DNA from: Agathobaculum sp. Marseille-P7918 | GTDB lineage: Bacteria; Bacillota; Clostridia; Oscillospirales; Butyricicoccaceae | Direction: 5' to 3' | Assembly (NCBI RefSeq): GCF_900625105.1 | Contig: NZ_UYYD01000001.1 | Span: 310,001 to 374,000 of the forward strand | Length of the DNA: 64,000 bases | In this document: positions 1 through 64,000 of the stretch, piece by piece | Numbering within the stretch: the stretch's first letter is position 1 | How the letters are laid out: each line of letters begins with the position of its first letter | Translations under genes and position numbers: made by a program | The notes under the pieces: generated by a model | What the model saw: only the letters and a program-made list of their open reading frames with translations | What the model was told of the DNA's origin: nothing | Database searches by the model: none

Positions 1-1
1 G

Positions 2-139
2 CGGCTGCAACGAGGACGCAATCTACTGAAAACACAACTGGGAGGGATACACAATGCGGACACGCAGCATACAGGAAATGCTCAATCCGAGCGAACTGCA
101 AAAAGAACGGATGCTGCACAGCATCCAGGAGAAGCATGA
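2..139 (+). CDS. 3' end of probable ECF sigma factor (partial)
   Basis: The reading frame starting at base 2 is open to a TGA at 137-139. Its first residues read RLQRGRNLLKTQLGG, which resembles the last helix of ECF sigma-70 region 4 (pattern SRLxRARxxLKxxL). The next gene encodes a DUF4179 protein, and DUF4179 genes commonly sit directly downstream of an ECF sigma gene, so the context fits. The frame would overlap the next gene by 86 nt, which is long, and its last 30 residues look random. The alternative frame (stop at 27-29) gives no recognisable sequence. The 5' part lies outside the window. Moderate confidence only. Confidence 0.5.
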   Translation, partial: RLQRGRNLLKTQLGGIHNADTQHTGNAQSERTAKRTDAAQHPGEA

Positions 140-1073
140 ACGGCTTCATGTCCCGCGCCGCCATATGCTGCGTACTGCACTGGTATGCGCCGCAGTCTGT
201 GCGGCGATCTGCACCAGCGCATTCGCTGCCGTCTCTTTCGGCCTGATGGATGGGCTGCGCAACTTTTTACAGCCTGCAACACCGGAGCAGGAAGAGCTGC
301 TCGCGCAGGGTGCTTATGTGGTAGACAAAAGTGACCGCAACCCCAATGGCACTCTAGAAGTCAAACAGGTCATTGGCGATAGCAATCTGGTCTATCTCCT
401 GCTGGAATTTACCGCGCCTGAAGGCACTATACTCGACCTCGACGGATACCGTTTCAGTGGTTCGCTTGATGCCGGACAACAGCAAACGTCCGGTGCCGGA
501 TTTATCAAAATCGCGGATGATAACGAAAAAGATAACAAGATCACACTTGTCATGTGTACGCCTACCCGTGAACCGCTTGCAGGCAGCCATGCCATGCTGG
601 AACTTTATGATCTGGAAGGCGCAAACACAGAAGAAGAAGAATACCAGACTGTGCTGTCCGGCAGCTGGTCGGTTCGCTTCCCGCTGGATTTTGAAGATTG
701 TTCGGTCACCTATCCGATTGCGCAGACCATCTCTGCAGAAGGATACGACATAACCTTACAAAGCATTTCGGTATCCCCGCTCTCGATCACACTGCGCGCA
801 AACAGCCCATATACCCGCGAGATCATTCAGTCCCTGGACGGGAAATACGCCCCCTATTCAGATGACTCCCCCCGTTGGTTCCCCGTCACTATTCATTATG
901 AGGACGGAAGCACAGAGACCGCCTCCCACGGCGTACACATGGGCAGTACATCCGAAATAAATCATCTGACCGGCAATATTCTGGATATCATCACCTTTGA
1001 CAGCCTGATCAACGACAAAGAAATCAATTTCATTGAAATATGCGGCACAGATATCCCGCTAACGCAGAACTGA
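54..1073 (+). CDS. DUF4179-type membrane anti-sigma-like protein
   Basis: 339 aa. Residues 1-38 are a charged, helical cytoplasmic segment, followed by one hydrophobic span (about 40-62, Ala/Val/Cys-rich) and a long extracytoplasmic part. This is the architecture of DUF4179 proteins, thought to be anti-sigma factors or partners of ECF sigma factors. The outer part has repeated beta-strand-like segments and no visible catalytic motif. GGAGGG at 41-46 sits 7 nt before the ATG. Together with the likely sigma tail upstream it forms a sigma/anti-sigma unit, closed by a terminator at 1080-1106. The stimulus cannot be read from the sequence. The family name is from overall layout and context, not from a search. 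Confidence 0.7.
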   Translation: MRTRSIQEMLNPSELQKERMLHSIQEKHERLHVPRRHMLRTALVCAAVCAAICTSAFAAVSFGLMDGLRNFLQPATPEQEELLAQGAYVVDKSDRNPNGTLEVKQVIGDSNLVYLLLEFTAPEGTILDLDGYRFSGSLDAGQQQTSGAGFIKIADDNEKDNKITLVMCTPTREPLAGSHAMLELYDLEGANTEEEEYQTVLSGSWSVRFPLDFEDCSVTYPIAQTISAEGYDITLQSISVSPLSITLRANSPYTREIIQSLDGKYAPYSDDSPRWFPVTIHYEDGSTETASHGVHMGSTSEINHLTGNILDIITFDSLINDKEINFIEICGTDIPLTQN

Positions 1074-1079
1074 CTCCGA

Positions 1080-1106
1080 AAAACGCCCGTCAAAAGCGGG
1101 CGTTTT
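1080..1106 (+). terminator. Rho-independent terminator after the DUF4179 gene
   Basis: Stem of AAAACGCCCG (1080-1089) and CGGGCGTTTT (1097-1106), loop TCAAAAG, lying 7 nt after the stop codon. Confidence 0.85.
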
Positions 1107-1181
1107 CTCATGTGCTCCGGTCTACACAAAGAATATACAGAGAATCTCCCGAATCGCCTGATATTTTGTCGCCCTCACCGA

Positions 1182-1210
1182 TTGATTTATGCCCATAAAA
1201 CAGGTAAAAT
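1182..1210 (+). promoter_or_regulatory. Promoter of purL
   Basis: TTGATT (1182-1187), a 17-bp spacer and TAAAAT (1205-1210). It lies 39 nt before the purL start, so the leader is too short for a purine riboswitch and none is seen. Confidence 0.65.
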
Positions 1211-1249
1211 AAAAATATCTTTTATCGAATGAAGGAGAGGACACGATAC

Positions 1250-4200
1250 ATGAGCGTCAATCGTTGTTATTCCGAAAAAAAACCGGGCTTTGATGTAGAA
1301 GCGCGCAGTCTGTTTTCCAGCCTGCACGACCTGCTGGAAGTCAAAAGCCTGACCCATGTGCGGTATCTTTGCCGCTATGATACCGAGGGACTCGCCCCGG
1401 AAGCCTATGAAAAAGCCAAGGGCATCGTTTTCTCCGAGCCGATGGCGGACGTATGCTACGACGAGGACTTCCCCCGTCCGGCAGGCGCTCACACGGTACT
1501 CGCGGTTGAGCCGCTGCCCGGCCAGTTCGACCAGCGCGCGGACTCCTGCGCACAGTGCATCCAGCTGCTGACCGGCGGCGAGCGCCCGACGGTTGCGGCG
1601 GCAAAGATCTATGTGCTCGAAGGCGAACTGTCGGACGCCGATATGGACAAGATCCGCGGCTACCTGATCAACCCCGTTGAAGCGCGCGAGGCGTCGATGG
1701 ACAAGCCCGCGACCCTCAAGGTGGATTATGCCATCCCGACGACGGTTGCATCGGTCACTGGTTTCATCCATATGGACGAAGCCGCACTGAATGACCTGCT
1801 GACCCACATGGGACTTGCGATGGATTTGGACGACCTCAAGTTCCTGCAGGCCTATTTCCGCGACGAGGAAAAGCGCGACCCGACCATCACCGAAGTCCGC
1901 ATGGTAGACACCTACTGGTCGGACCACTGCCGCCACACCACTTTCCTGACCGAGATCGACGGCACCAAGATCGACGACCCGATGGTGCAGTATGCGTTCG
2001 ACCGCTATCTCGCGGCGCGCATCGAGGTCTATGGTGAGGAAAAAGCGGAAAAGCGTCCGGTCACGCTCATGGATATTGCGACGGCGGGCGCCAAAGTGCT
2101 CAAAAAGCGCGGCTATCTGAAGAACATTGACGAATCCGAAGAGATCAACGCCTGCTCGATCAAGGTCAAGGCTCTGGTAAACGGCCATTACGAAGACTGG
2201 CTGCTGATGTTCAAGAACGAGACCCACAACCATCCGACCGAGATCGAACCGTTCGGCGGCGCGGCGACCTGTCTGGGCGGCGCGATCCGCGACCCGCTCT
2301 CCGGCCGCAGCTACGTCTACCAGGCCATGCGCGTGACCGGCGCGGGCGACCCGACGGTGCCGCTCTCCGAGACACTCGAACACAAGCTGCCGCAGCGCAA
2401 GCTGTGCCAGACCGCAGCGGCAGGCTATTCGTCCTACGGCAACCAGATCGGTCTGGCCACCGGTTTGGTGCATGAAATCTATCACCCGGGTTATGTCGCC
2501 AAGCGCATGGAGATCGGTGCGGTTGTCGGCGCGGCGCCGCTGGAAAACGTCATCCGCGAAGTGCCCGAGCCGGGCGATATCGTCATCCTGCTCGGCGGCA
2601 AGACCGGCCGCGACGGCTGCGGCGGTGCCACCGGCTCCTCCAAAAAGCACACCGAAGCGTCGCTCGAGACCTGCGGCGCAGAAGTCCAGAAGGGTAACCC
2701 GCCCGAGGAGCGCAAGATCCAGCGCCTGTTCCGCGACGGCAACGTCACCCGTATGATCCGCCGCTGCAACGACTTCGGCGCGGGCGGTGTATCGGTCGCC
2801 ATCGGCGAGCTGGCCGACGGTCTGGACATCAATCTGGATGCTGTTCCGAAGAAGTACGACGGTCTGGACGGCACCGAGCTGGCCATCTCCGAATCGCAGG
2901 AACGCATGGCGGTCGTTGTTCGCGCAAAGGACGCGGATGCGTTCATCGCCGCCGCTGCCAAAGAGAATATCGAAGCGGTCGTTGTGGCTGTCGTCACGGA
3001 CAAGAACCGCCTGTGCATGACATGGAACGGGAACACGATCGTAGATGTTTCGCGCGACTTCCTCAATACCAACGGCTGCGCCAAGCATGTGACCGCCGAG
3101 GTTGCTGCCCTGCCCGCGCCGTCCATTTCCTGTGCGCCGGAAGGCAAAACCGAAGCGGAAAAGCTGCTCAACCACGCTTCCACCCTCGGCATCTGCCTCG
3201 AGCGCGGTCTGGTCGAGCGGTTTGACGGCTCGATCGGCGCAAACTCGGTCTTTATGCCCTTCGGCGGCAAGTATCAGCTGACCCCGACGCAGGTCATGGC
3301 AGCAACCATGCCCGCGCAGAACGGCCAGTGTGAGACCGCATCTGTCATGGCGTTCGGCTTTGACCCCTATTACACCGAGCAGAACCCGTTCCTCGGCGCA
3401 TCGGCCGCAGTGATTGAATCGGTGGCCAAGCTCGTGGCCGCGGGCTGCGACTTTGAAACCGCCTACCTCACCTTCCAGGAATACTTCGAGCGTCTGGGCA
3501 AGGACCCGAAGCGCTTTGGCAAGCCGCTCTCTGCGCTGCTCGGCGCATACACCGCGCAGGAAGAGCTGTGCCTCGGCGCGATCGGCGGCAAGGACTCGAT
3601 GAGCGGCTCGTTCGACGACATGGACGTACCGCCCACGCTGGTCTCCTTTGCGATCGCCCCGCAGGATGCGTCCCGCCTGATCTCGCCCGAATTCAAGGCA
3701 GCAGACCATCCGGTTTACTTCTTCGACGCACCGTACTTCCAGGATGGCTCGGCAGATTACCAAACCATGAAGCACGTCTGGAACGAGGTTGCAAACCTCA
3801 TTGCATCCGGCAAGGCGGTTTCCGCGTGGGCGCTGTCGGTCGGCGGCATCGCCGAGGGCATTTGCAAAATGGCGCTCGGCAACAAGATCGGCTTTGCGTT
3901 TGACGAATCCTTCCCGACCGAAGCGCTGTACCTCAAAAACTTCGGCGGCATCCTGATCGAAGCGGCGGAAGAACTGCCCGCCTACTGGCTGGTCGGCCGC
4001 ACGACCGCAGACGAGAAGATCACAGTCGCAGGCGAGTCGGTTTCTCTTGACGAGCTGACGAACGCCTTTGAAGGCCGCCTGGAGAGCGTGTTCCCGACCA
4101 AGGCGCCGGCTGAGGACGAGCACCTGACTACTGTCTCCTACACCGAGCGCAATACCAAGGCGCCAGCCGTCAAGTCCGCCAAGCCTTTGGCCGTCATCCC

Positions 4201-4981
4201 GGTATTCCCGGGCACCAACTGCGAATATGACACCGCGCGCGCGGTGGAAAACGCAGGCGGCGCGGCCGAAATCATCGTCGTGCGCAACTACTCCGCCAGC
4301 GCGCTTGCGGAAAGCGCAGAGCAGCTGGAAAACGCCATCCGCCGCGCCCAGATGGTCATTGTACCAGGCGGCTTCTCGGGCGGCGACGAGCCGGACGGCT
4401 CGGGCAAGTTCATCGCCTCGTTCCTGCGCGGCCCCGGCATCAAGGACGCGATCCACGAACTGCTGCGTCAGCGTGACGGCCTGATGCTCGGCATCTGCAA
4501 CGGCTTCCAGGCGCTCATCAAGCTGGGTCTGGTGCCCTACGGCGAGATCCGCGACGAGATGACCGGCGACGACCCGACGCTGACCTTCAACCTGATCGGC
4601 CGTCACCAGAGCCGCTATGTGACCACGCGCGTGGCCTCGGTCAAGAGTCCGTGGCTGTCGTCCTGCAACGTCGGCGACCTGCACTCGATCGCGATTTCGC
4701 ATGGCGAAGGCCGCTTCGTCGCCCCGCAGCACGTCATTGACGACCTCGCGAAAAACGGCCAGATCGCGTTCCAGTACACCGATCTTGCGGGCAACCCGTC
4801 CATGGATATCGCTTGGAACCCGAACGGCTCGATGTGCGCGATCGAAGGCATCACCTCGCCCGACGGCCGCGTCCTCGGCAAAATGGGCCACACCGAGCGT
4901 TACAGCCCGTTCGTCGGCCGCAACATCTACGGCGAAAAGTACCAGCCGATCTTCGAAAACGGCGTCAAGTACTTCAAGTAA
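1250..4981 (+). CDS. purL: Phosphoribosylformylglycinamidine synthase, single chain
   Basis: 1243 aa. It makes FGAM from FGAR, glutamine and ATP in purine synthesis (step 4), in the cytosol. The order is an N-terminal domain with a linker, two AIRS-type ATP-binding halves (including a KNETHNHPTEIEPFGGAATC segment) and a C-terminal class I glutamine amidotransferase from about residue 977. The amidotransferase nucleophile is Cys1083 in GICNGF, with His1151 and Glu1153 in SHGEGRF. The one-chain form of about 1240 aa is the version usual in Clostridia, unlike the split PurL/PurQ/PurS of Bacillus. An in-frame ATG at 1229 is rejected because it overlaps the Shine-Dalgarno GAAGGAGAGG (1231-1240); the ATG at 1250 is correctly spaced. 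It is monocistronic, with its own promoter and terminator, and no other pur gene is in the window. Confidence 0.97.
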   Translation: MSVNRCYSEKKPGFDVEARSLFSSLHDLLEVKSLTHVRYLCRYDTEGLAPEAYEKAKGIVFSEPMADVCYDEDFPRPAGAHTVLAVEPLPGQFDQRADSCAQCIQLLTGGERPTVAAAKIYVLEGELSDADMDKIRGYLINPVEAREASMDKPATLKVDYAIPTTVASVTGFIHMDEAALNDLLTHMGLAMDLDDLKFLQAYFRDEEKRDPTITEVRMVDTYWSDHCRHTTFLTEIDGTKIDDPMVQYAFDRYLAARIEVYGEEKAEKRPVTLMDIATAGAKVLKKRGYLKNIDESEEINACSIKVKALVNGHYEDWLLMFKNETHNHPTEIEPFGGAATCLGGAIRDPLSGRSYVYQAMRVTGAGDPTVPLSETLEHKLPQRKLCQTAAAGYSSYGNQIGLATGLVHEIYHPGYVAKRMEIGAVVGAAPLENVIREVPEPGDIVILLGGKTGRDGCGGATGSSKKHTEASLETCGAEVQKGNPPEERKIQRLFRDGNVTRMIRRCNDFGAGGVSVAIGELADGLDINLDAVPKKYDGLDGTELAISESQERMAVVVRAKDADAFIAAAAKENIEAVVVAVVTDKNRLCMTWNGNTIVDVSRDFLNTNGCAKHVTAEVAALPAPSISCAPEGKTEAEKLLNHASTLGICLERGLVERFDGSIGANSVFMPFGGKYQLTPTQVMAATMPAQNGQCETASVMAFGFDPYYTEQNPFLGASAAVIESVAKLVAAGCDFETAYLTFQEYFERLGKDPKRFGKPLSALLGAYTAQEELCLGAIGGKDSMSGSFDDMDVPPTLVSFAIAPQDASRLISPEFKAADHPVYFFDAPYFQDGSADYQTMKHVWNEVANLIASGKAVSAWALSVGGIAEGICKMALGNKIGFAFDESFPTEALYLKNFGGILIEAAEELPAYWLVGRTTADEKITVAGESVSLDELTNAFEGRLESVFPTKAPAEDEHLTTVSYTERNTKAPAVKSAKPLAVIPVFPGTNCEYDTARAVENAGGAAEIIVVRNYSASALAESAEQLENAIRRAQMVIVPGGFSGGDEPDGSGKFIASFLRGPGIKDAIHELLRQRDGLMLGICNGFQALIKLGLVPYGEIRDEMTGDDPTLTFNLIGRHQSRYVTTRVASVKSPWLSSCNVGDLHSIAISHGEGRFVAPQHVIDDLAKNGQIAFQYTDLAGNPSMDIAWNPNGSMCAIEGITSPDGRVLGKMGHTERYSPFVGRNIYGEKYQPIFENGVKYFK

Positions 4982-5000
4982 CCGTCCCTACCGCAACAAT

Positions 5001-5030
5001 AAACGCCGGCACCCATTGTGCCGGCGTTTT
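5001..5030 (+). terminator. Terminator after purL
   Basis: Stem AAACGCCGGCAC (5001-5012) with GTGCCGGCGTTT (5018-5029), loop CCATT, followed by TTTCTTG. Confidence 0.9.
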
Positions 5031-5064
5031 TCTTGTTCTTTGCTGACACTCTACGTTTCGTAGG

Positions 5065-5094
5065 TTGCTTCCCCGGCATTCCGCATGGTATCCT
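5065..5094 (+). promoter_or_regulatory. Likely promoter of the HTH-desulfoferrodoxin gene, with upstream palindrome
   Basis: TTGCTT (5065-5070), 18-bp spacer, TATCCT (5089-5094). Just upstream is the small palindrome CTACG-TTT-CGTAG (5051-5063), a candidate operator touching the -35 region. Confidence 0.45.
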
Positions 5095-5117
5095 ACGGTA
5101 TGAAAGGAGCAAAACAT

Positions 5118-5702
5118 ATGAATCACTATATCACAGGCGCGGTCATCAAGCGGCTGCGCGAGGCAAAGCACATGACGCAGGCACAACTGGCCGAAAAGCT
5201 GTGCGTGAGCGATAAAGCCGTTTCCAAATGGGAAACCGGCAAGGGTTTTCCCGACGTTTCCCTGCTTGAATCCCTGGCAAGCGTCCTGCAGGTTTCCCTG
5301 CCCGAGCTGCTCAGCGGCGAGCAGGTCATCAATACCAACCGCGCAGCCAATCTGCTGCGCTCGCAGCTGTATGTCTGCCCGATCTGCGGCAACGTGCTGC
5401 ACAGCACCGGTCCGGCCGTCATTTCCTGTTGCGGGCTGACACTGCCGCCGCTCGAAGCGGAAGAAGCGGATGCGGAACACGCCGTGCAGTGCGAGGTGAT
5501 CGAGCACGAACACTATGTCACCATCGACCATCCGATGACCAAAAGCCACTACATTTCCTTCCTCGCCTGCGTTACCGGCGACCGGTTTGACATAGTCAAG
5601 CTCTACCCGGAAGGCAATGCACAGGCCCGCTTTTTCATCCGCGGACACGGCATGCTGTACTGGTACTGCAACCGCCACGGCCTGTTCCGTCAGCGTATCT
5701 GA
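5118..5702 (+). CDS. XRE-type regulator fused to a desulfoferrodoxin-like metal domain
   Basis: 194 aa. Residues about 7-66 are a Cro/CI-type HTH (RLREAKHMTQAQLAEKL, then SDKAVSKWE). Residues 85-111 match the desulforedoxin rubredoxin-like fold: Cys87-x2-Cys90 in CPICGN and the Cys104-Cys105 pair. Residues 119-194 match the superoxide-reductase domain: His121, His138 (IDHPM), His144 (SHYI), and Cys184 with His187 (YCNRHGLF). These are the five positions that bind the catalytic iron in desulfoferrodoxin. I infer a DNA-binding protein that may sense iron, superoxide or peroxide, or a reductase tethered to DNA. The start is the ATG at 5118 behind GAAAGGAGC; upstream in-frame starts have no ribosome site. 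It is monocistronic with its own likely promoter. Fold assignment is by motif; activity is unproven. Confidence 0.85.
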   Translation: MNHYITGAVIKRLREAKHMTQAQLAEKLCVSDKAVSKWETGKGFPDVSLLESLASVLQVSLPELLSGEQVINTNRAANLLRSQLYVCPICGNVLHSTGPAVISCCGLTLPPLEAEEADAEHAVQCEVIEHEHYVTIDHPMTKSHYISFLACVTGDRFDIVKLYPEGNAQARFFIRGHGMLYWYCNRHGLFRQRI

Positions 5703-5719
5703 GTTTGTCTGCCCGACGC

Positions 5720-5748
5720 TCGACAAACGCTGTTTTTTGTGCTACCAT
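5720..5748 (+). promoter_or_regulatory. Promoter of the thioesterase gene
   Basis: TCGACA (5720-5725), 17-bp spacer, TACCAT (5743-5748). Transcription would start near 5755, giving a leader of about 110 nt before the next gene. Confidence 0.5.
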
Positions 5749-5819
5749 AGAGGTGCAAAACCGTCCACGCTTTTGTTTTGGCCGCGTCTGGCGCGCGGTC
5801 CGCTGTATCAAACAAACCG

Positions 5820-5850
5820 AAGCGCCCCGTCGGGCGCTTTCTCTTTTGGA
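5820..5850 (+). terminator. Terminator-like hairpin directly upstream of the thioesterase ribosome site
   Basis: AAGCGCCC (5820-5827), loop CGTC, GGGCGCTT (5832-5839), then TCTCTTTT. It ends the HTH-desulfoferrodoxin transcript. It also lies inside the leader of the next gene if the promoter at 5720-5748 is real, so it could act as an attenuator. Confidence 0.6.
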
Positions 5851-5864
5851 AAGGAATCAATGCT

Positions 5865-6305
5865 ATGACCCCCTATGAACACAAAGTACAGTATTACGAG
5901 ACCGACGGCATGGGCATCGTCCATCACTCCAACTATATCCGCTGGTTTGAGGAAGCCCGCGTCGATCTGCTCGAGCAGCTTGGCTACGGCTACGACCGCA
6001 TCGAAGCGGAAGGCTTCGGCAGCCCGGTACTCGAGGTGCACTGCAAATACAAAACTATGGCGCGCTTTGGCGATACCGTGCTGATCTACGCGCAGATCAC
6101 CGAGTACAACGGTGTCCGCATGGCGCTGCACTATGAGGTGCGCGATGCGCAGACGGACACCTTGCGCTGTGAAGGCGAAAGCCGCCACTGCTTCATGGGA
6201 CGCGATGACCGTCCGGTATCGCTCAAGCGCAGCTGGCCCGCACTGGATAAGGTCTTTGCCGCGCAGCTGGAAGCCTATCAGGCAGCCAACAGTGCGCAGC
6301 CGTAA
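5865..6305 (+). CDS. Acyl-CoA thioesterase, 4HBT / YbgC-FadM type
   Basis: 146 aa hot-dog-fold protein of normal family length. The N-terminal segment YYETDGMGIVHHSNYIRWFE carries the 4HBT active-site pattern with Asp in ETDGMG, as in YbgC and 4-hydroxybenzoyl-CoA thioesterases. It should hydrolyse an acyl-CoA in the cytosol; the acyl group cannot be read from sequence. The ATG at 5865 follows GGAAAGGAA. An ATG-CTA-TGA mini-frame at 5860-5868 overlaps the start, so translation may re-initiate there. Expressed alone, ahead of a strong terminator. Confidence 0.85.
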   Translation: MTPYEHKVQYYETDGMGIVHHSNYIRWFEEARVDLLEQLGYGYDRIEAEGFGSPVLEVHCKYKTMARFGDTVLIYAQITEYNGVRMALHYEVRDAQTDTLRCEGESRHCFMGRDDRPVSLKRSWPALDKVFAAQLEAYQAANSAQP

Positions 6306-6321
6306 CCGCAACACAAAAAAG

Positions 6322-6360
6322 AAAGCCGTTTGGGAACATACATGCTCCCAAACGGCTTTT
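6322..6360. terminator. Bidirectional terminator between the thioesterase and thi operons
   Basis: Long stem AAAGCCGTTTGGGA (6322-6335) with TCCCAAACGGCTTT (6346-6359), with A- and T-rich flanks on both sides. It serves the + gene ending at 6305 and the - operon ending at 6385. Confidence 0.9.
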
Positions 6361-6384
6361 TACTTGCATAGAATCCGAATTTAC

Positions 6385-7410
6385 TCAAAAATCGATGGTC
6401 GCCATCACTTCGGAAACGTCTGGCTTGGTCGAAATCAGACCTTCATCATACATCCAGTCGATGTTCTCCTGCCAGCAGGTTTCGCTCTGGCTGAGGAACG
6501 GCGCATCCGCGGTCTCCATCAGCGGCAGCAGCGTCTGACAGGACTGCTTTTCCACATCCGGATCCAGTGGGAAGTTGGATTCGTCCTGATTGTCCAGCAG
6601 CACCTGCAAAACTGCGTCGGTATCGTTCTGGAAATCATCAAAGCCCTTAGCGCAGGCGCGCAGGAAGCCCGCGAGCACCTCCGGCTCGTTTTCGATCATG
6701 TCGTCGTTTGCCAGGAAAATACCTTCGTAGTACTGCGGCACACCGTAGTCGTCCGGGAAGAAATAGTTGACCTCAAAGCCTTCCTTCTCCATCTGCGGCA
6801 CTTCGTGGTTGACCAGACAGCCGATCGTTGCATCGACGTTACCCGTCACCATCGAGCTCATCAGGTCAAAACCAACATCGACCATCTTCACGCTCGACGG
6901 GTCCTGACCGCTGTTCTTCATAATGCTGCGGATGAGCGCTTCGGACAGCTCGGTGCCTGCATAGCCGACCGTCTTGCCGACCAGATCGGCAGGCTCGGTA
7001 ATGTTCTTCTCCTTGAGCGAAAGAATGATGTTCAGCGGTGCCTGCACAACAGCCGCGATCGACTTGACCGGCACATCTTGCTCCACGCGCGCCTGAATGA
7101 CGTCCTGCTGATAATACAGGCCGATATCCGCCTTGCCGGCAGCGACCATGCTCATCGCGTCGTTGACGCCCGCCGGCGGCTGGATGTTGACCTTCAAGCC
7201 TTCCTCCGCGAAGTAACCGGCCTGCTCTGCCTGATACAGGAATGCGTGCAGCGCATTCGGATACCAGTCGAGCACCACGGTCAGCTCGCGCAGATCGCCG
7301 CTGTTCGTATCCTCCGTGTTTTGCGCGTTATCTCCGGCCGTCTGGCCGCCGGCGCAGCCGCTCAGCAGCAGCGCACATGCCGCCAGCGCGGCAAAAAATC
7401 TCTTTTTCAT
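6385..7410 (-). CDS. thiY: Thiamine-pyrimidine ABC transporter, substrate-binding lipoprotein
   Basis: 341 aa. The signal peptide ends in a lipobox (LLLSGC, Cys19), so it is a lipid-anchored extracytoplasmic binder. The mature part is NMT1/THI5-like (LTVVLDWYPNALHAFLYQAE; GYFAEEGLKV), the fold that binds HMP or formylaminopyrimidine. It is the last gene of the TPP-riboswitch operon, 31 nt after the permease. With ThiX and ThiZ it would import a pyrimidine from broken-down thiamine that TenA can deformylate or hydrolyse. Other pyrimidine ligands cannot be excluded from sequence, but the operon makes the role firm. Confidence 0.88.
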   Translation of the reverse strand: MKKRFFAALAACALLLSGCAGGQTAGDNAQNTEDTNSGDLRELTVVLDWYPNALHAFLYQAEQAGYFAEEGLKVNIQPPAGVNDAMSMVAAGKADIGLYYQQDVIQARVEQDVPVKSIAAVVQAPLNIILSLKEKNITEPADLVGKTVGYAGTELSEALIRSIMKNSGQDPSSVKMVDVGFDLMSSMVTGNVDATIGCLVNHEVPQMEKEGFEVNYFFPDDYGVPQYYEGIFLANDDMIENEPEVLAGFLRACAKGFDDFQNDTDAVLQVLLDNQDESNFPLDPDVEKQSCQTLLPLMETADAPFLSQSETCWQENIDWMYDEGLISTKPDVSEVMATIDF

Positions 7411-7441
7411 TTATATTCCGTTCCTTTCTGTTGTATCTCTG

Positions 7442-8191
7442 TTATAAACTGCCGCGCCAGGTGACGACCTTTTTCTCGATCCACGACACGATGGCCACCG
7501 CCACCATTGCCACAACACTGAGCAGCACGATGGGCGCAAACACGCCCGCGCCGTCCAGCTGGGTCATCATGCGGCGGCTGAAGTAGCCCAGACCCGCCTG
7601 CGCACCCAGCCATTCGCCGATCGCCGCACCGATGATGGACAGCGGGATCGCCATTTTGATGGCCGAGAAAAAGTACGGCAGTGCCGCAGGCAGCTTGAGC
7701 TTGAGAAAGATCGCACGCTTGCCCGCGCCGAAGGTTTTGAGCATGTCGATCATGTCCGTGCTGGCCGAGCGGAACCCGTCGAACACGGTAATGGCGATCG
7801 GGAAAAATGTGATCAGCACGGTCACCAGCACCTTGCTCCAGATCGTGTAACCGAACCAGAGCACAAAGAGTGGTGCAAGCGCGGTGGTCGGGATGGTCTG
7901 CGAGGCGACGATCAGCGGATAGAGCATTTTCTCCGCAACCGGACTGGCATCCATCCATACAGCGAGCAGCAGGCCGAGCACGATCGAGATCGCAAGGCCG
8001 ATTCCCGTGCAAAGCAACGTCGCGGGCAGATGTGCGGTCAGCAGCGGACCGCGCAGTTCCCACATGCGCACCAGAATCTGCGTCGGCGACGGCAGGATAT
8101 ACGCCGCATTCATGCCCATTGCCCCCGCCTGCCATACGATCAGCAGCGCAAACAGAAACAGCAGCGCGGGCAGATTTGCGTTTTTCTTCAT
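7442..8191 (-). CDS. thiX: Thiamine-pyrimidine ABC transporter, permease
   Basis: 249 aa with about six membrane spans and the BPD-type permease loop (APLFVLWFGYTIWSKVLV ... FPIAITVFDGF; EAA-like GAGKRAIFLKLKLP). It is the integral membrane partner of ThiZ and ThiY. The start MKKNANLP is chosen because its ATG overlaps the thiZ stop as ATGA (8188-8191); a longer in-frame extension into thiZ is Arg/Ala-rich and not credible. Confidence 0.9.
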   Translation of the reverse strand: MKKNANLPALLFLFALLIVWQAGAMGMNAAYILPSPTQILVRMWELRGPLLTAHLPATLLCTGIGLAISIVLGLLLAVWMDASPVAEKMLYPLIVASQTIPTTALAPLFVLWFGYTIWSKVLVTVLITFFPIAITVFDGFRSASTDMIDMLKTFGAGKRAIFLKLKLPAALPYFFSAIKMAIPLSIIGAAIGEWLGAQAGLGYFSRRMMTQLDGAGVFAPIVLLSVVAMVAVAIVSWIEKKVVTWRGSL

Positions 8192-8943
8192 GCCGACACC
8201 TCCCGCCGCAGCAGGTCGATCAGCTGCTCGCGCAGAGCGAGCATGCCGGGCTCGGTCAGGCACGCACGCGTGCGCGGATACGACACGGGTACGTCAAATG
8301 ACACCAGCCGGCGGATCGGTGTTTCCTCAACGACCAGCACGCGGCTGGACAGGAAAATCGCCTCTTCGACGTCATGCGTGATGAACAGCACGGTCTTGTG
8401 GTCGCTCTCCCACTGGTCAAGCAGCCACTCCTGCATATTGATGCGCGTGAGAAAATCCAGCGCGGAGAACGGCTCGTCCAGCAGCAGCAGTTCCGAGCCG
8501 GTCAGCAGCGTGCGCGCAAAGGCCGCGCGCTGCCGCATACCGCCGGACAGCTCGTCCGGACGCTTGTCGCCCCAGCCGGTCAGGCCGACGTGCGCGAGCG
8601 TCTCGTCCGCGCGGCGTACCATCTCCGCGCGGCTGATGCCGCCGCGGATCTCCATGGGCAAGCACAGGTTATCCCGCACGCTCCGCCACGGAAACAGCAG
8701 GTCGCGCTGCGGCATATAGCCGCAGTAACCGCGCCGCCCGTCGATCTTCTCCCCGCCGACCAGAATCTCGCCCGACTTTTTGGGCAACAGCTGATTGGTC
8801 AGGCGAAAAATCGTGGACTTGCCACAGCCCGACGGGCCGATGACTGAAACGAACTCGCCTTTCTCGATGTGAAACGACAGGCCGTCGATGATGTTGAAAT
8901 CCTCGCTGTCATACTGGAAAACGACGTTTTGAAACTCGAGCAT
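8188..8943 (-). CDS. thiZ: Thiamine-pyrimidine ABC transporter, ATPase
   Basis: 251 aa. Walker A GPSGCGKST, signature LSGGMRQRAAFART, Walker B LLLLDEP and the switch His region (FITHDVEEA) are all present. It is of the nitrate/taurine/thiamine-pyrimidine importer class. The ATG at 8943 lies 4 nt after the tenA stop and the stop overlaps thiX by 4 nt, so translational coupling is likely. Confidence 0.92.
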   Translation of the reverse strand: MLEFQNVVFQYDSEDFNIIDGLSFHIEKGEFVSVIGPSGCGKSTIFRLTNQLLPKKSGEILVGGEKIDGRRGYCGYMPQRDLLFPWRSVRDNLCLPMEIRGGISRAEMVRRADETLAHVGLTGWGDKRPDELSGGMRQRAAFARTLLTGSELLLLDEPFSALDFLTRINMQEWLLDQWESDHKTVLFITHDVEEAIFLSSRVLVVEETPIRRLVSFDVPVSYPRTRACLTEPGMLALREQLIDLLRREVSA

Positions 8944-8947
8944 TGTC

Positions 8948-9619
8948 TTACATCGCCTCGTTCCACGCCATGTCCCAGAACATCGCCTCATAACGCGAGC
9001 AATCGACGAAAATATCGGTCAGCCGCTGAAGCTGCGGCTCGGTGTAATCCGCGCTCAGTCGCTCCATCAGCGCGATCAGACGCTGGTTTTCCGCAGCGTA
9101 GCCCTCGCTCGCGTAACTGCGCACCCATTCGCCATAAAAGTCGTGGTTTTCCGCGTCAGGGTAGTTTTTGACGATCCACTTGGCGATGTACTCATAGCTG
9201 ATCGCGCAGGACAGCACAGCCGCCATAATCTCGGCCGGGCCTTCCTCCGCCGCGACCGCGCGCATATAGGCGGTATAGGACTGATTGCTCAGCGAGGGCT
9301 TGACGGACTCCGCCTGCGCCTCCGTGATGCCCAGCCGCGCCATATAGCCGCGATGGACCTCCATTTCACCGTTCAAGATGCTGGCCACATAGGAAGCATA
9401 CGTCCGCATGACCTCGGGTTCGCGGGACTTGACCACACCCTGCGCGAATACCTTTGCGTAATCGAACAGGTACAGGTAGTCCTGCAACAGATAGAAACGG
9501 AATTTGTTTACAGCAAGGCTGCCGTCTGCAATGCCCCGGACAAAGGGATGGGTCAAATAACCCGCCCAGATTTCCCGGGACGCGTCCAGCAGTCTTTCGG
9601 TGGTTTTGTTATTTTTCAA
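8948..9619 (-). CDS. tenA: TenA-type thiaminase II / aminopyrimidine aminohydrolase
   Basis: 223 aa, the usual TenA length. The N-terminal SREIWAGYLTHPFVRGIADGSL and YLLQDYLYLFDYAKVFA segments are typical, with the active-site Cys in VLSCAISYEYI. It hydrolyses aminopyrimidines to HMP in thiamine salvage. The best start is a TTG at 9619 (gives MKNNKTTERLL), with GGGGG seven nt upstream; a GTG at 9670 has no ribosome site. The gap to thiM (66 nt) is the largest in the operon. Confidence 0.92.
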   Translation of the reverse strand: MKNNKTTERLLDASREIWAGYLTHPFVRGIADGSLAVNKFRFYLLQDYLYLFDYAKVFAQGVVKSREPEVMRTYASYVASILNGEMEVHRGYMARLGITEAQAESVKPSLSNQSYTAYMRAVAAEEGPAEIMAAVLSCAISYEYIAKWIVKNYPDAENHDFYGEWVRSYASEGYAAENQRLIALMERLSADYTEPQLQRLTDIFVDCSRYEAMFWDMAWNEAM

Positions 9620-9685
9620 GGTGGTACCCCCAATGAACGAATTGGACTGACGGCAGATTGCCGGCAGCACTTGTTGTGTTTTTGC

Positions 9686-10513
9686 TTAAATCAGTTGAAT
9701 TTGATGTGCGTTTGCCAGATCATCAGCAGTCAGTAAACTGACCGCATCGATCAGGCGTGTGCGAAAGGAAGCGGTGCCCTCCATCTCTTTACGCACGCGC
9801 ACCTGCGCTTGTTCTCCGCAACGGTTCATCACCTCCGCCGCCGCAACTGCGGCCTCAAATAATTTATTTGGATTCGCACCGCAGTACAATGCGGTCAGCG
9901 ACGTGAGCATACAACCGGCGCCGGTAATGCGACCCATCAGCTCACTGCCGCCCCGCAGCACTGCGGTGCGTTGTCCATCGGTTATCAGGTCGATCACGCC
10001 GGTCAGCATGACGACCGCGCCGGTCTGCCGGCTGAACTGTCCCAGCCACGCGGCAGATTCGGCAAGGTTTTGTTCGGTCACGCGGTCGAGCGCATCGACT
10101 TCCACGCCAGCAGCGTTCTCCTGCCCTGCGGCCAGCGCACGAATCTCGGACGCATTGCCGCGGATGACCGACACCAGCCGTTCGGCCAGCAGACGGCCGC
10201 ACATTTCGCTGCGCAGGCGGCTTGCCCCCGCCGCGACCGGATCGAGCACGACCGGATGACACAGCCGTTTGGCAGTACGCGCAGCCAGTAGCATGGCCTC
10301 CTGGGCACGCAGCGCGCCCATATTGAGCGCAAGCGCGTCCGCATGCGACGTGATCTCCTCAACCTCACGCTCATCCTGCGCCATGATGGCCGTACCGCCC
10401 GCCGCAAGGATGATGTTCGCGCAGTCGTTGATGGTCACATTGTTGGTGATCGAATGCACCATCGGCCGCACCGCTTGGGTATGTAACAGGATCTGTTTCA
10501 GGCTTTCCGTCAC
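9686..10513 (-). CDS. thiM: Hydroxyethylthiazole kinase
   Basis: 275 aa. It phosphorylates 5-(2-hydroxyethyl)-4-methylthiazole, the thiazole half of thiamine. Hallmarks are VHSITNNVTINDCANIILAAG, the MAQD/LNMGAL region, and the C-terminal GRITGAGCMLTSLTA with the catalytic Cys and anion hole. The start is GTG at 10513, overlapping the thiW stop as GTGA. It works with ThiD; a ThiE to join the two halves is not in this window. Confidence 0.96.
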   Translation of the reverse strand: MTESLKQILLHTQAVRPMVHSITNNVTINDCANIILAAGGTAIMAQDEREVEEITSHADALALNMGALRAQEAMLLAARTAKRLCHPVVLDPVAAGASRLRSEMCGRLLAERLVSVIRGNASEIRALAAGQENAAGVEVDALDRVTEQNLAESAAWLGQFSRQTGAVVMLTGVIDLITDGQRTAVLRGGSELMGRITGAGCMLTSLTALYCGANPNKLFEAAVAAAEVMNRCGEQAQVRVRKEMEGTASFRTRLIDAVSLLTADDLANAHQIQLI

Positions 10514-11019
10514 CGCAGAGCCCCCTCGAGCTGGCTGAATACCTGCGTGCGCTTGAGCGCTGCCAGCACAAAGACCGAGATGGCCGCGCCGACCGCCGTC
10601 GAAACCAGGAAGGACGGCACAAAGGTAAAGAGCGCTGCGGCCGAGTTATTCATCAGCACTGCCGCGATCGGATAGGACGCGATGCCGCCCAGAATGCCCG
10701 TGCCGAACACTTCGCCGACATAGGCAACCGGCAGTTTGGGGCACAGCTTATAGGCAAGGCCGCACAGCAGCGCACCAATCATCGAGCCGGGGAACGCCAG
10801 CAGACTGCCCAGTCCCAGCAGGTTGCGGATGAGCGAGGCGGCAAACGCCATGCCGAAGGCATACCACGGTCCGAGCAGCACCGCGCCCAGCACGTTGACC
10901 ATATGCTGCACAGGCGAGCACTTTGCACCCAGCACTGGGATGGAAAACAGGCTGCCGACAACCGCCACTGCCACCAAAAGGCCCGCAATCGTCAGTTTGC
11001 GAATGGATTGTTTTTTCAT
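10510..11019 (-). CDS. thiW: ThiW, thiazole-specific ECF transporter S component
   Basis: 169 aa with about five hydrophobic spans. It starts MKKQSIRKLTIAGLLVAVAV, the usual ThiW opening, followed by the KCSPVQHMVNVLGAVLLGPW segment. ThiW is taken to bind hydroxyethylthiazole and use the shared ECF energising module, encoded elsewhere. It is placed between thiD and thiM, directly ahead of the kinase that would trap its substrate. Confidence 0.93.
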   Translation of the reverse strand: MKKQSIRKLTIAGLLVAVAVVGSLFSIPVLGAKCSPVQHMVNVLGAVLLGPWYAFGMAFAASLIRNLLGLGSLLAFPGSMIGALLCGLAYKLCPKLPVAYVGEVFGTGILGGIASYPIAAVLMNNSAAALFTFVPSFLVSTAVGAAISVFVLAALKRTQVFSQLEGALR

Positions 11020-11025
11020 TGATGT

Positions 11026-11817
11026 TCACTCCTCCGGAAAAATACGACAAAAATGATTGAGCGGCCCGCAGCCGTTTCCGAAACCGGGCGCATGCCGGAT
11101 GGCGTCGGTCACATAGGCCTTGGCGCGCTCGACCGATTCCGGCATGGAATACCCCAGCGCCAGATTGGACGCAATTGCAGATGACAGCGTACAGCCCGTG
11201 CCGTGTGTGTTGGTGGTATCCAGCTGCACGATCTCATAGCGGTGAAAATCCGTGCCGTCATACAGCACGTCCACCGCGCCCGCCATGTTTTTGCCGCCCT
11301 TGACCAGCACATTGCGACAGCCCTTGGCATAGATGCGGCGCGCCGCCTCTTCCATATCCGCCGGGGTTTTGATCTGCATATCTGCGATATACTGCGCCTC
11401 AGGGATGTTGGGCGTCAAGATGTCCGCAAACGGCAGCACAGATTCGATCAGCGTGCCGACGGACGCGGGGTCCATCAGCGCATCGCCGTTTTTGGCAAAC
11501 ATCACCGGGTCGATGACCACATGCTGCGGCTTGTACTGCGCCAGCTTGCCCGCAACCGCTTTCATGCACGCAGGTGAAGAGAGCATGCCGATTTTGACCG
11601 CATCCGGCACGATGTCCTCAAACACCGCGTCGATCTGCTCCTCGATCATCTTGGGACTGATATCCTGAATATCGATCACGCGGGCGGTGTTTTCCGCCAC
11701 CACCGATACGATCACGCTCATGCCGAACACGCCGTGCGCCGCCATGGTTTTGAGATCCGCCTGCACACCTGCGCCACCCGAGCAGTCCGAGCCGGCAATC
11801 GTAAGCACCTTTTTCAT
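11026..11817 (-). CDS. thiD: Hydroxymethylpyrimidine (phosphate) kinase
   Basis: 263 aa ribokinase-fold enzyme. [21 protein letters not shown] at the N-terminus and [13 protein letters not shown] near the C-terminus are diagnostic. It makes HMP-PP from HMP in two steps. First gene of the operon: its ATG follows AGGAGG, and the TPP riboswitch and terminator lie immediately upstream. An in-frame extension running through the terminator is rejected. The stop lies 6 nt before thiW. Confidence 0.96.
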
Positions 11818-11847
11818 CCTGTATTTCCTCCTGTTCATCCGTCCAAT

Positions 11848-11880
11848 AAAAAAGGAACATCCCACATTGGGATGTTCCTT
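11848..11880 (-). terminator. Riboswitch-controlled terminator ahead of thiD
   Basis: 13-bp stem AAGGAACATCCCA (11868-11880 read on the - strand) with TGGGATGTTCCTT (11852-11864), then a T-run on the - strand. It lies between the TPP aptamer and the thiD ribosome site, as expected of a transcription-attenuating expression platform. Confidence 0.9.
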
Positions 11881-11912
11881 CGCGTCCGAAAATACCCGCA
11901 CGCATGTGCGGC

Positions 11913-12001
11913 ACCAGCATCCCTACGTTGGCATTATCCAAATCAGGTAAGGTCGAGGTCGAAACCTCCTCTCAGCCTCCCACGGAAGCTCCCTTGCTAG
12001 T
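11913..12001 (-). ncRNA. TPP riboswitch (THI element)
   Basis: Read on the - strand, it contains the conserved core GGCTGAGAGG, then CCTGATTTGGATAATGCCA and ACGTAGGGA. The closing P1 helix is complete: ACTAGCA (11995-12001) pairs with TGCTGGT (11913-11919). Ligand binding should favour the terminator at 11848-11880 and shut off the thi operon. Confidence 0.97.
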
Positions 12002-12006
12002 ATATT

Positions 12007-12035
12007 ACGTTATCACTTGTCGAACGGTTTGTCAA
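12007..12035 (-). promoter_or_regulatory. Promoter of the thi operon
   Basis: On the - strand TTGACA (12030-12035), 17-bp spacer, TAACGT (12007-12012), just upstream of the aptamer. The -35 box overlaps the stop codon of the upstream CMD-cupin gene. Confidence 0.6.
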
Positions 12036-12799
12036 GCGTTGTGTCCGCATGCGGCAGCATAAGCTGCGTCATCCACGGCTTCCAACCACTCGTTGCTGCC
12101 GTTTTCACCGGGTACCTCGACCGCCAGATGCGAGAACCAGCTGTCCGGCGCGGCGCCATGCCAATGCTTGACACCGACCGGGATATTGACCGTATCGCCC
12201 GGATGCAGTTCGACCGCAGGCTTGCCCCATTCCTGATAATAGCCCCTGCCAGCCACACACACCAGAATCTGTCCGCCGCCCTGATCCGCATGGTGGACAT
12301 GCCAGTTGTTGCGGCAGCCCGGCTCAAAGGTCACGTTGAAAATGCCGACCTGCTCGGTCGAGACCGGCGCGAGATAGCTCTGTCCGACAAAATACTGCGC
12401 ATATGCGTCGTTCGGCTGGCCGATCGGGAACACCATTTGGTTCTGGTGCGCGGTCTTGCCGTCCGAGGCCTGTTCTTCGTCCGCCCAGACCTCCTTTGCC
12501 ATGCGAAACGCCGCCCATGCCTTGGGCCAGCCTGCGTAGAACGCCGCATGCGTCAGGATCTCCGCGATCTCGGTGCGGGTAATGCCGTTGTTCTTGGCCG
12601 TAGTCAGGTGATACTGGAACGAAGCATCCACCAGTCCCTGCGCCATCAGGCACACCACCGTCACCAGCGAGCGGTCGCGCAGCGAGAGCTTATCCTCCCG
12701 GCTCCAAACCTGTCCAAACAATACATCGTCATTGAGTTCGGCAAATTTGGGGGCAAATTCCCCCAGTGAATCCCGTCCTGCCGTCTGCTTAACTGCCAT
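12032..12799 (-). CDS. Carboxymuconolactone decarboxylase-like / cupin fusion protein
   Basis: 255 aa with two domains. Residues about 25-110 are a CMD / AhpD-like helical domain (LRDRSLVTVVCLMAQG; TRTEIAEILTHAAFYAGWPKA). Residues about 135-240 are a cupin with a likely metal site (NNWHVHHAD; GVKHWHGA). No CxxC redox pair typical of true AhpD is visible, so peroxidase activity is not supported. Such fusions are common in gut Clostridia but their substrate is unknown. It is the last gene of an operon with an alcohol dehydrogenase and a flavin reductase, under the divergent LysR gene. Confidence 0.85.
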   Translation of the reverse strand: MAVKQTAGRDSLGEFAPKFAELNDDVLFGQVWSREDKLSLRDRSLVTVVCLMAQGLVDASFQYHLTTAKNNGITRTEIAEILTHAAFYAGWPKAWAAFRMAKEVWADEEQASDGKTAHQNQMVFPIGQPNDAYAQYFVGQSYLAPVSTEQVGIFNVTFEPGCRNNWHVHHADQGGGQILVCVAGRGYYQEWGKPAVELHPGDTVNIPVGVKHWHGAAPDSWFSHLAVEVPGENGSNEWLEAVDDAAYAAACGHNA

Positions 12800-12820
12800 T
12801 ATGATACGCTTCCTTTCCTG

Positions 12821-13360
12821 TTAAATCCCACTGCCCATCTCAAACGCGGTTTGCAGCGCCGGATGGCCCTCAATATCTCCTGCGTCCGTCACGCCGCCGG
12901 CAAACACACTGCCTGCCAAATGCGCTTTTTCAAAACAGCTGATCCAGCCCTGCAAACCATGCACCGCGCCTTCCGGCGTTTCCGGATCGTCCTCCGCTGC
13001 CGCGGTCAATAAGTAGATATCCCGGAAGGCATACTCGGACGGAAACAGCGGATTGGCCCGGTCTAGCATGGTCTTCATCTGGCCGCTCATGCCATAGTAG
13101 TAGATCGGCGTTGCAAACACCAGCACGTCTGCCGCACCCATCTGCTGCGCAATGGTATCCGCGTCGTCGCGGATCACGCAGCGCATGGTCTGCTGACAGG
13201 TCAGGCAGCCGCGGCAGAACCCGATGTTTTTCTCACACAGATACACCATTTGCACCTGATGGCCCGCTTGCGATGCGCCTTTGGCAAACGCCTCGGCCAA
13301 CCGGTTGGAATTGCCGTGGCGCCGCGGACTGGAAGCAATGATCAACACATTCTTACCCAT
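12821..13360 (-). CDS. Flavodoxin-like NAD(P)H-dependent FMN reductase
   Basis: 179 aa. The N-terminal ASSPRRHGNSNRLAEAF is the FMN-phosphate loop of the flavodoxin-fold reductase family. A ferredoxin-like Cys cluster (FCRGCLTCQQTMRC) follows, as in iron-sulfur flavoproteins; PIYYYGMSGQMKTMLDR is the second flavin-binding loop. It probably reduces quinones or other organic acceptors. It lies 16 nt after the dehydrogenase and 21 nt before the CMD-cupin gene. Confidence 0.87.
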   Translation of the reverse strand: MGKNVLIIASSPRRHGNSNRLAEAFAKGASQAGHQVQMVYLCEKNIGFCRGCLTCQQTMRCVIRDDADTIAQQMGAADVLVFATPIYYYGMSGQMKTMLDRANPLFPSEYAFRDIYLLTAAAEDDPETPEGAVHGLQGWISCFEKAHLAGSVFAGGVTDAGDIEGHPALQTAFEMGSGI

Positions 13361-13376
13361 ATTTTTGCTGCCTCCC

Positions 13377-14543
13377 TCACATGCTCGCCTTGAGGATCTG
13401 TACTACGTCTTCATGCGTCAGCACGCGATAGCCGCCCTGCATGATAAAGGTACCGTCCGCAATGCCTTCCAGCATGTCCTCGGTTACCCCCAGCTCGGAG
13501 ATATGCATCACCAGCCCGATCTCCTTCATGTATGCTTCCATACGGTCCAGTCCTTCGCGCGCAATCTGCTCATCCGTCTTGCCCGCCGGGTCCACATCCC
13601 AAACATTGACCGCATACCTCTTGAATTTCTGCACGCCATAGGGCAAAATAAACTTATAATACGGAATGGAAACCGCCGACAGCGTCATGCCGTGCGTAGC
13701 GTCCGTGTACGCGCCGATGGACTGGCCGATCATATGCACTTCCCAGTCGGTCGCCTTGCCCATCGCCACAAAAGTATTGAGCGCCCAAGTCGCGATCCAC
13801 ATGATATTGCTGCGCGCCTCATAATCCGTGGGGTTGTTCACCGCGATGCGCGAACTGTGGATCAGCGAACGCAGCAGGCCTTCCATGACGTAATCCGAGG
13901 TGTTGTCGTCCTCTCCGGAAAAATACTGCTCCAGAATATGCGACATAATGTCGAAAAAGCCCGCTGTCATCTGATATTTGGGCAGCGTGAAAGTGAATTT
14001 TGGATTGAGGATCGCAAATTTCGGCATCACGTTGTCGCCGAACACATGGCCGATCTTGAGTTTCTGCGCATGGTTGGTGATGACCGAACCGCCGTTCATC
14101 TCCGAGCCGGTGCCGACCATGGTCAGCACGCAGCCGACCGGAATGATTTGGTTGTCCACATCCTCCATATTGAGGTAATATTTCTCCCACGGGTCCTGCT
14201 CACAATAGGCGGAAACCGATACCGCCTTGGCATAATCGCACACCGAACCGCCGCCAACAGCCAAAATCAGGTCGGCTTTGCCTTCCTTGGCCCGTGCGCA
14301 GCCCTCATACAGCTTTTCCACGGTCGGGTTGGGCATCACGCCGCCGTCCTCGATCACATGTTTGCCGCACGACTGCAAAATCCGCATCACGGCATCATAA
14401 ATCCCGTTTTTCTTGATCGAGCCGCCGCCGTAAACCAGCAGCACGTTTTCCCCGTATTTTTCCAGCTCTTTTTGCAGGCCGTCCAGCGCCTGCTCGCCAA
14501 AATACAATCTTGTCGGATTGCAATACACGAAATTTCCCAGCAT
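13377..14543 (-). CDS. Iron-containing alcohol dehydrogenase, YqhD/BdhA type
   Basis: 388 aa, the usual length. It opens with NFVYCNPTRLYFGEQAL and has the nucleotide loop VGGGSVCDYAKA, the GTGSEMNGGSVITN segment, and metal-binding positions (FFDIMSHILEQYF; DATHGMTLS). It should reduce aldehydes or oxidise short alcohols with NAD(P)H, as the butanol dehydrogenase and YqhD families do. First gene of a three-gene operon, divergent from a LysR regulator, which suggests an inducible aldehyde response. Confidence 0.93.
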   Translation of the reverse strand: MLGNFVYCNPTRLYFGEQALDGLQKELEKYGENVLLVYGGGSIKKNGIYDAVMRILQSCGKHVIEDGGVMPNPTVEKLYEGCARAKEGKADLILAVGGGSVCDYAKAVSVSAYCEQDPWEKYYLNMEDVDNQIIPVGCVLTMVGTGSEMNGGSVITNHAQKLKIGHVFGDNVMPKFAILNPKFTFTLPKYQMTAGFFDIMSHILEQYFSGEDDNTSDYVMEGLLRSLIHSSRIAVNNPTDYEARSNIMWIATWALNTFVAMGKATDWEVHMIGQSIGAYTDATHGMTLSAVSIPYYKFILPYGVQKFKRYAVNVWDVDPAGKTDEQIAREGLDRMEAYMKEIGLVMHISELGVTEDMLEGIADGTFIMQGGYRVLTHEDVVQILKASM

Positions 14544-14590
14544 GACTTTTCTCCTTTCCGGGCATTGCTATGTATCTTTTCTATGTCTTT

Positions 14591-14619
14591 ATTATAAAAA
14601 GAAACCATTCAAATAGCAA
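14591..14619 (-). promoter_or_regulatory. Promoter of the alcohol dehydrogenase operon
   Basis: On the - strand TTGCTA (14614-14619), 17-bp spacer, TATAAT (14591-14596). It lies in the divergent intergenic region, so the LysR product is the likely regulator. Confidence 0.7.
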
Positions 14620-14643
14620 ATGCCTATCTTTTTTGTTCTGTCA

Positions 14644-14676
14644 TGCTTGACAAGCATATATTAATTTTCGTACACT
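14644..14676 (+). promoter_or_regulatory. Promoter and LysR-type operator of the lysR gene
   Basis: TTGACA (14647-14652), 18-bp spacer, TACACT (14671-14676). The -35 box is embedded in the perfect inverted repeat TGCTTG-A-CAAGCA (14644-14656), which also fits the T-N11-A LysR pattern and suggests autorepression. Confidence 0.6.
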
Positions 14677-14720
14677 GATGGCATCCCTTGAACCCCTCCC
14701 ATCGGAAAGCGAGGTACAAT

Positions 14721-15611
14721 ATGGAACTTCGGGTTTTGGAATATTTTCTGGCTGTCACACAGGAGCAGAGCATTTCCGCTGCGGCGGAGCATCTGAACCT
14801 GACGCAGCCCACCATTTCGCGTCAGCTGAAAGATCTGGAAGAGGAACTCGGCAAACAGCTTTTGGTGCGCGGCAAACGCAATCACAAAATCGGGCTGACC
14901 GAAGAAGGCCGTCTGTTCCGCAAACGCGCGCAGGAGATTGTCGAACTGGTGCAAAAGACCGAAAATGAAATCCGACAGTCGGGCCACGGCATCGCTGGAG
15001 ACGTGTTTATCGGCGCGGGCGAAACCGATGCCCTGCGCGTCATCGCCCGTGTGGCGCACCGAATCCAAACCGAATATCCAGATGTACATTTTCACATCGT
15101 CAGCGGCGATGGTCAAGACCTGATGGACCGGCTGGACAAAGGACTTTTTGATTTCGGTCTGCTGCTCGGTACCGGCGATTCCTCCAAATACGATCATCTT
15201 TCCCTGCCCATGCAGGATCACTGGGGTGTGTTGATGCGCCGGGATGCGCCGCTTGCGCAAAAAGATCACATCACACCGGAAGATCTGTGGGACAAACCGC
15301 TCATCCTGTCCCGCCAGATGATCCATCTGCCAAGCTTCCTGCAATGGATACAAAAGCCCACAGCCGAACTGCAAATCAGCGCGACTTACAATCTGGCGTA
15401 CAATGCTTCGCTGATGGCAGACGAAAAAATGGGCTATGTTTTGCTGCTGGACAAGCTGATCAATACCAGCGGCAACAGCAACCTTTGCTTCCGTCCGCTG
15501 TATCCGGATATCACTCTGGATATGAAACTGGTCTGGAAACGCTATGCTGCCATGTCCAAAGCCGCCGAATACTTCCTGACACAGCTCCGCGCAGATATTG
15601 CATTGTTCTGA
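14721..15611 (+). CDS. LysR-family transcriptional regulator
   Basis: 296 aa. Winged HTH at residues 1-60 (VLEYFLAVTQEQSISAAAEH; LNLTQPTISRQLKDLEEELG) and a LysR substrate-binding domain from about 90. The ATG at 14721 follows a GCGAGGT ribosome site; an upstream ATG would extend it by 11 unusual residues. Divergent from the alcohol dehydrogenase / reductase / CMD-cupin operon, its probable target. The effector is unknown. Confidence 0.93.
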   Translation: MELRVLEYFLAVTQEQSISAAAEHLNLTQPTISRQLKDLEEELGKQLLVRGKRNHKIGLTEEGRLFRKRAQEIVELVQKTENEIRQSGHGIAGDVFIGAGETDALRVIARVAHRIQTEYPDVHFHIVSGDGQDLMDRLDKGLFDFGLLLGTGDSSKYDHLSLPMQDHWGVLMRRDAPLAQKDHITPEDLWDKPLILSRQMIHLPSFLQWIQKPTAELQISATYNLAYNASLMADEKMGYVLLLDKLINTSGNSNLCFRPLYPDITLDMKLVWKRYAAMSKAAEYFLTQLRADIALF

Positions 15612-15616
15612 TAGAA

Positions 15617-15644
15617 AAAACCGTCTCCTAAAGGAGACGGTTTT
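15617..15644. terminator. Terminator between lysR and the cyclophilin gene
   Basis: AAAACCGTCTCCT (15617-15629) with AGGAGACGGTTTT (15632-15644), two-base loop. Symmetric, so it can serve both converging genes. Confidence 0.9.
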
Positions 15645-15655
15645 CTTGTATCTGT

Positions 15656-16309
15656 TCAATCCAAAATGGTAATACTTTCGATCACCGGCTGATTTTCCGG
15701 CAGCACAGTGCCGTTGCTGTCCTCCACCGGCGTGTTTTCGCAAATTTGATCGACAATATCCATGCCGTCGGTCACATAGCCGAAGCAGGCATACTGTCCG
15801 TCCAGATAAGTGCTGTCCTGATGGACGATGAAAAACTGTGAGGACGCGCTGTCCATATCCTTCGCACGCGCCATTGAGATCGCGCCGCGCGTGTGCGACA
15901 GGTCGTTCTCCACACCGTTTTCCGAAAATTCACCCTTGATGGTCTGGTCCGATCCGCCGGTGCCGTCACCGTTCGGATCGCCGCCCTGCATCATAAAGCC
16001 GTTGATGATGCGATGGAAGGTCAGGCCGTCATAAAAGCCGTCTTTCGCCAGATCCATGAAGTTCTGCACGGTGATCGGCGCGGCGTCGCCGTCCAGTTCC
16101 ACCGTGATCGTACCCATGTCCTGTATCTTGATCTCCGCATGATGCGTGCCGATGCCCGTCGTTTCGGTCTGGGTTTCAGTCTGCGCCGTATCCAGTTCGT
16201 CTGTCTGCGTATCCGCAGCGGTATTCTGCTCTCCTGCGCCGCCGCAGCCGCTCAGCAGCAGCGCTGCCAAAATCCCGCAAATGCCCCAAAAACGTTTGCT
16301 CTTACTCAT
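15656..16309 (-). CDS. Cyclophilin-type peptidyl-prolyl isomerase, lipoprotein
   Basis: 217 aa. The signal peptide ends in a lipobox (LLLSGC), then a Thr/Gln/Glu-rich linker (about 24-50), then a bacterial cyclophilin domain (FHRIINGFMMQGGDPNGDGTGG; SQFFIVHQD). It should speed proline isomerisation of exported proteins outside the membrane. The ATG at 16309 gives a canonical signal peptide; the upstream extension overlaps the treR end. It lies 40 nt downstream of treR on the same strand. Confidence 0.92.
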   Translation of the reverse strand: MSKSKRFWGICGILAALLLSGCGGAGEQNTAADTQTDELDTAQTETQTETTGIGTHHAEIKIQDMGTITVELDGDAAPITVQNFMDLAKDGFYDGLTFHRIINGFMMQGGDPNGDGTGGSDQTIKGEFSENGVENDLSHTRGAISMARAKDMDSASSQFFIVHQDSTYLDGQYACFGYVTDGMDIVDQICENTPVEDSNGTVLPENQPVIESITILD

Positions 16310-16349
16310 TGTGTTGCTCCTTTGCCTGTGTTCATTGGTTTGCGATGTA

Positions 16350-17099
16350 TTATTTTTCTTCCGGTCTGCCGTGCGCCGAAGAGCGCCGCACCGCATTATC
16401 CTGAAACCGGAAAAAGTTCGGATGGTGGCGCGACTGGGTATACTCGAACATCACCCCATCGCTGTTGTATGTATGGCTGCTCACGACCGCAAGGCAGTTG
16501 CAGTCACCCATATCCAGATATTGCAGGTCAAGCGGCGTAGCCTTCTCCACCGTCACCACACGTTTGCTGTTGATGATAGAGATATGCCGCTCGTTTTCCA
16601 GATAACGATAGATTGACCCTTCCGCGATCTCGCGCGTCAGGCCCTGCGCCACATCCTGCCGGAAATAGCTATGGTTGAAAATCAGCGGACGGCCGTTCAA
16701 GTAATGCAGGCGCTGGATGTAATACAGCGGCGTCCCCTCCGCAAAGCCGGTCTTTTCCGCCAGCCGCGCATCCGCTTCGACCGAAGAAAACACCAATACC
16801 TTGTTCGTGCCGCGCTGCTGATTGCGCGCAGCGGACTCGCTGAATGTCTCGATCGTCCCCAGTGTGAAAGTCGTCTGCTGACTCGGCTGGAAAATATTGC
16901 GCATGCCCTTGCCCTGCATGGTCTGCACATAGCCCACCCGCACCAGTTCCGCCACCGCGCGGCGCAGTGTGTTGCGCGAACACCCCAGCTCCGCGATTAA
17001 GGTATGCTCACTTGGCAACAGCTCCTGCGGCGGATACTCACCGGATTCAATTTTTTCCTTCAAGAACTGATACAGCTGTTCATATTTCGCCTTTGGCAT
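16350..17099 (-). CDS. treR: GntR/UTRA-family trehalose operon repressor
   Basis: 249 aa. GntR winged HTH at residues 5-70 (LLPSEHTLIAELGCSRNTLRRAVAELVRVGYV) and a UTRA effector domain from about 95 (PLYYIQRLHYLNGRPLIFNHSYF). TreR is indicated because it is divergent from treP-treA and there is a TTGT-N4-ACAA palindrome at the treP promoter. The expected inducer is trehalose-6-phosphate. Confidence 0.9.
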   Translation of the reverse strand: MPKAKYEQLYQFLKEKIESGEYPPQELLPSEHTLIAELGCSRNTLRRAVAELVRVGYVQTMQGKGMRNIFQPSQQTTFTLGTIETFSESAARNQQRGTNKVLVFSSVEADARLAEKTGFAEGTPLYYIQRLHYLNGRPLIFNHSYFRQDVAQGLTREIAEGSIYRYLENERHISIINSKRVVTVEKATPLDLQYLDMGDCNCLAVVSSHTYNSDGVMFEYTQSRHHPNFFRFQDNAVRRSSAHGRPEEK

Positions 17100-17133
17100 G
17101 GCACACCTCTTCGCAGTACAAACTCATTTTATT

Positions 17134-17142
17134 ATTATAACA
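17134..17142 (-). promoter_or_regulatory. Extended -10 promoter of treR
   Basis: On the - strand TGTTATAAT (TATAAT at 17134-17139) without a convincing -35 box. Confidence 0.5.
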
Positions 17143-17310
17143 CATCCCCGCACGCTTGCGGCACCTTGTTCCGTAAATTCACAAAAAATCCAATCATATA
17201 TCGGATGCATTAGCTTTTTGCACGAATTGCAAAACATTTTATTGTCGTTTTCCCCATTTCGCTCAGCAATACACCCAAAAAAATTTTGAATTTTTTGTTA
17301 AAGAATCGGC

Positions 17311-17370
17311 TTGTTTTCCCGCTTTCAAAGCAGTATCCTATCCTCAATAAACAACTTGTTTGAACAAGTT
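17311..17370 (+). promoter_or_regulatory. treP promoter with TreR operator and possible cre site
   Basis: TTGTTT (17311-17316), 17-bp spacer, TATCCT (17334-17339). Downstream is the inverted repeat AACTTGTT-TG-AACAAGTT (17353-17370), which carries the TTGT-N4-ACAA core of TreR operators and lies just past the start point. Between -35 and -10 the - strand reads TGAAAGCGGGAAAA (17314-17327), 12 of 14 matches to a CcpA cre box. The rest of the divergent gap (17140-17310) is AT-rich; I see nothing else in it. Confidence 0.65.
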
Positions 17371-17401
17371 TGCGGGCAACAAAAAAACGGGAGGAAAATT
17401 C

Positions 17402-19360
17402 ATGGGAAAGTACCAGCAGGACGTCCAAACGCTGCTCGATAAGATCGGCGGAAAGGGCAACATTCAGGCGGTTTCGCACTGCATGACGCGCATGCGTTTT
17501 GTGCTCGTCGATCCGAAAAAGGCGGACGAAAAGGAAATCGAAAAGATTCCTAGCGTCAAAGGCACATTTACGCAGGCCGGTCAGTATCAGGTCATCATCG
17601 GCAACGACGTGGCAAACTTTTATCAGGAATTCACCAAGTTCGCCGGCATCGAAGGCGTAAGCAAGGACGCGGTCAAGAGCGCGGCCAAAACCAACCAGAA
17701 TCCCCTTCAGCGTATCATGGGCGCGCTGGGCGAAATCTTTGCCCCGATCATCCCGGCGCTGATCTGCGGCGGCCTTGTGCTCGGCTTCCGCAACATCATC
17801 GGCGAAGTCGATCTGCTGAATGGACGCACACAGTCGCTGGCTGACGTGTCCCAGTTCTGGGCGGGCATGTACAGCTTCCTGTGGCTGATCGGCGAGGCGA
17901 TCTTCCACTTCCTGCCGGTCGGCATCACTTGGTCGATCACCAAAAAGATGGGCACAACCCAGATTCTCGGCATTGTGCTCGGCCTGACGCTGATCTCCCC
18001 GCAGCTGCTCAACGGCTTCTCGGTCGCCACTACCCCGGCCAGCGAAATCCCGGTTTGGGACTTCGGCTTTGCGCAGGTGCAGATGATCGGCTATCAGGGA
18101 CAGGTCGTCGCAGCCATTATGGCGGGCTTCGTGCTGGTCTACTTAGAGAAATTCTTCAAAAAGATCTGTCCGGAAGTCGTCAGCATGGTCGTGGTGCCGT
18201 TCTGTGCACTGGTTCCGGCTGTGTTGATCGCGCATACCGTTGTCGGTCCGATCGGCTGGAAGATCGGCGACTTTATCGCCAACATCGTCAACATGGGCCT
18301 GGCATCCAACTTCAAACTGGTCTTTGCCGCGCTGTTCGGCTTGTTCTACGCGCCGATTGTCATGACCGGCTTGCACCACATGACCAACGCGATCGACTCG
18401 CAGCTGGTCAACACCTATGGCGGCACCAACCTCTGGCCGATGATCGCGCTGTCCAACATCGCACAGGGCTCGGCGGTGCTCGCCATGTCCTTCCTGCAGA
18501 AGCGCAATGAGCGCGCGCAGCAGGTCAACATCCCGGCATGCATCTCCTGTTATCTGGGCGTGACCGAGCCGGCACTGTTCGGCGTCAACCTCAAGTACGG
18601 TTTCCCGCTGGTCTGCGGCATGATCGGTTCAGCCTGCGGCGCGGTCATCTCGATCGGCACCGGCGTCACAGCCATCAGCATCGGCGTCGGCGGCCTGCCG
18701 GGCATCCTGTCCATCTTTCCGGAATACTGGGGTAAATTCCTGCTGGCAATGGCCGCGGCGATCGTCGTGCCGTTCGTGCTAACCTATATCGTCGGCAGCC
18801 GCAAGCTGTCCCGCGAGGACCGCGTACTCGAAACCGCACCGGCAGCCGCGCCTGCGGCGGAACCATCCGCACCGGCGGCCGTCGAGGCTCCGTCCGAGAC
18901 CGCTTCCATCACCCTCCAGGCGGTCTGTGACGGCCATACCCTGCCGCTCTCCGAAGTGCCGGATGATGTGTTCTCCAAGGGCGTCATGGGGGAAGGCATA
19001 GCCTTTGAACCGACCGGCGACACGATCTACGCGCCGGCGGACGCCACCGTTTCGGTCGTCATGGAGGACAGCCGCCACGCCTGCGGCCTGCAGCTCGCGG
19101 ACGGCACCGAACTGCTCATCCACATCGGCGTGGACACGGTAGACATGAAGGGCGACGGCTTCACCCTGTTCGTCCATGAAGGCGACCACGTTAAGACGGG
19201 CGACAAACTGATCTCCTTCTCCCCGGAAAAGATCGCGGCTGCCGGCCACCCCAAAACCACGGTGTTTATCGTCACCGAACCCGCGGGCCACACCAATATG
19301 ATGTTCCACACAGGCATTGACGCCAAGCACGGCGAGACGGCCATCGCCGAACTGTCCTGA
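17402..19360 (+). CDS. treP: PTS trehalose-specific EIIBCA
   Basis: 652 aa in B-C-A order. EIIB residues 1-90 hold the phospho-cysteine Cys27 (VSHCMTRMRFVLVD). EIIC runs from about 110 to 470 with about ten membrane spans. An Ala/Pro-rich linker (about 480-510) joins a Crr-like EIIA with the phospho-histidine His574 (LLIHIGVDTV). It imports and phosphorylates trehalose. The built-in EIIA removes the need for a separate EIIA-Glc. The ATG at 17402 follows GGGAGG; an upstream ATG lies within the operator. 18 nt before treA. Confidence 0.93.
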   Translation: MGKYQQDVQTLLDKIGGKGNIQAVSHCMTRMRFVLVDPKKADEKEIEKIPSVKGTFTQAGQYQVIIGNDVANFYQEFTKFAGIEGVSKDAVKSAAKTNQNPLQRIMGALGEIFAPIIPALICGGLVLGFRNIIGEVDLLNGRTQSLADVSQFWAGMYSFLWLIGEAIFHFLPVGITWSITKKMGTTQILGIVLGLTLISPQLLNGFSVATTPASEIPVWDFGFAQVQMIGYQGQVVAAIMAGFVLVYLEKFFKKICPEVVSMVVVPFCALVPAVLIAHTVVGPIGWKIGDFIANIVNMGLASNFKLVFAALFGLFYAPIVMTGLHHMTNAIDSQLVNTYGGTNLWPMIALSNIAQGSAVLAMSFLQKRNERAQQVNIPACISCYLGVTEPALFGVNLKYGFPLVCGMIGSACGAVISIGTGVTAISIGVGGLPGILSIFPEYWGKFLLAMAAAIVVPFVLTYIVGSRKLSREDRVLETAPAAAPAAEPSAPAAVEAPSETASITLQAVCDGHTLPLSEVPDDVFSKGVMGEGIAFEPTGDTIYAPADATVSVVMEDSRHACGLQLADGTELLIHIGVDTVDMKGDGFTLFVHEGDHVKTGDKLISFSPEKIAAAGHPKTTVFIVTEPAGHTNMMFHTGIDAKHGETAIAELS

Positions 19361-19378
19361 ACCAGGAGGAAACACAAG

Positions 19379-21031
19379 ATGTACGATTTTCGCAAAAGCG
19401 TTGTTTATCAGTGCTATTTCAAATCCTTTTTTGACTCGAACGGAGACGGCGTCGGCGATCTCGGCGGTGTGACTGCCAAGCTCGACTATTTGAAAACGCT
19501 GGGCGTGGATTATATCTGGCTCAACCCGTTTTTCCCTTCCCCGCAGCGCGACAACGGCTATGACGTGGCCGACTACTGCGCGGTCGATCCGCGTTTCGGC
19601 ACAATGGCGGATTTTGAAACACTATCCCAGGAAGCCGCAAAGCGCGGCATCCGCCTGATGCTCGATATGGTGTTCAACCACACCTCGACCGAACACGAAT
19701 GGTTCCAAAAGGCGCTCGCAGGCGACAAGGAATACGAGGACTTCTATATCTGGCGCGAAGGCGGCGCGGATGGCACGCCTCCGAACAACTGGGAGAGCAA
19801 GTTCGGCGGCAATGCGTGGCAGTATGTGCCCGAAAAGGGCAAGTGGTACCTGCACCTGTTCGACCCAACGCAGGCCGACCTGAACTGGGAAAATCCTCGT
19901 GTGCGGCAGGAGCTGCAAAAAGTCATCCGCTTCTGGATGGACAAGGGCGTCAAGGGCTTCCGCTTCGACGTGGTCAACCTCATCAGCAAAGGCTCATACA
20001 AGTCCGACGATCAGGGCGACGGCCGCCGTTTCTACACCGACGGCCCGCGCATTCACGAATTCCTGCATGAGCTGAGCGCTGCGACCTTCGGCACGGATGC
20101 CGAGATCATCACGGTCGGCGAAATGAGCAGCACCAGCATGGAAAACTGCTACCGCTACGCAGGTGCGGACACCGGTGAGCTGAGCATGGTGTTCTCGTTC
20201 CACCACCTCAAAGTCGATTTTGTCGGCAACGAAAAATGGGTGCTGGTACCGTTTGACTTCTTAAAGCTCAAGAACATCCTGTTCTCATGGCAGACCGGTA
20301 TGAGCGACCACAATGCGTGGAACGCGGTGTTCTGGTGCAACCACGATCAGCCGCGCGTCGTCTCCCGCTTTGGCGATGAGGGCGAGTACTGGGCACCGTC
20401 GGCCAAGATGCTCGGCACGGTCGTGCACTGTCTGCGCGGCACGCCCTACGTCTATCAGGGCGAGGAGATCGGCATGACCAATGCGGGCTTTACCTCGCTC
20501 GACCAATACCGCGACGTGGAAAGCATCAACCACTATCATATCCTGCGGGCACGCGGCCTGCACGAGGACAGCGTCTATGACATCCTGCGCGTGCACTCGC
20601 GTGACAATGCGCGCACGCCCATGCAGTGGGACGCGAGCGCGCACGGCGGCTTCACCACGGCGGAACCGTGGATCAGCGTCAACCCCAACCACACCCGCAT
20701 TAACGCCGCGGCGCAGGTTGGCGACCCGGATTCCGTGTTCACACACTATCAAAAGCTGATCGCGCTGCGCAAGCAGTACGACGTGATCGCCTATGGCGAC
20801 TTTGCCCCGCTTGACCAGCAGCACCCGTCGGTGCTGGCTTATACCCGTCGCTTAAACGGCGAGCAGTTGGTCGTCGTCAACAACTTCTACCGCACCGAAA
20901 CGGACTGGACCTGCCCGGTCGATCTCGACGGCTTCACCTGCCTGCTGTCCAACTATCCGGACAGCACGGTCCAGACCAAGCTGCACCTGCGTCCCTATGA
21001 ATCGCTGGTGCTGCACCGCGCGGCAAAATAA
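19379..21031 (+). CDS. treA: Trehalose-6-phosphate hydrolase (GH13)
   Basis: 550 aa, normal for the family. It splits imported trehalose-6-phosphate into glucose and glucose-6-phosphate in the cytosol. Alpha-amylase motifs: DMVFNHTS (95-103), GFRFDVVNLISK with nucleophile Asp197, TVGEMSS with acid Glu248, and NHDQPR with Asp323. The VVYQCYFKSFFDSNGDGVGD opening is typical of oligo-1,6-glucosidase / TreA enzymes. Plain alpha-glucosidase is the alternative, but the treP-treR context favours TreA. Rated as a two-gene operon with treP. Confidence 0.94.
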   Translation: MYDFRKSVVYQCYFKSFFDSNGDGVGDLGGVTAKLDYLKTLGVDYIWLNPFFPSPQRDNGYDVADYCAVDPRFGTMADFETLSQEAAKRGIRLMLDMVFNHTSTEHEWFQKALAGDKEYEDFYIWREGGADGTPPNNWESKFGGNAWQYVPEKGKWYLHLFDPTQADLNWENPRVRQELQKVIRFWMDKGVKGFRFDVVNLISKGSYKSDDQGDGRRFYTDGPRIHEFLHELSAATFGTDAEIITVGEMSSTSMENCYRYAGADTGELSMVFSFHHLKVDFVGNEKWVLVPFDFLKLKNILFSWQTGMSDHNAWNAVFWCNHDQPRVVSRFGDEGEYWAPSAKMLGTVVHCLRGTPYVYQGEEIGMTNAGFTSLDQYRDVESINHYHILRARGLHEDSVYDILRVHSRDNARTPMQWDASAHGGFTTAEPWISVNPNHTRINAAAQVGDPDSVFTHYQKLIALRKQYDVIAYGDFAPLDQQHPSVLAYTRRLNGEQLVVVNNFYRTETDWTCPVDLDGFTCLLSNYPDSTVQTKLHLRPYESLVLHRAAK

Positions 21032-21053
21032 CATCCTTCCTGTTTTCCCATAG

Positions 21054-21090
21054 AAAAGGCCCTGTCTCTCCCATGGAGACAGGGCCTTTT
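21054..21090. terminator. Bidirectional terminator between treA and the MATE gene
   Basis: 15-bp stem AAAAGGCCCTGTCTC (21054-21068) with GAGACAGGGCCTTTT (21076-21090). Confidence 0.92.
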
Positions 21091-21093
21091 CGT

Positions 21094-22431
21094 TCAGTCT
21101 GTTTCAGAATGCCGGATATACCAGAAATAATACGGAAACTCAAACAGCAGCATCACACTCCAGCCGATCGCGCAGGCGATGCTGATGCCGAAGATCCCCC
21201 AACGCGGCGCAAGCAGCGCGGTGAAAACCACGCGCAATGAAGTCTGGATAAACGTACCGAGCAGTGTAATGCGAAGCTTTCCCGCACCGCGGAAAAAGCC
21301 TTGTATGCCGTTGGTGAACGCCGGAAACAGATAGAAAAACGCCATTGCCGTCAGATATTGCACACCCAGACCGGTTACGGCCTGCGCGTCCGCGTCGCTG
21401 ACGAACAGCCCCATCACCGGCCGGCGCAGCAGCAAAACCGCCGCACAGATCAGCACCCAGTAAAGGCTTTCCAGCCGCAGACCGCGCCACAATCCTTCCC
21501 GCGCACGGCGGAACTGCCCCGCGCCGCGGTTTTGCGCCACAAACGTGGTGATACCGTGCGAAATGCTCTGCTCGGGCGTAAAAGCAAAGTCGTCCACCCG
21601 CGTGACGGCATTGAACGCCGCGATCACATCCACGCCAAGCGTATTGACCGTCCCTTGAATGAGCAGCTTGCCGACCGGCTGACAGGCCTGTTGCAGTGCC
21701 GTCACCAGACCATACCGCAGTGTTTGCCGGAGCATCGCCGCATCGATCCGCCATTCCTGCCAACGCAGCCTCAACAGTGGCACCTTTCGATAGATATACA
21801 CAATGGACAACACGGCGGACACGGCTTCCGCCACGACGGTCGTCACGGCGGAACACACGATGCCGAATCCAAGCCATCCGATGAATACGATATCGAGCGT
21901 GATATTGAGCAGCGACGACACGATCAAAAACCGCAGCGGCGTTTGCGCATCCCCCACGCTCTTGAGCGCCGCCGCCAGCGCATTGTAAAAATAGGTAAAC
22001 GGTGCACCGATGAAAATGATCCGCAGATAAGCGGTCGTAATCTGCATCAGTTCCTGGGGCACCTGCAGCAGCTGCAGCAGCGGCACAGCAAAGCAGATGC
22101 CCGCCGCCGCCACCGCGGCGGAAAACAGCAGGCCAAACAACAGCGTTGTCGCCATTTCCCGCTTGAGCTTGTCCTGCTTGCCCGCGCCGAAATAGTTGCT
22201 CATCAGCACACCCGCACCCATACAGATGCCGGAAATACCGAGGATCAGCAAATTCATCACCGGGCTTGCCATGCCGGTCGCCGCAAGCGCTTCCTTGCCG
22301 ATAAACCGCCCTGAGATGATCGAATCCGCCGCATTATAGGTCAGCTGGAACAGATTGCCCAAAACCAGCGGCACGGCATAACGAACCAGATGTCTGGTGA
22401 TATTCCCTTCCGTCATATGAACCGCCGACAT
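21094..22431 (-). CDS. MATE-family multidrug / metabolite exporter
   Basis: 445 aa with about 12 membrane spans in two similar halves. The N-terminal HLVRYAVPLVLGNLFQLTYNAADSIISGRFIG segment is typical of DinF/NorM-like MATE proteins. It likely exports cationic or hydrophobic compounds against a Na+ or H+ gradient; substrate unknown. The ATG at 22431 follows GGGGGAG. A longer open frame upstream merely reads through the tRNA-Pro gene and is rejected. Own promoter not evident in the 43-nt gap after the tRNA terminator. Confidence 0.92.
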   Translation of the reverse strand: MSAVHMTEGNITRHLVRYAVPLVLGNLFQLTYNAADSIISGRFIGKEALAATGMASPVMNLLILGISGICMGAGVLMSNYFGAGKQDKLKREMATTLLFGLLFSAAVAAAGICFAVPLLQLLQVPQELMQITTAYLRIIFIGAPFTYFYNALAAALKSVGDAQTPLRFLIVSSLLNITLDIVFIGWLGFGIVCSAVTTVVAEAVSAVLSIVYIYRKVPLLRLRWQEWRIDAAMLRQTLRYGLVTALQQACQPVGKLLIQGTVNTLGVDVIAAFNAVTRVDDFAFTPEQSISHGITTFVAQNRGAGQFRRAREGLWRGLRLESLYWVLICAAVLLLRRPVMGLFVSDADAQAVTGLGVQYLTAMAFFYLFPAFTNGIQGFFRGAGKLRITLLGTFIQTSLRVVFTALLAPRWGIFGISIACAIGWSVMLLFEFPYYFWYIRHSETD

Positions 22432-22474
22432 ATGGCCGTCTCCCCCGTTTTCCGCATGGCTGCATGATGATAAT

Positions 22475-22506
22475 GAAAAACGGAGAGTCCAAAATGGACT
22501 CTCCGT
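22475..22506 (-). terminator. Terminator of tRNA-Pro
   Basis: On the - strand ACGGAGAGTCCA, loop TTT, TGGACTCTCCGT, then TTTTC; begins directly after the encoded CCA. Confidence 0.88.
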
Positions 22507-22507
22507 C

Positions 22508-22583
22508 TGGTCCGAGTGACAGGACTTGAACCTGCGGCCTCTTGACCCCCAGTCAAGCACGCTACCAGCTGCGCTACACCCGG
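22508..22583 (-). tRNA. tRNA-Pro (anticodon GGG)
   Basis: Read on the - strand: acceptor CCGGGTG / CACTCGG, D arm GCGCAGCTGGTAGCGT, anticodon stem CTTGA / TCAAG with loop CTGGGGG (anticodon GGG), T arm GCAGGTTCAAGTCCTGT, discriminator A and encoded CCA. All four arms pair. Confidence 0.97.
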
Positions 22584-22614
22584 ATTTCCGATTTCTAATA
22601 AATCTTGCTAAAAT

Positions 22615-22643
22615 AGAATATCAAATTTGACGGGCTTTGTCAA
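22615..22643 (-). promoter_or_regulatory. Promoter of tRNA-Pro
   Basis: On the - strand TTGACA (22638-22643), 17-bp spacer, TATTCT (22615-22620), 32 nt before the tRNA. Confidence 0.75.
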
Positions 22644-22684
22644 GGAAAATCTGCGAAAAACCCGAAATTATCCAGCCCCCAGAC

Positions 22685-22718
22685 GGACGGGAAACCAGCG
22701 TTTCCGCTGTTCCCGCCC
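22685..22718 (-). other. Strong hairpin downstream of the M42 operon
   Basis: On the - strand GGGCGGGAACAGCG, loop GAAA, CGCTGGTTTCCCGTC, with one bulge. There is no T-run directly after it, so it may protect the 3' end or be a weak terminator. Confidence 0.4.
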
Positions 22719-22741
22719 GATTGGACACCGTTTTTTTAATT

Positions 22742-23740
22742 TTACGCCCCGAACGATACCGCAAAGCGCGCCAGCATCTTTGCCGCATCCTCCACGTCGC
22801 TGACCGCGCACATTTCGCTCGGCGAGTGGATATACCGCGTCGGAATGGACACGGCGCCTGCCTGTACGCCCGCGCGCGCCTTTTGCAGCGCGGCTGTATC
22901 CGTGCCGCCAAACTGCAAAATCTCACGCTGGGTGGCAACGCCGCAATCGGCTGCCGCCTGCTCCAGCGCCGCGCACACCGCCGGCGTACAGATCACCGAA
23001 CGGTCCATCACCTTGACCGTCGGGCCCTTGCCCATATCGACCGCCATCGGCGTCTTTCGCTCGGGCAGATCGCCCGTGTCGGTCACATCCACCGCGATCG
23101 CGACATCCGGCTGCACGGCGAACGCCGCCGCGCCTGCGCCGCGCAGACCGACTTCCTCCTGCGCCGTGAACACGAAGTACAGGTCATTGTCGGTCTCCCC
23201 GATCTGCTCCATCGCACGCAGTAGGGTCACACAGCCAATGCGGTTATCCAGATACGGGCCGCACAGCACACCGTTCTGCTCAAAGCGCGGCGCTTCAAAT
23301 ACCGCGAAATCGCCCACCTGCACCTGCTGTTCTGCGTCCGCACGATCCTTTGCGCCGATGTCGATGAACAGGTTGTCCAGCGTCAAATCCTTGAACGGCG
23401 TTTTCTCCTCATAAGAGATGACGCCGCGCGTGCCGTTGGCAAACCGCACCATAATATTGATGAGATCGCCCTTAAACAGGCCGCCAACCTGCGAAAAGCG
23501 GATAAAGCCCTTTTCGTCAATATAGGTGGCGACCACGCCGATCGAATCCATGTGTGCGGCAAACAGCACCTTTTTGCCGCTTCCCTTTTTTCGGCAGATG
23601 AGATTGCCGAGCGCATCGGTGGTCACGTCGTCAATATATTCGCCCGCGATCGCCGCAATCGCCTCACGCACGGCATCCTCGCGGCCGGACGGACCGAACG
23701 CGCCGCCGACCTCGTTCCATAAATCAAAAACCTTGCTCAT
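22742..23740 (-). CDS. M42-family metallo-aminopeptidase (third of three)
   Basis: 332 aa cytosolic zinc aminopeptidase of the M42 / FrvX / glutamyl-aminopeptidase type. Two-metal motifs: AAHMDSIGVV, YLDNRIGC and AQEEVGLRG, with the C-terminal IPTRYIHSPSEM metal-ligand segment. M42 enzymes form dodecameric tetrahedra that trim short peptides. Its ATG overlaps the stop of the gene before it (ATGA, 23737-23740). Confidence 0.93.
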   Translation of the reverse strand: MSKVFDLWNEVGGAFGPSGREDAVREAIAAIAGEYIDDVTTDALGNLICRKKGSGKKVLFAAHMDSIGVVATYIDEKGFIRFSQVGGLFKGDLINIMVRFANGTRGVISYEEKTPFKDLTLDNLFIDIGAKDRADAEQQVQVGDFAVFEAPRFEQNGVLCGPYLDNRIGCVTLLRAMEQIGETDNDLYFVFTAQEEVGLRGAGAAAFAVQPDVAIAVDVTDTGDLPERKTPMAVDMGKGPTVKVMDRSVICTPAVCAALEQAAADCGVATQREILQFGGTDTAALQKARAGVQAGAVSIPTRYIHSPSEMCAVSDVEDAAKMLARFAVSFGA

Positions 23741-24759
23741 TCGGTTTCTCCTCCCAGTTCTTCCAGAAATGCGCGCGCTGCCTGCAAAACCGCCTCACAG
23801 TCGCTCAGCGCCGCCACGCTCGACGGCGAATGGATATAGCGCACCGGGGCAGCTACCGCACACACGCGCACACCCGCCCGGCTTTTGTGGATGCGGCCTG
23901 CATCCGTGCCGCCGGAAATGCGGGTCTTGGTCTGCCACGCAATCCCGCGCCGGATACACGCGTCGCGCAGCAATTCAAACAGTGATGCATCGTAAATGGT
24001 CGCGCCGTCCATAAACGGGATCACCGCGCCGCCGCGCACATGGCAGACGGCCTTGCCGTCCGTGACCTCGGCCAGATCGGCCGCGGTCGTGCCTTCGATC
24101 ACAAGCGCAAAGCCTGGGTCGAGCGCATAGGCCATGCTCGCCGCACCACGCAGGCCGGTTTCTTCCTGCACGGTGAAGCAGAACCAGGTATCGACCGGCG
24201 GCTGCTCTTCGAGCAGCGTCAGCAGCGTCGCACAGCCGATGCGGTCGTCGATCGCCTTGGCCTTAATCAGACCGTCGCCAAACAGCACCACATCCGAGTC
24301 AAATACGCCATAGTCGCCGAGTGACACCTTCTCTTCGGCGGCTGCGCGGCTGGTCGCGCCGATGTCAATATACAAATCCTTGGTCTTTGGCATGGTGCGG
24401 CGCTCGGAAGCGGTCGTCAGATGCACCGCCTTGATGCCGATGACGCCGCGTATGTCGCCAAACCGCACGCCTTTACCGATCACGACGCGCGGGTCTACCC
24501 CGCCGACAAAGCCGAATTTCAGCATGCCGTCCTCGGTGATCTTTTTGACGATCACGCCGACCTCGTCCATATGCGCGCACACGGCGACCGGACGATCCAG
24601 CGCCTTTTTTCCCTTACGGAACACCATCACATTGCCGATGGCATCCGTCCGGATTTCATCCGCAAAAGGCTTCGCCTTTTTGAGCACAAAATTGCGCACC
24701 GCGTCCTCACAGCTCGACGGGCCGGGCAGTGCGCACAGCGTTTGCAGCAGTTCGGTCAT
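23737..24759 (-). CDS. M42-family metallo-aminopeptidase (second of three)
   Basis: 340 aa. Motifs CAHMDEVGVIV, AIDDRIGCATLL, TVQEETGLRG and APVRYIHSPSSV are all present. It differs clearly from its two neighbours, so the tandem set is an old duplication with distinct substrate preference likely. It starts within the stop codon of the preceding gene and ends within the start of the next one (4-nt overlaps), so the three should be made in fixed ratio. Confidence 0.93.
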   Translation of the reverse strand: MTELLQTLCALPGPSSCEDAVRNFVLKKAKPFADEIRTDAIGNVMVFRKGKKALDRPVAVCAHMDEVGVIVKKITEDGMLKFGFVGGVDPRVVIGKGVRFGDIRGVIGIKAVHLTTASERRTMPKTKDLYIDIGATSRAAAEEKVSLGDYGVFDSDVVLFGDGLIKAKAIDDRIGCATLLTLLEEQPPVDTWFCFTVQEETGLRGAASMAYALDPGFALVIEGTTAADLAEVTDGKAVCHVRGGAVIPFMDGATIYDASLFELLRDACIRRGIAWQTKTRISGGTDAGRIHKSRAGVRVCAVAAPVRYIHSPSSVAALSDCEAVLQAARAFLEELGGETE

Positions 24760-25790
24760 GCTTCCACCTCCCCGTCAAAGTCGCACAGGAAGCGATACAT
24801 CAGTTCCGCCACGTCCTCCACATCGGACGTTTTGACCACCTCGACCGGTGTGTGCATGTATTTCTCCGGGATAGACAGCAGCGCAGTCGCAATGCCGTGC
24901 GCGACGATCTGCATCGTCCACGCATTCGTACCAGTGTTGCCCTCCATCACCTCAAGCGAATAGTCGATGTCGTTGGCCTTGGCCGTTTTAATCAGCATTT
25001 TGGTCAGCGCACGGTGCAGGTTGGGTCCCATGCCGATGGCCGGGCCGCTGCCCAGCTCGAACACGCCGTCCGACGGACCGTCCGGCGTTTTGCCGTGCGT
25101 CACATCCACCGCGATCGCGTATTCCGGCTGCACCGCAAACACGCCGGTCTGCGCGCCGAGACCGGTGACCTCTTCCTGCGCGCTGATGAGCACCGCAACG
25201 TTGCAGCGGCGCTTTTTGTGCTTTTTGAGTTTTTCCAGCGTCAGCAAAATCGCGGCAACACCCGCCCGGTCATCCAGACATTTGCTGCAAACCTGTCCGC
25301 CGAGCAGCTTCACCGGCTGCTGCGCGAACACGATCGGCGTGCCGACACGGATTTTCTCTTTAGCGTTTTCCAGACCGGTGTCGATCAGCATCTGATCGAT
25401 CGGCACGGCCTTATCCTGCTCGCCCGGTTTGAGCAAATGCGGCGGCATGCAGCTGACCACGCCGTACAGCGGCTCATCGGCCAGAATGGTCACCTCGGTG
25501 GCGAGCAGCATGCGCGGATCGACGCCGCCGACCGGCGCAAAACGCAAAAAGCCGCCATCCAGCACATCGGTGAGGACAAAGCCGATCTGGTCCAGATGCG
25601 CGTCGAGCAGCACGGTTTTGGCATGCTTGCGACCGCAGCCCTTGTAGCCCAGCACATTGCCGTTATGGTCTACCTCGACCGTATCACACAGCGGCCGCAG
25701 CAGCGCGGCAACCGCCTGCGCCGCCTGTTCTTCAAACCCGCTCACCGCCGGCAAAGCGCACAGCGTATGCAGGGTTTTCTCTATCTGCAA
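24756..25790 (-). CDS. M42-family metallo-aminopeptidase (first of three)
   Basis: 344 aa. Motifs LDAHLDQIGFVL, CLDDRAGVAAIL, SAQEEVTGLGAQ and IPEKYMHTPVEV mark M42. The second-metal motif has an extra residue (EEVTGLG) compared with its paralogues. The start is a TTG at 25790, 8 nt after AGGAGG. First gene of the operon, with its own promoter at 25844-25872 and a structured leader. Confidence 0.92.
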   Translation of the reverse strand: MQIEKTLHTLCALPAVSGFEEQAAQAVAALLRPLCDTVEVDHNGNVLGYKGCGRKHAKTVLLDAHLDQIGFVLTDVLDGGFLRFAPVGGVDPRMLLATEVTILADEPLYGVVSCMPPHLLKPGEQDKAVPIDQMLIDTGLENAKEKIRVGTPIVFAQQPVKLLGGQVCSKCLDDRAGVAAILLTLEKLKKHKKRRCNVAVLISAQEEVTGLGAQTGVFAVQPEYAIAVDVTHGKTPDGPSDGVFELGSGPAIGMGPNLHRALTKMLIKTAKANDIDYSLEVMEGNTGTNAWTMQIVAHGIATALLSIPEKYMHTPVEVVKTSDVEDVAELMYRFLCDFDGEVEA

Positions 25791-25809
25791 GGAACATTCC
25801 TCCTTTTTG

Positions 25810-25840
25810 ATCTGCGGCGAGCCGCAGCCCGCCCGCAGAT
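25810..25840 (-). promoter_or_regulatory. Two competing hairpins in the M42 operon leader
   Basis: CTGCGG (25812-25817) can pair with CCGCAG (25822-25827), or as part of ATCTGCGG (25810-25817) with CCGCAGAT (25833-25840). The two pairings exclude each other. They lie between the promoter and the ribosome site. Confidence 0.4.
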
Positions 25841-25843
25841 TCT

Positions 25844-25872
25844 ATTATACCCGTTTCTCCGGCCGGAGACAA
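25844..25872 (-). promoter_or_regulatory. Promoter of the M42 operon
   Basis: On the - strand TTGTCT (25867-25872), 17-bp spacer, TATAAT (25844-25849). Confidence 0.75.
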
Positions 25873-25951
25873 TACGACATCCATGAGATGAACAGATTTT
25901 GCGTCCCTTTTCCTTCTTTCAGCATCTGCCAAGAAAACTTTGCAAATTCTC

Positions 25952-25979
25952 TTGACAAGTTCACTTGTCATGTTATACT
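25952..25979 (+). promoter_or_regulatory. Promoter and operator of the DUF6442-like / XRE gene pair
   Basis: TTGACA (25952-25957), 16-bp spacer, TATACT (25974-25979). The perfect inverted repeat TGACAAGT-TC-ACTTGTCA (25953-25970) covers the -35 box and most of the spacer, so the XRE protein probably represses its own promoter. Confidence 0.75.
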
Positions 25980-26033
25980 AAAGGCGCAAAGAATACTTGG
26001 CACAAGAAGGATAGAGATAGAGAGGTGCTTTTT

Positions 26034-26345
26034 ATGAACAAAGAGGAAATTCTGGCAAAAAGCCGCAGAGAAAATCTGGATGAAGGCAAAAAAAATGCAG
26101 AAAACAAAGGTAGAGAAATAGGCATTGTCTCATTTCTGATTGTCTTGGTTTTTCTCTTCATTTTCAACATGTGCAACGGACAATCAAACGACGCACTGGC
26201 CGCCGTTTTTTGGTCTTATGTTGCGGCCGAAGCCTATCCCCGCTATCGGTTCAGCAAAGATAAAACGCTGTTGGTGACCGCCATTGCTGGTGGTTTCCTT
26301 TCTATCGCCAATCTCATCACCTATGTAATGCGCGTGGTGGGGTGA
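26034..26345 (+). CDS. Small membrane protein, DUF6442-like
   Basis: 103 aa. A charged N-terminus (MNKEEILAKSRRENLDEGKK) precedes three hydrophobic spans (about 29-45, 51-66, 80-98). This layout resembles the DUF6442 proteins that pair with small XRE regulators in Firmicutes; function unknown. It lies 3 nt before the XRE gene, and both share the promoter/operator at 25952-25979. Family name is by recollection of the N-terminal pattern. Confidence 0.65.
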   Translation: MNKEEILAKSRRENLDEGKKNAENKGREIGIVSFLIVLVFLFIFNMCNGQSNDALAAVFWSYVAAEAYPRYRFSKDKTLLVTAIAGGFLSIANLITYVMRVVG

Positions 26346-26348
26346 GCA

Positions 26349-26558
26349 ATGAACGACAAGCTGATTTTACACAACCGTTTGAAAGAAGCGCGCAGCGAGA
26401 AAAAGCTATCACAAGCGCAGCTTGCAGAACTGGTCGGCGTGTCGCGCAACACGATCAGCTCGATTGAAACCGGCCAGTTCAATCCCACGGCCAAGCTGGC
26501 CCTCATCCTTTGTGTTGCGCTGGACAAAAAATTTGAAGATTTGTTTTATTTCGAATAA
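26349..26558 (+). CDS. Small XRE-family repressor
   Basis: 69 aa, almost entirely one Cro/CI HTH: NRLKEARSEKKLSQAQLAEL, then VGVSRNTISSIETGQFNP. The C-terminus KKFEDLFYFE is typical of the compact YgzD/Xre regulators. Coupled to the membrane protein upstream, it probably represses the pair through the operator at 25953-25970. Confidence 0.9.
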   Translation: MNDKLILHNRLKEARSEKKLSQAQLAELVGVSRNTISSIETGQFNPTAKLALILCVALDKKFEDLFYFE

Positions 26559-26563
26559 CAACG

Positions 26564-26593
26564 AAAAACGGCTGCGTTTGCAGCCGTTTTTTT
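26564..26593. terminator. Bidirectional terminator between the XRE and yolD genes
   Basis: AAAAACGGCTGC (26564-26575), loop GTTT, GCAGCCGTTTTT (26580-26591). Confidence 0.9.
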
Positions 26594-26596
26594 CTG

Positions 26597-27013
26597 TCAC
26601 AGCAGCCGCAGCGCCATGATCTGCTCGACCGGTATGACCGTGTTGTCCTCGAACACGATCTGCTTTTCCTGCTCGCGGATTTTGCATGCGCGCCCGCGCA
26701 CGGTAACATACGCGCCGCCCGTCTTTTTCTCATCCGGCACGAAATAGGTGATCTCCACCGCCGGTCGCGTGCCGATCCGCGCGCGCAGCTGACCGATGCG
26801 CGCATCCAGCTCCGCGATCACGCCTTCGTCCAGCGCCGCACGCGGCTGGGTCAGGCGCGCGGTTTCCGCGATCGCGTCCCCATGGCCGGTCAGCGCGGCA
26901 AAGGGCGCAAACTGCGCCGCGCGGTTTTGCCGCGGCATGGGCGGGTGCCGCAGCGATCTGTGATGCGGTAAATACAGCAGATCCTCATACCGCTCTGCCC
27001 CTGTTTTGCTCAC
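26597..27013 (-). CDS. YolD-like protein
   Basis: 138 aa. PMPRQNRAAQFAPFAALTGHGD is the conserved opening of YolD-like proteins, and VFEDNTVIPVEQIMAL ends it. YolD proteins are found beside UvrX-type Y-family polymerases and are thought to work with them in translesion synthesis, as UmuD does with UmuC. The GTG start overlaps the polymerase stop as GTGA, which supports joint production. Confidence 0.85.
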   Translation of the reverse strand: MSKTGAERYEDLLYLPHHRSLRHPPMPRQNRAAQFAPFAALTGHGDAIAETARLTQPRAALDEGVIAELDARIGQLRARIGTRPAVEITYFVPDEKKTGGAYVTVRGRACKIREQEKQIVFEDNTVIPVEQIMALRLL

Positions 27014-28548
27014 GCCCTATGCCCTCCAATCTGGTCGTTGCGCGCGCGTGTTGTCGCGGCTTCCTGCAAATCCATGCCCTTGAGGATCGCGTTTTTCCCA
27101 AACTTCCGCTTGATGGAAAGGATCGCCTGCTGCATCTGCTGCTCACGCGCTAGCGCAGCAGCCTGCTCCCGTTCCCGCTGTTGCTGCGCCGCATAGTCGG
27201 TGAACAGGTTGATCTGCTCATACTCCGGCGTCCGCTCCACCGCGGCTTCCTCCCGCAGATGATTGGCCGACAGAGAAAGCCGCCGCACCAGCAGTTCCTG
27301 CTGCACGATACGGTCATAAAGGGCGCTGACCGCATCGGTCAGCAATCGGGCCGAAGCGGTGTGTCGTCCCAAGTTGGCTGTGCCGTGGGCATGCTTCGGA
27401 ACGGCACGGCCATAATGGTCGGTCACGACCGGGCCATGATACTGCGCACGCCGCGCGAGATCGGTCAGGCTGACGCGGTCATAGCCCACGGTCAGCACGA
27501 TCTGGTCGGTCAGCAAATGCTTTTCCACCAGATCAAGGGCAAGCAGATCGACCATTTCACGCACCACCAGCCGCGCGTCGGCAAAGGAATATGGCTCCTG
27601 CAGCACCTGTCCGGCGGCAATGCACTTTTCCGCCGGACGGTACGCCCGGATTTCCGCAATGGTACAGGGTTCAAAGCCCCAGGCATGATCGATCAGCAGC
27701 TCGGCGTTCACGCCGAACAGACGGTACAGCAGTTCCTCGTTGTAATACTCCTGCGATGCGCCCACCGAACAACGCGCAATATCACCCATGGTGCGCAGTC
27801 CAAGCTGTTCCAGCTTGCGCGCATAGCCGCGTCCCACCCGCCAGAAATCGGTCAATGGCCGGTGCGTCCACAGCCGTTGTCGGTAGGACAATTCGTCCAG
27901 CTGCGCAATGCGGATGCCATCCGCATCCGGCGCGATATGCTTGGCCACAATATCCATGGCGACCTTGGCCAGATACAGGTTGGTGCCAATGCCCGCAGCC
28001 GCGGTGATGCCGGTCGTGTGCAAAATGTCCCGCACGATGCGCGCCGCCAATTCGCGCGCGGACAGTCCATAATGCGGCAGATAGGCGGTCGCGTCGATGA
28101 ATACCTCATCGATCGAATACACATGGATGTCCTCCGGCGCGATATATTTGAGGTAGATCTCGTAAATCCGCGTGCTCCACGCAACGTAATGCGCCATTTG
28201 CGGCGGTGCGGTCAGGTAATCGACCGCCAGAGACGGATTTGCCCGCAGCGCGCCATCGTCGCAGGATTTACCCGTCAGGCGATGCCCCGGCGCTTGATAC
28301 TGCCGCTTTTGGTTGACCTGCCGCAGCCGTTCGCTCACCTCAAACAGGCGCGCCCGCCCCGGAATGCCATACGCCTTGAGCGAGGGCGACACCGCAAGGC
28401 AAATGGTCTTTTCCGTGCGGCTAAGGTCCGCCACCACCAGATTGGTGGTCAGCGGGTCCAGCCCGCGCTCGACGCATTCGACCGAAGCGTAAAAGGACTT
28501 CAGGTCAATGGCAAAATAGGTGCGCGTCTGCGCTGCACATTCCGACAT
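27010..28548 (-). CDS. Y-family translesion DNA polymerase, UvrX/ImpB type
   Basis: 512 aa, longer than DinB (about 400) owing to a C-terminal region from about 420. Catalytic motifs: AIDLKSFYASVEC at the N-terminus, YSIDEVFIDAT with the second acidic pair, and the HhH segment of the thumb. The C-terminal TPEYEQINLFTDYAAQQQRE is typical of UvrX-like enzymes. It copies past DNA damage. The ATG at 28548 follows GGGGGAGAAGG. Promoter and LexA-type box upstream indicate SOS control. Confidence 0.92.
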   Translation of the reverse strand: MSECAAQTRTYFAIDLKSFYASVECVERGLDPLTTNLVVADLSRTEKTICLAVSPSLKAYGIPGRARLFEVSERLRQVNQKRQYQAPGHRLTGKSCDDGALRANPSLAVDYLTAPPQMAHYVAWSTRIYEIYLKYIAPEDIHVYSIDEVFIDATAYLPHYGLSARELAARIVRDILHTTGITAAAGIGTNLYLAKVAMDIVAKHIAPDADGIRIAQLDELSYRQRLWTHRPLTDFWRVGRGYARKLEQLGLRTMGDIARCSVGASQEYYNEELLYRLFGVNAELLIDHAWGFEPCTIAEIRAYRPAEKCIAAGQVLQEPYSFADARLVVREMVDLLALDLVEKHLLTDQIVLTVGYDRVSLTDLARRAQYHGPVVTDHYGRAVPKHAHGTANLGRHTASARLLTDAVSALYDRIVQQELLVRRLSLSANHLREEAAVERTPEYEQINLFTDYAAQQQREREQAAALAREQQMQQAILSIKRKFGKNAILKGMDLQEAATTRARNDQIGGHRA

Positions 28549-28594
28549 CGTCCTTCTCCCCCTTTCCACCGACGCTTTTCCCTTGGTTACCCCC

Positions 28595-28634
28595 ATTATA
28601 GCACGCCCCTCCCCGAAAAGCAAACATTTGTTCG
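28595..28634 (-). promoter_or_regulatory. uvrX-yolD promoter with LexA (SOS) box
   Basis: On the - strand TTGCTT (28618-28623), 17-bp spacer, TATAAT (28595-28600). At 28621-28634 the + strand reads CAAAC-ATTT-GTTCG, one mismatch from the Gram-positive LexA box CGAAC-N4-GTTCG, overlapping the -35 box. Confidence 0.8.
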
Positions 28635-28682
28635 ATTTTTATCCTGCATCATTCTTCCATTCTTGGGGCATGATCGCATACA

Positions 28683-28715
28683 AAAAAGCCTGAGGGCAAC
28701 TCCCTCAGGCTTTTT
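28683..28715. terminator. Terminator at the end of the ligA-gat operon
   Basis: 14-bp stem AAAAAGCCTGAGGG (28683-28696) with CCCTCAGGCTTTTT (28702-28715). Confidence 0.92.
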
Positions 28716-28726
28716 CATTCGTTTAT

Positions 28727-29227
28727 TCAAGTATCCAGTTCGCAGCAATACAACGTATTGGTGTCGGTATCATACAGGCCCACTGTAAAATTGAAGGAGG
28801 CCCGGTTCAAAATATCCGCACCGGTTGCCTTGCCCGGCTCCACTTGTCGGTCGATCAAGCGGTAATAGCCGTTCTGGATCGCAGGCACCAGTGCTTCGCC
28901 GTCCTCATCCGTCAAAAACGGACCCGTGCTGCTGGTTTCGTCCGATATCCCGTAAACCAGCGTCTGCACGGTTTCATCCAGCGGAAACGGCTTCCACGCG
29001 GCATCCGCTTTGATCTGTTTGATCATCTCGTCGCCGTCATAATGCAGGACGACATAGGAAACACCGTCGCCGTTGCCGCTGTGCGTGTCCATGCTGGACA
29101 TCGTGCTGCCCGTGGAAGCATCCACCCCCAATGCTTCCGACACCATGTCCTGCGGACTCTGCGCGCCGCAGGCGGCCAGCGAAAAGACGAAAACGAGAAC
29201 AATCCCTATCCAACCTAACTTTTTCAC
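28727..29227 (-). CDS. Small lipoprotein of unknown function
   Basis: 166 aa. The signal peptide MKKLGWIGIVLVFVFSLAAC ends in a lipobox. The mature part has no family that I recognise; it contains one PFPLDETVQTLVYG segment and acidic stretches. The start is the GTG at 29227, 8 nt after GGAGG; an earlier GTG would put the ribosome site inside the gene. It lies 45 nt after gatB on the same strand and seems to be co-transcribed with it, with no functional link visible. Confidence 0.8.
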   Translation of the reverse strand: MKKLGWIGIVLVFVFSLAACGAQSPQDMVSEALGVDASTGSTMSSMDTHSGNGDGVSYVVLHYDGDEMIKQIKADAAWKPFPLDETVQTLVYGISDETSSTGPFLTDEDGEALVPAIQNGYYRLIDRQVEPGKATGADILNRASFNFTVGLYDTDTNTLYCCELDT

Positions 29228-29272
29228 CGCAAGCACCTCCGCTTGTCCTGTGCGAAAAACGCAGGCAGCCGC

Positions 29273-30697
29273 TTAGAGCTTGGCAAGCTCCTGCGCGATC
29301 AGCTTGTTGATGATCTTCGGGTTGCCCTGACCCTTGGAGGCCTTCATGCACTGGCCCACGAGGAAGCCGGTGACATTCTTGCCAGCCTTGAAGTCTGCAA
29401 CCGCCTTTTCGTTCTTGGCGATCACGTCCTGTACGATCGCGAGGATCGCGCCCTCGTCGGACACCTGCTTGAGGCCCATGCGCTCAACGATCGCTTCGAC
29501 CGTCTCGTCGGTCTCGAACATGCTCGGCAGCACCTTTTTGCCTGCCGCGCCCGAAATCGTGCCGGCCTCGATCAGCTTGACCAGATCGACCAGCTTGTCC
29601 GCGGTCATCTTGGTATCCGGCAGGTCCACACCCTTGTCGTTGAGGTACTTGGAAATGTCGGACAGGATCCAGTTCGCCGCCGCCTTGGGCTTGACCTGCT
29701 TTGCCGCCGCGTCGAGCAGCTCCGCCTTGGCAAAGTTGTCCGAAAGCAGGCGCGCTTCCATCGCGGTCATGCCGTACTCATTGAGGTAACGCTCATAGCG
29801 CGTGATCGGCAGCTCGGGAATCTCGCTCTTGATCTGATCCATCCACTCGTCCGAAATCTCGACCGCGATCAGGTCCGGATCGGGGAAATAACGGTAATCC
29901 TGCGCGTCCTCCTTGGTGCGCATGACCGTGTTCTTGAGCTTGACGTCGTCCCAGCGGCGGGTCTCCTGCTGAATCTCACCGCCGTTTTCCACGACCTCGA
30001 TCTGGCGGGCGATCTCATAGTCGATCGCGCGCACCGCGCCCGAGAAGGTGTTGATGTTCTTCATCTCCACGCGCGTGCCCAGCTCCTCCGAGCCTTCCGG
30101 ACGGATGGAGACGTTGACGTCGCAGCGGATCGAGCCTTCCTCCATCTTGCAGTCGCAGATGTCGAGGTAGGACAGCGTGGTCTTGATCATTTCGAGGAAT
30201 TCCTTCGCTTCCGCCGAGGAATGCAGGTCGGGCTTGGTGACCATTTCGATCAGCGGTACGCCGCAGCGGTTGAAGTCAACGACCGTGCCGTCGATCTCGT
30301 CGTGCAGCAGCTTGCCCGCGTCCTCCTCAAAGTGAATGCGCTCCAGACGGCAGGACTTCTTCTCGCCGTCCACATAGAAGAACACCTCGCCGTTTTCGCA
30401 GATCGGCACATCGAACTGCGAAATCTGGTATGCCTTGGGCAGGTCAGGATAAAAGTAGTTCTTACGGTCGGCCTTGCACAGCTGGTTGATCGTGCAGCCG
30501 GTCGCCAGGCCCATCTTGGCCGCGTAGTGTACCACCTGCTTGTTCAGCACAGGCAGCGCGCCCGGCATACCGGTGCAGACCGGGCAGGTGTGGGTATTGA
30601 TCGGTGCGCCGAACGAAGTCGAGCACGAGCAGTAGATCTTGCTCTTGGTGGACAGCTCCGCATGCACCTCAAGGCCGATGACAGCTTGATATTTCAT
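29273..30697 (-). CDS. gatB: Asp/Glu-tRNA amidotransferase subunit B
   Basis: 474 aa. It opens with YQAVIGLEVHAELSTKSKIYC and holds CPVCTGMPGALPVLN; the YqeY-like tail domain ends GQGNPKIINKLIAQEL. It binds mischarged tRNA and phosphorylates the Glu or Asp, which GatA-derived ammonia then amidates. 15 nt after gatA. The complete GatCAB implies that Gln-tRNA and/or Asn-tRNA are made indirectly. Confidence 0.97.
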   Translation of the reverse strand: MKYQAVIGLEVHAELSTKSKIYCSCSTSFGAPINTHTCPVCTGMPGALPVLNKQVVHYAAKMGLATGCTINQLCKADRKNYFYPDLPKAYQISQFDVPICENGEVFFYVDGEKKSCRLERIHFEEDAGKLLHDEIDGTVVDFNRCGVPLIEMVTKPDLHSSAEAKEFLEMIKTTLSYLDICDCKMEEGSIRCDVNVSIRPEGSEELGTRVEMKNINTFSGAVRAIDYEIARQIEVVENGGEIQQETRRWDDVKLKNTVMRTKEDAQDYRYFPDPDLIAVEISDEWMDQIKSEIPELPITRYERYLNEYGMTAMEARLLSDNFAKAELLDAAAKQVKPKAAANWILSDISKYLNDKGVDLPDTKMTADKLVDLVKLIEAGTISGAAGKKVLPSMFETDETVEAIVERMGLKQVSDEGAILAIVQDVIAKNEKAVADFKAGKNVTGFLVGQCMKASKGQGNPKIINKLIAQELAKL

Positions 30698-30712
30698 TTG
30701 TCTATTCCTCCC

Positions 30713-32182
30713 TTACAGTGCCGCGATGATGTTCTTCAGGCCGGACGCCTGCTCGAATGCAAGGCCCGCGTCGAGCAGCTTCTGCTCGCCGAAGCGCGGC
30801 CCGATCAGCTGCATACCGATCGGCATCTTGTCTGCGTCAAAGCCGCAGGGCTGCACCAGACCCGGCAGACCCGCGATGTTGACCGATACCGTGCAGATAT
30901 CGCCCGCATACATCTCGAGCGGATTGGTCGTCTTGGAGCCGATCTCATACGCCGTGGTGGGCGCAACCGGCGTCAGGATCACGTCGCACTTTTCAAACGC
31001 GTTTGCAAACTCCTCGCGGATCTTGCGCTGCGCCGCGCGCGCCTTCTTATAGTAAGCATCATAGTAGCCGGAGGACAGCACATAGGTGCCCAGCATGATG
31101 CGGCGCTGTACCTCCGCGCCGAAGCCCTCAGAACGGCTCTTGGTGTAGAGCGCGATCAGGTCGTCGCCCGCATTCGGCGTACGGTAGCCGTACTTGACGC
31201 CGTCAAAACGCGCCAGATTGGACGATGCCTCAGCCGACGACAGAATGTAGTAAATCGGCAGCGCATATTCAACCAGCGGCAGCGAGATCTCAAACACCTC
31301 TGCGCCAAGGTTCTTGTAAGTCTCGGCAGCGGCAAGCACGCTCTCGCGCACTTCATCCGAAATGCCCGCACCGAAATATTCCTTGGGCAGGCCGATCTTC
31401 ATGCCCTTGATATCCGCGTTCAGGTTTGCACGGGTCGAGCCTTCAAACGGGGTCTTGACCGAGGTCGAATCGTGCATCGGGTCGTGGCCGGTGATTGCGT
31501 CGAGCAGCATCGCCACGTCCTCCACCGAACGGCCGAACGGGCCGATCTGGTCGAGCGAGGAAGCAAATGCGATCAGGCCGTAACGGGACACCGCGCCATA
31601 GGTCGGCTTGAGGCCGACTACGCCGCAGAAGGATGCCGGCTGACGGATTGAGCCGCCGGTATCCGAACCGAGCGCCAGCGGGACTTCGCCCGCCGCAACG
31701 ACCGCCGCCGAACCGCCGGACGAGCCGCCCGGTACTCGGTTCAAGCCGTGCGGGTTATGGGTCGGGTGCGCGGCCGAATTTTCGCAGGACGAACCCATTG
31801 CAAACTCGTCCATATTCGCCTTGCCGGTCATGACCACGTCATTCGCCGCCAGCTTTTCGATCACCGTCGCGTTGTACGGCGGCTTGAAGTTGTACAGCAT
31901 CTTGGACGCACAGGTGGTCAGCGTCCCTTTCGTGCAGATGTTGTCCTTGACAGCAACCGGGATGCCCGCCAGCGCGGACAGTTCTTCGCCCGCGGCGCGC
32001 TTCTTGTCCACCTCGGCCGCCTGCGCCAGTGCGGATTCCTCCGCGACCGTCACATAGCCCTGCACCTTGTCCTCGACCGCCTTGGTGCGGGCAAAGACGT
32101 CCTGCGCCAGCTCCACTGCGGAAATTTCTTTATCGGCGAGCATTTTGGAAAGCTCGGCCGCTGTTTTTTCAAAAAGTGCCAT
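30713..32182 (-). CDS. gatA: Asp/Glu-tRNA amidotransferase subunit A
   Basis: 489 aa amidase-signature protein. VAVKDNICTKG carries the catalytic Lys and GGSSGGSAAVVAAGEVPLAL through SDTGGSIRQPASF carries the two catalytic Ser. It frees ammonia from glutamine and channels it to GatB. 16 nt after gatC. Confidence 0.97.
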   Translation of the reverse strand: MALFEKTAAELSKMLADKEISAVELAQDVFARTKAVEDKVQGYVTVAEESALAQAAEVDKKRAAGEELSALAGIPVAVKDNICTKGTLTTCASKMLYNFKPPYNATVIEKLAANDVVMTGKANMDEFAMGSSCENSAAHPTHNPHGLNRVPGGSSGGSAAVVAAGEVPLALGSDTGGSIRQPASFCGVVGLKPTYGAVSRYGLIAFASSLDQIGPFGRSVEDVAMLLDAITGHDPMHDSTSVKTPFEGSTRANLNADIKGMKIGLPKEYFGAGISDEVRESVLAAAETYKNLGAEVFEISLPLVEYALPIYYILSSAEASSNLARFDGVKYGYRTPNAGDDLIALYTKSRSEGFGAEVQRRIMLGTYVLSSGYYDAYYKKARAAQRKIREEFANAFEKCDVILTPVAPTTAYEIGSKTTNPLEMYAGDICTVSVNIAGLPGLVQPCGFDADKMPIGMQLIGPRFGEQKLLDAGLAFEQASGLKNIIAAL

Positions 32183-32198
32183 TGTTTTCCGTTCCCCC

Positions 32199-32486
32199 TT
32201 ATTCTACCACGCGCGGTACGGCTACGCCGCCTGCCTGAAAGTCCGGCGCGTTCGGCTCGATGAGCTGATCGGGCGTGTATTCCTGCACGACCACGTCCTC
32301 GTGGAACGCATTCTTGCGCTCGGTGTTGATCACGTCCGTGATATCGCCCAGATCAAGCTCCGCGAGCTTGTCCACCATGCCGACGATGCCCTGCATGTCG
32401 TCCGCGAGACGGTCGAAAATGCCGCCCGTCGAGTCCAGACGCGCAAGGGACGCGATGTGCTCAATTTCTTTTCTGGAAATTGCCAT
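32199..32486 (-). CDS. gatC: Asp/Glu-tRNA amidotransferase subunit C
   Basis: 95 aa, standard for GatC. The ISRKEIEHIASLARLDSTGG N-terminal helix is typical, and the family tail reads VPRVVE. It wraps around and stabilises GatA-GatB. Its ATG lies 1 nt from the ligA stop, so ligA translation should carry over into it. Confidence 0.95.
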   Translation of the reverse strand: MAISRKEIEHIASLARLDSTGGIFDRLADDMQGIVGMVDKLAELDLGDITDVINTERKNAFHEDVVVQEYTPDQLIEPNAPDFQAGGVAVPRVVE

Positions 32487-32487
32487 G

Positions 32488-34488
<2,001 letters not shown>

Positions 34489-34541
34489 TCATATTCCAAT
34501 ACAGAATATAGTATACCAAATTTTTGCCCCATTCGGAAGTA

Positions 34542-35234
34542 TTATTTTCCGTTTTCCGACGAATTATCATAATCGCTGACCTCACCAAGCAGACCGGAAC
34601 CCAGATCGTCGATATAGGTATACCGTTCGGGCACGGTGCCCACGATCACCGTGTCGGTGACCGGGTAGCTCGTGACGATTTCGCGGTCTTCCCCGCCCAG
34701 CGGCGTCAGGATGCGAAAGCCCGCATGGATCTCAATGATGATGTTATGCCGCGTCTGGTTGATGCCCGCCGCGGAAAAGGCGCTGACGAACTCGGCCTCC
34801 ATCTGGGTCAGGCCAGCCATGCCGATGTCCACCGACGGTCCCATGCCGGTAAAGAAATTCGGCGCAAACACCGTGCCGAGCGGCACTTCGACGGTCGTCT
34901 GCTCCAGATCGCTCAGCCGCTCAAACAGGCCGTTGACCAATTTTGCCTTGATCTGCCCGATCGCGATCACATCCGTGCGCAGTGCGGTAACGTGATTTTC
35001 GCTGTCCCGCTCCAGAATCACCATATTCTCATAGGTTTCAGGATCGGAAAAGACCTCTTCCTGCATCAGGTTGTTGATCTCCTGAATCGCGCTGTCCTCA
35101 CAGACGTTGGTGGCGTATTCCATAAAGATCTGCCGCATCCGCACAGTCGCCAGCACGCCCGCAACCACTATCACCAGCAGCAACGCAAACAGCCGCAAGC
35201 CTTTCCGTTTTCTGCGATATCTGCGCCGGCGCAT
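34542..35234 (-). CDS. yunB: Sporulation protein, YunB family
   Basis: 230 aa. A very basic N-terminus (MRRRRYRRKRKG) and one membrane anchor (about 14-32) precede an outer domain with IQEINNLMQEEV, the central LGTVFAPNFFTGMGPSVDI and a late VIVGTVPERYT. These are YunB-family features; in Bacillus yunB is expressed under SigE and affects spore formation. ATG 35234 follows GGAAGGGG. It stands after the ispH/rpsA terminator, so it is a separate unit. Supports a spore former. Confidence 0.87.
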   Translation of the reverse strand: MRRRRYRRKRKGLRLFALLLVIVVAGVLATVRMRQIFMEYATNVCEDSAIQEINNLMQEEVFSDPETYENMVILERDSENHVTALRTDVIAIGQIKAKLVNGLFERLSDLEQTTVEVPLGTVFAPNFFTGMGPSVDIGMAGLTQMEAEFVSAFSAAGINQTRHNIIIEIHAGFRILTPLGGEDREIVTSYPVTDTVIVGTVPERYTYIDDLGSGLLGEVSDYDNSSENGK

Positions 35235-35277
35235 ACGCCCACCCCTTCCGGGACAATATACGCGCCACCCAAACAAA

Positions 35278-35307
35278 AAAGAAGCACCCGCTTTAGGGTG
35301 CTTCTTT
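35278..35307 (-). terminator. Terminator after ispH-rpsA
   Basis: On the - strand AAAGAAGCACCC, loop TAAAGC, GGGTGCTTCTTT, then TTTG (stem 35278-35289 / 35296-35307). Confidence 0.9.
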
Positions 35308-35321
35308 GCATTTGTTCGGAA

Positions 35322-37253
35322 TTACTCCTCGTCGTACTCGTCGCCAACCAGCAGCGCACGGATGGACAGAGAAACCTTCTTCTTCTCATCGTTGATGTCG
35401 ATGATCTTTGCGTTCACCATCTGGCCAACCTCGAGCTCATCCTCGGGCTTTGCAATGCGGTGATCCGCGATCTGGGAAATGTGGATCAGGCCGTCCACAC
35501 CCGGAACGATCTCAGCAAACGCGCCGAACGGCATGAACTTGAGGATCTTGACCTCAGCAACGTCGCCCACGCTGTACTTGGACTTGAATACGTTCCACGG
35601 ATTGTCCTCCTCGCGCTTGTAGCCGAGGGAGATCTTCTTGTTTTCCTTATCCAGACCAATCACGAACACCTTGACCTTGTCGCCAACGTTGACAACTTCG
35701 GACGGGTGCTTGATGCGGCCCCAGGACAGCTCGGAAATGTGAACCATGCCGTCCACACCGCCGATGTCAACAAACGCGCCGTAGGAAGTCAGGGACTTTA
35801 CCGTGCCTTCGTACTCGTTGCCAACCTCGATGGTGCTCCAGATCTTCTCGGCAGCAGCCTTGCGGGCTTCCTGCTGGATCTGACGGATCGAGCCAACCAC
35901 GCGCTTGCGCTGACGGTTGATCTCGGTGATATAGAAGGACTGCTTGGTCTTGACCAGCTGGCTCATCGGCTGATCCTTCGGCACGCCGGTCTGGCTTGCC
36001 GGGATGAATACGCGCACGCCAAACGCCGTAGCAACAACGCCGCCGCGGTTCTCTTCCACGATGGTGCCTTCCACAACGGTGTGCTCCTCATGAGCCTTCT
36101 CGATGGTCTCCCAGCCCTTGAGCTGGTCAACGCGCTTCTTGGACAGGGTAACCGTGCCCTCGCCGTCGTTGACGCGAACAACAACCGCCTCGATCTCATC
36201 ACCCGGATGGATGTTGGCAGCTACGTCGTAGTTCGGATCATCCGACAGCTCGCTGATCGGGATATACGCAGTGTGCTTGACGCCCAGGTCCACCTGTACG
36301 TCGGTCGTGGACACTGCGACAACGGTACCGGTGACTTTCTCTCCTGTATTTAAAGTCTTGAAGGACTCTTCAAGCATTGCAGCAAAATCCTCGCCATTTT
36401 CGATTTTCGTTTCTTCGCTCATCATGTTACTGACCTCCTTAATTATCCATGCCGGTGTCGATGCCCCTGCTGTGATCCCGACGCGCCCATCCCGGCAGAG
36501 CTCCTGCGTCGTAAGCTCCGCGGCGTCCTCGATAGAAAGCACATTGCTGCACAGCGATCGGCTGATCTCATACAGCCGTTTTGTGTTGGAACTTTTCTTG
36601 TCGCCGATCACAATCATTTGATCCGACGCACCGGCAAGCAGACGAGCCTCCGACTGACGCTCATCCGTCGCTTTACATATTGTATCAAAAATTTTGAGGT
36701 TTGTACACCTTTTTTTTATCAGACCGACGGAAATATTCCAAATTGCCCGATTGACAGTGGTTTGCGCGACCACGGCAAGCGGCCTGTCAACCATCTCAGG
36801 CTGCTCGGTAAACGCCCGCGCCTGCGCCTCGCCCTCGAGTACGACCGACGCGCCGCACCATCCCTGAATGCCGACAACCTCCGGATGCCCCGCGCTGCCC
36901 AGAATGACGATCAAGCGTCCGTCCCGGCTTTCCTGATCGACAATGCGATGGATTTTCTGGACAAACGGGCAGGTGGCGTCAAATACCTCGCAGTGTTTCG
37001 CTGCGAGCGTATCATAGACCTGCCGCGGCACGCCGTGCGCGCGGATGAGCACCTTGGCTCCGTCCGGGATTTCCTCCAGCGTCTGCGCGGTGCGCACGCC
37101 GCGCGCTTCCAGCCGCCGGATCTCATGCATATTGTGGATAATCTCGCCGTAGGCGTAGATCATGCCGTTTTTGCCGGCCTGCTGCTCGGCCAGATCGACC
37201 GCGCGGCGCACGCCAAAGCAAAAGCCGGCGGTTTTTGCAACTGTAACACTCAT
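35322..37253 (-). CDS. ispH: IspH (HMB-PP reductase) fused to ribosomal protein S1-like domains
   Basis: 643 aa. Residues 1-275 are IspH, last step of the MEP isoprenoid pathway. The Fe-S cysteines Cys12, Cys95 and Cys193 are all present, with His40, His73 and His123 in the active site. Residues 278-643 hold four S1 RNA-binding domains (for example FVDIGGVDGMVHISELSWG). The fusion is a known trait of many Clostridia and serves both isoprenoid synthesis and, likely, translation. Its ATG overlaps the plsC stop (ATGA), so it is the last gene of rpiR-baiN-cmk-plsC-ispH. Confidence 0.96.
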   Translation of the reverse strand: MSVTVAKTAGFCFGVRRAVDLAEQQAGKNGMIYAYGEIIHNMHEIRRLEARGVRTAQTLEEIPDGAKVLIRAHGVPRQVYDTLAAKHCEVFDATCPFVQKIHRIVDQESRDGRLIVILGSAGHPEVVGIQGWCGASVVLEGEAQARAFTEQPEMVDRPLAVVAQTTVNRAIWNISVGLIKKRCTNLKIFDTICKATDERQSEARLLAGASDQMIVIGDKKSSNTKRLYEISRSLCSNVLSIEDAAELTTQELCRDGRVGITAGASTPAWIIKEVSNMMSEETKIENGEDFAAMLEESFKTLNTGEKVTGTVVAVSTTDVQVDLGVKHTAYIPISELSDDPNYDVAANIHPGDEIEAVVVRVNDGEGTVTLSKKRVDQLKGWETIEKAHEEHTVVEGTIVEENRGGVVATAFGVRVFIPASQTGVPKDQPMSQLVKTKQSFYITEINRQRKRVVGSIRQIQQEARKAAAEKIWSTIEVGNEYEGTVKSLTSYGAFVDIGGVDGMVHISELSWGRIKHPSEVVNVGDKVKVFVIGLDKENKKISLGYKREEDNPWNVFKSKYSVGDVAEVKILKFMPFGAFAEIVPGVDGLIHISQIADHRIAKPEDELEVGQMVNAKIIDINDEKKKVSLSIRALLVGDEYDEE

Positions 37254-37837
37254 ACCTGTTCCTTCAGCGCGTAAATCCGATGCAGAATATCATCCGCGAT
37301 CACGCCGTAATCCTTTTCCTTGGGGTCCGGGCGGAACGGCTCACCGATGACAACGGTCGCCTTGCACCGAAAACCCTTATTTTCCGTGATGTACATCGGC
37401 AGGACCGGTGCGCGGGTCTTGACCGCCAGCATCGCCGCACCCTTCTTGGTCTCGCCCTCGGCCGCGCCGCGCGTACCCTGCGGGAAAATGATCAGCTTCT
37501 GGCCGCCGCGCACCGCGCCCAGCGCGGTCTTGATTGCCGTGATATCCGCGCCCTCGCGATCGATCGGGAACGCACCCAGCGCCGCAATCAGCCATGCAAA
37601 TATTTTTTTGCCCTGAAACAGTTCTTTTTTGGCCATCAGGCGCAGCGGCGTCATGTGTCCCAGCGCGATCGCCGCAAACGGCGGATCGGACAGCTGCACA
37701 TGGTTGGGGCAGACCACACAGCCGCCCTCCGGAATATTTTTCCGGCCGATCACCTTATAACCGAAATAAATGTGAAAGCCAAGCGCCACAAACGGCACCG
37801 CGATCCACTGAAACCAGCGATGGAATTTGAATTTCAT
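37250..37837 (-). CDS. plsC: 1-acyl-sn-glycerol-3-phosphate acyltransferase
   Basis: 195 aa, compact PlsC. The catalytic box NHVQLSD (Asn45, His46, Asp51) and the second motif FPQGTR are visible; the usual Glu of FPEGTR is Gln here. A hydrophobic N-terminus anchors it at the membrane. It makes phosphatidic acid. The ATG at 37837 overlaps the cmk stop by 4 nt; a long Gly/Ala-rich extension into cmk is rejected. The cmk-plsC-ispH/rpsA order is common in Clostridia. Confidence 0.93.
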   Translation of the reverse strand: MKFKFHRWFQWIAVPFVALGFHIYFGYKVIGRKNIPEGGCVVCPNHVQLSDPPFAAIALGHMTPLRLMAKKELFQGKKIFAWLIAALGAFPIDREGADITAIKTALGAVRGGQKLIIFPQGTRGAAEGETKKGAAMLAVKTRAPVLPMYITENKGFRCKATVVIGEPFRPDPKEKDYGVIADDILHRIYALKEQV

Positions 37838-38514
37838 CTGTTCTCCTCCGTTTTTTCCCGAATGATGCGCAGCACCGCCTGAATACTCTGTTCCAGCGTC
37901 AGCGCGCTCGTGTCCAGCAGCACGGCGTCCTCCGCCTGCCGGAGCGGCGCAACCGCGCGCGTCATGTCCTGATGGTCGCGCTGCCGGATATCGCGCAGCA
38001 CCTCGTCCAGCGTCACCTGCTGGCCCTTTTCGCACAGCTCCAGATATCGTCGCTGCGCACGCGCTTCGGCCGACGCCGTCAGGAAGATCTTGACCGGCGC
38101 GTCCGGCAAAATGACCGTGCCGATATCGCGTCCATCCATCAGAATATTGCCGTTTTTCGCCATATCCCGCTGGGTATCGAGCAAAAACTGCCGCACCTCG
38201 GGCACAGCCGACACCTTGGAAGCATACTTTGCGATCTCAGGCGTGCGAATGGCCTCGGACACGTCCTCGCCGCACAGCAGGATATGCTGCGCGCCGTCCT
38301 CGTACCGGATGGCAAGCTCGACCTCGGGCAGCACCGAAACGATGCCCGCCGTATCGTCCCCGGAAATGCCCTTGCGGCACACCGCAAGGCCGATTGCACG
38401 ATACATCGCGCCCGTGTCCACATACACATAGCCCAGCTGCGCCGCCGCCGCGCGCGCAACCGTCGATTTGCCTGCGCCCGACGGACCGTCAATGGCGACC
38501 GAAATGTAACCCAA
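37834..38514 (-). CDS. cmk: Cytidylate kinase
   Basis: 226 aa. P-loop GPSGAGKST (residues 10-18), then VDTGAMYRAI and DGRDIGTVI. It phosphorylates CMP and dCMP. 3 nt after the BaiN-like gene stop, overlapping plsC by 4 nt. Confidence 0.97.
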   Translation of the reverse strand: MGYISVAIDGPSGAGKSTVARAAAAQLGYVYVDTGAMYRAIGLAVCRKGISGDDTAGIVSVLPEVELAIRYEDGAQHILLCGEDVSEAIRTPEIAKYASKVSAVPEVRQFLLDTQRDMAKNGNILMDGRDIGTVILPDAPVKIFLTASAEARAQRRYLELCEKGQQVTLDEVLRDIRQRDHQDMTRAVAPLRQAEDAVLLDTSALTLEQSIQAVLRIIREKTEENR

Positions 38515-38517
38515 TCC

Positions 38518-39747
38518 CTATTCCTCCTTCTGCGCAGCGGACAAACCGGCCAGCCGGCCGGTAGACCACGCAATCTGCAAATTAAAACCGCCTGTGTAGG
38601 CGTCTACGTCCAGCACCTCGCCCGCAAAATACAGGCCGGCGCATTTTTTCGATTCCATGGTTTTGGGGCTGACCTCGCGCACATTTACGCCGCCCGTCGT
38701 CACGATCGCCTCCGCGATCGGGCGCTTGCCCGACACTGCGACCTCAAAATGCTTGAGCGTGTGCAGAAGCGAGGCGCGCTGTGCCTTGGTGATGCTGTTG
38801 ACCTTTTCATGCGGGTCAATCCCGGACATCTGCACCACCACGGGAATGATCTTGCGCGGCAGCAAATCGCCCAGCGCATTGATGAAATCGCTGTTCTTAT
38901 GCTTGTCAAAATCGCTCAGCAGCCGCTTGTCCAGCGTCTTCTCGTCCAGCGCAGGCTTGAGGTCAATCTCGGCGCAATACTCTTTGCTGCCAAAGTGCCG
39001 CATATGCGCGGACGCGGACAGGATCAGCGGCCCGGACAGACCAAAATGCGTAAACAGCATCTCGCCGAACTCGGAAAATATCTTTTTGTTGTTCTCAAAC
39101 ACGGTCACCTGCACATTGCGCAGGCTAAGCCCCATTAATTCGCGGCAAATATCGCCAGCCTCAACCAGCGGCACGAGCGACGGATTGGGCGGCACGACCG
39201 TGTGCCCTGCCTGTTTGGCAAAGCGGTAACCGTCGCCGGTCGAGCCGGTCTGCGGATAGGACGCGCCGCCGGTCGCCACGATCACGCGGTCTCCCGCGTA
39301 GGTCTTGCCGCCTGCGCGCACGCCAGTGACCTGTCCGTCCCGGATGTCCAGCTGCTCCACCGTTTTCTGTATGATTGTAACACCCAGACGTTTGATCCAG
39401 GTAAAAAGTGCGTCAATAATATCCGCGGATTTGTCCGAAACCGGGAAAACACGGTTGCCGCGCTCGGTCTTGAGCGGTACGCCGTGTTTCTCGAAAAACG
39501 CCATCACATCCGTGGGCGAAAAGCAGTCCAGTGCAGAATACAAAAACCGCGGATTGACGGGCACATTCTGCAATACGCCCTGCGCATCGCAGTTGTTGCA
39601 CACATTGCAGCGGCCCTTGCCGGTGATGAACAGCTTGCGGCCGACCTTTTCATTTGTCTCAAACAGCGTCACATGCGCGCCGCTTTCCGCCGCGGTCCCC
39701 GCGGCCATCAGCCCGGCCGCGCCGCCGCCGACTACCAGTATGTTCAA
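38518..39747 (-). CDS. FAD-dependent oxidoreductase, BaiN / HI0933 family
   Basis: 409 aa. FAD-binding VVGGGAAGLMAAGTAAESGA at the start, GRKLFITGKGRCNVCNNC soon after, and IVTTGGVNVREVSPKTMESK with the C-terminal FAD loop. Family members are flavoproteins of mostly unknown role; BaiN is linked to bile-acid dehydroxylation, but the family is wide and this neighbour set (cmk, plsC) gives no such hint. The ATG overlaps the rpiR stop by 4 nt. Confidence 0.9.
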   Translation of the reverse strand: MNILVVGGGAAGLMAAGTAAESGAHVTLFETNEKVGRKLFITGKGRCNVCNNCDAQGVLQNVPVNPRFLYSALDCFSPTDVMAFFEKHGVPLKTERGNRVFPVSDKSADIIDALFTWIKRLGVTIIQKTVEQLDIRDGQVTGVRAGGKTYAGDRVIVATGGASYPQTGSTGDGYRFAKQAGHTVVPPNPSLVPLVEAGDICRELMGLSLRNVQVTVFENNKKIFSEFGEMLFTHFGLSGPLILSASAHMRHFGSKEYCAEIDLKPALDEKTLDKRLLSDFDKHKNSDFINALGDLLPRKIIPVVVQMSGIDPHEKVNSITKAQRASLLHTLKHFEVAVSGKRPIAEAIVTTGGVNVREVSPKTMESKKCAGLYFAGEVLDVDAYTGGFNLQIAWSTGRLAGLSAAQKEE

Positions 39748-40613
39748 TTCACGTCGTCCTCCGGCTTTTCGTATACATCATATTCTTCCCAGATGCGCTC
39801 GAGCTTGTTGAAGGTCTGCTCGATCTCATCGCGGCGGCTCATGCCAACCGCCACGATCAGCGCATTGATGACCGAAAGCGGCGCCACCAGCGAATCGACA
39901 AAGCTCGCCATATCGCTGCGCGCGAGCAGCAGATGGTCAGCCACACGCGCCAGCGGCGACAGCCGCGAATCGGTCAGCGCGATCACACGTGCGCCGCGGT
40001 CGCGCGCATACTGCATCGCGCTGAGCGTGCGCTTGGAATATCGCGGGAAGCTGACGCCGAGCACCACATCGCCCGGCCCCACGCGCAGCACCTGTTCAAA
40101 AATCTCGCTGACGCTGTTGGTATGTACGAGCGTCACGTTTTCAAACAGCAGGTTAAAATAAAACCCGACAAAGTTCGACAGCGCGCTCGACGAGCGCACG
40201 CCGAGAATATAGATCCGTTTCGCCCCGATCAGCGCATCTACCGCGCCCTGAAACGCGTCGCGGTCAATTTCGTCCAGCGTCTGCCGGATCATATCCATGT
40301 CCGCGTGCAGCACGGTTTGCAGTACGTCACGCCCGCCCATGCGGTCGCTCGACACCTCCATGCGCTGCACCGAGGTCAGCTTGTTGCGGATCATCTCCTG
40401 CAAGGCGCGCTGCAAATGCGGATAGCCGTCGTATCCCAGTTCGGTCGCAAACCGCACCACGGTCGATTCGCTCACGCCGACGGTCGTGCCCAGACGGCTC
40501 GCTGTCATAAACGCGGCCTTGTCATAATGCTCGAGAATAAAGCGCGCGATCTGCTTCTGCCCCTTGGAAAAGCCGGGCAATTCGCTCTGGATTTTGTTGA
40601 TCAGGTCGTTCAT
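39744..40613 (-). CDS. RpiR/MurR-family transcriptional regulator
   Basis: 289 aa. HTH_6 domain at residues 1-77 (FSKGQKQIARFILEHYDKAA; SRLGTTVGVSESTVVRFATELG) and a SIS sugar-phosphate domain from about 110 (RIYILGVRSSSALSNFVGF; DVVLGVSFPRYSKRT). It likely senses a sugar phosphate or amino-sugar phosphate. It leads an operon of housekeeping genes instead of a sugar operon. Two inverted repeats frame its promoter, which suggests autoregulation. Confidence 0.92.
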   Translation of the reverse strand: MNDLINKIQSELPGFSKGQKQIARFILEHYDKAAFMTASRLGTTVGVSESTVVRFATELGYDGYPHLQRALQEMIRNKLTSVQRMEVSSDRMGGRDVLQTVLHADMDMIRQTLDEIDRDAFQGAVDALIGAKRIYILGVRSSSALSNFVGFYFNLLFENVTLVHTNSVSEIFEQVLRVGPGDVVLGVSFPRYSKRTLSAMQYARDRGARVIALTDSRLSPLARVADHLLLARSDMASFVDSLVAPLSVINALIVAVGMSRRDEIEQTFNKLERIWEEYDVYEKPEDDVN

Positions 40614-40632
40614 GGTTTCTCTCCCCTGGCAT

Positions 40633-40698
40633 GCAAAACCTGCATTTTGCCGTTTCTATTGTAAGCGGTAGTCACGAAAAATGCAAGATGTTTTGCAT
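40633..40698 (-). promoter_or_regulatory. rpiR promoter flanked by two related inverted repeats
   Basis: On the - strand TTGCAT (40681-40686), 17-bp spacer, TACAAT (40658-40663). ATGCAA-N6-TTGCAT (40681-40698) covers the -35 box; GCAAAA-N6-TTTTGC (40633-40650) lies just past the start point. Both have 6-bp arms and a 6-bp spacer. Confidence 0.65.
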
Positions 40699-41423
40699 CA
40701 ATCCTGCAAATTTGCAGCAATATCCTGCAAATATGCCAGTTCGTCCGCGGTCAGGTCGCGCCATGCGCCGCTTTTCAGATGCGGGTCGAGCGGCAACTCT
40801 CCAACCGCCACCCGCTTGAGGCGACGCACCTCCAGCCCGCACTGCTCGCACATTTTGCGGATCTGACGGTTGCGACCCTCATGGATGGTCAGGCGCAGCT
40901 TGGCGCTCTGCTCATCCCGCTCCAAAATGACGACATCCGCCGGGCGGATTGCATATCCGTCGATCGTCATCGGTTCGGACAGACGCGGGATATTGTCCAG
41001 CCGGCCGCGCACGCGCACCTCATAATGCTTTTCCACCTCATGCCGCGGATGGGTCAGCGCGTTGACCAGATCCCCGTCGTTGGTCAGCAGCAGCAGTCCT
41101 TCCGAGTTATAGTCCAGCCGCCCAACCGGCACCACGCGCGCGCTGCAATCCCGCACCAGATCCGCCACGGTCTTGCGGCCGCGCTCATCGTGCATGGTCG
41201 TCACATAGCCGCGCGGCTTGTACAGCATCAGATAGCGTTTTTCCTCGGCCATGCCGATCGGTTTGCCGTCCACCTGAATTTTGTCGCGCCGCAGATCCGC
41301 ACGGTCGCCCAGCGACGCCGCGTGGCCGTTGACCACCACGCGTCCCTCCAAAATCCAGCGCTCCGCTTCCCGGCGCGAGCACAGCCCCGCCTGCGCGAGC
41401 AGCTTTTGCAGTCTCTCTTCCAC
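40698..41423 (-). CDS. rluB: 23S/16S rRNA pseudouridine synthase, RsuA/RluB family
   Basis: 241 aa. S4 RNA-binding domain at residues 1-60 (RLQKLLAQAGLCSRREAERWI), then the pseudouridine synthase core with catalytic Asp in VGRLDYNSEGLLLLTNDG and the ending HEGRNRQIRKMCE. In this family RluB acts on 23S rRNA; RsuA is the alternative. The start is GTG, 7 nt after GGAGG. 24 nt after dacF; the scpB-dacF-rluB neighbourhood is common in Firmicutes. Confidence 0.92.
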   Translation of the reverse strand: MEERLQKLLAQAGLCSRREAERWILEGRVVVNGHAASLGDRADLRRDKIQVDGKPIGMAEEKRYLMLYKPRGYVTTMHDERGRKTVADLVRDCSARVVPVGRLDYNSEGLLLLTNDGDLVNALTHPRHEVEKHYEVRVRGRLDNIPRLSEPMTIDGYAIRPADVVILERDEQSAKLRLTIHEGRNRQIRKMCEQCGLEVRRLKRVAVGELPLDPHLKSGAWRDLTADELAYLQDIAANLQD

Positions 41424-41447
41424 TTGATGTCCTCCATCCTCATTCTG

Positions 41448-42533
41448 TCAATCTTCTCCGAACAGACGGTCCCAGATCCGTTCGGTCAAGCTTTTTTCCT
41501 CAGGCGGCAGCAGCACCGCGCCGCCGTAGACCAGTGTATCGTCCGCCAGCGCCTTCCCGTCCAACCGATATTCAATCCGTCCGGCAGACGCGCTCTGCAC
41601 CACCGGCGCATAACAGATCCGTTCGCCGTATCGCACGGTCTGGATGCGTTCGCGCTCTCCGGGCAGCAGGTAGGCCGTCACCGTATTGCGCGCCACCAGC
41701 GGCACGGTATCCGCGTTGCCGCCGAACACCTGCTGCTGCATGATTGTATCGCCCGCCTCGTGCAGGGTCACCTGCTCATACTGGGCAAAGCCCTGGTCGA
41801 GCAGCGCCATATGATCGTTCCAGTCGTCTGCGTCGTTGAGCGTCACGACGATCACCGTGCGGCCATTTTTCTCCGCTGCGGACACCAGACAGCGTCCCGC
41901 CGCCTTGGTATATCCGGTCTTGACGCCGATCGCGCCGTCGTACATGCTCAAAAGGCGGTTATGGTTGGTGAACGTGCGCTGCCCCACGGTATAACTCTCG
42001 GTCGATACGATCTGCCGGAACACCGGATCGCGCAGCGCTTCGGCCGTCATCACGGCCAGCTCGCGCGCGGTGGTGTAATGCGTCTCGCTCGGCAGGCCGT
42101 TCGGGTTGTCGAAATGTGTGTTCGTCAGCCCGAGGGCCGCTGCTTTGTCGTTCATCTTCTGCACAAACGCTTCCAGACCGCCGCACTCGCCCGCGATCGC
42201 CACCGCCGCATCGTTGCCCGATTCCAGCATCAGACCGTATAGCGTATCGCGCAGCGTAAGCGTTTCGCCCTCCTGCAAATACATGGACGAGCCTTCCACC
42301 TGCGTATATTCCTTGCGGACCTTGTATTCCCGGTCGAGATCGCCCTCGCCGAGCGCCACGAGCGCCGTCATGATCTTGGTCGTGGACGCCATGGGCAGAC
42401 AGGCATCCGCATTGAGCTCATACAGCGTCTCGCCCGTGTCCGCGTCAATCACGATCGCCGCCTTAGCGCTGACCGCGCCCGCGGCAGGCAGACACAGCAC
42501 GCAGCACAACAGGCCGCACAGTAGTTTTTTCAC
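41448..42533 (-). CDS. dacF: D-alanyl-D-alanine carboxypeptidase (DacF-type penicillin-binding protein)
   Basis: 361 aa. A signal peptide (about residues 1-23) is followed by the S11 peptidase motifs: Ser50-Thr-Thr-Lys53 (MASTTK), Ser105-Gly-Asn107 and Lys205-Thr-Gly. It trims the terminal D-Ala of peptidoglycan outside the membrane; DacF types act in the forespore. I choose the GTG at 42533, after GGGGAGA. An ATG at 42554 sits in the tail of the preceding terminator. Confidence 0.93.
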   Translation of the reverse strand: MKKLLCGLLCCVLCLPAAGAVSAKAAIVIDADTGETLYELNADACLPMASTTKIMTALVALGEGDLDREYKVRKEYTQVEGSSMYLQEGETLTLRDTLYGLMLESGNDAAVAIAGECGGLEAFVQKMNDKAAALGLTNTHFDNPNGLPSETHYTTARELAVMTAEALRDPVFRQIVSTESYTVGQRTFTNHNRLLSMYDGAIGVKTGYTKAAGRCLVSAAEKNGRTVIVVTLNDADDWNDHMALLDQGFAQYEQVTLHEAGDTIMQQQVFGGNADTVPLVARNTVTAYLLPGERERIQTVRYGERICYAPVVQSASAGRIEYRLDGKALADDTLVYGGAVLLPPEEKSLTERIWDRLFGED

Positions 42534-42557
42534 GTTCGCATCTCTCCCCTGCATAAC

Positions 42558-42590
42558 AAAACCTACTCAGCATTTCAGTGAGTAGGTTTT
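42558..42590 (-). terminator. Terminator between the gerW and dacF genes
   Basis: 12-bp stem AAAACCTACTCA (42558-42569) with TGAGTAGGTTTT (42579-42590). Read-through or a promoter inside the loop region would be needed for dacF. Confidence 0.75.
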
Positions 42591-42606
42591 GCGGAGAAAC
42601 GCGGCC

Positions 42607-43038
42607 TTATTCGTCGGTTTCCGGTGCGGACGGCTGGCTCGGCTGCGCCTTTCCCTTGTAGCCCTCCACAAAGCTGGAAACCTTGTTAATCGCACCCGGG
42701 ATCATCTCAACCAGGCGGTCCACCGTCGTGGAGGCCTGTGCGTTGACGCCCAGAATATTGGCGCTGCCGTCGCGTCCGATAATCAGAAAGCAGACCGGCG
42801 ATACGGTCACGCCCGCGCCGCCGCCGCCGCCAAACGCCAGCGGAGCGCCGGAAGGCATATGCTTGGGGGCAAAATCACTGCCGCCCGAGGCAAAGCCGAA
42901 GGTCACCTTGGACACCGGGATGACCGTCGTGCCGTCGGCCGTGGTGATCGGCGTGCCGATGATCGTGTTCACGTCCACCATTTCCTTGATCTTGGCCATG
43001 GTTTCGGTCATCAGATTGCTGATAGGATGCTCACTCAT
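42607..43038 (-). CDS. gerW: Sporulation protein GerW / YtfJ family
   Basis: 143 aa. Core PVSKVTFGFASGGSDF, a Gly-rich turn (AFGGGGGAGV), and SPVCFLII are diagnostic of YtfJ/GerW, needed for dodecylamine or AGFK spore germination in Bacillus. It overlaps the preceding gene by 8 nt and ends an operon with scpA and scpB, a conserved Clostridia grouping. Confidence 0.93.
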   Translation of the reverse strand: MSEHPISNLMTETMAKIKEMVDVNTIIGTPITTADGTTVIPVSKVTFGFASGGSDFAPKHMPSGAPLAFGGGGGAGVTVSPVCFLIIGRDGSANILGVNAQASTTVDRLVEMIPGAINKVSSFVEGYKGKAQPSQPSAPETDE

Positions 43039-43681
43039 GTGTTATCGCCTCTTCTTTCTTTATCAGTCGTTTATACATTCGATACAGTTCCCCACTATGC
43101 CGCAGCAGGCACCACAGCAGCCGCAGCGGACGCAGCGAACAGAACACGGTAAACGCCCATTCGGTGTGGTCGGCCTCGAAATCCGCGTCCACAGCTGCAT
43201 GATAGTCCTTCATCTCAAAAGTATTCTCCAAAAACGGGACAATCATGCCGGTCAGCGCCGCGGAAGTGCCCAGCAGCAGGCCGGTTTTTGCCGCGTCGTC
43301 CGTCCCGATCACCACGCGCACGCGCAGACGGCTGATGCGCAGCGTATCGGTCAGTTCGCCCAGCAGACGCAGCGCCAGATCCGCGATTTCCCACACATCC
43401 AGCGCTTCCCGGTTGAGGGAATACTTGTACTTTTTCTTCTTTGGTTTTTTCTTCGGCTTGGGTTTGCCCTGCTGCGGTGCAGGGGCCGTTTTTTTCTTGA
43501 CATGCCGGGGCGGCGGCCAAACCGGAAACCGGATCTTGCCGTACCGGATTTCCACGCTCACATCCCCGTTGACCCCAACCGCTTCCACGCCCGTGCGCAC
43601 GCACAGCAGCAGAAGGCAGACCACAAACAGCGCCAGCAGGATGCCCAGCAATACCGCCAGGATACCGAGTATTACCGACAT
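43031..43681 (-). CDS. DUF2953 membrane protein
   Basis: 216 aa. One N-terminal membrane span (about 3-25), a Lys/Pro-rich stretch (about 70-90, KPKPKKKPKKKKYKYS), then a soluble domain. DUF2953 proteins accompany ytfJ/gerW in spore formers; function unknown. The ATG at 43681 lies 7 nt after the scpB stop. Confidence 0.85.
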   Translation of the reverse strand: MSVILGILAVLLGILLALFVVCLLLLCVRTGVEAVGVNGDVSVEIRYGKIRFPVWPPPRHVKKKTAPAPQQGKPKPKKKPKKKKYKYSLNREALDVWEIADLALRLLGELTDTLRISRLRVRVVIGTDDAAKTGLLLGTSAALTGMIVPFLENTFEMKDYHAAVDADFEADHTEWAFTVFCSLRPLRLLWCLLRHSGELYRMYKRLIKKEEAITHE

Positions 43682-43688
43682 GGGCTTC

Positions 43689-44306
43689 TCACTCCGTTCC
43701 CTCTTGCGGCCGCTGCAACGTAAACGGCACAGATTGCTCCTGCGAGGCGGTATTGTCCTGCGCGGGATCATCCAGATCGATTTCCATCTGCTCGTTTTCC
43801 TCGAGTGCCGGCAGCGCAGGCAGTTCTTCCAAACTGCTCAGCCCAAACGTGCGCAGGAACGCTTCGGTGGTCTGATACAAAATCGGCCGTCCGGGCACGT
43901 CCAGTCTGCCCGCTTCCTCGATCAGACCCTTTTCCACAAGGCCCGCCACCGTGCCGCCCGAGTCCACGCCGCGCAGCTGGTCGATGAACGCACGCGTGAC
44001 CGGCTGACGGTACGCCACGATCGTAAGCACCTCGAGCGCCGCGGCGGACAGCGACGGCGGCTTGCGCGACTCGGTCACGCGGCGCGCCGCATCCGCATAC
44101 AGCGGACGCGAGCAAAGCTGCAATTTATCCTCCAGCCGCAGCAGCATGATGCCGCGGTTTTCAAAGTCATACAGGTTTTCCAGCGCTGTGGCCGCATCCA
44201 GCAAAGCCTCGCGCGAGGTTTCCAGCGCGGCGGCCAGCCGGTCCACCGGCACCGCATCGCCCGCGGCAAACAGCACGGCCTCCAGCCCGGCCTCCAGTTC
44301 GGTCAT
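43689..44306 (-). CDS. scpB: Segregation and condensation protein B
   Basis: 205 aa with two winged-helix domains. LEAVLFAAGDAVPVDRLA opens the protein and LSAAALEVLTIVAYRQPVTR, FIDQLRGVDSGGTVAGLVEKGLI is the ScpB signature. It binds ScpA in the SMC condensin. 6 nt after scpA. Confidence 0.96.
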   Translation of the reverse strand: MTELEAGLEAVLFAAGDAVPVDRLAAALETSREALLDAATALENLYDFENRGIMLLRLEDKLQLCSRPLYADAARRVTESRKPPSLSAAALEVLTIVAYRQPVTRAFIDQLRGVDSGGTVAGLVEKGLIEEAGRLDVPGRPILYQTTEAFLRTFGLSSLEELPALPALEENEQMEIDLDDPAQDNTASQEQSVPFTLQRPQEGTE

Positions 44307-44312
44307 CGCACG

Positions 44313-45023
44313 TTACTCTCCTTTATCGTCTATCAGCGTCAGTTCCATATCCTCGCCGTCCCCGTCCAGCCGGATGCGGCGGTTTTTGGACAGCTCCAGC
44401 ACCGCCAGAAAGGTCGCCACGATCTCCGAGCGGCTTTTGGCGTCGTCAAACAAACGGCGAAACGGCAGCCGCACATGATGCAGAAAGCGTTTGAGGATCG
44501 CGGTGATGCGGCCTTCGACCGGCACGGGCTCGCGCCCGACGATGCCGGAAAACGCGCTGGCCGGCGGCGGCACACGCCGCTGCGCCCGACGCAGCATATT
44601 GTTGGCCGCGCGGATCAGGTCACTGACCGACTGATGGTATTCCTTGGGCGCGTCGCCCAGGTTTTCCGGCTGCTTGACAAAGATATCGCGCCCGATCTCG
44701 CCTTTTTCTCGAAAAAACGACGTTGTCTCCTTGATGCGCTGGTATTCGAGCAGCATTTCCACCAGACTGGTGCGCGGGTCTTCCTCTTCTTCCTCTTCAT
44801 GGCGCGGCAGCAGCATTTTGGATTTGATGTACACCAGCTGCGCCGCCATCGCGACGAAATCGCCCGCCACATCCAGATCCATCGCTTCCGCCGCGTGCAG
44901 CACTTCCATATATTGATCGAGGATCTCCGCGATCGGGATATCATAAATGCTGACCTTGTTTTTTGCAATCAGGTGCAGCAGCAGGTCGAGCGGGCCGTCA
45001 AAATTCTCCAGATGAAATTCCAT
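44313..45023 (-). CDS. scpA: Segregation and condensation protein A (kleisin)
   Basis: 236 aa. FHLENFDGPLDLLLHLIAKNKVSIYDIPIAEI is the ScpA N-terminus; an acidic run (about 80-87) lies mid-protein. It bridges the SMC heads. 12 nt after the protease gene; scpA-scpB order is conserved. Confidence 0.96.
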   Translation of the reverse strand: MEFHLENFDGPLDLLLHLIAKNKVSIYDIPIAEILDQYMEVLHAAEAMDLDVAGDFVAMAAQLVYIKSKMLLPRHEEEEEEDPRTSLVEMLLEYQRIKETTSFFREKGEIGRDIFVKQPENLGDAPKEYHQSVSDLIRAANNMLRRAQRRVPPPASAFSGIVGREPVPVEGRITAILKRFLHHVRLPFRRLFDDAKSRSEIVATFLAVLELSKNRRIRLDGDGEDMELTLIDDKGE

Positions 45024-45035
45024 GCCGCGTAACCC

Positions 45036-45692
45036 TTACAAAAACAGGTTGACAAACTGCAGCGCCAGATGCAGGATGCGCATGGCGACCCAGCTCATAA
45101 TGCCGTTCAGCCAACCGCGCCACAGCGCCAGAATAAACACCAGCAGAATGATGCTCTGGTATCTCTGCAGCTTGAGCGACCACGAAAACGGCAGAAATGC
45201 ATCAAGCACGCGCGACCCGTCCAGCGGATGCACCGGGATCAGGTTGAACACGCCCAAACCGACCGACATACTCGCCACGATCGACAGGAACATGCCAACC
45301 GTCTGCATGAAAGCGCTCGTGCCGTACATCCACACCGGCACATACAAACAATAGGCGATAAACGCCGTGATAAAGTTCGCCGCAGGACCCGCCAACGCGG
45401 TCAGCGCCATGCCCGAGCGGCGGTTTTTGAAGTTGGAAATGTTGACCGGCACGGGGCGCGCCCAGCCGAATCCGAACAGCAGCAAGCACAGAAAACCAAT
45501 CGGATCAATATGCGCCATCGGGGACAGCGTAATCCGTCCCGAATCGTGCGCGGTGCGGTCGCCCAGCAGATAGGCCACGCCGCCATGCGCCGCCTCGTGC
45601 ACAGACAGGCACAGCACAATCGCAGGCAGCGACAGCGCCAGTGTAATAAACGCGGATTGCAAGTCCCCGCTCAGCAGAGCTCTCCAAAGCAA
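45036..45692 (-). CDS. Site-2-protease-type M50 membrane metalloprotease
   Basis: 218 aa with about five membrane spans. The zinc site is His32-Glu-x-x-His36 (SVHEAAHG), with the third ligand in NLIPVHPLDGSRVL. It matches the YwhC-type S2P proteins that often precede scpA. No PDZ domain. The start is unusual: the best ribosome site AGGAGG fits a TTG at 45692; no ATG fits. Substrate unknown. Confidence 0.87.
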   Translation of the reverse strand: MLWRALLSGDLQSAFITLALSLPAIVLCLSVHEAAHGGVAYLLGDRTAHDSGRITLSPMAHIDPIGFLCLLLFGFGWARPVPVNISNFKNRRSGMALTALAGPAANFITAFIAYCLYVPVWMYGTSAFMQTVGMFLSIVASMSVGLGVFNLIPVHPLDGSRVLDAFLPFSWSLKLQRYQSIILLVFILALWRGWLNGIMSWVAMRILHLALQFVNLFL

Positions 45693-45862
45693 ACCAAATA
45701 CCTCCTGTGGCAGCGCAGGCCGACGCAAACGCAGGCCGGCACTCCAGTTTACCCGTTTCAGCCGAGTTCTAACATACCCCGGCCTGTATATGTCTGAAAT
45801 TATACCACGCCGGCAGGAAATTGTCACCACTTTCTTTGGTTTTGCCGCCCGCAGCACGCGCA

Positions 45863-45898
45863 AAAAAGGACCGCGGTCTACCCTCCGTGGTCCTTTTT
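45863..45898 (-). terminator. Terminator of the PH-like membrane protein gene
   Basis: AAAAAGGACCGCGG (45863-45876) with CCGTGGTCCTTTTT (45885-45898), one G-T pair. Confidence 0.85.
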
Positions 45899-45927
45899 CG
45901 ACAAAAAGCCTGATTTTGCTGAATTAT

Positions 45928-46503
45928 TTATGCAACGATCCGACGGTCACGCTGTTCGAGGATTGCCATCGCACCCTCAACATCAGCGACATCATAAAAC
46001 ACCATGCCGTCTACCTGGCCGCGGTGATCGGAATCCTGCATATTCACCTTGGGATGGCAGGCTCTCCAGCGCATTTCCTTGCGCATGTACTCAAAAATGC
46101 AGCTGCCCATAGCAATACACGCATGATCGGCAACGTCGTCCACCACTTCGATTGCATCGATCGCCGACAGTTCCATCGCGTAGACGGCCTTCGGGCCCAT
46201 CACCAGAAACGCACGCTCATTGGTCAGATAGAACTTTTCCTTCTTCACCCGCATGCGTTCGATGAACGGAGCGGACGCGACCAGCAGCGCAATGACAATA
46301 ATGCCGACCACAAAACGCATTTCCCACGCCACATTCTGCGTGCAGTATGCAGCGATCAGGCAGGCTGCCAACGCAAAGGTCACAACCCACAGCCGCAGCA
46401 CACCCAAACGACTGCCCTTTTCCAGCAGCGGAAACGGCTCCGGCGCCCCCTGCCACAGAATGCTTTCATTGTTCCGCAGCATACCTTTTACGATGTTTTC
46501 CAT
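45928..46503 (-). CDS. Membrane protein with a bacterial PH-like domain
   Basis: 191 aa. Two membrane spans (about 38-56 and 65-82) precede a bPH_2-like soluble part that opens KKEKFYLTNERAFLVMG, a strand pattern seen in YdbS/PH-domain proteins. Role unknown. ATG 46503 follows AAGGAG. Divergent from the kdpD-like gene; a TTGTATACAA palindrome (46535-46544) lies in its leader. Confidence 0.6.
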   Translation of the reverse strand: MENIVKGMLRNNESILWQGAPEPFPLLEKGSRLGVLRLWVVTFALAACLIAAYCTQNVAWEMRFVVGIIVIALLVASAPFIERMRVKKEKFYLTNERAFLVMGPKAVYAMELSAIDAIEVVDDVADHACIAMGSCIFEYMRKEMRWRACHPKVNMQDSDHRGQVDGMVFYDVADVEGAMAILEQRDRRIVA

Positions 46504-46565
46504 CAAAAACACTCCTTTTGCATCATTTTTTTGTTTGTATACAACCTTGTATTCTTGATGGTTTT

Positions 46566-46571
46566 ATTATA
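46566..46571 (-). promoter_or_regulatory. Probable -10 box of the PH-like protein gene
   Basis: TATAAT on the - strand, with no good -35. The expected -35 position falls on the TTAAAC arm of the inverted repeat at 46582-46624, suggesting activator dependence. Confidence 0.4.
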
Positions 46572-46581
46572 GCATGATGTT

Positions 46582-46684
46582 ATGTTTAACTGCTGCTAAG
46601 GTCGGTCGACGAGTTGTTAAACATCCGACAAAACAGACGAATTCACCGTTCAGATTTCGTCAAGTTCTTAACAGCGCTTTAACG
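46582..46684 (+). promoter_or_regulatory. Response-regulator-type boxes in the kdpDE-like control region
   Basis: ATGTTTAAC (46582-46590) and GTTAAACAT (46616-46624) form a 9-bp inverted repeat. Direct repeats TTAACA (46668-46673) and TTAACG (46679-46684) are 11 bp apart, one helical turn, as in PhoB/KdpE-class boxes. They precede a -10 TATAAT (46695-46700) that lacks a good -35. Confidence 0.5.
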
Positions 46685-46753
46685 ATTTTTCTGCTATAAT
46701 ATTATTGGAGTAGGATTGGGCTTTGTCCCCAATCGCATACTGGAGGACAATTT

Positions 46754-47830
46754 ATGCGGCAAACTCAGAACAAAATCCCGCTTTTCCCGTTTTCTTTTCG
46801 GGACTTTTTGATTTTTATCGGCATTTTTGCCTGTGCGGTCGAGCTATGCATCCTGCTGCGCATGGCGGACAGCAGCGATGGCTTCGCCTCCCCGGTGTTC
46901 GTGCTGGCGGTATTGCTGATTTCCCGCTTCACCAACGGCTATCTGTTCGGCACGCTGGCCGCCATTCTCAGCGTGATTGGCATCAACTATATCTTTACTT
47001 ATCCGTATTGGGAATTTAACTTCACGCTTGCCGGCTATCCGCTCACCTTCCTGACCATGCTTGGCGTTTCTCTCATCACCTGCACGATGACCACCAAGAT
47101 CAAACAGCAGGACCGTCTGCGCGCGGAAGGCGAAAAGGAAAAGATGCGGGCCAACCTGCTGCGCTCGGTGTCGCACGATATCCGCACGCCGCTGACCTCG
47201 ATCGTCGGCGCGACCTCCACCCTGCTGGAGACCGACGGCCTGTCAAAAGAAGAGCAGCGTGCCCTGCTGGAAGATGCGCGCGACGAAGCGCAATGGCTGA
47301 TCCGGGTGGTGGAAAACCTGCTTTCCATCACACGCATGGGAGACGCCCGCACGCAGCTGTCCAAAGTTCCGGAAGCGGCTGAAGAAATCCTCGGCGAAGC
47401 GGCACGCAAATTCCGCAAACGCTTTCCGGACATCAAAGTAACGGTGTCCGCACCGGACGAGCTGCTGCTGGTGCCGATGGACGCGATTTTAATCGAGCAG
47501 GTGCTCTCCAACCTGCTGGAAAACGCCGCGACCCACGGGCAGACTGTGACACAGATCCAGCTTTCCGTCCGACAGGAAAACGCATATGCCTGCTTTGCTG
47601 TGCAGGACAACGGCTGCGGCATTCCGCCCAAAGAACTGCCGTTCCTGTTTGACGGCACGCTCAAGCGCAGCGAAACCCCATCCGGCGATGGCAAACGCAA
47701 TATGGGTCTCGGACTTTCGGTCTGTATGGCAATCGTCCGCGCACACGGCGGCACCATGGAAGCAAAAAACCTACCCTGCGGTGCAGAATTCACATTCCGT
47801 TTGCCGCTTTGTGAAAAGGAGTCTCAGTAA
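46754..47830 (+). CDS. KdpD-like sensor histidine kinase without the KdpD/USP sensor domain
   Basis: 358 aa, against about 900 for full KdpD. Residues 15-110 form a DUF4118-type four-span membrane unit, then HisKA with phospho-His141 (SVSHDIRTPLTS) and HATPase (NLLENAATHG; DNGCGIP; MGLGLSVC). The N-terminal KdpD and USP domains are absent. A short KdpD-type kinase is common in gut Clostridia. ATG 46754 follows CTGGAGGA. 2 nt before its response regulator. No kdpFABC in the window. Confidence 0.9.
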   Translation: MRQTQNKIPLFPFSFRDFLIFIGIFACAVELCILLRMADSSDGFASPVFVLAVLLISRFTNGYLFGTLAAILSVIGINYIFTYPYWEFNFTLAGYPLTFLTMLGVSLITCTMTTKIKQQDRLRAEGEKEKMRANLLRSVSHDIRTPLTSIVGATSTLLETDGLSKEEQRALLEDARDEAQWLIRVVENLLSITRMGDARTQLSKVPEAAEEILGEAARKFRKRFPDIKVTVSAPDELLLVPMDAILIEQVLSNLLENAATHGQTVTQIQLSVRQENAYACFAVQDNGCGIPPKELPFLFDGTLKRSETPSGDGKRNMGLGLSVCMAIVRAHGGTMEAKNLPCGAEFTFRLPLCEKESQ

Positions 47831-47832
47831 AC

Positions 47833-48540
47833 ATGAACATTCGCGAAAAAGTCTTGATTGTTGAGGACGAGAAAAGCATTGCGCACTTCATTTCCACCAT
47901 TCTCACCTCCAACGGATACGAAACCATTCAAGCGCGCACCGGTAACGAAGCGATGAGCATGATCTCATCCCACTGTCCTGATCTGGTCATCCTCGACCTC
48001 GGCCTGCCGGATATGGACGGCATGGAAGTGCTCAGCAGCCTGCGCTCGTGGTCCAGCCTGCCGGTCGTGGTGGTGTCCGCGCGCTCGCATGAGCACGACA
48101 AGGTCGCCGCGCTCGACCTTGGCGCGGACGACTATCTGACCAAACCCTTCGGCACCGCAGAACTGCTCGCCCGTGTGCGCACCGCGATCCGCCACACGCG
48201 TACGACCTCCGCCAACGGGGAAATCGCCCAGCGCGGCACCTACACGGTCGGCGAGCTGACGATCGACTACAACAAGCATCAGGTTCTGGTGCGCGGCGAA
48301 AACGTCCACCTGACGCTGAGCGAATTCCGCATTGTCGCCCTGCTCGGCAAGTACGCCGGCAAGGTGCTCACCTATGATTACATCATCAAGGAACTGTGGG
48401 GACCGCGCGCGGGCGGCGACAACCAGATCCTGCGCGTCAATATGGCGAACATCCGCCGCAAGATCGAAAAAAATCCCGCTGAACCGGAATATCTGTTCAC
48501 CGAAGTTGGCGTCGGCTACCGGCTGGCGGAAAACGAATGA
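47833..48540 (+). CDS. KdpE-like OmpR-family response regulator
   Basis: 235 aa. Receiver domain with phospho-acceptor Asp55 (LVILDLGLPDMDG) and Lys in YLTKPFG; winged-helix DNA-binding domain from about 135 (HLTLSEFRIVALLGKYAGKV). Coupled to the kinase upstream. Direct repeats 11 bp apart upstream of the kinase gene are candidate autoregulatory sites. Target genes beyond that are unknown. Confidence 0.92.
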   Translation: MNIREKVLIVEDEKSIAHFISTILTSNGYETIQARTGNEAMSMISSHCPDLVILDLGLPDMDGMEVLSSLRSWSSLPVVVVSARSHEHDKVAALDLGADDYLTKPFGTAELLARVRTAIRHTRTTSANGEIAQRGTYTVGELTIDYNKHQVLVRGENVHLTLSEFRIVALLGKYAGKVLTYDYIIKELWGPRAGGDNQILRVNMANIRRKIEKNPAEPEYLFTEVGVGYRLAENE

Positions 48541-48558
48541 ATCTGTTTCAGACATATT

Positions 48559-48588
48559 AAAAGGCGAACCCCAAAGGGTTCGCCTTTT
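48559..48588. terminator. Terminator between kdpE-like and HIT genes
   Basis: AAAAGGCGAACCC (48559-48571) with GGGTTCGCCTTTT (48576-48588). Confidence 0.92.
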
Positions 48589-48605
48589 TCCGTTTGCGCA
48601 GAGAA

Positions 48606-49028
48606 TCAGATGTTGAGTTCCTTCTTGAGCGCTGCGATCATTTCCTGATATTCCTCATCCTTCAGGTAAACCGGCTCAGGATTGGTGATGGCAAAGCTGC
48701 CGCCGAACTCAAAGCCGCCCTCATACTTCGGGACGATATGGAAATGCAGATGCGGGTTGGTATCGCCGAACGAACCAAGGTTGAGCTTGGTGCAGCCCCA
48801 CAGCTTCTTGATCGCGCCGGATGCCGCAGCCAGATCCGCCATGTAATCGGTGCGCTCCTGATCGCTGCACTCGCACAGCTCCTTCTTGTGAGTGCCCAGC
48901 GCCAGCACGCAGCGGCCCTTGTGCGCCTGATCCTTGAACAGATAGAGCGTACCGGCCTTCATATCGCCAACCTTGAACATGATCGCCTCGCGGCCCTCAT
49001 GATGCTCATCGCAGTAAAAACATCCCAT
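48606..49028 (-). CDS. HIT-family nucleotide hydrolase
   Basis: 140 aa. The histidine triad His93-x-His95-x-His97 (HLHFHIVP) is intact. An N-terminal CFYC pair (Cys3, Cys6) and a second CEC pair (about 52-54) could bind zinc. HIT proteins split nucleotide-phosphoryl bonds, such as AMP-lysine or ApnA; exact substrate unknown. Confidence 0.92.
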   Translation of the reverse strand: MGCFYCDEHHEGREAIMFKVGDMKAGTLYLFKDQAHKGRCVLALGTHKKELCECSDQERTDYMADLAAASGAIKKLWGCTKLNLGSFGDTNPHLHFHIVPKYEGGFEFGGSFAITNPEPVYLKDEEYQEMIAALKKELNI

Positions 49029-49098
49029 TGCAAACCTCTCCTTTACAGATTACTGTATCTTCATTATACCGCTTGTCCCATGCAATTGCCAGTGTTTT

Positions 49099-50166
49099 TT
49101 ACGGACAGACCGCATATAAATTGGTGTCCCACGCGGGCACATAGGGGTGATGCCGCAGGTACAGCCGGTAATCCGGACAAAGCGTATGGATCAGCAGCGG
49201 CAGCTCGAAAAAGTCCGCGCTCCGATGATAGGCCGCCAGATTGAGCTTGGGACGGCAGCGCCGGATGGTCTGCGCCGCACCTGCGATCGCCTCTCGTTCT
49301 GCGCCCTCGACATCCAATTTCAGATAGGTGCACGGCGTGCCGTCCAGCACGCTGTCCAGCGCACGCATCTGGGTCTCTCTGCCCTGCTTTGCGACCCGCG
49401 ACTGCCGTCCCGCCTGATCGGAAAAACACAGCACCGTGTCGCACGACCACGCGCCCGCCTGCTCGCAGCGCACCGTGCCTGTCAGCGTTTCCGCATAAGC
49501 CGACAGCTTGCGGAAGCTGCGTCGGTCTGGCTCGAGCGCGGTGATCGACGCAAACGCTCCGTCCGTATAGTGCAGCAGCTCGCGGATCGTGTCGCCCGTG
49601 TATGCGCCCAGATCGGCAAAATGCTCCTCTTGTGTCGGGCGCAGAATTGTATGAAACACCTCGTCCTTATCCGTCTCGCTATCCCGAAGATACCGCAGCC
49701 GACCGGACAGCTTAAAGCGCACGGTGTCGAGGAACACCTGCCGCGACTGCTCATCCGCGAGCAGGTCAAACGCCCGCTGCATATCCCCTTCGTGCGCCCG
49801 CACGAACGCCTCGTCAAAGATCGGCCCCGGGACGACCGGGACGTCGGGCGCGACCACGTCAAACCGCGCATCCAGCGCATACATTTTTTCCAGCACCTCG
49901 GGACGCTGGCTGGCAAACGCAATCGCGATCACAATGTCCTCGCCGAACTGTTCGAGCACTTCGGACAGCTTGTGCACCCGAAAACCGTGAAAACTGTGCC
50001 CGCGCACAAATTCATCGCTGGCAAAAACACCCGACGCGCGTATGCCGCATGCGTCAAACTGCGCGAGGATCTTGTCCGCACCATCCCCCATGCCATACAG
50101 CACAATCGGGCGTTTTTCCTCACGCAAAACCTGCCAAACCGACCGTTCCAGCGACAAAAAATCCAT
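49099..50166 (-). CDS. FkbM-type methyltransferase
   Basis: 355 aa. The N-terminal part (about 15-120) has a Rossmann-like start (VLYGMGDGADKILAQFDACG). The C-terminal part is FkbM-like: FADLGAYTGDTIRELL (SAM loop), ITALEPDRRSFRKL, and YLKLDVEGAEREAIAGA. FkbM enzymes O-methylate sugars or polyketides. Start ATG 50166 follows AAGGAG. It is divergent from the repeat-protein/glycosyltransferase unit, which suggests work on a shared glycan, by inference. Confidence 0.88.
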   Translation of the reverse strand: MDFLSLERSVWQVLREEKRPIVLYGMGDGADKILAQFDACGIRASGVFASDEFVRGHSFHGFRVHKLSEVLEQFGEDIVIAIAFASQRPEVLEKMYALDARFDVVAPDVPVVPGPIFDEAFVRAHEGDMQRAFDLLADEQSRQVFLDTVRFKLSGRLRYLRDSETDKDEVFHTILRPTQEEHFADLGAYTGDTIRELLHYTDGAFASITALEPDRRSFRKLSAYAETLTGTVRCEQAGAWSCDTVLCFSDQAGRQSRVAKQGRETQMRALDSVLDGTPCTYLKLDVEGAEREAIAGAAQTIRRCRPKLNLAAYHRSADFFELPLLIHTLCPDYRLYLRHHPYVPAWDTNLYAVCP

Positions 50167-50193
50167 ACTTTTCTCTCCTTTTCCGTGCCTTCC

Positions 50194-50222
50194 ATTATAA
50201 TCGGCACGCGTGCCGCTGTAAA
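50194..50222 (-). promoter_or_regulatory. Promoter of the FkbM gene with palindromic spacer
   Basis: On the - strand TTTACA (50217-50222), 17-bp spacer, TATAAT (50194-50199). The perfect palindrome GGCACGCGTGCC (50203-50214) fills the spacer, a possible operator. Confidence 0.75.
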
Positions 50223-50256
50223 GCGGAAAAAACTTTTTCACGGCGCGATTTTCTCA

Positions 50257-50285
50257 TTGCGGTTTACCCCGCGGTACAGTATAAT
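50257..50285 (+). promoter_or_regulatory. Promoter of the repeat-protein / glycosyltransferase unit
   Basis: TTGCGG (50257-50262), 17-bp spacer, TATAAT (50280-50285), 34 nt before the start codon. Confidence 0.65.
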
Positions 50286-50319
50286 TTGATTAGAAGACAA
50301 ATGCAAAGGGGGCGCGGCC

Positions 50320-50925
50320 ATGTCAAAATCCAACGGTATTCTGGCGATGGATCCAAGCAAATACCGGGAGATCGACGGTGTGGTTTTCGATCTGGACAGC
50401 TATGCCAAGCATTGCGCACCCCCGGAACAGGACGCCCCCGCAGAGGCCGCGCCGACGCCCGCCGAACCCATCCCCGCGCCGGAAGGCATTCTGGCAATGG
50501 ATCCGGATCACTACCGCGCGATTGACGGCGTGGCCATGGACGAGGACAGCTTTGAGCGCCACAGCCAGCCCCCTGCGGACGAAACGCCCGCAGAGCAAGC
50601 CGCAACGGTCGAGGAAGCTCCCCCCATGGGGGTATTCGCAGTCGATCCCTTTCCGAACGGCTGGTATCCCGCCGAGGACGGCAGACCGCCTGTGCCCATC
50701 ATGGGCGGCGCACTGCCGCCGGTCGAGATTCTGGAAAACGGCACACATGTGGTCACGGTGATCCGTACGGTCTTTTTGCACACCGGCTCGGGCTCGGGTT
50801 CGGGCTCGTATGTGACCTCGTACACCACCTCCTACCGCACCAGCTATCTTTCCTCGGGTTCGGGTTCGTATGTGTTCGGCTCGTGCACCTATCTGGTTGG
50901 CGGCTACGGATTGGAGCTGGTCTGA
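50320..50925 (+). CDS. Low-complexity repeat protein (Gly-Ser and Thr-Ser-Tyr rich tail), unknown
   Basis: 201 aa, no known family recognised. Two copies of a 30-residue unit (about 6-35 and 56-85), 19 of 30 identical: GILAMDPxxYRxIDGV, then DxDS and HxxPP. A decayed third copy begins at about 103 (MGVFAVDP). Pro/Ala/Glu-rich linkers separate them. The tail (156-189) is GSGSGSGSY, then repeated TSY units, then SSGSGSY; the end reads YLVGGYGLEL. There is no signal peptide or membrane span, so it is predicted cytoplasmic or exported by an unknown route. ATG follows GGGGGCG. Its stop overlaps the glycosyltransferase start (TGATG). It could be a scaffold or a Ser/Thr/Tyr-modified substrate. Confidence 0.85.
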   Translation: MSKSNGILAMDPSKYREIDGVVFDLDSYAKHCAPPEQDAPAEAAPTPAEPIPAPEGILAMDPDHYRAIDGVAMDEDSFERHSQPPADETPAEQAATVEEAPPMGVFAVDPFPNGWYPAEDGRPPVPIMGGALPPVEILENGTHVVTVIRTVFLHTGSGSGSGSYVTSYTTSYRTSYLSSGSGSYVFGSCTYLVGGYGLELV

Positions 50926-51788
50926 TGCTGCGTGCATTTCACTCCAACTGGACGCGCCCGTTTTTCGCGCGTTCGCCCGATCGTCTCTACGCGGTCGAGC
51001 CGTTCGAACTGCTGACCACCGCGCTGTCCGCGCTCGCGTGGCGGCGGGAAAACGGTCCCATCCGCATGATCTGTGATACCAAGGCCCAGCGGTACTATGA
51101 CGCGCTCGGCCTTACTTTTTTGTGGGATGAAGGCGTGCATCCCCTGCTCGACGCCGTGCCCGAGGACGTAAATCCGATGGCGTTCTGGGCAGCGGGCAAA
51201 TTGTACGCCCTTTCTGCCATGCCGTCCCCCTGCGTGATGATCGACACCGACTTCATCTGCTGGAAGCCGCTCGAACCGCTGCTGCGCGGACTGGACGCGG
51301 CCGCCATCCACCGCGAGGATATCATGCCGGACATCTATCCGGATGCGCGCGCATTTACACGGACGCACGGATTTGACTTTTCCTCCTTTGACTGGACGGT
51401 CCGGCCGTTCAACACCGCACTGTGCTATCTCGCGGACGACGACTTCCGGCGATACTACACGGACACTGCCATCCGCTTTATTCGCTCTTCGCCCGACGCC
51501 GACGACGTGCTAACCTATATGGTCTTTGCCGAGCAGCGCCTGCTCGCCATGTGTGCCGCGCGCAAGCACATCCGTGCCGCCGCGCTGTCCGATTTGGAAG
51601 CGCTGTTCACCGGCGCGCAACAGGGATTTTTCACCCATATCTGGGGCTTCAAGCAGCAAATGCGGGATGAGCCCGCGCTGTACGAAGATTTCTGCCGCCG
51701 CTGCGCCGCACGCCTGCGGCGCGACTTCCCGGACGCTGCCGAGCGCATCGCCGCCGTCCCCACGCTCGCCCCCTATTTTTCTGATTGA
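50925..51788 (+). CDS. Glycosyltransferase-like protein (DUF6734-type)
   Basis: 287 aa. The MLRAFHSNWTRPFF opening, PCVMIDTDFICWKPLEPLL (a DxD-like motif) and the FNTALCYLADDDF segment resemble capsular/GT32-like glycosyltransferase folds and DUF6734. The ending has a helical Arg-rich stretch. I infer that it transfers a sugar, possibly to the repeat protein that it is translated with (1-nt stop/start overlap). Exact family is uncertain without a search. Terminator at 51799. Confidence 0.7.
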   Translation: MLRAFHSNWTRPFFARSPDRLYAVEPFELLTTALSALAWRRENGPIRMICDTKAQRYYDALGLTFLWDEGVHPLLDAVPEDVNPMAFWAAGKLYALSAMPSPCVMIDTDFICWKPLEPLLRGLDAAAIHREDIMPDIYPDARAFTRTHGFDFSSFDWTVRPFNTALCYLADDDFRRYYTDTAIRFIRSSPDADDVLTYMVFAEQRLLAMCAARKHIRAAALSDLEALFTGAQQGFFTHIWGFKQQMRDEPALYEDFCRRCAARLRRDFPDAAERIAAVPTLAPYFSD

Positions 51789-51798
51789 CGCAAAAGCA

Positions 51799-51829
51799 GC
51801 CCGCACCAAGTGGTGCGGGCCGTTTTTTT
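51799..51829. terminator. Terminator between the glycosyltransferase and scrK genes
   Basis: GCCCGCACCA (51799-51808), AG, TGGTGCGGGC (51811-51820), then a T-run on the + strand (51823-51829); weaker T-run on the - strand. Confidence 0.85.
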
Positions 51830-51837
51830 GCAGTGTC

Positions 51838-52800
51838 TCAGTCCGGGTACGCCTGCTTAACTTCGTCCAGCGTGGCCATGACCGCGCCCTTGTGTTGCAC
51901 GGTCAGCGAAGCATACTGCGCGGAAAACCGCAGATAGTCTTCCAGCTGTGCCTGCGGCAGCGCAGACAAATCCGCTGCGCCCACGCCGTCGCGCGTCAGC
52001 TGGTACAGGAACGAGCCGATGAACGAATCGCCCGCGCCGGTCGTATCCGTGACCGGAACGGACAGCGTTTCGGCAAAAGCCTCGGTCTGCGGCGTATAAA
52101 CCGCAGAACCGTTTGCGCCGCGCGTGACCAGCAGCAGCTTGCAGCCGCCTTCAAACAGCTGCTTTGCCGCCGCGCGCTCGTCCGTGCAGCCGGTGACAAA
52201 CTCGACTTCGTCGTCCGACAGCTTGACCAGATCGGCCGACGGCAAAAACGCGCGGATCGCCGCCTGACAATCCGCCGGGTCGTCCCACAGCGGCAGGCGA
52301 ACGTTCGGATCGAATGAAATCAGCGCGCCCGCGTCCCGCGCCAGCTCGATGGCCCGGCGATGTGCCGCCCGGACCGGCCAGTCCACCAGATCGACCGAGC
52401 AGAAATGCAGCGCCGCACAGTCGGTGAACATCTCGGGCCGGATCTGCGTTTCATCCAGGAACAGGTCAGCCGACGGATTTCGGAAAAAGGAAAACTCGCG
52501 GTTGCCGGTCGCATCGAGCGAGACAAAAGCAAGCCCGGTGTTGGCGCGCCCCGTGCGGAACACCGAGGAAATATCCACGCCGTTGCCCTTAAGCACCTTG
52601 AGGATATGCGTACCGAACGCATCCTCGCCCACCTGCGAGATCATCGCCGCGCGGCCGCCCAGACGCGCAACCGCCGCCGCCACATTAGCCGGCGCGCCGC
52701 CCGCGACACGTTCAAAATGCGTCACCTCATCCAGCGCGCAGCCCTTCTGCTGCGGTACAAAATCGATCAGCAGCTCGCCGATCGCCACCACTTTTTTCAT
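51838..52800 (-). CDS. scrK: Fructokinase (PfkB family)
   Basis: 320 aa ribokinase-fold enzyme. AIGELLIDFVP and RVAGGAPANVAAAVARLGG open it, and DTTGAGDSFIGSFLY holds the catalytic Asp. In the sucrose operon it would phosphorylate the fructose freed by ScrB. It is the last gene, with its ATG overlapping the HAD-gene stop by 4 nt. Confidence 0.93.
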   Translation of the reverse strand: MKKVVAIGELLIDFVPQQKGCALDEVTHFERVAGGAPANVAAAVARLGGRAAMISQVGEDAFGTHILKVLKGNGVDISSVFRTGRANTGLAFVSLDATGNREFSFFRNPSADLFLDETQIRPEMFTDCAALHFCSVDLVDWPVRAAHRRAIELARDAGALISFDPNVRLPLWDDPADCQAAIRAFLPSADLVKLSDDEVEFVTGCTDERAAAKQLFEGGCKLLLVTRGANGSAVYTPQTEAFAETLSVPVTDTTGAGDSFIGSFLYQLTRDGVGAADLSALPQAQLEDYLRFSAQYASLTVQHKGAVMATLDEVKQAYPD

Positions 52801-53663
52801 ACCTGTCCCTCCAAAATATACCGTTTGACCGCCGCCGCCACACCGTCCGACGCGTTGTCCAGCGTCACCGCGTCTGCCGCTGCACGGATATGCGGCGCTG
52901 CGTTCGCCATCGCAACGCCCAGCCCTGCCATTTGCAGCATGGTCAGGTCGTTGTCGCTGTCGCCGACCGCCATCACCGCATCCAAACCAAAACCAAGATG
53001 CGCCGCCAGGTGCGCAAGTGCCTTGCCTTTGTGCACGCCCTTGCGGTTGATCTCCACATTTTTCAGTTCCCCACCGAACATCACGGACGGCGCAAGCTCA
53101 AACAGGCCGGTTTGCGCCAGCGCCTGCATCATTTGATCGACCACAGAGGGCTTAAGATGGTGCAGGATCGCCTTGGCCACCCGACCGTCCTCCCGCTCGA
53201 GCACCGCGCGCCACTGCGCCGCATCCGGAACAAATTCGTATCCTTCGGATGTCTCATCGAGGGACACCCGGCCGCGGCGGCGGATCTCCTGCAAAAAGCG
53301 CAAAAACTCGTGCCCGTAATACAGATTTTGGGCTGTATACAGGCACGGGTCCACGCCAAACTGCGCACAGACCTGCAAAACCGTCCGGCACATCGCACGG
53401 TCCAGTCCGTCAAAAGCAATCTGCTCGCCATCCGCCATGCGCAGCACCGCCGCGCCGTTGGCAATGACCACCCAATCCGCGGGCGCATCCAGCTGCGCGT
53501 TGAACGCGCGCACCTCGGTCAGGTTGCGCCCCGTGCACAGGGCGATCTGTACACCCGCCTGCTGCGCCAGACGCACCGCGCGCGCGTTTTCACGCGGCAC
53601 GCGGCTGTCCGGACCGAGCAGTGTCCCGTCCAGGTCAAGTGCGAGCAGTTTGATTTCCGGCAT
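52797..53663 (-). CDS. Cof-type HAD-IIB phosphatase
   Basis: 288 aa. HAD motif I LALDLDGTLLG, motif II in ALCTGRN, and motif III/IV near MAVGDSDNDLTML. Cof-type enzymes dephosphorylate sugar phosphates or nucleotides. It sits between scrB and scrK, so it probably clears excess sugar phosphate. ATG 53663 follows GGATGGAGAA; a long upstream extension is an overlap with scrB. Confidence 0.92.
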   Translation of the reverse strand: MPEIKLLALDLDGTLLGPDSRVPRENARAVRLAQQAGVQIALCTGRNLTEVRAFNAQLDAPADWVVIANGAAVLRMADGEQIAFDGLDRAMCRTVLQVCAQFGVDPCLYTAQNLYYGHEFLRFLQEIRRRGRVSLDETSEGYEFVPDAAQWRAVLEREDGRVAKAILHHLKPSVVDQMMQALAQTGLFELAPSVMFGGELKNVEINRKGVHKGKALAHLAAHLGFGLDAVMAVGDSDNDLTMLQMAGLGVAMANAAPHIRAAADAVTLDNASDGVAAAVKRYILEGQV

Positions 53664-53677
53664 GCTGATTCTCCATC

Positions 53678-55072
53678 CTATTTTTCCGTAATTTGCAGCG
53701 CGCCCATCTCCCAGATCTCGGTCTCCGCACCGAACACGGTCACACCGTGCATATACGGCGCCGGATAATACCGGGTGGACAGCACCTGCTCCCCGCCGTT
53801 GACGAAAATCTCCAGCGAAGACGCATCCGCCAGCACGCGCAGCGTTTGCACGGTGCGCACATCCGCGCAGCGGACCGTGCGGCCCGCGCCGCCGCCGTCG
53901 ATCGTCAGGCGAAGCAATCCTTCGTCCCATTCTATCACGGCACTGCCGCGGATGACAAGTCTGCCCTTGCTCTGGGTGCGGCACACCATATCAAATACGC
54001 GCGCATCCTCGGGCGCAACATGCTTGCCGCGCAGCGCATCGATCTCGGGCGCCGGCATGCGCAGCAGACGGTCGCCGTCGCGCCGCAGCACGCACGGAAC
54101 GGTCATGCAGTGCTGCCAGCCCTGCTCGACCGTCGGATTGGTATACGGTGCATCCGGCATGCCCATCCAACCGAGCAGCAGACGGCGATCACCGTCCACA
54201 AAGGTCTGCGGCGCGTAGAAATCAAAGCCGCTGTCCATCTCCTGAAAGTTGCCCAGCGTATACTCACCACGAAAGTCGCCGTACAGTGGGAAATACCCGC
54301 AGGTATATACGTTCTGAAAACGGTTGCCCTGCTGCTCCACGCCCTGCGGCGAGCACTGCAGGAACCACTGCCCGTCCAGGCAGAACAGATCGGGGCACTC
54401 CCACATATAGCCGAACTTCTCTGGCGTGGTCAAGGTGTTGATGTGTGTCCAGTGCCGTTTGTCCTCCGATTCGTAAACGAGCAGCTCGCCGCGATCCTCT
54501 TTGGTGCGCGCGCCGAGCACCATGTAATACTTGCCGTCCTGCGCCCAGACCTTGGGGTCGCGCACATGGCAGGTCAGATCGGACGGATAGTCCTTGTTTT
54601 CCATCAGCAGCTCGTTGCTTTCGACCGTCACACCGTCACGCGAGACGGCGAGCGCGGTATTATGCCCGCGCCCCGTCGTAATGTAATCGTAATCGCCTGC
54701 GAACTTGACATTGCCGGTGTAATACAGGTACATCGTCCCATCTTCGACCAGCGCCGATCCCGAATACACGCCGTGAATGTCCCACGGCTGATCGGGATAC
54801 AACATGGTCGGCAGCTGCTCCCAGTGCAAAAGGTCGCGGCTGCGATAGTGTCCCCACATCTTGACGCCGCCCGTCGGGTCGAACGGACCGTACTGATAAA
54901 ACACATGATACCACTCGCCGCAGCGGCACAGGCCGTTCGGATCGTTCATCCAGCCGACCGGCGGCATCAGATGAAAATTCTGGCGGAAGGGATCGGCCGC
55001 GGCGCGCGGCCCATCCTCCTGCTCAATGCGGCGCACCAGCCGCACAAGATCCCGTTGTAATGCATTGCTCAT
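53678..55072 (-). CDS. scrB: Sucrose-6-phosphate hydrolase (GH32)
   Basis: 464 aa. GH32 motifs: WMNDPNG with nucleophile Asp44, Arg171-Asp172-Pro in RDPKVW, and Glu225-Cys-Pro-Asp228 (acid/base). A C-terminal beta-sandwich follows. It splits sucrose-6-phosphate from ScrA into glucose-6-phosphate and fructose. 23 nt after scrA. Confidence 0.95.
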   Translation of the reverse strand: MSNALQRDLVRLVRRIEQEDGPRAAADPFRQNFHLMPPVGWMNDPNGLCRCGEWYHVFYQYGPFDPTGGVKMWGHYRSRDLLHWEQLPTMLYPDQPWDIHGVYSGSALVEDGTMYLYYTGNVKFAGDYDYITTGRGHNTALAVSRDGVTVESNELLMENKDYPSDLTCHVRDPKVWAQDGKYYMVLGARTKEDRGELLVYESEDKRHWTHINTLTTPEKFGYMWECPDLFCLDGQWFLQCSPQGVEQQGNRFQNVYTCGYFPLYGDFRGEYTLGNFQEMDSGFDFYAPQTFVDGDRRLLLGWMGMPDAPYTNPTVEQGWQHCMTVPCVLRRDGDRLLRMPAPEIDALRGKHVAPEDARVFDMVCRTQSKGRLVIRGSAVIEWDEGLLRLTIDGGGAGRTVRCADVRTVQTLRVLADASSLEIFVNGGEQVLSTRYYPAPYMHGVTVFGAETEIWEMGALQITEK

Positions 55073-55095
55073 GGCGATTCTCTCCCTATTTCTGC

Positions 55096-56982
55096 TTACT
55101 TGAGCGTCAGAACCGTATCTTTACCTGCCTGAACCGTGCCGAACGACGGCTCGACCGACGCAAACTGATCGGTGTTGGTCACGATGACCGGCGTGATCAC
55201 CGGATAACCGGCCTTCTGGATCTCCGCGCTGTCAAACTCCAGCAGCAGATCGCCCGCCTTGACGTGCTGGCCTTCCTGCACATGGCCGGTAAAATATTTG
55301 CCTTCCAGATTGACCGTATCGACACCCACATGGATGAGCAGTTCCACGCCGTTGTCACATTCCAGACCGACTGCATGGCCCATGACCGCCGACACGGTTG
55401 CGTCGCACGGTGCAATGATGCGGTTTTCCGCGGGCTTAATTGCAACGCCCTTGCCCAGCGCGCCGGACATGAACGCGGGGTCGTTGGTCTCACTGAGCGC
55501 GACCGCTTCGCCGGTCAGCGGGGACACCAGCGCGATGTCACCCTGCGGCGCTGCGACCGCCGGTTTTTCCGGCTGCTCAGGCGCAGCATTCGCTTGGTTT
55601 TTCTCCTCCGGAATGCCGAGAATCCAGGAGATCACAAACGCAACGCCGGTCGCAATACCGATCGTGAGGATGTACTGAATCGGATGATGCAGATGCAGCA
55701 GGATGCCGAAGATGCCGGTAACACCCGTGCCGGTTGCACCCAAACCAACAACCGATGCATACAGCGCGCCGCACGCGCCGCCGATGGACGCGGCGATAAA
55801 CGGCCGGACAAAGCGCAGGTTAACGCCGAAGATGGCAGGTTCCGTAATACCCATGAACGCGGAAAGCGATGCCGGCAGCGCCATGGACTTCAGCTTCTTG
55901 TTCTTGGTTTTAAGCGCGACCGCAAGCGCTGCGCCGCCCTGTGCAACGTTTGCCGCACTGGCCAGCGGCAGCCAGAAGGTCAGGCCGTAAGTGCTGAGCT
56001 GACCGAGGTCAATGATCGTGTACATATGATGGATGCCGGAAACAACGGTCGTGGCATACAGGCCGCCCATAATGAACGAGCCGATGCCGAACGGGATGGC
56101 GATCAGCCACTGCACACCGTTGATGACGAAATTCTCAACCGTGGTGAATACCGGGCCGATCGCGGCAAGCGTCAGATAACCGGTGACGAACACGGAGACG
56201 AGCGGGGTAACGAACAAGTCGAACATCGGCGGCACCACTTTGTGCAGCTTCTTTTCGATGAAGCACATCAGCCAAACCGCGATAATGACCGGGATAACGT
56301 GGCCCTGATAGCCGACCAACGGTACCTTATACAGACCGAAGAACACTTCCTGATAGGTATGTACGCCCTCGGTCGCCACCGTCCATGCGTTTTGCAGATT
56401 GGGGTGCAGCATGATCATACCGATGACCGCACCCAGGAACGGGTTGCCGCCAAACACCTTGGCTGCCGAGAAAGCAATCAGGATCGGCAGGAAGGTGTAC
56501 GCCACATTGGAAAACAGATCGGCAAACACGAACAGCGAACTAGTGCTGTCGAGCGTGATAAAGCCGTTGTTTATCATAAACTTGAGCGACTCCATGATGC
56601 CCATGAGGAAGCCCGATGCCACGATTGCCGGGATAATCGGCACAAAGATATCGCCCAGCGTCTTGATGCCGCGCTGGAACCAGTTGCCCTTCTGCGCCGC
56701 CTGCGCCTTTGCCTCATCCTTGCTGACCGCCGCCGCGCCCGACTGCGCGATGAACTGATCGTATACTTTATTGACCGTACCGGTGCCGAAGATGATTTGC
56801 AGCTGTCCCTGCGCCTCAAATACACCCTGCACGCCCGTCGCATTTTCCAGCGCGTCCTTGTTTACCTTGTTGTTGTCTGCGATCACCAGACGCAGACGTG
56901 TTGCACAATGTGCCGCCGAGATCACATTGTCCTTCCCGCCGATGCAGCTGAGCACCTCGGAAGCCGCTTTTCCGTAGTCCAC
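55096..56982 (-). CDS. scrA: PTS sucrose-specific EIIBCA
   Basis: 628 aa in B-C-A order. EIIB phospho-cysteine Cys26 (ISAAHCATRLRLVI), EIIC of about ten spans (about 105-450), and a C-terminal EIIA with His551 (LLIHVGVDTV). Beta-glucoside PTS proteins have the same layout; the adjacent GH32 and fructokinase genes argue for sucrose. The start is GTG at 56982 or the TTG just before it; GTG is better spaced from AAGGGCGG. Confidence 0.92.
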   Translation of the reverse strand: MDYGKAASEVLSCIGGKDNVISAAHCATRLRLVIADNNKVNKDALENATGVQGVFEAQGQLQIIFGTGTVNKVYDQFIAQSGAAAVSKDEAKAQAAQKGNWFQRGIKTLGDIFVPIIPAIVASGFLMGIMESLKFMINNGFITLDSTSSLFVFADLFSNVAYTFLPILIAFSAAKVFGGNPFLGAVIGMIMLHPNLQNAWTVATEGVHTYQEVFFGLYKVPLVGYQGHVIPVIIAVWLMCFIEKKLHKVVPPMFDLFVTPLVSVFVTGYLTLAAIGPVFTTVENFVINGVQWLIAIPFGIGSFIMGGLYATTVVSGIHHMYTIIDLGQLSTYGLTFWLPLASAANVAQGGAALAVALKTKNKKLKSMALPASLSAFMGITEPAIFGVNLRFVRPFIAASIGGACGALYASVVGLGATGTGVTGIFGILLHLHHPIQYILTIGIATGVAFVISWILGIPEEKNQANAAPEQPEKPAVAAPQGDIALVSPLTGEAVALSETNDPAFMSGALGKGVAIKPAENRIIAPCDATVSAVMGHAVGLECDNGVELLIHVGVDTVNLEGKYFTGHVQEGQHVKAGDLLLEFDSAEIQKAGYPVITPVIVTNTDQFASVEPSFGTVQAGKDTVLTLK

Positions 56983-57010
56983 CAATATTCCGCCCTTTCG
57001 TTTTTATTTT

Positions 57011-57069
57011 ATGAAACCGATTTCATTTTTTCTGCAATCATTATACCGCGAAATCCCTGTTTCTGTAAA
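57011..57069 (-). promoter_or_regulatory. scrA promoter and LacI-type operator
   Basis: On the - strand TTTACA (57064-57069), 18-bp spacer, TATAAT (57040-57045). Just past the start point is ATGAAA-CCGA-TTTCAT (57011-57026), a LacI-family palindrome and probable ScrR site. Confidence 0.8.
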
Positions 57070-57140
57070 TGTGCAATTCTATCCAAACCTTTTCGGCAGT
57101 TTTTGCACACTGTGCAGTAGGCGCTATATAATATACACAA

Positions 57141-57176
57141 AAAAGCGGCCCGTGTTTTGTACAACACAAGCCGCTG
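57141..57176 (-). terminator. Terminator after scrR
   Basis: On the - strand AGCGGC ... GCCGCT stem with an inner GTGTT/AACAC pair, then TTTTTTG. Confidence 0.75.
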
Positions 57177-57195
57177 CTCTATTTTACGGTATTTT

Positions 57196-58176
57196 TCAGA
57201 CCGATTCCCCAGGATAAACCTCAAAACCCAGCATCAATTGCTTTTTGCGATCCAAACCCTGTCCGATGATTTCGAGAAGATCACGCGCCGCTTCCTCGCC
57301 GCTGGTCTGATAATAATAGTGGGCTGTCGCCAGACGCGGCCGCACCAGCTCGCTCATGCGCGAATGGCCGATGCCCGCGAGCGCCACGTCGTCCGGAATA
57401 CGCCTGCCGTGCTCCTCCAACCGTTTCTTGACGCCAAGCGCTATGGAATCGGTTGCACAAAAAATCCCTTCGATATCCGGCACGCGTGAAAGCAGCCGCT
57501 CCGCCGCCGCATAGCCGCCGTCGATCGAAAAATCACTCTGCTCCATCAAAGCGGGATCAGGCTCCATCCCGGCCGCGTGCAGAGCGTCCTGATAGCCCGT
57601 CCGGCGCGCGGCACCCGCCGCCTTATCGCGTGGGGTCACACCGATGTACCCCACCCGCCGGCGGCCGCTGTGCAGCAGCAGCTCAGTCACCGCGCACGCC
57701 GCGCCGCGGTCGTCATGGTAGACGCAGGACATGCCGTCCATCTTCTGCCCTGCCAGCACCGCCGGCACGCCGAGCGCCGTCAACGCCTTGCGATGCGCCG
57801 CCGACAGAATGGTCGCCACCAGAATCACGCCGTCCACATTGCCGCTGCGGAATACCTCCAGATATTCCAACTCTTTTTCGATGCGGTTATCCGTATTGGC
57901 CAGCAGCAGCCGGTAGCCCTGCTCTTCCAGCACGCGGGAAATGCCCGCCACCACGCGGCTGATCGACTCGGAATCGATACGCGGCACGATCACACCGATC
58001 ATGCGGCTTTTGCCCGTGCGCAGCGTCTGCGCCTGCTGAGAAGGCACATAACCGGTCTCCTCGATCACCCGACGGATGGCCTCCCGCTTTTCCGAGCTGA
58101 CATAGCCGTTATTCAGATAGCGCGAAACCGCCGCCTTGGATACACCCGCGCGGCGCGCAATTTCCGCAATCGTCAT
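57196..58176 (-). CDS. scrR: LacI-family repressor of the sucrose operon
   Basis: 326 aa. LacI HTH at residues 1-25 (TIAEIARRAGVSKAAVSRYL) with hinge SSEKREAIRRVIEETGYVPS, then a periplasmic-binding-like domain. Upstream of scrA on the same strand, with an intervening terminator. The ATGAAA-N4-TTTCAT operator at the scrA promoter is its probable target. Confidence 0.9.
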   Translation of the reverse strand: MTIAEIARRAGVSKAAVSRYLNNGYVSSEKREAIRRVIEETGYVPSQQAQTLRTGKSRMIGVIVPRIDSESISRVVAGISRVLEEQGYRLLLANTDNRIEKELEYLEVFRSGNVDGVILVATILSAAHRKALTALGVPAVLAGQKMDGMSCVYHDDRGAACAVTELLLHSGRRRVGYIGVTPRDKAAGAARRTGYQDALHAAGMEPDPALMEQSDFSIDGGYAAAERLLSRVPDIEGIFCATDSIALGVKKRLEEHGRRIPDDVALAGIGHSRMSELVRPRLATAHYYYQTSGEEAARDLLEIIGQGLDRKKQLMLGFEVYPGESV

Positions 58177-58203
58177 TTTCCTTCCTCCTTCGGCCGCCGG
58201 CCC

Positions 58204-58719
58204 TCATTCCCGCAGCAAGGCGCGGCGGGCACGGTAATCCGGCAGATATTGCTCTACCAGCGCCCAGAACCGCGGACCGTGGTTTTTATGCACAATATGC
58301 GCCAGTTCATGCACGACAACATACTCGACCGCTGCATCCGGATACTCCATCAGCCGCCACGAAAAGCACAGCCGGTTCTGTGCACTGCAAGAACCGAACC
58401 GCGTCCGCGCGGACGTGATGCGCAGGCCGGCTGGCTTTAGACCCATCCGCTGCGCATAATACGCCACCTTGGGCGGTAATTCTTCCCGCGCACGCCGGAT
58501 CAGTTCCGCACGCTGCGCGTCATCCGGCTCGGGATGTGCCTCAAGGCGCGCCCGCTGCCGTGCCTGCGCCCGGGCAATCCAATCCGCATGGTCACGGACA
58601 AACCGTTCGATTGAAGCCGCCGACGCGCGCAAGGGCGCGCGCACGATCACACGCCCCTCACGCGTGACTTCCAGCCCCAGCGTGCGGCGTCGCGAGCGGA
58701 TCAGCTCAACCCTGTCCAC
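58204..58719 (-). CDS. YgjP-type metallopeptidase (M48-like)
   Basis: 171 aa. Zinc motif HELAHIVHKNHGPRFW (HExxH plus distal His). YgjP/DUF45 proteins are small zinc hydrolases of unclear role. The start is GTG at 58719, after GGGAG, overlapping the DMT gene end by 14 nt; residues before it are not credible. Confidence 0.85.
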   Translation of the reverse strand: MDRVELIRSRRRTLGLEVTREGRVIVRAPLRASAASIERFVRDHADWIARAQARQRARLEAHPEPDDAQRAELIRRAREELPPKVAYYAQRMGLKPAGLRITSARTRFGSCSAQNRLCFSWRLMEYPDAAVEYVVVHELAHIVHKNHGPRFWALVEQYLPDYRARRALLRE

Positions 58720-59590
58720 TGGCCTGCTCCCGGCTTTCCAGCGTGCGGTTATACAGGAACATCGCAACCGACACGCCGCAGATCACAAGATAACCCAACA
58801 CGCTCAGCCCATCCGGAATCTGGTCGAACAGGAAAAAGCCGAGCAATGCGGAAAACAGCACCTGCGTATAGTCAAATACCGAGATTTCCTTGGCCGGGGC
58901 ATGCGCATACGCCAGCGTCACGCCGAACTGGCCGAGCGTTGCGGCCGCGCCTGCACCCAACAGGCAGGCCAGCTGCCACCACTGCATCGGATGGAAATCC
59001 ACGATCAGATACGGTAGACAGAACAAAGTGGAAAACGTTGAGAAAAAGAACACAATCCGCGCACTTTTCTCTCCCTTTTTAGACAATGCGCGCACCGCCG
59101 TATACGCTGCACCGGCAAAAACACCGCCGAGCAGGCCGACCAGCGCCGGAAACATATCCGACGAAAAGCCCGGCTTGATAATCAGCATGCTGCCGCCGAA
59201 CGCCGCGAGCACCGCCAGATACTGCCAGACATTGGCGCGCTCCTTGAGCAGAAACAGCGAAAACAAAATTGCAAAAAACGGCGACATCTTATTGAGGATA
59301 TTCGCATCCGCAAGCACGAGACGGTCGATCGCATAATAATTGCACAAAATGCCCAGCGTGCCGCAGATCGCACGCAGCAGCAGCATGGGCAGATTGCCCT
59401 TTTCCCATTTCCAGCTGATCCCTTCGCGCCGCAGCACGATCCACGCGACAAACATCGCAACCAGATTGCGGAAAAACGATTTCTGCATGGACGGCAGGTC
59501 GCCTGCCAGCCGCACAAATGTACTCATCAGCGCAAAGCCGAACGCGGACAACAGAATAAATCCGATCGCTTTGCTTTTCTTGGAAAGCAC
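58706..59590 (-). CDS. DMT-superfamily transporter (EamA)
   Basis: 294 aa with ten membrane spans in two EamA repeats (for example FGFALMSTFVRLAGDLPS and ATLGQFGVTLAYAHAPAKEI). Likely exports a metabolite; substrate unknown. GTG start after GGGGAGGGG. Coupled to the metallopeptidase gene downstream. Confidence 0.9.
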   Translation of the reverse strand: MLSKKSKAIGFILLSAFGFALMSTFVRLAGDLPSMQKSFFRNLVAMFVAWIVLRREGISWKWEKGNLPMLLLRAICGTLGILCNYYAIDRLVLADANILNKMSPFFAILFSLFLLKERANVWQYLAVLAAFGGSMLIIKPGFSSDMFPALVGLLGGVFAGAAYTAVRALSKKGEKSARIVFFFSTFSTLFCLPYLIVDFHPMQWWQLACLLGAGAAATLGQFGVTLAYAHAPAKEISVFDYTQVLFSALLGFFLFDQIPDGLSVLGYLVICGVSVAMFLYNRTLESREQASGQG

Positions 59591-59677
59591 CAGCTTCCCC
59601 TCCCCTTATTTTTTTATTATTCATCCTGCATTATAGCACAATTTTAGCTTGTATGCAAAGGCGTGCGCGCCTGTCGC

Positions 59678-59706
59678 TTGACCTTTGTCCCGGCTCATGT
59701 TATCTT
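59678..59706 (+). promoter_or_regulatory. Promoter of selD
   Basis: TTGACC (59678-59683), 17-bp spacer, TATCTT (59701-59706). Confidence 0.7.
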
Positions 59707-59763
59707 TTTATTAGGATAACGGTCATCTGTCCGTTTTCTTCACATTTCATCAAGGAGCGGCCT

Positions 59764-60801
59764 ATGGAACAGGAAATCAAACTCACCAAGCTCGCCAGCT
59801 GCGCCGGCTGCGGCGCCAAGGTCGGTGCGGGTACGCTGGCCCGTCTGCTGGACGGTCTGGAGGTACACACCGACCCCAACCTGCTGGTCGGCTTTGACAA
59901 AAGCGACGACGCGGCGGTCTACCGCCTGTCGGACGATCTTGCACTGGTGCAGACGGTGGACTTTTTCCCGCCGATCGCGGACGATCCGTACTTGTTCGGC
60001 CAGATCGCAGCGGCAAACGCGCTGTCCGATATCTATGCGATGGGCGGCACGCCCAAACTCGCGCTCAACTTGCTGTGCATTCCCAAATCCATGCCGGACA
60101 GCGCGGTGCATGACCTGCTGCGCGGCGGCTACAACAAGGTCTATGAGGCCGGGGCGGTCATCGCGGGCGGCCACAGCATCCTGGACGAAGAACCCAAATA
60201 CGGCCTGTGCGTGACCGGCTTTGTGCACCCCGACAAAGTGCTGACCAACGCGGGTGCGCAGCCGGGCGACGTGCTGTTTCTGACCAAGCCGCTCGGCGCG
60301 GGCATCCTGACAACGGCCGCCAAGGCCGACCTGTGCCCGCCCGACGTGCTGGACGCCGTTTTTGCGCGTATGACCACGCTCAACAAGGCCGCGCGCGACG
60401 CGATGGTGCAGTTCCGCGTGCACGCCTGCACGGACGTGACCGGCTTCGGCCTGCTCGGCCACGGACTTGAAATGGCACAGGGCAGCAGCGTGCAGCTCCA
60501 GCTGAATGTTGGCGCACTGCCCCTCCCGCCCGAAGCGCTGGAATTTGCCCGCATGGGGATTTTACCCGAGGGGATGTACCGCAACCGCAAATACGCGGAA
60601 GCCTTTGTTGCGGCGGACAGCGTGCCGCTCGAAGTGCAGGACGCGCTGTACGACCCGCAGACCTCGGGCGGCCTGTTGATCGCGGTCGATGCCGCGGACG
60701 CGGACGCGCTGGCCGCCGAACTGCAAAAAACCGTCCCGGATGCGCGACGCATCGGAACGGTTTCGGAATTTGCGGGAGGCGCCCGCGTTATTCTGCGCTG
60801 A
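59764..60801 (+). CDS. selD: Selenide, water dikinase (selenophosphate synthase)
   Basis: 345 aa, normal length. It makes selenophosphate from selenide and ATP. The catalytic loop reads AGCGAK: Cys16 matches catalytic Cys17 of E. coli, with Lys19 after it; the second Cys (C19 in E. coli) is Ala. There is no in-frame TGA, so it is the Cys form. Upstream leader to the promoter is short. No selA or selB in the window. With the yqeC-type neighbours it fits an 'orphan SelD' system that feeds the selenium cofactor of molybdenum hydroxylases. Confidence 0.95.
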   Translation: MEQEIKLTKLASCAGCGAKVGAGTLARLLDGLEVHTDPNLLVGFDKSDDAAVYRLSDDLALVQTVDFFPPIADDPYLFGQIAAANALSDIYAMGGTPKLALNLLCIPKSMPDSAVHDLLRGGYNKVYEAGAVIAGGHSILDEEPKYGLCVTGFVHPDKVLTNAGAQPGDVLFLTKPLGAGILTTAAKADLCPPDVLDAVFARMTTLNKAARDAMVQFRVHACTDVTGFGLLGHGLEMAQGSSVQLQLNVGALPLPPEALEFARMGILPEGMYRNRKYAEAFVAADSVPLEVQDALYDPQTSGGLLIAVDAADADALAAELQKTVPDARRIGTVSEFAGGARVILR

Positions 60802-61939
60802 CGGCGGCGATCGCCTCTATCGCGCGGTCTACCTCACTTTCGGTCGTAAACCAACTGAAGGACAGCCGCACCGTACCGCGCGGGAACGTGCCAAGCGTGC
60901 GGTGCGCGCTGGGCGCACAGTGCAGGCCGCAGCGCGTCAGGATGCCGAAACGCTCTTCGAGCACGGATGCAACCTCCGCGTTATCCTTTCCCGGGAAATC
61001 CAGACTGAACACCCCGACGCGGCCTTCCACTGTGTCCGGCCCGACCAGTACCGCACCCGGAATGATGCGCACCCCATCCAGAAAGCGCTGGGACAGCGCA
61101 CGATCATGCGCCTGCACCGCTTCGACGGTCACCTGCTGCAAGTAATCGAGCGCAGCCTCCCAACCGAAAATGCCGGGCAGATTGGGCGTACCCGGCTCGA
61201 GCCGGTCGGGAAAATACTTGGGTACCTCTTCGGAATCCGACACGCTGCCCGTGCCGCCACTGACGAGCGGGTCGAGCGTTTCCGCAAAGTCCGGCCGCAG
61301 CAGCAGTGCGCCGATGCCCTGCGGACCAAGCAAGCCCTTATGGCCGGGCACGGACAGCGCACTCAGGCCGAGAGAGGCAAAATCGATCGGCACATGCCCC
61401 GCCGTCTGCGCGGCGTCCAGGGCAAAGGGAATGCCGCGCGCGCGGCAGATGTCCCCGACCGCTTGTGCGTCCTGTACCGTACCGGACACGTTGGACGCAT
61501 GCGCGAGCAGCACCAGACGGGTGTTATCCCGCAGTAACGGCTCCACTTGGTCGATCTGCAAGCGGCCTTCGCGGTCACAAGGGATGCGGTCGAATGTCAC
61601 GCCGCGGCGGGCCAGCTGCCCGAGCGGCCGCATGACCGCGTTGTGTTCCATCGCGGACACCAGACAATGGTCGCCCGGCTGCAGTGCGCCGAACAGCAGC
61701 AGATTGAGGCTCCAGGTATTGCCCGGTGTCAGCACCGCATACGGCACCGAGGGAAACGCAAACAGCTCGCACAGCCGCTGACGCAGACGCAGCGTGACCA
61801 GTTCGGCCTGCTGCGCAGCCTCGTACGAGCCACGGTTGACGCTCGCGCCGATCCGATCGACGTATTCCCGCATGCGTGCGGCGACGGCCGGCGGCTTGGG
61901 GAATGAGGTCGCGGCGTTGTCCAGATAAACCGAATGCAT
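60788..61939 (-). CDS. Selenium-locus cysteine desulfurase (TIGR01977/EF2568-type)
   Basis: 383 aa PLP enzyme. LDNAATSFPKPPAV opens it, catalytic Lys201 is in SVPGHKGLLG, and the sulfur-carrying Cys lies in RCGLHCAPSAH (Cys337 / Cys341). Genes of this type sit beside orphan selD and may deliver selenium or sulfur. Its 3' end overlaps that of selD by 14 nt (convergent). ATG 61939 follows GGGAGG; an ATG at 61990 abuts the -10 box and is rejected. Confidence 0.9.
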   Translation of the reverse strand: MHSVYLDNAATSFPKPPAVAARMREYVDRIGASVNRGSYEAAQQAELVTLRLRQRLCELFAFPSVPYAVLTPGNTWSLNLLLFGALQPGDHCLVSAMEHNAVMRPLGQLARRGVTFDRIPCDREGRLQIDQVEPLLRDNTRLVLLAHASNVSGTVQDAQAVGDICRARGIPFALDAAQTAGHVPIDFASLGLSALSVPGHKGLLGPQGIGALLLRPDFAETLDPLVSGGTGSVSDSEEVPKYFPDRLEPGTPNLPGIFGWEAALDYLQQVTVEAVQAHDRALSQRFLDGVRIIPGAVLVGPDTVEGRVGVFSLDFPGKDNAEVASVLEERFGILTRCGLHCAPSAHRTLGTFPRGTVRLSFSWFTTESEVDRAIEAIAAVSAE

Positions 61940-61991
61940 GACATTTTCCTCCCGACGTCTGCGGAGCGCTTTGTCCGCATACTTTTTCATC

Positions 61992-62020
61992 AGTGTAACA
62001 CAGGACCGGGCAAATGTAAA
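61992..62020 (-). promoter_or_regulatory. Promoter of the cysteine desulfurase
   Basis: On the - strand TTTACA (62015-62020), 17-bp spacer, TACACT (61992-61997). Confidence 0.75.
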
Positions 62021-62066
62021 ACCGGCCTTGTTGCAAAATACATTTCACAAACCAAAGGAGATTCAC

Positions 62067-63158
62067 ATGATTAAAAACAAGTATCTGGTGATTTGCACCG
62101 GTGTGATCGTCGGCCTTGCGGCGCTGGCGCTCACGGCGGCGGGCAATCCCGCCAACATGGGTTTCTGTATCGCCTGTTTCCTCCGCGACATCGCGGGCGG
62201 ACTGGGCTTGCACAGCGCGGAAAAGGTGCAGTATCTGCGCCCGGAAATCGTCGGCCTCGTCCTTGGCGCGACGATCGCGGCGCTTGCCGGCAAAGAGTTT
62301 CGCGCCCGCGCCGGTTCCTCCCCCGCCCTGCGCTTTGTGCTGGGCATGATTGTCATGGTCGGCGCGCTGGCCTTTCTCGGCTGCCCGCTGCGCATGGTGC
62401 TGCGTCTGGGCGGCGGCGACGTGACCGCGATTGCGGGCCTTGTCGGCTTTGCTGTGGGCATCGGCGCGGGCGCGCTGTTCCTGAAAAAGGGCTTTTCGCT
62501 CGGCCGTGCGCGCAAAGTGCAGAAGGCGGACGGTTTCGTACTGCCCGGCTTTGTGATTGCCGTACTGGCGCTGCTGCTGGCGGCGCCGTCCTTCATCCGT
62601 TTTTCGCAGGCAGGCCCGGGCGCAAGCCATGCGCCTTGGCTGATCGCGCTTGTGGGCGGCCTGATTGTCGGCGCGTTGGCGCAAAAGAGCCGTCTGTGTA
62701 TGGCGGGCGGCCTGCGCGACGTGTTCCTGTTCCGTGATTTTCACCTGCTGACCGGATTTATCGCCATTTTCGTGACCGTGCTGATCGGCAACCTCGTACT
62801 CGGCAACTTCAACCCCACCCTTGCCGTGCAGCCGGTCGCGCACCACGACTATGTGTGGAGCTTTCTCGGCATGGCCATGGCCGGCTGGGGCTCGGTACTG
62901 CTGGGCGGCTGCCCGCTGCGTCAGCTCATCCTCGCCGGTGAAGGCAGCGGCGACAGCGCAGTGACCGTGTTCGGCATGCTGGTCGGCGCGGCGCTTGCGC
63001 ACAACTTCGGCATGGCGGGCAACGCGGACGCAATGACCGACGGCGTATTCACCGCGGGCGGCGTGGCACAGGCCGGCCGCATCGGCATCGTGATCGGCCT
63101 GATCCTGCTTGCCGTGATTTCTTTTGCCAATTTACACCGAGAGGAGAAAACGAAATGA
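62067..63158 (+). CDS. yedE: YedE-family selenium transporter
   Basis: 363 aa with about nine membrane spans and internal duplication. Cys-bearing loops in each half: NMGFCIACFLRD and FLGCPLRM; SRLCMAGGLRD and LGGCPLRQ. This is the YeeE/YedE fold; in selenium loci it probably carries a selenium species. ATG 62067 follows AAAGGAG. It overlaps the TusA-like gene by 4 nt. Confidence 0.92.
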   Translation: MIKNKYLVICTGVIVGLAALALTAAGNPANMGFCIACFLRDIAGGLGLHSAEKVQYLRPEIVGLVLGATIAALAGKEFRARAGSSPALRFVLGMIVMVGALAFLGCPLRMVLRLGGGDVTAIAGLVGFAVGIGAGALFLKKGFSLGRARKVQKADGFVLPGFVIAVLALLLAAPSFIRFSQAGPGASHAPWLIALVGGLIVGALAQKSRLCMAGGLRDVFLFRDFHLLTGFIAIFVTVLIGNLVLGNFNPTLAVQPVAHHDYVWSFLGMAMAGWGSVLLGGCPLRQLILAGEGSGDSAVTVFGMLVGAALAHNFGMAGNADAMTDGVFTAGGVAQAGRIGIVIGLILLAVISFANLHREEKTK

Positions 63159-63367
63159 TCGACGCAAGAGGTTTTTCCTGCCCCATGCCCGTGGTCATGG
63201 TGCAGAAGGAAGTCAAGAATAACGCCCCCGATAAACTTGAGGTGCTTGTGGATGACCCGTGCGCGGTGGAAAACATCACCCGTTTTGCGCATAACAACGG
63301 CTACGAAGCCGCGTCCCGCGAAACCGGCGACGAGGAATTTTCCCTGACGCTGACCAAAAAAGCATGA
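63155..63367 (+). CDS. TusA/SirA-like selenium (sulfur) carrier, YedF N-terminal type
   Basis: 70 aa, the single TusA-like domain. ARGFSCPMPVVMVQKEV holds the carrier Cys in CPMP. Full YedF has a C-terminal DsrE-like half; here that half is absent or supplied elsewhere. ATGA overlaps on both sides with yedE and the DUF3343 gene. Confidence 0.9.
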   Translation: MIDARGFSCPMPVVMVQKEVKNNAPDKLEVLVDDPCAVENITRFAHNNGYEAASRETGDEEFSLTLTKKA

Positions 63368-63606
63368 GTGAGTTTGTTGCGACCTTTCACACGCACCTGA
63401 GCGCGATGCTGAGCTTTCAAGCGCTGCAAAACGCGGGCAACAAGGCGAAAATGCAGCCCGTGCCGCGCGCACTCAGTTCGTCGTGCGGCACCTGCGTGCG
63501 CTTTTCAGCTGAAAGTGACTGCCGCGGCCTGCTCGACACGGACGCGGAAGCGCTCTATGCTGTCGAAAACGACGGCTACCGTCTGCTGTGGCAGAATGAG
63601 GACTGA
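63364..63606 (+). CDS. DUF3343 selenium-locus protein
   Basis: 80 aa. VATFHTHLSAMLSFQALQNA and the central SSSCGTCVRFS with a CxxC pair are DUF3343 features. Part of the selD/yedE/yqeC set; the CxxC may handle a selenium intermediate. Overlaps its neighbour by 4 nt. Confidence 0.87.
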   Translation: MSEFVATFHTHLSAMLSFQALQNAGNKAKMQPVPRALSSSCGTCVRFSAESDCRGLLDTDAEALYAVENDGYRLLWQNED

Positions 63607-63609
63607 GCT

Positions 63610-64000
63610 ATGCCACCGAAATTTGTTTCCGTTGTCGGCGCGAGCGGCAAAACGACCGCGCTGTGCACGCTGGCGCGCGCGCTTTCCGCAAAACGCGTGC
63701 TGGTGACCACCACCACCCATATGTTTCCCGTTCTGCCGCCGGATTGCCGCACCGTGCTGACCGATCCCGTACCGGACGAACTGTTGGCGCAGCTCCAGCT
63801 GCCGGGCGCGGTCTGCGCCGGACGACAGTCGGACGGCGGCAAGCTGCGCACGCTTTCCTCCGACCTGCTCGCACAGGCAGCCGAGGCCGCCGATCTCACG
63901 CTGTGCGAGGCAGACGGCGCACACCGGCTGCCGCTCAAATTGCACCGTGCAGACGAACCGGTACTCCCGCCGCAGACCGATCTGTGCCTGATCGTTGCGG
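63610..64000 (+). CDS. yqeC: YqeC-type selenium-dependent hydroxylase accessory protein (partial)
   Basis: First 130 residues; the gene runs off the window. P-loop VVGASGKTTAL, then VTTTTHMF and LCEADGAHRLPLKLH. YqeC marks genomes with selenium-dependent molybdenum hydroxylases (Haft and Self). 3 nt after the DUF3343 gene. Confidence 0.88.
   Translation, partial: MPPKFVSVVGASGKTTALCTLARALSAKRVLVTTTTHMFPVLPPDCRTVLTDPVPDELLAQLQLPGAVCAGRQSDGGKLRTLSSDLLAQAAEAADLTLCEADGAHRLPLKLHRADEPVLPPQTDLCLIVA

Follow-up and report, generated by a model that had tools for sequence, protein, structure and literature searches.

The question raised by this locus is whether a small protein built of repeats and low-complexity sequence is the dedicated substrate of the sugar-transferase-like protein that is translated together with it. 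The two genes lie in the window, i.e. the whole stretch of 64,000 nucleotides analyzed here, which comes from the 2.83-Mb genome of Agathobaculum sp. Marseille-P7918 (G000 in our numbering), and the first-pass annotation had taken them for a substrate/enzyme pair with a Ser/Thr/Tyr tail as the modified segment. The layout it described holds (Table 1): the stop of the first gene and the ATG of the second share one base (TGATG), and the unit is bounded by a sigma-A-like promoter and a terminator-like hairpin of its own. The promoter form TTGnnn-17-TATAnT, matched six times in the 64-kb window on both strands, is found upstream in 28 of 28 family loci (window counted), where the expectation is 0.005 per region. 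Further downstream, at 51838-57120, lies a sucrose-use-like cluster, in which a PfkB sugar kinase was assigned by family match and inspection by eye suggests a HAD phosphatase together with a GH32-like hydrolase and a PTS permease; on the other side, at 46754-48540, a KdpD/KdpE-like sensor kinase (short, 358 aa) and response regulator are recognizable by eye.

Table 1. Features of the two-gene unit and its immediate surroundings, in window coordinates
Feature	Position	Strand	Remark
FkbM-family methyltransferase gene, divergent	49099..50241	-	family matches and neighbour comparison
Sigma-A-like promoter TTGCGG-17-TATAAT	50257..50285	+	read from sequence
Ribosome-binding-like purine run, 5' of repeat-protein gene	50305..50312	+	read from sequence
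Repeat/tag protein gene	50320..50925	+	201 aa plus stop
Repeat copy 1, GILAMDP..IDGV..H..PP	50335..50424	+	residues 6-35
Repeat copy 2	50485..50574	+	residues 56-85
Conserved middle element VFAVDP..GWY..P.P.MGGALPP	50626..50718	+	residues 103-133; pN/pS 0.14
Low-complexity G/S/T/Y tail, proposed acceptor segment (role inferred)	50782..50901	+	residues 155-194
C-terminal tag GYGLELV, proposed recognition tag	50902..50922	+	tag-ending ORF upstream of transferase in 73/79 loci
DUF6734 transferase gene, predicted protein glycosyltransferase, GT8/GT24-like GT-A fold	50925..51788	+	287 aa
Intrinsic-terminator-like hairpin, then T7	51800..51829	+	read from sequence

The two near copies of a 30-residue motif that had been noted in the 201-aa protein are identical at 19 of 30 positions, whereas the best self-match among 401 shuffles reaches 11 of 30 (mean 7.9), and the copy number does vary among homologues, which have one or two. 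What had been read as a decayed third repeat, VFAVDP..GWY, is instead a separate conserved element, retained in relatives with a single repeat (with the exception of g10; genera and families are given here by analysis labels, g and f). The tail indeed contains GS and TSY units but does not consist only of them, as it also holds YVFGSCTYLV, and the chain ends in GYGLELV, which had been overlooked and is the most conserved part of the repeat-protein family. The repeat protein is under selection as a protein, with a pN/pS of 0.21 over its full length in 15 genomes (0.15 for the transferase); the repeats stand at 0.13 and 0.12, the linkers at 0.44 and 0.56, and the tail (residues 157-193) at 0.06, the lowest of the parts measured.

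The view that this protein has no signal peptide, no membrane span, and no known family is borne out: no 19-residue hydrophobic stretch occurs in it (maximum mean 1.04), Pfam gives no match at E ≤ 1, the single NCBIfam match (E 0.58) is far below the cut-off, and PHROGs has no match for either window protein. Among the 73 partners checked for hydrophobicity, L125 touches the threshold and the N-terminus of L160 is hydrophobic if the first possible start is used. Within the window's own genome the repeat protein, the transferase, and the tag pattern each have a single match and thus no paralogue; a second DNA match of 38 bp looks like chance and was set aside.

The transferase passes the gathering score of DUF6734 (PF20508) narrowly, at 27.1 bits against 27.0, and all 37 aligned members of its family match the same entry, for which Pfam describes no function, at E ≤ 0.01. 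A Pfam match to GT8 was found neither for the window protein (E ≤ 1) nor for the 37 members (E ≤ 0.01). Invariant in the 37 aligned sequences are D107, D109, H238, W240, G241, and K243. The metal-site motifs of GT8 and GT-A enzymes are DxD and H..G.K, and by its sequence the transferase carries both. The structure model predicts a GT-A fold of the GT8/GT24 type, with distant structural matches (TM 0.34-0.51 on the query, among the Foldseek matches listed) to enzymes such as glycogenin, LgtC, GlyE, and UGGT, whose identity to the transferase is 6-14% among the matches listed and which, as fold relatives, use very different acceptors. An earlier model, for which 16 close sequences had been used, was of low quality (pLDDT 46.1) and was discarded, and the one match from a sequence-profile search of solved structures (E 0.14) was not accepted as real. 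Distant homologues of the transferase were also seen on public viral contigs (L177-L185, L207-L216), with 17-25% identity over the alignment and 18-30% over the best segments. Residues such as W39, W67, H129, T164-A165, and R205 are invariant among the bacterial sequences but no longer so once the phage homologues are included. They differ from the members discussed here in that no tag-ending reading frame was present among the 1237 ORFs of at least 40 aa in the fetched phage loci (19 short loci, some overlapping).

The two proteins occur together. Of 60 genomes searched by sequence, own genome counted, 27 gave the repeat protein and 28 the transferase; the genome that makes the difference, G033, has a diverged partner. 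At the level of the order the transferase profile matched 51 of 394 genomes, and at that of the class 22 of 391, with one copy in each; in an even sample of the phylum the only match among 199 genomes was the own genome, and the system is not placed outside Clostridia. The union of the positives comprises 79 genomes from 15 genera and 6 families, and a protein with the tag motif is present in all 79, including five in which the genes lie apart. The conserved neighbourhood that the first-pass annotation proposed to look for is evident, with 70 of the 73 tag-ending reading frames found upstream on the same strand in the 79 loci at a distance of no more than 40 bp, and with overlapping starts in 48 of 72 pairs, mostly by 1 or 4 bases (the choice of start codons being crude, and one locus having no start). 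Likewise, homologues of the repeat protein lacking a transferase neighbour, which would have spoken against a pair, were seen only in the five genomes with separated genes, and each of these has the transferase elsewhere.

These five genomes belong to g249 (L161, L163, L164, L166, L167, L170-L174): the transferase stands behind mltG-like and O-methyltransferase-like genes with no adjacent partner, and a Ser-rich protein with the tag is encoded elsewhere, ahead of a U32-peptidase-like gene (gene names from reading translations; in G729 a contig end truncates the tag protein, and in G666 it has only 60 aa). Among the three g131 genomes, two have one or two membrane-protein genes inserted between the pair. 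In G099 the next gene downstream of the transferase encodes an SG/SR-rich stretch and, after it, an internal GYGLGLI. The partners of G356, G394, and G774 reach a contig end, which leaves 46 residues visible in G356 and 16 in G774. Neither gene nor the tag was found in G009, a member of the genus with an 81% complete genome, which fits either co-loss or missing sequence.

The order of the genes and their neighbours varies between families, and no gene seen other than the pair itself is constant around it. This applies also to the divergent FkbM gene, which is present as had been described but is no constant companion. It adjoins the pair only in g1, g5, g9, and g12, in 29 of the 30 loci of these genera in a first set of 31 (the exception, L006, begins at a contig end), whereas the remaining locus, L056 of g10, is without it. 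In a second set it was found in L116-L118 and L120-L122 (g5, g9) and was absent from L119 (g5, a short contig), and none of the fetched g10, f25, f13, f34, f60, or f71 loci has it beside the pair. FkbM as a fixed part of the pair, or an FkbM-containing glycan locus, was hence rejected. The N-terminal stretch of the window's FkbM protein weakly matches NeuD/PglB-type acetyltransferases (E 1e-4, below cut-off).

The tag was examined statistically in the 391 class genomes, where the pattern of tag plus stop matched in 22 of 22 transferase-positive and 12 of 369 negative genomes (Fisher p 1e-27, although genomes of the same genus are not independent, so that the sample is effectively closer to 15 genera). 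The pattern was composed with 15 of the 22 partners already read, and the search profile itself contained three of the 22 transferases (G000, G032, G135); in the seven partners unread beforehand (the five g249 genomes, G097, and G774) the pattern matched without exception. The 12 matches in negative genomes are reading frames that do not exceed 58 aa and have no Ser-rich tail; four of them end in TGG, which the pattern tolerates. A control pattern written backwards matched in 11 genomes (counted by hand). One extra match in G500 lies inside another gene and is put down to chance. Over 73 partners the tag reads G (73), Y (72) or F (1), G (73), L (50) or I (23), E (37), H (16), N (12) or D (8), L (63), I (7) or N (3), and I (59) or V (14). 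These counts are partly set by design and only position five was free, because the search expression fixed both G and allowed Y/F in the second, L/I/M/F/V in the fourth, L/I/V/N in the sixth, and I/L/V in the last position. The single F belongs to G068, a genome listed as 100% complete, whose partner ends in GFGLELI.

What precedes the tag is far from uniform. The N-terminal parts fall into different sets (DGVVFD..SY..H in f1, CLWxNGxKV in f25, VFxQxELD..LCDNxF in f34, MKLLLMFF in g229, and short ones in g225 and g296), for which Pfam and NCBIfam yield weak matches below cut-off and no usable family. In the f25 loci L097-L112, a region CLWxNGxKV..FD..GYYLGGSL..WL precedes GSF tails and EYEYEYE blocks; in neither of the two proteins that were scanned does it match Pfam, and one of the tails weakly matches the pentapeptide-repeat family. 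The tails themselves are of the TSY type, the SSGSFR type, GSF with EYEYEYE, or nearly pure SG, as in g229, and g225 is without a repeat tail. Among the 71 partners of at least 60 aa (13 genera; g249 and G099 left out), the 60 residues before the tag contain at least seven Ser, except in g225, with five Ser and four Thr; neither Thr nor Tyr is constant in these tails.

Taken together, the sequence comparisons strongly support a dedicated pairing of the repeat protein with the transferase, and that part of the first-pass annotation stands; its proposal that the Ser/Thr/Tyr tail is modified is plausible. The two-gene unit suggests a so far undescribed, dedicated protein-glycosylation pair, and we slightly favour the explanation that the repeat protein is the substrate and that its tag directs glycosylation of the adjoining segment. 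In the proposed model, the protein would combine an N-terminal part that can be exchanged with a low-complexity segment that contains Ser and is probably disordered, and would end in the tag G-Y-G-[LI]-x-[LI]-[IV], which would serve as the docking site for the co-translated DUF6734 transferase. The latter, as a putative metal-dependent GT-A enzyme, would move the sugar from a UDP-sugar to the Ser residues of the segment next to the tag, and to Thr if the segment has any. The main argument for recognition of the tag is its constancy against the changing tails and N-termini, which, if recognition lies in the tag, would be free to change between genera. That Ser is present in every tail counted, and that the tail is so strongly constrained within the genus, speaks for the tail as the acceptor, and since no signal-peptide-like or membrane stretch is present in the window protein, the reaction would be expected in the cytosol. 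Counting against this explanation are the distance of the structural matches, the very different acceptors of the fold relatives, the g225 partner, which has no repeat tail, and the internal motif of G099, by which a free C-terminus is not always required.

As to what the glycoprotein might serve for, where the first-pass annotation had named a spore coat, a surface layer, or an intracellular scaffold, a spore component (coat or exosporium) like BclA3 with SgtA of C. difficile is compatible with the proposed model but appears unlikely. SpoIVA was matched in all 22 transferase-positive genomes of the class and is above cut-off in 285 of its 391 genomes, which would give 0.73 to the power of 22, i.e. 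about 0.001 (own arithmetic, before relatedness), and all of 32 chosen positives, 20 of which belong to those 22, matched it as well. Most of the class forms spores in any case, however, and four of the 28 positives among the close relatives show no SpoIVA (drafts, 78-90% complete), which makes the co-occurrence a weak pointer to spores. Furthermore, the promoter preceding all 28 loci is sigma-A-like, does not resemble a mother-cell promoter, and points to expression in growing cells.

A different reading of the pair, which we regard as quite improbable, is that the tag protein is a scaffold or partner subunit that positions the transferase, with another glycan or protein as the substrate. Overlapping genes and strict co-occurrence would also fit such a hetero-complex, and N-terminal parts differing by family could be targeting domains, but Ser-rich tails renewed between genera would not be needed, and with no other constant gene around the pair no common alternative substrate is visible. 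It is more doubtful still that the Tyr of the GYG tag is the acceptor, the partner being a separate protein primer on which a glycan is built, as with glycogenin but split over two polypeptides: the GFGLELI partner of G068 cannot take a sugar at that site, and both the Ser-rich tails kept in nearly all families and the tail as the most constrained stretch within the genus would be left unexplained. That the adjacency is operon inertia without a functional link is scarcely credible and was rejected as sole cause, since, although overlapping genes often remain together in related species, the five g249 genomes keep both genes although these lie apart, gene order and neighbours vary by family, and the fetched loci of the phage homologues contain no tag-ending reading frame.

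Returning to the tag-directed model, the parts of such a system are of a known kind. The closest case found with biochemistry is the SgtA-BclA3 pair of C. difficile, in which the transferase gene likewise adjoins the gene of its repetitive acceptor and SgtA places beta-O-GlcNAc onto Thr, Ser peptides also being accepted in vitro (PMC7157674). BclA3 is an exosporium protein with collagen repeats, whereas the window protein has the C-terminal tag and, like the printed partner sequences when inspected by eye, no collagen-like GXY repeats. In glycogenin the acceptor Tyr is part of the enzyme itself; here the tag Tyr sits in the partner protein. Serine-rich repeat adhesins have a signal peptide and a wall anchor. 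Those such as PsrP, glycosylated by GlyE and other transferases (one of these transferases has a structure, 5gvv, among the Foldseek matches listed), share with the pair the Ser-rich acceptor and dedicated enzymes; the pair differs in having one transferase, no signal peptide or hydrophobic segment, and GYGLELV in place of the wall anchor, so that the window protein was not classed with them. Serglycin-type proteoglycan cores contain (Ser-Gly)n repeats, and the near-pure SG tails of g229 resemble these by analogy, with no homology shown. Among open-licence PubMed Central papers, no literature on DUF6734 or GYGLELI-type tags was found, nor was a tag-defined pairing across unrelated acceptors.

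The finding offers a clue to the role of DUF6734, for which no function has been described, and links through one C-terminal tag seemingly unrelated low-complexity proteins with TSY, SSGSFR, GSF/EYEYE, and SG tails. More generally, and more tentatively, Clostridia may possess an undescribed system in which a seven-residue C-terminal tag turns any Ser-rich low-complexity segment attached to it into a substrate for a single GT8-fold enzyme in the cytosol; tag and enzyme would stay, and evolution would be free to swap N-terminal domains and repeat units. If true, a tag-directed, tail-independent protein glycosyltransferase would be a simple system of two components, present in common gut bacteria, and the tag could act as a portable glycosylation handle, which would make the pair a candidate tool to put sugars on chosen proteins.
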